Below, piece by piece: positions 1 through 32,649 of a stretch of DNA of 32,649 nucleotides (position 1 is its first letter; the number at the start of each line of letters is the position of its first letter). This stretch comes from Syncephalis fuscata (lineage: Eukaryota; Zoopagomycota; Zoopagomycetes; Zoopagales; Piptocephalidaceae): the NCBI GenBank assembly GCA_025786725.1, contig JAHLTZ010000080.1, positions 1 to 32,649 on the forward strand, in the 5' to 3' direction. Below the pieces are notes generated by a model. The model did no database searches. It saw only the letters and a list, made by a program, of their open reading frames with translations, and had not been told where the DNA came from. A program made the position numbers and the translations under genes.

Positions 1-703
1 AGCTGCATTATTGATGGAATTAAACGCTGGTAAAAAATACTTGATTTATTGAAAAAGCTGTAACGGGGACCATTACCGATTTTGCCAAAAATGCTTAAAA
101 ACACACAAATCAAAAAGTATGTTATTTAGTTAGCTGTTTAACAAGTAGTCGATTAGACATTGCTAACATCAATTCGCATAGCCATAGCTGAATATAGTAA
201 TTAATATTAACTAATTAGTACACTTTTTGATTTGTGTGTTTTTAAGCATTTTGGCAAAATCGGTAATGGTCCCCCGTTACAGTTTTTCAATAAATCAAGT
301 ATTTTTTATCAGCGTTTAATTCCATCAGTAATGCAGCTGGACATACGTAATAGCATTCATTATAACTGCATATGCTTGGATCATTGACACACAAATAACA
401 TGCAGTCTCGATGCATTTGGAATTGCGCTAGATATATAAATAGCAATACCATTACACAAAAATGGCATTTAAATTACCTTTTAGTTTCTATTATTCCCCA
501 AAATGCATCGAGACTGCATGCTATTTGTGTGTCAATGATCCAAGCATATGCAGTTATAATGAATGCTATTACGTATGTCCAGCTGCATTATTGATGGAAT
601 TAAACGATGGTAAAAAATACTTGATTTATTGAAAAAGCTGTAACGGGGGACCATTACCGATTTTGCCAAAAATGCTCAAAAACACACAAATCAAAAAGTG
701 TGT
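1..703. repeat. Serial inverted repeats (foldback/MITE-like)
   Basis: The block at 1-121 recurs inverted at 220-338 and again in direct orientation at 583-703, with only a few differences. A further block at 339-422 recurs inverted at about 498-582. The segment 220-703 is therefore a palindrome with arms of about 205 bases around a 75-base centre, and 1-338 is a second one around a 98-base centre. No transposase frame lies inside. Non-autonomous foldback or MITE-like copies are the likely explanation. The left edge is cut by the window start, so the full element is unknown. Confidence 0.85.
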
Positions 704-1551
704 TGATTATTTAATTAATTACTTGGTAGTAGTTATTCATGATTAGTATTGATTTATATGCCATAAATGGCCATTAATACCCGTTGTTTATTTCTACCTC
801 TACTAACTAACAAATACATTATCGATTGTTATTACATATTGTCACAGCGTGTACAATAGCATAATATCATGCTGTTAAAGTTATAGTTTACGCATTCTAT
901 AAACAATGTGCTATTTATGTGTAGTTATTGCTTTATTGGCATGAATAATGGCGTATATAAACATAGCCAATGCCATTAGTAGGTCGTGTAGTTATGCAAC
1001 ATAGTTAATGTCTAATATATAACCAATAGCATGCACCAATAACAGCATTGATATTGGCAATGGCTGTCGATATATCATGCAGTTAACAATAATTGGTGCT
1101 TTTAATAACAAAAGTGAAAACTAAAAATGTCCAATGTATTTATAACTATGTCAGTTGCATATATATCTTATTTGCAATCAACTATGCTATGGCGCAAAGC
1201 GTTGTTTTACTTGCTTGCTGTTAGAGTAGTCGTATAAACACTGTCACTTATTTGTGACAAGTATAATCAACTACAGGCATGTTGGTTAGGCACATATCCC
1301 ACTTACCATTAACTATTAACATCATGTAGATATCTGCTTGTTTGTTTATAAGCAGGACAATGGTATTAGCACTTTGCCATTGATGCAGAATAGCCATGGT
1401 CATTGTAAAAGTGTATTATTTGTTATTTCTAGTAGCTATAAACATTGTAAAAATGCAATGTTATCATTTTAATAGCTATGAATGTAGCAGAATGCACATT
1501 TTATTTCTAGTACTCTGAATGCCGATATAATGCTAGCTCAAACTCTTAAGC
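704..1551. other. AT-rich spacer without recognisable gene
   Basis: No reading frame with coding character, RNA gene or clear repeat was seen on either strand. Confidence 0.6.
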
Positions 1552-3275
1552 GTAAAACTATTACATTAGTGATGTGACAATAAGTGGCGTATTGAAAGAG
1601 TGCGTTTAGCATAACTAAGTGACAAAATGCAATAAAAAATCAATAAAACTAATTTATTTAATAAATCGTTACTAGAATTATGTACAACTTTACATAAAAT
1701 AGCTCAAAATACATGGTGTTTTGCACAAGTATGCGGATAACATATGTACAACTATTGGCAACTTATAATGTAATTGTGTTGCGGGATGATGCAATGGTAG
1801 TGACGATACGTTAATAAATTTGTAAAAATAGCTGTTTTTTACTGTTTATGGTTTGTATAGTTAAAACACAGCAAAATGATTGCCGGATTCGAGTTCTCCA
1901 TGTTTGGATGTATTGTTTGGTATGACTTATAAAACAATAATTTTTGCGAAAAATGTTGACCAAAAATGCAATTTACGTTATTTTTAATACATCTAGTAAA
2001 TCGTTGCTAATACTACGTATAACTTTACGTAAAATGACGCAGATTGCCTGATATTTTGCACAAGTATGCATATGGCATATAGCTATCTATTGACAAAGCA
2101 TAGTATTGTTGTATTGCGCATTGATGCAATGGTTGCAACAATACACTAGTAAATGTGCAAAAATAGCAGTTTTATGCCGTTCATGGCTTATATAAGCAAA
2201 ATACAACAGAATGGTTGTTAGATTCGGGTTTTCCATGTTTGGATGTATCGTTTGATATAAGATTTAGAACAATGATTTTTGCAAAAAATGTTAGTCAAAA
2301 ATGCAATTTACGTAAAGTCTATTAACAAGAAAATGACCAAGTTTCATAATATTAGAAAATTTAATTTAAGAATGAGTCTATATAAAGTGAATTTAAAGCC
2401 CTCTAAAGTGTTAAAACAAAAATAATAGCAAGTTAATAAAAATAAATGACGATGCACTGTGACAATCTATGTCATTTATACATAAATACAACAAAGGTTT
2501 GTTAATAAACTTTACGTAAATTGCATTTTTGACTAACATTTTTTGCAAAAATCATTGTTCTAAATCTTATATCAAACGATACATCCAAACATGGAAAACC
2601 CGAATCTAACAACCATTCTGTTGTATTTTGCTTATATAAGCCATGAACGGCATAAAACTGCTATTTTTGCACATTCACTAGTGTATTGTTGCAACCATTG
2701 CATCAATGCGCAATACAACAATACTATGCTTTGTCAATAGATAGCTATATGCCATATGCATACTTGTGCAAAATATCAGGCAATCTGCGTCATTTTACGT
2801 AAAGTTATACGTAGTATTAGCAACGATTTACTAGATGTATTAAAAATAACGTAAATTGCATTTTTGGTCAACATTTTTTGCAAAAATTATTGTTTTATAA
2901 GTCATACCAAACAATACATCCAAGCATGGAGAACTCGAATCCGGCAATCATTTTGCTGTGTTTTAACTATACAAACCATAAACAGTAAAAAACAGCTATT
3001 TTTACAAATTTATTAACGTATCGTCACTACCATTGCATCATCCCGCAACACAATTACATTATAAGTTGCCAATAGTTGTACATATGTTATCCGCATACTT
3101 GTGCAAAACACCATGTATTTTGAGCTATTTTATGTAAAGTTGTACATAATTCTAGTAACGATTTATTAAATAAATTAGTTTTATTGATTTTTTATTGCAT
3201 TTTGTCACTTAGTTATGCTAAACGCACTCTTTCAACACGTCACTCATTGTCACATCATTAATGTAGTTATATTAC
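1552..3275. repeat. Large nested palindrome
   Basis: Arms at about 1552-2330 and 2498-3275 (roughly 780 bases each) are near-perfect reverse complements around a 165-base centre. Each arm holds two diverged direct copies of a ~330-base unit (about 1660-1985 and 1994-2320 in the left arm), so the unit order is forward-forward-reverse-reverse. A recurring stretch ends each unit with the AATTTACGT motif. No coding frame is seen. A non-autonomous foldback transposon or a hairpin-forming satellite block are both possible. Confidence 0.88.
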
Positions 3276-4752
3276 ATTTAAATTGTAAATTAGCGTTATA
3301 TTACCATTTTAAAATATTATAAATAAAATTTAGCTGCAATCATATTTATTAGAAATAAATATATTATAATTACGATGGTTATATTGTTAGTATCCCAAAA
3401 TTTAGTTGGTGTTGTAACCATGTAACTGAGAAGCAAACCTTGTTTACTGTTAGCATTATTTGTACCCAGTTTATGTACTATTCTTATGTCTACTCGCATG
3501 TGATCTTGACAAGATGTTTAGGTAAATAATGCGCGTTTTAGTCACGTTATCATAACAATGTACCCAAGATATCAGGATAGTAATAGTACAAAATAAATCG
3601 CATTTAATTGTAAATAATTAGCTAAAGTACTAAAACATAGAATAGAATTAGCTTTATAACTAAACAAGATGAATTAGATGCTATTTATAAAATAGTCGTT
3701 ATGTATAGCAGTTTTATATGTAGACAAGAATAGACTTGCATAGATCAAGTGACCATTGTATAAGCTTTTACAAAATAGTAATTCAAATGTTAAGATTGCC
3801 AAAATAGCGTATTTGATATAGTAAATGGTTTTGCATTTGATACCATAGTATTGGGTTGAACAGTGCAATTACAATATTTACCAATAATAGTCGGAAATTG
3901 TCAAGTTTTATAGTTTAGTATTATTACTTTAGAAGTTTATTAAGCTCTTATGACCATGTATAGCTATAGATAAAAAAAATGCATCTTTCCCTAAATTTAA
4001 TAAACCTTTAGTAAAACTATTGGCATAACTAATGCAGCCTATATACTCTGATTTACTATGTCGTGTGTCTCAGTAAAAGTTATGCTATAAATTTCATGTA
4101 TTTGATGAATAAATACAATGAAGCATTTTAAAACTTTAGTATTATTGTTAAATCAGTAGCTGATACTTGTGTGCATATGCAATATATTTAAATAACGTGC
4201 ATCTAGTGCCACCAAATCCACATAAAAGCATAATACTTTGTTTTAGTATTGATGGATTAGCAATCAAACTGGTCATACGGATTCTTTATGCTATTTTATC
4301 TGTCTAGCATTAGCTGGTTTTATTCTACATAATATTCTGTATTCTGTGGTATAAGCTACAACACCACAACCTACGCAGTATTTGTAATATAAAACCTAAC
4401 TAACTAAATGGCATGTTGGACAAAAGCACGCCATGGCAATGTTGGAGTATAGCCATCTAACAATCAATATTGTTTTGTGTAATGATTATACAAAGTCTTT
4501 TATTTTAATAATGCAAATATCAAATATAATCGGTTAAATTGAAAATATGAGTGATGATGTACTCTACTAACTCTGATAAACAATCAAGAGAACAATTCAG
4601 CAACAATATATATATATAGTAGCAATACTAAAAGCGGATTAAAGGCATAAATTTAAACTAACAGACTAATCAACTGATGTGCTGGTTGCTAAAAAAAACA
4701 GTTTAATTAAACATAAAATCATATGAATGCAGTATATTCAATTATACGCTTT
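3276..4752. other. AT-rich spacer without recognisable gene
   Basis: About 1.5 kb of very AT-rich sequence. Short open frames at 3317-3499 and 3674-3868 on the minus strand lack coding character or splice context. There is a short TA run near 4608. Nothing else was seen. Confidence 0.6.
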
Positions 4753-5943
4753 CTAGTTGGTAAAACCTTCGGGTCTTTTTTGTTTAAAACGGAGTAAAGA
4801 CGCCAAACTATCTCTCTTGTTTAATTGTTGTTCGCGAGGAAGTGGAGCCACCACAGGATTTTCTCCCCTTGATAACGCCATTTGACGATTACGAGCAGCA
4901 TTAGCACGATATGCCTTGTATAGAGGGCTAGAAGTGGGTGGATTATCTACTATTATCCCCAAATCCCAGTATATGTTTTCAATATACTGTAGCGCCTCAC
5001 TGAATGCATTGCTAGATTGAGTTTTCATATAAAACTCGATTAAGTTTTTCCATAGTAAAATATTTATGTTGAGAATTTCGTAATCATTTGCTCGATCAGA
5101 CATGAGATTCTTTATAGAGCGCACACGATCAACGGTAGTAAATACTATGTGCTTATTTGTGATACACGCATCTGACAATTATATTAGTATATTACTAGTG
5201 TAAACAATTAAAATGTAACTAACCACTTTCAATAGCCTCAGAAATTGTCCAATCTTTTGCCTTCATGTTGCGTATAACTATTCAGCTATGCCTTAATAGC
5301 TTATTAGTATAAATAGTATTTACTTACTTGTTACAAGTTCTGAAAATAAAATCAACCCTTCTTGTCGGCTGGTAAAGCCGTTATCTATACGACTAGAAAG
5401 CTTTTTTTTACATTCTGGCTTAACAATGAAATAGCATTTATCTTCTTTCTTGGTGGGTAACAGCTTAATAGCATGATAGAATGGCTGTGACGGAGAAATG
5501 TCTTGAGGAATGTTATGATCTCCAGTATACAGCGTCTATCAATAAAGTTATTATGTCAACAACTCAAACTAATAATAAATATACATACATCGTATAAATT
5601 AAAGGGAAAATAATTAGCAGCTTCCTTCTTTCTACATATAACTTCGCCGGTGAGTATACGATTATTTTCTGCAAAATATTTTGCTTTCATCACATATCCA
5701 TTGCTATGTTCGGTTGGACGTGATTTGATGATAAGGCCCTTGTCACCAAATGCACCAGGCTGATTTAATTCATATTCACCAACTGGAGCTGTCGCTATAG
5801 TATAACGGTTATTGGATCAATAGCAAATTTACTAAACTGTTACCTTTTTGTTTATTAAGTATGCGTGGCAATACAGCCATACTCTGGCCAACTGATAGCA
5901 GCACTAACAGTGCTAGAAGATATTTGGTTTTAGATAGCATCAT
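4753..5943 (-). CDS. Secreted protein of unknown function
   Basis: Five exons can be joined in frame: 5943-5844, 5794-5589, 5535-5328, 5277-5224 and 5171-4753. They give 328 residues. The start is the first of two adjacent ATGs (5943 or 5940). The N-terminus has a Lys followed by a hydrophobic stretch (LLALLVLLSVGQSMA, about residues 9-23), a typical signal peptide, so the protein is probably secreted or lumenal. The rest is mixed charged and hydrophobic with few cysteines; there is no second membrane segment and no motif I recognise. All donors are GTA-type except the last (GTTAGT). Family unknown; the gene model itself is well supported because every phase matches. Confidence 0.75.
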
Positions 5944-6835
5944 TGATCTTGTAAAATGCCTAGGTTTTTGTACTTTTGTAAAATATTGTAGTAGCAACAA
6001 TAAAAATGACTAAAGTAAAGCGATTTTTTATGATAAAGCAATAAACAGTGGCGAATTATTCGATTATTTATAGCAAGTTGCAGTACAGGGCAATCGATGT
6101 GGAGTTTATTATTTAAGCAAAAAAGGCACGTTCGGATGGTGACCAATATGGAAGTGAAAAAGTTAATGGTTCGATAATCCAAAATAGTATAACGTAAACA
6201 TGGATAATAATCAAAATGCTGGATAAAATCTAGATACCGTTTTTGAATACCTGAGCTACCACGTTGATGGTCTCGTACAAATATAGTAGTGAAAATCCGA
6301 GTGTATCTAAAAAAGAATAATTGAATATAATAATTAATTCAGCTTTCTAATATATGAATCTGATCATAAAGCTATTGTTTTTTCAATTTAATATTTTTAT
6401 AAGTTTTATGATTAAAACTTTGACTATATAACATTCATTCCAGGATGGCACAATTGCAGCACATATATCGGCTTATGGCCTTTATCATCCTTTCATTTTA
6501 TTCAATTATAACATATTGCTACGTCTGATTTTAAAGTTTGTAGTCGAGATGGCTAAATGACGCATAACCCTGGCGTTATTTCATAATGCTAGGCTTTGAT
6601 GCTTGCTAATACCCGTCTTAGTGCATAGAATACAGCTGTAGGTTGGCTACTACTATTATTATTGCCATCCATGCTTAATGCATAGTGTCGACTGATTAAA
6701 AGATTTATTTTACTGCTATTTAAAACATAGTGCTATTTGTTTATTCAGAGTTATTTTATAAATGGACAAAGCTTAATGATTTACTAATGATAATGGCAAG
6801 ATGATGATGACTGTAAATAAGTCATGCTATAATAG
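5944..6835. other. Intergenic spacer (upstream of secreted-protein gene)
   Basis: This lies upstream of the secreted-protein gene and downstream of the transporter; both run on the minus strand. The open frame at 5940-6182 has no coding character. No RNA gene or repeat was seen. Confidence 0.5.
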
Positions 6836-8142
6836 TTAAATGTGATATTCTCCTCGTCTTGTTAGTAGTTGTGCATATTTTGGGTCAATGCCATTGCTAA
6901 GTAGACCTCGTCCATTGTTAATAACTGTGCTTTTATCGTAAAATGAATGAACGAGCGTTTCTGTTACCGGGCTGATATGCTTATCGTCAATACGTTGCTG
7001 ATGCATCCGATTGTCCAATTTCCCGTACAGTGTCGATGCAGCTATTACTATAGCGGTACCAAATAGAAATAGACCACTGGGCTGAAACCCGAAGAACATA
7101 TAGCTAATGACACCTGATAAAATAATGCTAATACTCGTGGCAAATCCTTTAAGAATGTTATCGGCATACTTAACAACAATGGCCACAAGTATACCACCAA
7201 GTGCCTGGTTGGTCAATACAAGCCAAGTAAACATGTTGTAGCCCTGTAACATGCCGTCCTTCATGATGGCATGTCGGTCCTGCACTAACATGGCTAGTAG
7301 GGAGAATAGCCCACCGGAAATGCCTAGTTGAATATTGCGTATCCACATACTTGTGCTGGTCGTTTTAAGAACGCGCTCAAAGTAACAGCCTGCAAATCCC
7401 GATAACAACACGCTATCATTACAGCACCAAAGCCAATCAATGGATCTTGTGCAAGATGGAACTGTGTCTGTTTTTTATCTACACCTTGATTTAAATCCTT
7501 TTCTGAGGCATGTGATGCAACCGATGTGCTAGTCGCCGTTTGTAATTGTACAAATGTAACACCCAGCATTAGTAGTCCAAGGATAGCCATTGTAGAGGCA
7601 TAATGCGTCGACCCAATATAATGACGGAGAAAATGGCTGTAGATAGGATCTTGACTTGATAAATGACTTGAAATGAAGCCGCCTCTAAATTAGACAGTGC
7701 AATGTAAAGTAGGTTATTTTGAATTGCGTACAATGCCGATGGAACCGCCATGAGCAGCAGATCCTTTGGTTGCTGTAAAATATCGCGCTTCACTCGTCGT
7801 TGAAACGAGGCCCAGGAACTCGATTGTTTATACAAAATAAATAAGCAAGTAGGCAGTTTAATAATCTCAGCCAATACAACAGCCGTTGAGGCAATGTATA
7901 CAGACTGATCGGGTGATCGTACCATGCGAGAATACCGCATCATAAGGACTAGTGCGCTATTCTGCAAAATAAGCACAATGAGCGATAGATATTTTATCGG
8001 TAAATTAAACATAAAAGGCTCGTTTGCAGCTAACACGTAAATTGGTTGTTATTATTCAATCGATATAAACATCAGGTAAACGCCTACCTTTTGCTGTTGA
8101 TATACGCGCCAATGGCAAGGAACTTGGCCGCGAGTACTTCAT
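6836..8142 (-). CDS. Nucleotide-sugar transporter, SLC35A family, with two frame breaks
   Basis: Exon 1 runs 8142-8088 and exon 2 runs 8029-6836. The hydrophobic multi-pass protein (about 416 residues if both breaks are corrected) carries family signatures: LILQNSALVLMMRYSR near the N-terminus, ALYAIQNNLLYIALSNL, QVIYQVKILSTAIFSV, SGFAGCYFERVLK and MWIRNIQLGI. This family (UDP-galactose / CMP-sialic acid / UDP-GlcNAc transporters) exchanges nucleotide sugars for nucleotide monophosphates across the Golgi membrane; the substrate cannot be told here. The coding frame slips by one missing base near 7580-7590 (after the QWLS motif) and again near 7400-7410 (before LSGFAG). With one base restored at each place the length becomes a multiple of 3. 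The breaks are sequence errors or true lesions. Confidence 0.88.
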
Positions 8143-8260
8143 GGTTTGCAACGCGTTAAAGAAACGCAAGTGCTGTGTAGTGGCAATTATGAATTAGCAA
8201 AAATTGCCAGTATATTAAACTAAAACTAAAATAGTATTACTGAAAGGAAGATTGCGTTTG

Positions 8261-8294
<34 letters not shown>

Positions 8295-9208
8295 GAATAA
8301 TGAAAGAGTTAATAGAGATGACTGTGTACTTGCCGCTATTGGTGTACAGCTTATTAGAAATATGAAGTAAAAAATTGCAAAAACAAGAAGACTTACAGAA
8401 AGGCAACACTGTCTCGTTTGATTGCCGAAGTGAGACAACATTTTCACGAGCTTTAATATCCGATATTGTGTGTGTGTGTGTTCTGTTGTGGTAAAAGCAT
8501 ACGCCTGAAGCTGTGCCTATTTTCTTTTTCTTGGTCCAACAAACCTTATCCCTTAATGCGTTCACCTAAGTTTCTTCCTACAGCTTGTCTCTTTTCTTTT
8601 TCTTTTCCTTTTCAAACACCAAGCCTAGCTGGCAGGTCAACATTCTGCATTGTGCATCCATAAAAAACGCATACTACTACTCATCTAATAAATATCATGC
8701 TATCTTTTAGATTGAAATATTGTTTAATATTTATTGCTATTGTATCCATTATTGCATAGCGCTGAGACTGCTGCGGTACTATTGATAACACTGTATTTGG
8801 TCACTGTGTGACATTTGCAGATAATTGCTACAAGCATGATCGTCTAAATGATATCTAAACGATTTGCGTGTTTTCTTAATGCAGCATCTCAATAAATATC
8901 TTAAAACTAATATAGTAGTTGACGATTGCTATCTTGCAATGTAATGATAAACCAATTCAAAAAGCAACGTAGTTTAAGAAAGCCCCAGAACTTTATTGAA
9001 TTTATTAGATGACGATTAAACGTATATTTTCCTAAAATTAACAGATTTTAAAAAGCGTTGATTATCTGCTATTTAATTCATTCTACTACAACTATATTAT
9101 ATTATTATTCGATTTTATCGGCGTTAGCAAAATACTTGACTGTAGTTTTATTTTGGTTAAATAAACTGATAAAAAATGTAAATTTGTCTTTTGGTTCGCT
9201 TTTCAAAT
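8143..9208. other. Intergenic spacer with microsatellites and pyrimidine tracts
   Basis: Upstream of the transporter and downstream of TRM8. It holds an AAT-type microsatellite, a short TG run at 8468-8480 and a CT-rich tract at about 8520-8610. On the minus strand the 8215-8565 region has a plausible donor (GTAAGTCTTC at about 8400) and short frames, so an untranslated leader or a very small gene cannot be excluded. I could not build a convincing protein. Confidence 0.4.
8263..8293. repeat. (AAT)n microsatellite
   Basis: About ten perfect trinucleotide copies. On the minus strand it reads TAT repeats, which would be poly-tyrosine in one frame. Confidence 0.95.
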
Positions 9209-10558
<1,350 letters not shown>

Positions 10559-10733
10559 GGATGTAAGCTTTAATGGACCAGCAAATATAGAGTGTGGATA
10601 ATAAGAAAGAAAAAACAACACGCCACCGAATCATCGAAATGTATACGTGACGCCCTGGCGTATTCTTTCTCGTTCTTTCTTTCTTTTTTCCTACTACTGA
10701 ATCTGCTTCTATTCTCTTGCATTTCAGCAGCAT
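10559..10733. promoter_or_regulatory. Divergent promoter TRM8 / EAF3
   Basis: Only 175 bases separate the two start codons, which point away from each other. The interval contains a strong pyrimidine tract (about 10663-10690, TTCTTTCTCGTTCTTTC type), common in leaders or promoters of fungal housekeeping genes. No TATA box is evident. Confidence 0.6.
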
Positions 10734-12084
10734 ATGTCGGTCAAGGATAAGTTAGTATTTGCAAAGGATCAGAATGTGCTCTGCTTCCATGGCCCGCTTT
10801 TATACGAAGCCAAGGTACGCCGCATACTGCTGAGCCAGCACTGGTGGCAAACAACGAATCTTTATTTTATTCTAACAACTACTTGTATACTTGTTATTTT
10901 TATTGCTGCTATGCTTATTGCTGTATAGGTGTTAGAGGCAGAATGGTGGGAGGGTCGAGAGGATGCCGACGATGGTCCATATTATCTAGTGCACTACAAG
11001 GGATGGAAACAGCGGTAGGAACATACATGTGTAGCCTATGAGCATAGTAATAATTATATGCAGATGGGATGAATGGGTTCAAGAGACACGTATTATGGAG
11101 ATCAACGAAGAAAATCTTGGCAAACAAAAAGCGTTGAAGCAATCACACCGTACAAAAAAGTCTTCAAGCAAACAAACAGGACCTTCACATGTGGTTGGGT
11201 CGCGACACGAGAAACAGGCGAGTGTCGATGAGAAGGGAAAGAAGCGACCGCGCGATGATGCTATTGAAGGAGTAAGTAGAATAAAATGACCTATTAATAG
11301 CAATTAATATACTAATCTTTATACAATTATTAAATAGGAAGAAGATTATATAGCACGTCCTGAAGTCCGCATTCCAATTCCTGGTCCATTAAAGGTACAA
11401 TTGGTCGATGATTTTGAATGGGTTACGCGGCAACATAAGGTGGGATTATAGTATAAAGAAATGATGGAATAATACTAATCACACCATGCTGAATAGCTGG
11501 TGCCGCTACCACGCCAACCAACTGTCACGCAAATCATTGAAATGTATTGTGAATCACGCGAAACAAAACATGCCACGTAAGCAATGTTACAAATCAAATG
11601 AGCTATTAGTAACCGTTTCATAGAGAAAGCTATTTATCAGAATTTGCCGCAGGACTACGCATCTATTTTGATCGTGCACTTGGCAATCGTCTATTGTATC
11701 GATTGGAACGACAACAATATGCGAGAATACTTGAAGAATATCCAGACACGCCCATGTCGGATATCTATGGTGCTGAGCATTTATTGCGTCTATTTGGTAA
11801 GTAATCGTTTCAATAGTTTAAAATGGCTATTGATTAGTAATACATTATAGTTGAATTGCCAAAGCTATTAGCATTCACTAGTCTCGGTAAAGACGGAATG
11901 TCACGGCTTAGAGAACAGCTACTGGATCTACTGAAGTAGGTTGATCTGAGTACCAATAGTAATTATCAATATAATATTTAACATTTGAATGCTTAGATTT
12001 TTACAAAAGAATTCCAAACAGCTTTTTACAGATGCATACGAAAGTGCATCTCCTGCACACATGAACATGCTTAAAGCAACGTAG
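10734..12084 (+). CDS. EAF3: MRG15/EAF3-type chromodomain protein
   Basis: Eight exons join in frame: 10734-10814, 10929-11014, 11064-11271, 11338-11439, 11497-11576, 11624-11796, 11851-11935 and 11997-12084. They give 300 residues. The family acts in NuA4 histone acetyltransferase and Rpd3S deacetylase complexes and binds H3K36-methylated nucleosomes. An N-terminal chromo barrel is visible ([14 protein letters not shown], then [18 protein letters not shown], to about residue 70), followed by a Lys/Arg-rich linker (about 75-125) and the MRG domain (about 130-295) with [54 protein letters not shown] and a C-terminal LQKNSKQLF. It is complete and shows no lesion. Confidence 0.96.
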
Positions 12085-12170
12085 TATAAACACACACACA
12101 CCACGCACGCGCACACATGCTTTGTTTACAAAGATTATTTTTCGTAATTAAATCCAAGTAGTATAAAACA

Positions 12171-13016
12171 TTAATTGGTCAATTTGGCGGTAACCTTATC
12201 ATTAAGTAGCCAGTCTGCATTGTTTGCATTGACGGCAGTCAGATGTGTGTCAAAATCCACGAGCAATCGATGAGCCTGGCTGGTAACAGCAGCTGCGGCC
12301 GTGTCAAGCGCACTTGATCCCAATTGAAACTGCGGGTTCTTGGCATCTGCGGAACTGTTGTTTGATGAGCCATTTGGCTGATTACGCGCTACCACCCATT
12401 GTCCATCGCGTGCTGTATGAAACTAAAATATAAAAAGTAACGTATTATTAATAATGCAGCCGTTTGTTTATGTCGTCTGCACTTACGATAAGAGCGTTGG
12501 TGGGTTGAGTAGTCGATAGCTTGTTGTTGTCAACCTAAATGGTATGTTGTTGTTAGTATGAATAGCTGTAGCAATGTTTGTTTTCGTTACCACTACGGCA
12601 AATGCTTCTGGTTGATATTCGCGAATTCGATTGGCAATATGCGTACCAACTAGGCTTAGCTCAGTTGAATCGAGCATTTCATTCGCTTGGTAATATCCAA
12701 TAATGGTTTGACCCGTCTTTTCACAGTAGATATCGAGCTATGTACGCGTTTGTGTTGTCTAGTTAATTGTTGATTGGATCTAGTATACGCGCCAACTTAC
12801 CTGTTCGAGAGCAATCTCTAGCATCGGTGAGAGATTCAAGCGCGTATGAAAAAGCGGCACCACGTCTGTAACGGCCACTGCTGACGTTTTAAGACTTGAT
12901 GTCGTGGCGAGTAAAACGCCGTTAACGCTAGAACATGCATGAGCAGCGACGTGCAATACAATCTTTGCATAGGCACAGCGAGATACAGTGTAGGTAGCAG
13001 GTGTGGAGGAAGACAT
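12171..13016 (-). CDS. EMC8: ER membrane protein complex subunit 8/9
   Basis: Four exons join in frame: 13016-12801, 12737-12591, 12534-12487 and 12422-12171. They give 220 residues. EMC8/9 is a cytosolic MPN-fold subunit of the ER membrane complex, which inserts tail-anchored and multi-pass proteins. Signatures: YAKIVLHVAAHACSSVNGVL at about 16-35, VVPLFHTRLNLSPMLEIALEQ at about 52-72, TIIGYYQANE at about 81-90, and the C-terminal HRLLVDFDTHL with ADWLLN. The JAMM metal-binding histidines are absent, as expected for this non-catalytic family. A central serine/asparagine-rich stretch is variable. The gene converges on EAF3 with only 86 bases between stop codons. Confidence 0.95.
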
Positions 13017-14096
13017 TGTCGTGTTGCAGTTGGTTGACTATGGCAGTCTGATATAACCGTAGTGTTCTCTGGTCAGTATATGTATGAAATGCGAACAAGC
13101 TTTATACAAAACTTGCCTGTTGAATAAACAATAAAGAATAAAAAGTACTAATGAAAAAGTGTGATGATCAGTAATTGGTGTTAATGTTTGTACAGTCATA
13201 CTAATATGCTATGTGACAAAGTAATTATGAGCACACTAGATATCAAGTAAATATCTATTGCTTTAGATTGTGTAGATTATCAGTATTTACATTAAATATG
13301 TTCAAAGTAGTAATTAAATGGCATCGGTGCATAATATTAAGATGCAATAGGATTATTGTCGGAGACATGGTTCATATGAACTGCATATTTAACTCAACAT
13401 TATATTTTATCGTCTCATATATGCACCAAATACTTGACAGCAATATAATGAAATCTATATTACGTTGTGTATTCACGCTGTGATGATAGCCAAGAATATA
13501 TATAAGATTATTGCATTCAAGTTAAACCAAAACATAAAAATCTATTAAGCTTAAAAGTAAGCAATTTTCATTCATCCCGCATGTAGGCTATTTATAAAAA
13601 AGATTATAATTTTATTCAAATACTGTATAAAAATAAATATTTAATTTAATCTTGCTATAGCTAGTTAACTAGTATTGCTTGATTGCATTTTACTTTGAGT
13701 CTCCCCAGGGCAGTAAATCATTTTACGCAATCAATTGTAACGATTTAAATAGTCGACGAGTTGATTAGATTAAATTGTGTTTAAATCATCATTCACAATA
13801 AATATTAAAACAATATTATTGTCCATTATCATTTCCATAAAACTGATTAAATGTAACAAAACATTGTATTAGTAACAATATTGAATATTTAAATAAAACT
13901 TGCATTTAATATCTAAACAATCTCACAAGGAGAAGGCCTAGCATTACTTTGTTAAAAATGCCAAATAAATTGCTTATTTTACAAGATCGACTATAAAGAC
14001 TTGAATAATTGACAAGTCGATTAAATTGATTTATATTTAGATTACTATTTGTCATCTGCATCTATTTTATTGCACTTTCCCTTTTCACTTAATATT
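13017..14096. other. AT-rich spacer left of the transposon
   Basis: Promoter side of EMC8/9. The frame at 13268-13483 has no recognisable content. A short motif at about 13676-13704 resembles the right flank of the transposon (about 16527-16569). Confidence 0.5.
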
Positions 14097-14103
14097 AAAA
14101 TTT

Positions 14104-14310
14104 AGGGCAATTTTGGAAAATACACCGTTTCTCGGTTTTAATTACAGAAATACTCTTTTTTAAATTCTAAAAAACTTTTCCTTTTTTTTTCTTGTTTTAT
14201 AAAATAAATACACCGTTTTTCACTTTTATTTAGAAAAATACATTGTTTTTAAACTTTACCATAACAAATTATTTTTTAAGTTTATTAAATAAATTTAATA
14301 AATAAAATCA
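14104..14310 (+). repeat. Left terminal inverted repeat of the MULE
   Basis: Reverse complement of 16310-16515 with scattered substitutions and small indels. It contains two copies of the short motif AATACACCGTTT. Confidence 0.88.
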
Positions 14311-16254
14311 TTTTTTATTTACCCCACACTTCGTTTTCTTGTAATGGCGTTCACCACAAATTAAACATTCTTTAATAACACGCTTTCTTTTTTTGATAGC
14401 CGTTTCACTAGTAGTTTGTATTTGTTCTTCAATAAAAGTGTTTGTTTCAGCGTTACTAATGCTAGTGTTTACAGAGCATGTTCTTGTATTGTGTCCTTTT
14501 GAGCTACAATTGCGACAAGCATATCGCTGAGAGGCTTCCAAAGCTTCACCACAAGATCTAATTCTTTTAACTTTTGGTCTACCGGCTTTCTTCGTTATTG
14601 TCGGTGGCAAACACGAAATGTCCGCAGTAATTGATTCCATTTCAACCGGACAAATTTCTAGAGCATATACTTTTTTTAGATAATCAATGGTGTAAGATTT
14701 ATCAATAAAATCATCTAATAAGAGCTTAAGATTCTTCAAAAGTATTGCCACATGACTACAAACAAACTTCATCTCTTCCCAGTATCCACATGTGCAGGTT
14801 TTTGCAGTTAAATCTACTGTTCTGACAATACCAGACTTGATATCTTTAACTTGAAATTTGGTATCAGAATAATCGTCAATTATATAATTATTGGCGTCAG
14901 TTAATGGTGATTTATACAACAAATAGCTATTATTAGATAGCAATCCTTGAGCTTGTGAATACTTAATTCTACGCTTATTCAACAAAGTTCCAACTTTGGC
15001 GACAAATCCAGTAAAAAATTGATAATGGGATTTGTTCCGAAGGTCGTTCATCCATGAGTTCAACGACTCTGATGAATTTGAAGTAACGCAATCAAATCTT
15101 GACCATTTAAAAGATGATCTAGCCCAGTTTTTTTGCTGAGTCTATTAGCTTGTTATAAGCTGGCTCATTTAATGACCGTATCACTTTCATTGAATCTAGA
15201 AAATAAATTAGTACTTTGAATGTAATTTAAATAAATATAAATACCATCAAATTCTTTACTAGTTAAAGCTTTCGCAGCTTTCCATATTAAACCATTAAGC
15301 TTTGTTTTAAATTCAGCATTGATGTTTCTTTCGATATGAGCAACACATGCAGAGTGGTGTGCCAAGGGAAATACAGTTTTTATCGAAGACTCTATTCCTT
15401 TATCTCTGTCGCTAATGATGACTTGATCTTTTTCTTTTAATTCAGGTATTGAATCTGATAGATGTTTAAAAAAATAAACCCAGTTGTTTTCATTTTCATG
15501 AGATACTATAGCAACAGCCAAAGGGAAAATATTGTTATTTCCATCTTTAACAACTGCAGTAAGAGCAACACCGCCATAAGAAGATCTTAAATGGCAGCCA
15601 TCAATTACCAGTACTTTACGAGTATACTGGTAAGCTTTAATAGCTGATGAAGGACATAAAAATGCCCTTTCAAAGTTACCAGACTGGTTCTGCGAGAAGT
15701 GCTGAACAGAACCCGGATTAAAATGTTCGAATTTGATAAGGTAATCTTTAATAAATGAAAAAGAATTAATATTGCTGTTAATATCATTCTTTTTCATCGA
15801 ATTAAGGGCGGACCAAGCTTTGTAATAAGAAATATCAACTCCTGTTGAACTATTACAGTTGTTAGTGTATATTAAATAATCAAATATGTACCTACTTTAA
15901 TAGTTTTCTTTGTACATCTTTTGGTTTTACAATTGAGAATGTAGCAACATCATTCGTAATATATTTAGCAATAGACTTAATAGTACCATTACCCGTATTA
16001 TATGGACAGTCATTAAAATGCTCAAGATTGCATTGAACAATCTTTACTAAGCCAGTTTTCTGCTTTCTGGCAGTCAAAACAAACTGACATTTGTTGCTAA
16101 AATGGTCTTCATGAGGGCAAATAAGCTGTAATCTTGTTGAATCACTATTTTTCCTCTTAAAATTGCAACCGTTAACAAGCTTAAACTCGTCAACAGCAAT
16201 CCTCAGTTCTTCAATGCTGTTAAATATAGCTTTTTTAAATAGTTTGGTAGACAT
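14308..16254 (-). CDS. MULE transposase with one frame break
   Basis: Three exons: 16254-15896, 15849-15245 and 15195-14308, giving about 616 residues once one frame break is allowed for. The N-terminal part (about 1-120) is a cysteine/histidine DNA-binding region of the FLYWCH/FAR1-like kind (LICPHEDH, CNLEHFNDCPYN). The central transposase core carries VLVIDGCHLRSSYGG, then ENENNWVYFFKHL, VIISDRDKGIESSI and ACVAHIERNI; acidic residues in the first and third motifs fit the DDE triad. The C-terminus has a SWIM zinc finger (CTCGYWEEMKFVCSH) and a CCHC-like knuckle (CRNCSSKGHNTRTC). The frame slips at the A7 run near 15128-15134, where one A is surplus. The ATG at 16254 was chosen; upstream there is no ATG in frame. 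Confidence 0.9.
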
Positions 16255-16309
16255 TGCGATAGGTTTTTCAAAACGGCGTATCTCGATAAATAAAAGCAAA
16301 GAACAATTT

Positions 16310-16515
16310 ATTTTTATTTATTAAATTTATTATAATAAACTTAAAAAATAATTTATTACAATAAAGTTTAAAACAATGTATTTTTCTAAATAAAAGTGAA
16401 AAGCAGTGTATTTATTTTATAAAACAAGAAAAAAAAAGGAAAATTTTTTTAGAATTTAAAAAAGAGTATTTCTGTAATTAAAACTGCTAAACGGTGTATT
16501 TTTCAAAATTTCCCT
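16310..16515 (-). repeat. Right terminal inverted repeat of the MULE
   Basis: Inverted partner of 14104-14310. The transposase start lies just inside it, so this end probably carries the promoter. Confidence 0.88.
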
Positions 16516-16522
16516 AAAATTT

Positions 16523-17869
16523 AAATTGTTTGATTAAATTTTACTTTGACTCCTACATTTTGAGTCTCCAAAGCAAAATTTGTTCTAATAAAAGTCATGC
16601 TGCTATGTTATTGCTATTGCCTAAATTACATGATTCAACGAAGTTCATTTCAAGCTTCATTGTACTCTAATTAAGGTTTTTCCCCATCAGGGTTCATTGC
16701 ATTTATGCGCTATTTAATCGCAGACAGTATTACAAATACTTAATACTGCCGGCCAAACATGAAATAAATAGCTTTCTTTACTTCCAATTGCTTTTAGCTT
16801 ACTTTCAGGTTTATACAGTTGAAACTTTTGCTTTAAATTACTGAATAAAGCTATTTATTAATAATGAGAGTTGTTGTTAAGCTACTGAAATTTAATAATT
16901 CTTATTATTTTAAGTAATTAACATTTGACTAAGCCATCTTTATTACTCTTTCTTCTATCTTGGTTGCTTAGCAAACATTACATTACTATACATCTGTTTT
17001 TGTAACAATGTATAATATAGCTATATTATTTCCTATTAAAATGCTGTTAATAAAATAATTTAAATAAATAGTGTAATTTATTATTTGATTTTTTTGAATT
17101 TATTAGCCATTTAGTATGATTTGTAGTTAAAATGACTAAATTTAATAACGCTCAATCTTTGGACATGATGATGGGTGATAAATGACATTAAATATCAAAT
17201 TACAATGCTTTAAATACTTTACAGTAACAATAATATGAATTAACATTTATCTATTATTATCATTTATCTATTTATTATATTTTATTCTAAGTAACATGAA
17301 ATACTATTTTACATTTACTAACACTAATATTGGGTATTGAAAATAGTGCGGACTAAATCAATTTTACCTGAATTAGTCGGAATTGATATAGCATTGCTTC
17401 AACAAATAACGCTTCTTAGTATTAAAAACTGATTAACAGTTATACAAAAAGTTTTATTGCTCTTTTGTCCTATTTTAAACCATGGAATCCAAATTAGAAT
17501 AGATTCAATTGACTAAATAATTAGGGGGTGGCGATAACCAGTAACCAATCATGTATATTAATAACATCCACCTTACTGGACTATTTTGTGTCAACATAGG
17601 CCAAATAAACTTGTTTCATGGTCGCACATTAGCTGTATACATGAGCTTCTATCCAGTTGAGTGGTTTATATTCATAGAAAATGAAAGGCCTAGACTTATT
17701 GTTTCTACCTTATTACATGTGTTCTTTTCGATAAGGCAAAATCGCATTATTGCGTGTATTTAATCCTGCACTAGAGCAACAGAAACTACTTTCTGACATT
17801 TTATTACTTTACTTTGCGCAACATCATTCTTTTTGTCTAGTTCGTCTCGCTAATAGATCATTACTTAGC
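16523..17869. other. AT-rich spacer right of the transposon
   Basis: No coding frame with recognisable content; the frame at 17551-17763 is unsupported. It is the promoter side of the following membrane-protein gene. Confidence 0.5.
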
Positions 17870-19761
17870 ATGCTATTCTTTTTACTGTTGCTCTGTTTAT
17901 TTTTTAGCTGTATAAATCAGCTACGGCCAGTTCTTGGCTCAGTTAAAGTACAAAACAGTGATGATTCAACAACATTTACCACCTATGACCCTTATCGAAT
18001 CAACCAACAATTCGACGATATAGCTGGTGTAATACTACCCATTTCATTTGATGAGCACGATGATTGCAAAATTAAACAAATGGCACCGAGTATTTCTCCT
18101 AATAATAATATTGATGCTCTTCCTCGTGCCTTCATTGCCATGGTAAACGAAGGTAATGCAATGAAGGCCAAGTGCAGATCTATCAAACACGTAAGTTATT
18201 GAGCAATGTCGAAATACAGAATTGCTAATTTTACATGCAGATTGACTATGCCTTGATGAAGTATGACAAATGGCTGTTGGACCAAGGCCTGCCCTCGATC
18301 AAAACGGCTATCGTAGCTTTGCACTTCCCCAAAAACGATGTATCTGAGACGCTTCAAGGCGCGTTAAATTATCTATTTTTGCCAAACAATTCATTTAGCA
18401 TTCCTATAACAATAGTATCTAATGAAGACTACGAACAGCTCAAGACTACGATTGCCCGCGTAACTGGTGCAGCTACCAGCATAGTTGTTCATGGTAATTA
18501 GTTCTAGTCAATTATATAGCTATTTAACTAATAGCTAATTATCAAGAACGTGGTTCATGGAATACGGTACTATTTCTGGCTGGTATCAGGCATTTCTGTG
18601 GATTGCCTTTATTATTAATGTGTCATTTATTTTACACGCATTATGGCGACTGACAATTGTATGGAAAAGCGGTGTATTCAGGCACGGAATACGTACAGCA
18701 GCCTTTATAATTGCACTGTGCTCTGTTATTCGTAAGCTGACTACTGCCATTACTATTGTTTTCAATTATTAATCAGTTTACTTAGTTGTTCTTGTCAGCG
18801 TTCCCATTTATGGCTCGCCTTATTACGAAATAATTGCTCGTGCTGGATTATTACTTTTTAATGTTGCATTGTACCTTGTTTTAATAATTTGGTAAGCCAC
18901 AATTAACGCTATCCTCCATTTATTAATGATATTAAATCAAAACTGAATGCATTAGGTCCTCGCTAGATTCCAGTATGAATAATAGAAAAAGTACAAAAAC
19001 GGTTAAATTAGGGATCCACGTAGTTTTTGCTATTATTCTATTGGTTCTGCTGTCCAACTGCATACTTCCGTTTATTGCACGATTCAATCGCATGTACGCA
19101 GAAAAGCACCTAACGATTCGTTTGGTAACAAGTGTATTACAAATGGTTTCTGGTCTGTTTTTCTTATATTTTGGTAAGTAAATTAGCCAAAAGCTGAATT
19201 CATACAATAAATAACTAGGAATACTAACATTGTATAACTAGGAATAAAATTCTACATAACATCCAAAACCTGCCTTACTCCATTAAACAGACGTACTTTA
19301 TTACAGGTAAATAATATATCTTTATTTTTCTGTTATTTCATCTAACTAGTATTGCTTTCTTTAATTTATAGTTGAGCCTGATTTCCGTAATTTTATGTAT
19401 AGCTATCATTTTGATCTGTCTTGATCCAATACTTAAATTCTCCAGAAAGGACTTTTCAAACTATTACTCTACCGCAACTATTCGAACCACACTCAACATC
19501 ATAGGACTTACCGGCCAATCGGCAAGCCTTTTGTACATGTTGGGAATACGCATGCCAAGTGACAGCACAACTATACCATTGGGTGTTATGGCATCGCTGA
19601 AAAACATTTTGCCAACTCTTAGACAAAAAATGTCGAAATCTGCACACACCCACAAGCACCAGCTGACTGCGCTAAGCAATGATAACAGTGCCAATGTTAA
19701 ATCAATCAAACATATAACCAGCGAGTCATCCATTGCATCTTATCCCGATAATATGGTATAA
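17870..19761 (+). CDS. Multi-pass membrane protein with PA-like lumenal domain (frame break in exon 3)
   Basis: Exons: 17870-18190, 18241-18493, 18547-18731, 18786-18891, 18956-19173, 19242-19306 and 19372-19761; about 512 residues. The ATG at 17870 starts a signal peptide (MLFFLLLLCLFFSC). About 160 residues follow that look like a protease-associated (PA) domain: DDIAGVILPISFDEHDDC, LPRAFIAMVNEGNAMKAKC, IPITIVSNEDYEQLK. Then come about seven hydrophobic helices (e.g. FLWIAFIINVSFILHALW, ARAGLLLFNVALYLVLIIW, LSLISVILCIAIILICLD) and a basic, serine-rich cytoplasmic tail. No protease GxGD motif and no RING finger are present, so it is not a known PA peptidase or ligase type. All junctions are in phase except exon 2 to exon 3, where one base is missing between 18547 and 18590. 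Receptor-like function is only a guess. Confidence 0.75.
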
Positions 19762-20087
19762 GTCAAAATATACCATAATACCACCTGATAATTCCTGCGT
19801 TGCATCTAATTCTCTACTGATTAACACCATGAACAACATCTATATTTATCGCGTGTATACTACTGCTATAATGATGAAAAAACAAGTAAAATAGTCGGGG
19901 TAAAAAGCTAACTTGGCTGCATAACAGGTACTAAATCAGCAATTCCAAAGGCGCTTCATTATACCCGCGTTCTATTGTATAACCGGTTATGTCGTACAGC
20001 AATTTATGCAACAAACAAGGCAGCATTTTGATTTGTATCCTTCGTTATAATAAAATCTTTATTACCCACCCAGTGTATTAAGCAATT
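19762..20087. other. Spacer between tandem membrane-protein genes
   Basis: 326 bases with no gene seen; it presumably holds the terminator of the first gene and the promoter of the second. Confidence 0.5.
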
Positions 20088-21389
20088 ATGATTCCTTTTT
20101 CGTGCTATTTCATACATTTCTCCACTCTACTTTACGTCGCTTTTTCAAATATTTCTACTCAGCATTATTTATATTTATTAATGTATTTAACAAACAATTC
20201 AGAGGATACGCTCTGCTTTCCAGTAACATATGGATTTGAATGTGGACCCAGGTCTATAATCCTATACACAACAATAGTTTGTCTTTGTATATCAATAGGC
20301 ACGCTCATTCATTGCACAGCAGTGGCCGTCTATCGGCAACGCCATGGGTTATTCATGTCACTTTTCTACATGGCCGATGGCTATTTTATTCCAAAGCCCA
20401 TGGATATCTTTATTGTAAGCCAAATCATTAGTGAATTGATGCAAATTTTTCAATACACCATTGCTTTGGCCAATTGGCCGCGCAGTATAGTAATCAATTA
20501 CATTATTAACGCTACCTCTGCCGCCATTATACCACTTACTGGATTTTGGGAATTGATTGGGATTGTTTCTCATATCCCACCTGTGTTCGTGTACCAGCCT
20601 TCAGTTACGAGGTCAACCTTTCAGGGTCAATATCGAGAATTAGACGACACGGCAATTATACCATGTGCCAAAATATATAGCATTTTTGTACCATCTATCC
20701 GCACACTTTATTGGCTTAATATATTTTTTAGTATATTGTCAACGGTGCCGACAATCGGTCTGAGCGTCTGGTCTGGATGGGTTCAAGAGAATCATAAAAT
20801 CGACATGGTTTCCAGTTCAGAAACCAGTTATTTAGTCTCCTACGGCCTGGTGAATACAATCTATACCAGTGGCGGCATCTATTACTACTACGGTTTTTAT
20901 CGCATACTTAAGGCTTGTACAGAGCAGTCATCCGATAACCATCGCAATTATGAGGAAAAAAGAGAAATGGCTTCTGGATTCCGTAATATCTTTTTAGCCA
21001 TTATAGTAGCAGGTATTACTGTGTGGTTTTTTACGATAGCTGGCCATTTATTTTCAAAACTTGAACACGAGCATGAATGGTGCCATATAATCTCTATTGT
21101 TATCCAATACGCTATCATTTATCCAACCATTCAGTGGATTATCAGCTATTACGTATTGAAAAACTCAAAAACTCAAGTGAAGCGCCAAAAACACATATCG
21201 TTAAGTGTGGTAGAAAAAGATGCTGCTAATCATATATCAGCCTGTAGAAGTGATATTTACGGTGACTCGTGTAATTTTGGCTCTACACGGGTGTATAGCT
21301 GCTTAGAACAAAACGATGGTTCATTAGTGTGGCATAGCTTTGTAACACATTCTTTACTAGCTTCTGATGATGTTGCAATAACTAGATAA
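20088..21389 (+). CDS. Seven-helix membrane protein of unknown family
   Basis: A single uninterrupted exon of 433 residues. Seven hydrophobic segments can be placed at about 57-80, 107-127, 133-161, 208-232, 249-271, 299-324 and 336-358, followed by a ~75-residue hydrophilic cytoplasmic tail. The first ~55 residues include a hydrophobic start that may be a signal sequence, then an asparagine/cysteine-bearing lumenal stretch (NNSEDTLCFPVTYGFECGP). A long loop between helices 3 and 4 carries charged residues. Topology resembles a G-protein-coupled receptor, but no class-defining motif (DRY, NPxxY) is present. An AATAAA lies about 60 bases after the stop. The lack of introns contrasts with its seven-exon neighbour. 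Confidence 0.8.
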   Translation: MIPFSCYFIHFSTLLYVAFSNISTQHYLYLLMYLTNNSEDTLCFPVTYGFECGPRSIILYTTIVCLCISIGTLIHCTAVAVYRQRHGLFMSLFYMADGYFIPKPMDIFIVSQIISELMQIFQYTIALANWPRSIVINYIINATSAAIIPLTGFWELIGIVSHIPPVFVYQPSVTRSTFQGQYRELDDTAIIPCAKIYSIFVPSIRTLYWLNIFFSILSTVPTIGLSVWSGWVQENHKIDMVSSSETSYLVSYGLVNTIYTSGGIYYYYGFYRILKACTEQSSDNHRNYEEKREMASGFRNIFLAIIVAGITVWFFTIAGHLFSKLEHEHEWCHIISIVIQYAIIYPTIQWIISYYVLKNSKTQVKRQKHISLSVVEKDAANHISACRSDIYGDSCNFGSTRVYSCLEQNDGSLVWHSFVTHSLLASDDVAITR

Positions 21390-22160
21390 AAAATACAGGT
21401 ATTAGTTTGATAGATACTGTGCTGGTAAACACATGTATTTTAATTTAATTAATAAATACCTTCAACGATTTTTAATGATTGTAGTATTATTGTCCCAATA
21501 CTATGGCCATACCCTTATGATAACGTGGCTAAGAAATACACCACGTAATTAAATAATCTTTTAAGATCGCATATAATTGCTGAAATAATAATATATATTG
21601 AATATTAGCACTAATCACTAGTAGCAAGCGACTTTTACAAATACGACCACTAAGTATTTGCTAGTTGTAAACATACAGCAGCTATATGGACTAATATGCT
21701 GCGTTAATAATGAAATAGTACAAGGCATTTGGGCTTTACTATTAGCTATGTTTGTTATAAAATAATGGCTTCATTTAGTTGCAATTTTTAATTAAAAACG
21801 TAACAGTATATACAATAAGTCATTAATATTAATTGAATAAACACTGCAACTTGCCTAATACTAGTGCGATATTTTGCAAATAAACTATGTCCATTATTTC
21901 TTAATATGTTCTATCTATGCAAATGCAATATGCTAGTTAAAATACACGTAGTCTATATGAAATAACCGTCTTTTGTGTTAATGACTCAATAACTATATGT
22001 GCAAGAATGGCTAAAGAAAATATATACCAATGATGCTGAATGATCTGTGATCTGATTTTCAACGTTTTGTCAAGATTTTGAAATGTACATGGATTCTGGC
22101 CAATAAACCTGAATTTATTGCTTCTGAGCCCTTTTAAGGATTGATTTTGTTGCAACATAG
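21390..22160. other. AT-rich spacer upstream of the ADE4 fragment
   Basis: I looked for exons of the ADE4 N-terminal (glutaminase) half here and found none: no Cys-2 start motif (MCGI) and no frame of matching character. Other short frames (e.g. 21937-22197 minus) are unsupported. Confidence 0.6.
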
Positions 22161-22878
22161 CCAACACGACATTGATGTAGTTATTGTAGTACATCATAAG
22201 AGCCTTGTGCCGGCGCTACAACTATCTCATAAACTAGGTCTGCCATATCGTGAAGGATTTATCAAGAATCGCTATATAGGACGCACATTTATTATGCCTG
22301 GACAAACAATGCGTCGCAAAAATGTACGCCGTAAATTAAATGTAATGGCTTTGGAATTTGCTGGCAAAAATGTTTTGCTTGTAGATGACTCAATTGTACG
22401 AGGTACAACATCAAGCGAAATTGTTCAAATGGCACGCGATGTTGGAGCAAAGAAAGTGTACTTTGCATCGGCTGCACCAGCCATTAGGTGAGTAAATACA
22501 ATACGAATCGATCGATTGATTAACTAGCCGATTAATTGCTGTTGATGTGTCTACAGACATGCCAATGTATACGGTATTGATATGCCGACTCCACATGAGC
22601 TTGTTGCCTACAATCGGAATGATGCTCAAATCGCTGAAGCCATCGGTGCCGACTATGTTATCTTCCAGGCCTTGCCAGACCTCATATCGGCCTGTAATAA
22701 GTTTAATCCAGCACTGGAGCATTTTGACACATCAGTATTTGATGGAAAGTACGTTACAGGTGACGTATCGACAGAATATTTGCGTATGCTCGATAGCACA
22801 CGCAATGACGAAGAGAAGACGAAACGTGATGCCGATGCGCCAGAGACCATTGGACTGCACAATAATTTTGGCAAATAA
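22161..22878 (+). pseudogene. ADE4: Amidophosphoribosyltransferase, C-terminal half only
   Basis: Two exons, 22161-22487 and 22557-22878, encode about 216 residues matching the C-terminal phosphoribosyltransferase half of glutamine-PRPP amidotransferase (first step of purine synthesis; full length about 500). Clear motifs: [31 protein letters not shown], the PRPP loop [27 protein letters not shown], and HANVYGIDMPTPHELVAYNR. The N-terminal Ntn-glutaminase domain is missing from the 770 bases upstream, no ATG precedes the first conserved motif, and a stop sits just upstream (22137-22139). The first exon begins after a plausible acceptor (CATAG). The usual PVPDTS motif is replaced by VVHHKS at the broken edge. 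A truncated duplicate is the simplest reading; a gene with a very long 5' intron is possible but the altered motif argues against it. An AATAAA lies about 25 bases past the stop. Confidence 0.85.
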
Positions 22879-24285
22879 GCTGTCGACTTGTTTATTCGTT
22901 TAATAAATGGAGTACCCTTGTGAAGTTGATTTATTTGTGTGCTAATGTTTCGTTAAAATAGCTCGATGCAGCTTGATGTACTTGGCAATAGAGTGGTACA
23001 GCTAACTAGATGCTTGAGTGAATGAATAAACAGCAATCTCTCTTTTGGTAATTAAAATAATCCAGCTAAGCGATGGCTATCAAACACACAATTAGTATTT
23101 ATTTACAGAAATATAACATTACGTGCTATTAACATATAAAGTGGCTATTCATGTTAATTTTTACTCAGTTGTATTGGATACAAAACCTACTAAAGGGCAA
23201 AGGTAATATCCGTTAACTTCCTTATTCTATCATGAATTCAAGAGGTTAGGCCTTTTGGATTCAACAGCATTAGAAAGTAAATGCAAGGCCAGGATCAGGT
23301 TAATACGGCTGTATACAGACGTAACACTTGGCCGGATTTCATTGAAGTTGGAAATGGTGTAAACCTGTTAAAGGATATATGGCAGTGTACACCAATTAGA
23401 CATGTCTACTGTTGTTCCATCCATATGCGCCAAGCAGCTTGTACCCCTAATCATTCTATCTTCTCACGCGAACATTATATTTTTAAATTGACAGCTATTA
23501 AATGACAATTTAATAACGCACTGATGCTTACAATATTTAGTGCAGTATTTTAAAATATAGTATTTGCGTGTATGATATCTGTATTAATTCTTCAGATGTA
23601 ATAAAACTAAGGTGGCAGCGATCATATAAAAATAAATAAATAATAATTGGCGGTTGATGTGCAATAGGCCAGTTGAACTATTACATTGTTTCAAAAATGC
23701 CGCTTTATTCACACGAGCAACAATATCTATTGATTGGATACATTCTATTTTGGTGATATTCTACTGCAGACGAGACACTATGTCCTTTGTTGGCCTTTCT
23801 ATTGCTTAGAACAGCAAATACTATTGGTTATAGGCTAAACATTGTGTGCCCCATTTCTGCATAGTTTAAGACCAACCTGTTTTTATTGGGCTTTTGAATA
23901 TCATCCCAATTTATCCATAATAATTTACATGAGTAGATAGATGATGTTTTGTAAATTGATATTCTAGACAGATTTTAATTGGACAAATGGCCTAAATGCT
24001 ACAGACGAACCACTGCTCTGTTATTATGTGTTTGTTTGAAAATAGCACATGCATGTATTTTCATTGGTGTTAGCATATTTGCATCATGCTTCTATAGATA
24101 GAATCTCGACTGCTCGGTTTAAAGGATTGCAAACTAATTTAAATAGCGCGATGTTGAAGCGTAAATCCAACTTCAGTACAACAACAGCTTTATTCCCCAC
24201 TTTCTACATCCTACTTTTCTATACTCCAATACATATTCTTCTATTTGCTTTTAATAGCTTCTACTACCAAATTAGCATCATCACC
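22879..24285. other. Spacer upstream of the cysteine-repeat gene
   Basis: The 74-codon frame at 23281-23505 has no recognisable content or splice context. The last ~100 bases before 24286 are pyrimidine-rich (CCTACTTTTCTATACTCC), like leaders of strongly expressed fungal genes. Confidence 0.5.
24138..24146 (+). promoter_or_regulatory. TATA-like box TTTAAATAG
   Basis: It lies about 140 bases before the ATG at 24286. A near-identical TTAAATAG lies at a similar distance before the micro-exon gene, which also encodes a secreted protein. AT-richness makes chance occurrence possible. Confidence 0.3.
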
Positions 24286-24891
24286 ATGAAGTTCTCTATT
24301 GCTACCGCTTCTGCTTTGGCCGTGCTCTTCGCAGTTAGCACAACTATGGCGGAAACTAGCTATGCTCCCAAGGGCAATCAATGCATTAAACACACCGATA
24401 ATGGCGGTATTCTTGGCTGCCCTGCCTTCCAACTTCCAAAAGATAAAAAGTGCAAGGTTGTACCTGGTAAATCTGGTGCTGCTTATCCTGATTGCTGTCC
24501 TCGCCCGGTTTGCGATGAACACAAAAAAGAGCCTGAAAGCCCAAAACAATGCATTAAAATCGATAAGAATGGCGGTATTCTTGGCTGCCCTGCCTTCCAA
24601 CTTCCAAAAGATAAAAAGTGCAAGATTGTACCTGGTAAAACCGATGCTGCTTATCCTGATTGCTGTCCTCGCCCGGTTTGCGATGAACACAAAAAAGAGC
24701 CTGAAACCCCAAAACAATGCATTAAAACCGATAAGAATGGCGGTGTTGTTGGCTGCCCTGCCTTCCAACTCCCAAAAGATAAAAAGTGCAAGGTCGTACC
24801 TGGTAAATCCGATGCTGCTTATCCTGATTGCTGTCCTCGCCCGGTTTGCGATGAACACAAAAAAGAGCCTGAAACCCCAAAGAAATACTAG
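24286..24891 (+). CDS. Secreted triple-repeat cysteine-rich protein
   Basis: A single exon of 201 residues. The ATG at 24286 begins a clear signal peptide (MKFSIATASALAVLFAVSTT, cleavage probably after Ala-22); the longer frame starting at 24049 adds only a non-coding-like leader. The mature protein is three near-identical 56-residue repeats starting at residues 32, 88 and 144. Each has six cysteines: QC, GC, KC, the DCC pair and VC, with YPDCCPRPVC near the end. The YPxCCP pattern recalls single-domain von Willebrand factor C proteins, but that family usually has eight cysteines, so the link is tentative. Repeats are joined by hydrophilic DEHKKEPETPK linkers. Coding sequence is markedly less AT-rich than its surroundings, suggesting strong expression. 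AATAAATGG lies about 45 bases past the stop. It could be a cell-wall, adhesive or effector-like protein; function unknown. Confidence 0.9.
   Translation: MKFSIATASALAVLFAVSTTMAETSYAPKGNQCIKHTDNGGILGCPAFQLPKDKKCKVVPGKSGAAYPDCCPRPVCDEHKKEPESPKQCIKIDKNGGILGCPAFQLPKDKKCKIVPGKTDAAYPDCCPRPVCDEHKKEPETPKQCIKTDKNGGVVGCPAFQLPKDKKCKVVPGKSDAAYPDCCPRPVCDEHKKEPETPKKY
24379..24882 (+). repeat. Three tandem 168-base coding repeats
   Basis: Units at 24379-24546, 24547-24714 and 24715-24882 are nearly identical at the DNA level, including silent positions, which indicates recent duplication or ongoing homogenisation. Confidence 0.95.
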
Positions 24892-26320
24892 AAACCAACT
24901 GAGGCTATTGTCCAATTCACAGCTTCATATAATTAAATAAATGGCTAATGTAAACAGATGTATTGGTTATTATGGTTTTTAGTTTATATACAAAGCTTCA
25001 GTTTATTCTTAGATCTATTTCACTGACTAATATATACCATTATTACGTAAATAATTGGACTGGGTCTGATTTTGCCCACTAATTAACTAATTGTATAGTA
25101 AATAAATACACTGTATTTATCATTAACAGCTAACATATTGCAGCTATTATAGATGTTTACAGTTAGCTATAAATGCAACATGCTAGATTGCAAACTATAG
25201 CAAACATCAAGGCTACACTTATACAATAGTGTTGGGTATCAGAGTGCAAATGTTAAAATATAACTGTTATTAACAACAAATTGTTTATTTTGAATACCAA
25301 ATGATAGCTTTTAAAGATAGCTTTAGTATTTAAGGCTGTGTTGATATACTGCCATTGCTTACAGACTGACTAAATATGCATGCAGTTTAGTACAATTGCC
25401 AATTTTATACCCAGTCTTTTTCTAGCATAAATTGTACATTTTGATAACAGTAATATGCGCGCTAGGAACAAATTATAATAACTAATAAAAGAACAAAAAT
25501 CAAATTGAATATAGTATTATTCCTATTTACAGCTTATCTATTTGGTTCAACCAATGTTTTGCTTACCATATATTTATTAGTTTCTGCTAGCGTATATAAT
25601 ACTTTTGGTTTGTTCAGCGACTTTTTAGTTAGTTACTACATGCAAAAATGTATCAATTAGAACAAATCAATTACAGACGTATTTGCTAAATTGTAACATC
25701 TATTACAGCTATTTAATAAATGTGGTCGTAATCAATATGTAGTATAGAATAGCAATAACATTGCTGCTATTCTTATATTCTAAACAACATCTTGTAAGCG
25801 TGATTATTAACACACTATGTTATTATACAGCTCTGTTAGAATTATACGTGAACAGACAAGAATAATGCATATATCGAATTTCATCATTAATTCCTAACAT
25901 CAAACAACTGTTACAAAGATATGGCGAGTAAACATTTGTTGAATATGAACATATGAACAATTACATAATTGATGTTGCTTTTTAGTAATGTATGAAGAAG
26001 AGCTTTTAAGTTCTATTCAATATTAAAAGCATTGCTGGTCTTTAGTTAGATTGTATTTATATTTAATACTATACAAGCTAGTCTTTTTATTATAATTGGG
26101 CTGTGCTAATTAATAACAAAAAATATAGCAGCAACGCAATATTAACTAAATGAAATAACACATTGTGTTTTGAAAGTTCAAATAATGATTAAAAAACACC
26201 AAAGATTAGTATTATAGAATAGCGTCAGTATAAGGTGTTGCTTAATCGGCTAAGTTACAATTTTTTAATTAGACAGTAACAGTATATTAAAAGTAAAAAA
26301 CGAACATCACAGCTAATTAT
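24892..26320. other. AT-rich intergenic spacer
   Basis: Lies between the 3' ends of two convergent genes (cysteine-repeat gene on plus, INTS9 on minus). No coding frame, RNA gene or repeat was seen. It is long for a convergent spacer in this compact window. Confidence 0.5.
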
Positions 26321-28824
26321 CTACAACTCCATTAATAGCTCACTCAACAAATTAGTCATTATTTGTATAGCCGTTTCATTATCTGTAATCACTTGCGACT
26401 GTTGATGACCAATAATTAATCGAATATGAGCATTATTCCATTGAGCGTGTATTATCATATCAGCATTAGATGTACCATCCTGCTCTACGGTTATTTGTTG
26501 CATGCGTAACTAAATATCAGTAAAGTTAGATACAGTCTATACTAGTTAATTAATTTACCTGTTCCATACGCTGTCGTAGAATATCAACTGATAAATTGCC
26601 ATAAAGCGATCTACCAGTAGTGTCTGAGCTAGTATCCACGTTATTTGAATTGTTTTGGCTGTCAAGCTGTGCCAACTGTTGTTGTTCACTATCGGTCAAA
26701 GGCTCAATAAATAGCTCGCCATGTCTCCATGACAGAGTAGCGCCACAATGGGCTGCTTCAACATTTGGTCCAATAGGACGTAGCCATAGTTGTCGCGCCA
26801 CCTATCAGCAGAATATATTGTTTATAATACTGCTAACCAACTGTTTGACTAATACTTACTGATTCTGATAACCATGCCTGCCGACTATTTGGATCTCCTG
26901 ATACTGCATCTCCTTCTGCTCCATAGTCCAAATGGACAATATCACTTGATTTATAAATACGTGTATGTGGGCCTGGCACTTCCCGTGTATAACTATAGAT
27001 GTGCTCTGGCACTAAATAAGTGGCCTTGTCGGGTAGATGGCCCGATAGTGATTGCCGACATTCTTCAGGAGTTAAGCGTAAATCGATAGGACATGTAATG
27101 ATTTCGGCAGTCAGTGAACCAAAAGGCGCCACCGCATCGGCTACATTAATTCTTGGATCTATCACTAAAATTACTATCAAAATTATACTACTAAGTTTGT
27201 TGCATACCCGTAAATAGAATGGCATTTTTTGCATCACGTCCCCACATGGATATCATGTGCACGACTGGTCCAGCACGCAATGAAGGGTCTCCCGTAAATA
27301 CAATACAAGGTTCACGGTATCGTTGCATAAAATTAGCATCAAATCCTTTATGATAGCTTACACGGCCCGATTTGACCAATGTCTCATCAATAAGCGGGTT
27401 CTCTGGTACGTACATCCGATCACGATATGGTGACTGCATCCTATCTATCAATTAGCCGTGTTTATCCATAGATATATCCACGTACCATTCGCCTAAAATA
27501 TCCGAATACTGTCTAGATCGATCACCTATACCAGAAACAACAAATATAGGTGTGAATAGATTGGATCGCTCCAACAGATTCGTCAACATAATCAACAGAT
27601 CATAGTGGACGCCATGTGGATACATAGGCAGTAATAGATTGCCACCACGTCGAATAACCAATGCTATAATCGAATTAGTTTATGGAGTATTGCAGTTATT
27701 GTATACGAACATGCATGATCTTGGAATCGTTCAAGCATAGAAGATACAGGCATTGCCGGATCCCGTCGAACATCGGCAACCAAGGCAACAGATAATGGCG
27801 CGCTAAGCACACTCGATTCAAATGCCATTGGATGTAATCCAGCAGCCATTGAGCTAGAGGATACATAGGCCACCTGTAAGTGCCAATAGTATTGGAATAT
27901 GCATATCAATGGAAGTGCAAACTTACACAGAATGATTCACGGCTAATTCTCCAATTGGCACTGCCTAAACAGTATCCAGAACTATAGGCAACAACCAATA
28001 CATTGCTTACAAGCATCTACACAATATAAATAGATTATAGTAAAACAACAGCAACTTACAACATGTTCATGAAACCGAATCTCTTGTATACGATCTAGAC
28101 TGCGTTCAATGTCATCTTCTGTATAGATAGGTCGATAGGCGCTTGTTGATGTGGAGGCACTAACATGTTTTGCTATAGCTATCAACATATATTAACAAGC
28201 TTTAGCTATCCTACCTTTCGCCTAGTAGTTGTCTGGCATTGACTGGCCCAAATTGCTGCCGCAGCTCGTCCATATACAATCTAAGTTGTATAAGATAGAG
28301 CAATACAAAATAGCTGGTGCTTTTTATCTTACCTTGCAAAAATCACCGTTGGCTCTGTAGCTAGAATTCTGCCTCGAAATCCATGTCGCTCAGTTAGATA
28401 AGGCAGTGCGGCTATCTGCCAGTAATTGGATAGCAGCCAAACATCCACTGCAGATAAATCAAGATCCGACGGCAAGTCAGGCAGCGGAAATTGTACCGAA
28501 GTAAGCTGGTCGATTGCAAACGCAATACGCGTATCTAATGCTGCATCGATTTTGTTTTGAGGAATTGCAATATCTCCTTTTACTGTAGCAATTGCCGATT
28601 CATTGTCATATGGTGGCACTCCTCCGGTTGAATCGTTATTATCAAAACCGCCGACTGAAGTGCATTTCAGCCTATGCACGTCCAAAGCAGCATCGAGTAA
28701 AATGCGTACGTCATCCAGTTCCAATAAAAACCATGGTCGATCCTTACCATAGCAATGCTGTTTCTTAGAATTAGAATACTACAGTTGGTTTAGACCAATA
28801 CAAATGACGACTTACAACACGCAT
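26321..28824 (-). CDS. INTS9: Integrator complex subunit 9
   Basis: Eleven exons join in frame to 666 residues (animal INTS9 is about 660): 28824-28816, 28763-28333, 28280-28215, 28159-28060, 28016-27927, 27873-27711, 27663-27486, 27440-27208, 27158-26860, 26801-26559 and 26509-26321. INTS9 is the inactive metallo-beta-lactamase/beta-CASP partner of the INTS11 endonuclease, which cleaves snRNA and nascent RNAs. Diagnostic stretches: LSAVDVWLLSNYWQIAALPY and GRILATEPTVIFAR, SSGYCLGSANW, YVSSSSMAAG, GGNLLLPMYPHGVHYDLL, EPCIVFTGDPSLRAGPVVH, and ITCPIDLRLTPEECRQSL. The zinc-binding histidine motif of active members is absent. Junctions reproduce spacing of the animal protein. The first exon holds only three codons, and exon 6 uses an unusual GTTCGT donor, chosen because it keeps frame and length. 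Confidence 0.93.
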
Positions 28825-29496
28825 TATAGCAGCAAAGTAACAAAAACAATGAATTTAAACTATTATCGTGTAATGTAAAACTCTAATCAGATTTACTATG
28901 TTTTGATTTGATCATTAAGTTATAGTCCAATGTGAACTGCACGCTCAAATCAGTGCTATTTTAGTTTTACCTATCCATTTATATAGACAATGTAGCTGTA
29001 GACTAGAATTTTAAGGTTTTTCTCTTTTTATCGTACACTATATCTCTGTCAATATAAACACATTGATTATATGTTATAGCCTCTATAAATAGTGTATATT
29101 AGTACACCACTCCCTTCGATCATAAATCAGTATACGGAGCAACTATTATAACGTCCAACAGTATAGCCATACTAACTATACAATGTTCAATAGATACTAT
29201 TTACTGAATATAAACTATAAATAAGCACGAACATAACAATTGGATTACATATAACTAAAATGAAACCATGTGTTTATTACTACAATCTTGCATAGATAAG
29301 TAGGTAACTAAATATATATTTGTTCATAATATAATGGTGTTATTGATTAAAGTAGATAAACTGAGTATTGGATTGAATCTGGTATATGAACGGCTTGAGT
29401 AACAATTGCCAAATGGTCTTAGTTTTTATCAGACGTAAACTATATAGAAACAGCGGTCCAGTCACAATATTAAAGTTAGTATCCTGAAAGACTTGA
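28825..29496. other. Spacer between micro-exon gene and INTS9
   Basis: Lies downstream of the micro-exon gene's stop and upstream of INTS9 on the same strand; it presumably holds a 3' untranslated region and a promoter. The minus-strand sequence just after 29497 is open in another frame for about 55 codons (to about 29345), an alternative 3' coding tail if the terminal phase changed. Confidence 0.45.
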
Positions 29497-31281
29497 TTAT
29501 CTTGAAGCTATAAATACATACAGAGTATTCATATAATTTGCGTATAAGTCAATAAAATACAATACCCCTTACCTCCTATCGATATTGTTATTAAGGACAC
29601 AAAATACATAGCTCATGTTTTAATGTATAGTCGATTAACAAAGAGATCACTCACCATCTAGCAATGCAATTTAGTGAGCACATAAGATACATGGCACATG
29701 TTTAACGTATACTCTAATCAATATACAATGCCACCTACGAACTATCGATAAAGGTTAAGTACACACAATACATAATGTGTAATTAGCGTATAGTTGACTT
29801 ATATAGAATGTCACTTACTATCTAACGGTGTTAATTTATCAAATACATAAAGTGAATAGCGTATATTTAGTGCTTATTCTTTTGATATACAATGCTACTT
29901 ACTCTCTATTTATTAAAGCCATAAAGCACACACAGCGTATAACATATGTTTAGTGAGTAGTTGCTTAATATAAAATGCTGCTTACTGTCTTTTGGTGTTG
30001 AATCATGTACAAATATTGTATAGTATATGGTCAGTAGATAGTTAACTTGTATGCTAGACTACTTACGAGCTATCGATACAATTCATTGAATACACAATAC
30101 ATGACATGTAATTAATATATAATTATTTAATTTATAATGCCACTTACTAACTATTAATAAGTCATTAAACACACGCACAAAATGTATAGCATATGTTTAG
30201 CGCATAGTTGGTTGATGCAAGATTTTTACTTACCATCTATTGATGTTGAATTATTAAGCATATACAGTGTATATCGTGTAATTAGCACACAGCCGGTTAA
30301 TATACAAATGCCACTTACGAGCTATTAATGTTAAACCGTCAAACACGCCAGTTTACAATATGTTTTAACGCATAGTTGATTAATATACAAGTTCACTTAC
30401 GCCCTATCAATATAATTTATTAATAATTCATGATACATAGCATGTAATTAACACATAATTCCTTATTATGTATACCACTTACGAACTATTGATAAAAGTT
30501 ATTAAACATATACAGTACATGGTATGTAAGTAATGTATAACTAATTAATACGTAATTTTACTTACAACCTATTTATATCAAATCATTAGACACGCACAGT
30601 GAGTACGTTTAGTATATAATTATTCAATATGCCAAACCACTTACGCTCTATCAATATAAATTATTAAGCGCAAATCGTGTACAGCATGTATTTAACGTAT
30701 AATTTAATTAGCATACAATGCTACTTACTAGCTGTTAATAAATCATTAAGAGTATAGTGCATAACATACGTTAGCGCATAGCTGCCTAGTATACACTATT
30801 ACTTACAATCTGATAATATTATATTAATTATACGAACAGTGTTTTATTAGCTAAACAACCAATTATTTCCACCGTAATTTACCTCCTATCAATGTAAATT
30901 TAGCATATTAATATCGTCATTGTAATACATTATATATTGCTTAATGGTAAACTTACTTTTATTCAGTGGTACTAATTTACCCATTATTTGGTGGCAATTA
31001 ATCGTCAATTATCACACCAACAATCGTAAGTTTTTAAAACTTACTCTCTGGTTACATGTGTAAGGCATCACGCTGTAAGTATTGGAACAGCAGCCCATAA
31101 TTGCAACTTACTAGCTAGCATTATTATTAATTAGCCATAATGCTAGTAAGTATAGCAGTTTGCACATTTATTATAGTTAAAACATACCATGGCCTAATGG
31201 AGTTGGTTTAGCATCCACCATGGCTGTATTAATCACAAAAGCCACTACAATGGTGCAGACGACGGCAATAGAAGGCTTCAT
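29497..31281 (-). CDS. Micro-exon gene: secreted peptide precursor in 22 exons
   Basis: Exon 1 (31281-31188) starts MKPSIAVVCTIVVAFVINTA, a clean signal peptide, and ends in phase 1. Micro-exons follow: 31114-31112 CTA; 31047-31045 AGA; 30971-30957 (15 bases); 30885-30883 GAG; 30809-30807 ATT; 30731-30729 CTA; 30647-30645 AGC; 30568-30566 GTT; 30485-30483 TTC; 30403-30401 GGC; 30321-30319 CTC; 30236-30234 ATG; 30150-30148 TTA; 30069-30067 CTC; 29988-29986 ACA; 29905-29903 AGA; 29821-29819 ATA; 29741-29739 TTC; 29657-29655 ATG; 29575-29573 GAG. The terminal exon 29507-29497 ends in TAA. Total 177 bases, 58 residues. All 21 introns are 64-83 bases; 15 of 20 micro-exon donors are exactly GTAAGT. 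The predicted mature part is strongly basic, contains AKIPLNKR, DSKR, then FRPHVTHKNIHGASR, so two Lys-Arg sites suit Kex2-type cleavage. Function unknown. The model is read from sequence only; RNA has not been seen. Confidence 0.8.
31026..31044. other. Hairpin covering the donor of micro-exon 2
   Basis: A perfect 19-base inverted repeat (9-base arms, one central base). In the transcript the GTAAGT donor just after the AGA micro-exon can pair with an ACTTAC a few bases downstream, giving a stem of about 7 pairs. Confidence 0.6.
31106..31151. other. Stem-loop enclosing micro-exon 1 and its splice sites
   Basis: 31137-31151 is complementary to 31106-31124 except for a 4-base bulge. In the transcript the intron segment ACTTACTAGCATTAT would pair with the acceptor side and donor side of the CTA micro-exon, leaving the exon itself in the bulge; the loop is 12 bases. 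Confidence 0.6.
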
Positions 31282-32458
31282 GGCGATATTGATTTATAAA
31301 ACAAACAAGTATAATAGACAATAGAGTTTAGTAGTATAAAGTAAGCAATAGGTATTTGGCAGAAAGTAGAGTGTGATAATACTACTACTAGTCGGTTACG
31401 TGTATTGTGTGGCCTATTTAAGTTTATGGTTATTCTAAGATGCCAACATGCCGCATTGTAGGATTATACTAGTGATGCATAATGTGGACCAATAACAACA
31501 CACCCACGTGGGGCTTAAGGCATGCATATACCAATATATCGACAATGTGATAGTATACAGCATAAGTTTGCTTTAATCAGGCCGCGATGAGACAGATAAT
31601 GCGGCAATATCAATAATTCAGTACATGTGTGGTAAGAATGCACCTATTGGTGTGTATTGTGCTGTTGCACGATTCAGCTTTGCGGCGCAAACTGAATCTA
31701 TTGGTTCTACAAAAACGCTGATGCTGCATCGCTATGTCTTTGTTATTCCTTTCGTCAATAATCTCAATATCCTTTATTTCAATGCATTCAAAATATTGCT
31801 TAGCATTAATACGACAACAAATTAACGTATTAAACTTATACTCTTTAAAGCTATTTACTGTCGTGCGCAGACTAGCATGATTTTAACCCATAAGAATATA
31901 CCGATTGATTTACTTATGCATTTAATTTTACATTGCAGCTTGGCTAAGTGGTAAGTAATTTATTGGATTTACAAACGACTTGCATCTAAACATAACATTG
32001 CGCGCATTGTACAGTTGTTGAAATCGGCTGTGCAACAGCGCTACTTGCAATGTAATCCATTATATTATTTTTAATGGTTAAACAATCCATTTTGTCGCTG
32101 ACCCCATTGTATGCTCAGCTATAAAGTAACTTGCATTGGCTAATTACATACAATACAGTATGTAGACACTATGTTACGTGGATCTAGTAGTTTCGGCTAT
32201 ATACTGCTAGTTTTAAACACATAATGATCGCATTGTTGTATTATTAATTTTATTGCACGATATTTCTATTCAAAATCAAATAAAAAGACTAGAATAGATA
32301 ATAAAAGGTAGAACCAAAGAATATCGGGTTGAGCAAACAACTTTCATTGTGTCATGTCTCCAGCAATGGTCATATCGCAGGGCAACAGAACGAAGACAGA
32401 ACTAACATTTTAATGCTAATTGGTTGACTACAGAACACTAAACATTTCTTTTTTTGTT
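31282..32458. other. Spacer with weak plus-strand open frames
   Basis: Divergent spacer between the micro-exon gene and the last gene. Plus-strand frames at 31625-31825 and 31877-31954 are not supported by family motifs. The second begins with an F-box-like IPIDLLMHLILHCSL and is followed by a GTAAGT donor at 31951, with in-frame coding-like codons after a stop, so a decayed or unrecognised small exon is possible. Confidence 0.35.
31414..31422 (-). promoter_or_regulatory. TATA-like box CTTAAATAG
   Basis: About 135 bases upstream of the micro-exon gene's ATG on the same strand, matching the box upstream of the cysteine-repeat gene. Weak evidence in AT-rich DNA. Confidence 0.3.
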
Positions 32459-32649
32459 ATGCAATTGGCACGGAATCTAGAGTTGGCGGCGGCAGCCGTG
32501 GTAGCTTCCATTGCTACTGCAACTTTAATATTCTCTTTCCAGTCGCGTCGTCGTCGTCAATACATTCGCAATATCAAACAGGATGCTAAGCTTTTAAGTG
32601 AGGAGCAAGGTATAAATTTAAACAAATTTGCTTCTGGTGCACGTTCATT
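32459..32649 (+). CDS. N-terminal membrane-anchored protein, partial
   Basis: The ATG at 32459 opens a frame that runs to or near the window edge. It encodes a short basic start, one hydrophobic helix (AAAAVVASIATATLIFSF, about residues 10-27), then a strongly basic RRRRQYIRNIK and a coiled-coil-like KQDAKLLSEEQ. A GTATAA at about 32609 could be a donor. A single N-terminal anchor followed by basic residues suits an outer-mitochondrial or ER protein facing the cytosol; yeast Tcd1/Tcd2 (tRNA ct6A dehydratases) have such a start, but too little is present to name it. Confidence 0.55.
   Translation, partial: MQLARNLELAAAAVVASIATATLIFSFQSRRRRQYIRNIKQDAKLLSEEQGINLNKFASGARS

Follow-up and report, generated by a model that had tools for sequence, protein, structure and literature searches.

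Three-base exons are regarded as difficult for the spliceosome. A stretch of DNA from the fungus Syncephalis fuscata (Zoopagomycota, Zoopagales, Piptocephalidaceae) raises the question of whether a gene can be built almost wholly from such exons, and of whether the triplets are read as protein. The stretch, called the window here, is the 32,649 nt of contig C279 (JAHLTZ010000080.1) in an assembly of 28.95 Mb and 299 contigs (GCA_025786725.1). Syncephalis species are mycoparasites, according to a passage of PMC10386755.

On the minus strand of the window, the first-pass annotation had described nineteen 3-nt exons with their splice sites, spacing and frame, and all of these were found at the coordinates it gave when the model was rebuilt to the base. 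The rebuilt model consists of a 94-nt exon 1, nineteen 3-nt exons, one 15-nt exon and a terminal exon, with introns of 64-83 nt. Joined, these exons comprise 177 nt, that is, the proposed single open frame of 58 codons plus a stop, translating to MKPSIAVVCTIVVAFVINTAMVDAKPTPLGHAKIPLNKRDSKRFRPHVTHKNIHGASR; the frame is also open when the 15-nt exon is left out (162 nt). The features listed below are those of the rebuilt model. Most 3-nt exons were also found by an AG-N3-donor motif search, and GAG at 30883 and the 15-nt exon come from the model only.

31188..31281, minus strand, exon 1, signal-peptide exon of 94 nt, encoding MKPSIAVVCTIVVAFVINTAMVDAKPTPLGH + G
End of exon 1, minus strand, after the first base of a codon, donor GTATGT; length and phase as in 17/17 paralog loci with an exon 1
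31112..31114, minus strand, 3-nt micro-exon CTA
31045..31047, minus strand, 3-nt micro-exon AGA
30957..30971, minus strand, 15-nt exon, the least certain part; a unit without the usual AG just before its last triplet
30883..30885, minus strand, 3-nt micro-exon GAG, donor GTAAAT
30807..30809, minus strand, 3-nt micro-exon ATT
30729..30731, minus strand, 3-nt micro-exon CTA
30645..30647, minus strand, 3-nt micro-exon AGC
30566..30568, minus strand, 3-nt micro-exon GTT
30483..30485, minus strand, 3-nt micro-exon TTC
30401..30403, minus strand, 3-nt micro-exon GGC
30319..30321, minus strand, 3-nt micro-exon CTC
30234..30236, minus strand, 3-nt micro-exon ATG
30148..30150, minus strand, 3-nt micro-exon TTA
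30067..30069, minus strand, 3-nt micro-exon CTC
29986..29988, minus strand, 3-nt micro-exon ACA, donor GTAAGC
29903..29905, minus strand, 3-nt micro-exon AGA
29819..29821, minus strand, 3-nt micro-exon ATA
29739..29741, minus strand, 3-nt micro-exon TTC, donor GTAGGT
29655..29657, minus strand, 3-nt micro-exon ATG, donor GTGAGT
29573..29575, minus strand, 3-nt micro-exon GAG, donor GTAAGG
29497..29507, minus strand, terminal exon, coding part, CTTCAAGATAA, with the stop TAA in frame with exon 1; differs from the common family form
29250..29496, minus strand, 3' UTR that can be aligned between paralogs; AATAAA starts at 29278 (29250 is a nominal limit, not a mapped end)

The minus strand of the window had 18 occurrences of the motif AG-N3-GTRRG between 29400 and 31300 and three elsewhere; the plus strand had one. 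A copy of the gene on contig C24 carried the identical 18 strict sites and showed no substitution over 1,633 aligned bases, the two differing by six gaps of 1-5 bases each. This second copy on another contig, together with many diverged paralogs, ruled out an assembly artefact.

The architecture was found far beyond this locus. Across the genome there were 3,183 occurrences of AATAGNNNGTAAGT and 28 of the reversed pattern; the same pattern with N4 was at background (54 against 50 reversed). In 20 related regions (123 kb), AG-N3-GTRAGT was counted 476 times in sense and 3 times in antisense orientation; the other spacings gave 22 (N1), 6 (N2), 0 (N4), 1 (N5) and 3 (N6) sense sites, and none of the spacings from 7 to 30 exceeded 8. 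When the 20 loci were modelled by splice sites without regard to frame, 478 of 480 micro-exons were exactly 3 nt long and the other two were 2 nt; with relaxed thresholds and 21 loci the figure was 610 of 614. Because the strict pattern AATAGNNNGTAAGT catches 299 of the 480 modelled units, the genome would hold about 5,000 micro-exons, a rough estimate in which near-identical contigs are included. The modelled genes contained from 5 to about 80 micro-exons.

A search of the genome with 1 kb of the array gave 141 matches, the query itself and the C24 copy included, the remaining matches being 64-82% identical. The exon-1 peptide gave at least 150 matches (the best 150 of 303 candidates). We cut out 30 exon-1 loci, several of them near copies and two of them the window gene and its C24 copy. 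An intron donor directly followed exon 1 in 21, and 19 of these 21 had at least three strict micro-exon sites within the next 1.5 kb; nine of the 30 ran on as a single open frame. The gene structure first described stands, but it is not that of one gene only: judged from the sequences, the window gene very probably belongs to a large S. fuscata family of small secreted proteins.

Not all members were regular. Candidate exons of other lengths were found in L058 and L052 (2 nt), L065 (6 nt), L055 (12 nt) and the window (15 nt), and several loci had stretches of about 160-500 nt devoid of recognised sites. Exon 1 was not intact in L041 and L057, L045 was cut off by the contig end, and the start codon was lost in L021, L024 and L025. 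Copies without exon 1 or a start codon, and units with weakened or lost splice sites, would be expected of formerly coding arrays that are now mostly pseudogenes maintained by tandem duplication. Against such decay stand the donor, which was GTAAGT in 507 of 610 AG-N3-donor motifs (twelve kinds counted), the near absence of stops (1 in 556 codons, see below) and the coherence of the composed peptides. We consider it highly improbable that the arrays are relics.

The units follow one another in tandem with a period of about 83 bp. Intron lengths fell into all three classes modulo 3, with a median of 79 nt among those of up to 105 nt. As shown by 516 units picked by AG-N3-GTRRG, the acceptor mostly ends in AATAG and conserved stretches run throughout the intron; the triplets are higher in G and C than the introns and carry little information at their first and third bases (0.05 and 0.07 bits) and 0.48 bits at the second. 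The window also holds a Methyltransf_4 gene, presumably METTL1-like, in which three ordinary introns of 62, 60 and 66 nt can be removed to give a continuous protein. Its donors are GTAAGC, GTAAGC and GTAACT, and one of its acceptors is TTGATAG, as in array units. The GT-AG signals of the micro-exons thus resemble those of ordinary introns in the same genome, and elimination of DNA in place of splicing was ruled out on this ground.

Tandem repeats of this kind could in principle be a non-coding satellite in which the motif AGNNNGTAAGT binds some protein and the likeness to an exon is accidental. However, in 17 of 20 regions a signal-peptide exon with a phase-1 donor lies ahead of the array, and the array's ends are homologous to intronless paralogs; the constraint on stops described next is specific to one frame and one order, which ruled out satellite DNA. 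The chance that the arrays are nothing but a satellite is practically nil.

In 17 of 20 regions (17 of the 17 with an exon 1), exon 1 was 94 nt long and its last base was the first of a codon; in L064, L072 and L073 it was 97 nt, with the same phase. Since exon 1 ends at this point, an intron would separate the first base of each later codon from the other two. In the exon-1 frame a codon is composed of the last base of one triplet and the first two bases of the next, 80 nt away. Only 1 of 434 such codons between neighbouring triplets was a stop, against 12.6 ± 2.8 expected when triplet order was shuffled within the 20 loci, and none of 5,000 shuffles gave so low a count. In a larger set (21 loci) there was 1 stop in 556 codons, against 19.5 ± 3.5 expected, and none of 2,000 shuffles was as low. 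Four controls were at chance level: joins to the next-but-one triplet (21 stops in 514, 18.0 expected), joins to the third neighbour (20 in 478, 16.8 expected), the reversed order (22 in 556, 19.6 expected) and the following phase (58 in 556, 57.4 expected). Among codons with an expectation of at least 2.5, the most depleted were TGA (0 against 4.5), TAG (0 against 4.6) and TAA (1 against 10.4). Stops are avoided in one order and one frame only, which indicates that neighbouring triplets are read together, in that order and in that frame.

A different null model was applied as well. When the triplet columns were shuffled independently, the 516-unit set gave a weak contrast (1 stop against 4.6 expected) and the 610-unit set a clear one (1 against 11.1). 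Triplets that are themselves stops were also rare (1 of 610 against 9.6, column shuffle), although the proposed frame does not require this. The sole in-frame stop lies in the longest gene, where three triplets are still downstream and the usual terminal acceptor is absent.

The order- and frame-specific avoidance of stops favours splicing and translation over the relic reading and over two others that accept splicing. The first of these concerns recursive splicing, in which acceptor and donor nearly touch, an intron is removed stepwise and nothing between the sites is retained. The whole array would then be one long intron with AG-NNN-GT ratchet points, the triplets being discarded and exon 1 joined to the terminal exon. 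Such a process would fit the AG adjoining GT, as in known recursive splice sites, a few units with two or no bases between the sites (L058; AGGTAAGT, 13 times) and the direct join of exon 1 to the terminal exon, which is also in frame. Discarded triplets would not be expected to avoid stops across introns between neighbours, in the right order and frame only; unlike what lies between recursive sites, the S. fuscata triplets behave as coding sequence. That they are all thrown away is, in our view, very improbable.

The second is that triplets are skipped and included in various combinations, so that one gene gives a cloud of peptide variants. All 3-nt exons are symmetric and the frame survives skipping, and schistosome micro-exon genes have been described, in a passage of PMC10526429, with alternative splicing for diversity. 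However, the joins that skip one or two triplets had the chance-level stops given above (21/514 and 20/478) and appear unseen by selection, and some peptides look like single designs, with eight cysteines or one long helix-like stretch. Because triplet pairs formed by skipping show no such protection, the genes probably include all their triplets in the normal case, and combinatorial use of the arrays seems unlikely.

The two ends of the array genes were compared with intronless paralogs, with which they share the signal peptide. In 15 of 20 aligned array genes, the terminal exon starts directly after AG with N(A/C)TAA; in the other five (L039, which is the window gene's copy, L040, L058, L065 and L066) the region has changed, has been lost, could not be aligned or is truncated. 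Five of ten intronless paralogs (L014, L017, L018, L031 and L070, with L017 a near copy of L018) carry a stop codon of their own at the aligned in-frame TAA, followed by the common 3' UTR with an AATAAA signal; the remaining five stop further downstream. As homologous ends flank the array, it occupies the place where the intronless genes encode the mature peptide. Joining exon 1 directly to the terminal exon would leave little beyond the signal peptide, where the intronless paralogs have a full mature peptide, and this again argues against an array discarded as one intron.

To compare the rates of change of triplets and introns, 42 independent pairs of units with flanks differing by at most 6% were taken within loci, 25 of them from L051 and L052. 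The flanks differed at 86 of 3,192 positions (2.7%) and the triplets at 49 of 126 (39%; Fisher p 1.7e-38). By base of the triplet, the non-wobble positions N1 and N3 differed in 39 of 84 cases and the wobble position N2 in 10 of 42. Pairs of units between loci gave 45/3,116 for flanks and 24/123 for triplets, with 34 of the 41 pairs from L051/L052. Position by position, introns and exons had changed at 111/1,230 (9%) and 12/45 (27%) in L042/L048, at 170/1,189 (14%) and 24/39 (62%) in L040/L049, and at 578/4,932 (12%) and 42/134 (31%) in L051/L052; further paralog pairs showed the same direction. Changes in the two closest pairs were too few to tell, with 0/63 in exons and 23/2,019 in introns for L046/L047 and 0/36 and 12/1,627 for L049/L054. 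These two pairs differ by whole units, with gaps of 162 and 83 bp, respectively.

Triplets that vary far more than the sequence around them, and least at the wobble base, are not what a discarded spacer would show. The pattern could reflect diversifying selection, or homogenised introns combined with selection that keeps the triplets apart. On both readings the triplets must matter.

The composed peptides look like secreted peptides. Exon 1 was signal-peptide-like, by inspection, in 17 of 20 regions. A peptide with eight cysteines was composed from 48 triplets of L066 on contig C135 and one with two C-x3-C pairs from 40 triplets of L064 at C2:225326; the composed part of L058 (C2:653500-661500, about 80 triplets), VEQKLQSSTQLQQEIDSFRPSCSEDIQKLYDQADKLHDELLVKLNKFLNEYIKQYGQLHQQDGKFQQLQNNINKLRAIG, has 79 residues with long helix-like stretches, a 2-nt candidate exon being omitted. 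Cysteine codons, each split over two exons, were commoner over all loci than in order shuffles (27 against 18.8, P 0.009), L066 being the only one of six loci below 0.05 when tested singly.

Related proteins were sought for several of these products. No homologue of the L058 peptide was found among 5.8 billion proteins, the search giving two candidates, none of them scored. No contiguous homologue of the micro-exon-encoded parts of L058 and L064 was matched in the S. fuscata genome. The L058 query in both searches came from a preliminary model in which two triplets were missing and the final four residues were read in another frame; the L064 query was one residue short because exon 1 is 97 nt there. 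Two longer genome hits, on C212 and C90, obtained with the preliminary L058 query plus its signal peptide, were rejected, as they were mainly signal peptide and the C90 hit contains another domain. In Pfam, the L066 peptide had no match and the L058 peptide had 12 weak, coiled-coil-like matches, all below the cut-off.

A family search of public proteins returned 15 proteins, all 15 from S. fuscata, and the public annotation was mostly without the arrays. Five of the 15 models were taken apart (P0006, P0008, P0009, P0010 and P0011). Among GT/GC-AG splicings with introns of 40-300 nt, P0009 (BDF19DRAFT_453770) had a single solution, namely exon 1, CCA, AAG and the third unit, read through its donor. 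Taken at its sequence, this public model needs two 3-nt exons, which is evidence against triplets that are always discarded. P0008 splices at the acceptor of the first micro-exon, keeps the frame of exon 1 and then reads on, P0006 reads on within the first unit, and for P0010 one 280-nt intron without any micro-exon reproduced the protein. None of the GT/GC-AG splicings tried reproduced P0011, on contig C289 or its near copy on C290; it has A-Q-N-R where A-Q-D-R is expected from two triplets. P0013 was absent from the region examined for it.

Splicing and translation of the triplets agree with the avoidance of stops, the phase of exon 1, the register of the terminal stop, the hypervariable triplets and P0009. 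In all likelihood the arrays form a protein-coding family whose members are spliced and translated into fast-evolving secreted peptides. Each gene would begin with a conserved signal-peptide exon, followed by tandem units of about 83 bp, each made up of a spliceosomal intron of about 80 nt and a 3-nt exon, so that one unit adds one amino acid; such a gene would hold far more intron than coding sequence. The short terminal exon would finish the last codon and bring the stop and the 3' UTR. Simultaneous occupation of two splice sites with three bases between them is hardly possible, and splicing would for this reason proceed by intron definition, the introns being removed one after another and one triplet added per join. 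The arrays would gain and lose whole units, that is, single amino acids, and the triplets would outpace the introns, as would be expected if the secreted proteins took part in an arms race. Use of the proteins against host fungi, probably their role, is suggested by the signal peptide and small size, by the cysteine patterns, and by how large the family is and how quickly it changes.

The exons of aphid bicycle genes, one of the systems to which the arrays may be compared, are longer than one codon. As described in passages of PMC9168663, these genes form a large family of fast-evolving putative effectors with an average of about 17 small exons each. Nearly all of these exons begin at codon position 2, which is the phase of the S. 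fuscata micro-exons; one aphid gene has more than 100 microexons. A tandem array of intron units is not among the features described in those passages. The micro-exon genes of schistosomes, as summarised in PMC10526429, have 10-20 exons of 6-81 bp (3-81 in the abstract), mostly 15 bp, and introns of 0.1-5 kb. By these descriptions they are similar to the S. fuscata genes in that a signal peptide comes first, many short exons are mostly multiples of three, the products are secreted by a parasite and automatic annotation is difficult. They differ in that nearly all S. fuscata micro-exons are 3 nt long, with up to about 80 per gene, and the introns are about 80 nt long and lie inside tandem-repeat units.

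Exons of 1-20 nt can be spliced, in fungi as well as in plants, according to sections of PMC12940212, PMC8831610 and PMC11121469. Exons of 1 nt are reported in Arabidopsis APC11 (PMC4674806, PMC8831610) and Fusarium CYP621A (PMC12940212), and a 20-nt microexon is reported in Trichoderma Xlr2, according to its authors the first functional microexon in filamentous fungi (PMC11121469). In these accounts one or a few ultra-short exons lie inside ordinary genes, whereas in S. fuscata whole coding regions are built from them. No paper on arrays of microexons or of single-codon exons was found among the best-ranked papers of the open-access literature. As far as these sources go, ultra-short exons are isolated cases, and nothing resembling the S. 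fuscata arrays is described. The architecture itself is probably a new one, in which an intron plus a triplet is the unit of growth, tandem duplication lets peptides gain, lose and diversify their residues singly, an intron splits each codon of the mature peptide, and the customary order is turned round, with conserved introns and hypervariable exons.

If this is true, a single 29-Mb fungal genome would contain thousands of 3-nt exons in a system that diversifies the peptides of secreted effectors, and, if transcripts confirm it, an extreme form of the micro-exon gene. Each peptide would need dozens of exact joins, and a row of some 80 three-base exons would therefore offer, in a natural setting, a strong test of how accurate splicing is and of intron definition. 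The family would show a route by which peptides evolve one residue at a time, and it would mean that many secreted proteins of S. fuscata have been missed by gene prediction.

The clearest case of triplet hypervariability was observed in two array loci on contig C24, L051 (C24:471500-479500) and L052 (C24:537000-545000), in which the introns of units were almost identical and the triplets, the 3-nt exons, differed. GCA, GCC, GCG, TTG, ACG and CCA were found as triplets in such units, and the changes often affected two or three bases of one triplet together. Loci L040 (C57:474845) and L041 (C57:418566) are inverted copies of one array lying 56 kb apart. Comparison of these two copies revealed no intron differences in 1,191 positions and one exon difference in 39. 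Exon 1 was not found for the second copy, L041.

Across 21 array loci, only 1 of 610 triplets was a stop codon on its own, against 9.6 expected from a column shuffle. This scarcity was seen although the proposed frame, in which each codon joins the last base of one triplet to the first two of the next, does not read single triplets as codons. At the start codon, the array copies L021, L024 and L025 carried ATA (isoleucine) and not ATG.

Candidate exons of 2, 6 and 12 nt were rare among the triplets (L058, L052, L065 and L055), and inclusion of the 2-nt candidates would shift the frame. Two 3-nt exons at locus L069 (C289:358300-359100) would yield the public S. fuscata protein P0011 except at a single residue, where P0011 has N and the expected product D; no splice solution for P0011 was found in the assembly.

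Other repeats, mobile elements and genes of the window were as follows.

2514-3165: tandem repeat of a 335-bp unit, about 2 copies, 75% matches
14308-15896, minus strand: Mutator-like element in adjacent frames, with Pfam matches to a MULE transposase domain and a SWIM zinc finger
24046-24891, plus strand: secreted-looking SVWC (single-domain von Willebrand C) repeat protein

A Pfam search of the frame at 15892-16317, which adjoins the Mutator-like frames, gave no match. The SVWC protein contained three near-identical repeats of 168 bp each. Arthropods are the best-known source of this domain. On contig C90, the protein of locus L060 has the signal peptide of the array family fused to an SVWC domain.

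The signal peptide is also common to array genes and intronless secreted proteins (L014, L017, L019, L028, L031 and L070; P0002-P0016), as is the 3' UTR in those intronless relatives that were aligned. The mature parts of these relatives, cysteine-rich, proline-rich or helical, differed strongly. Intronless and array genes show a pattern of shared ends and an exchangeable middle.
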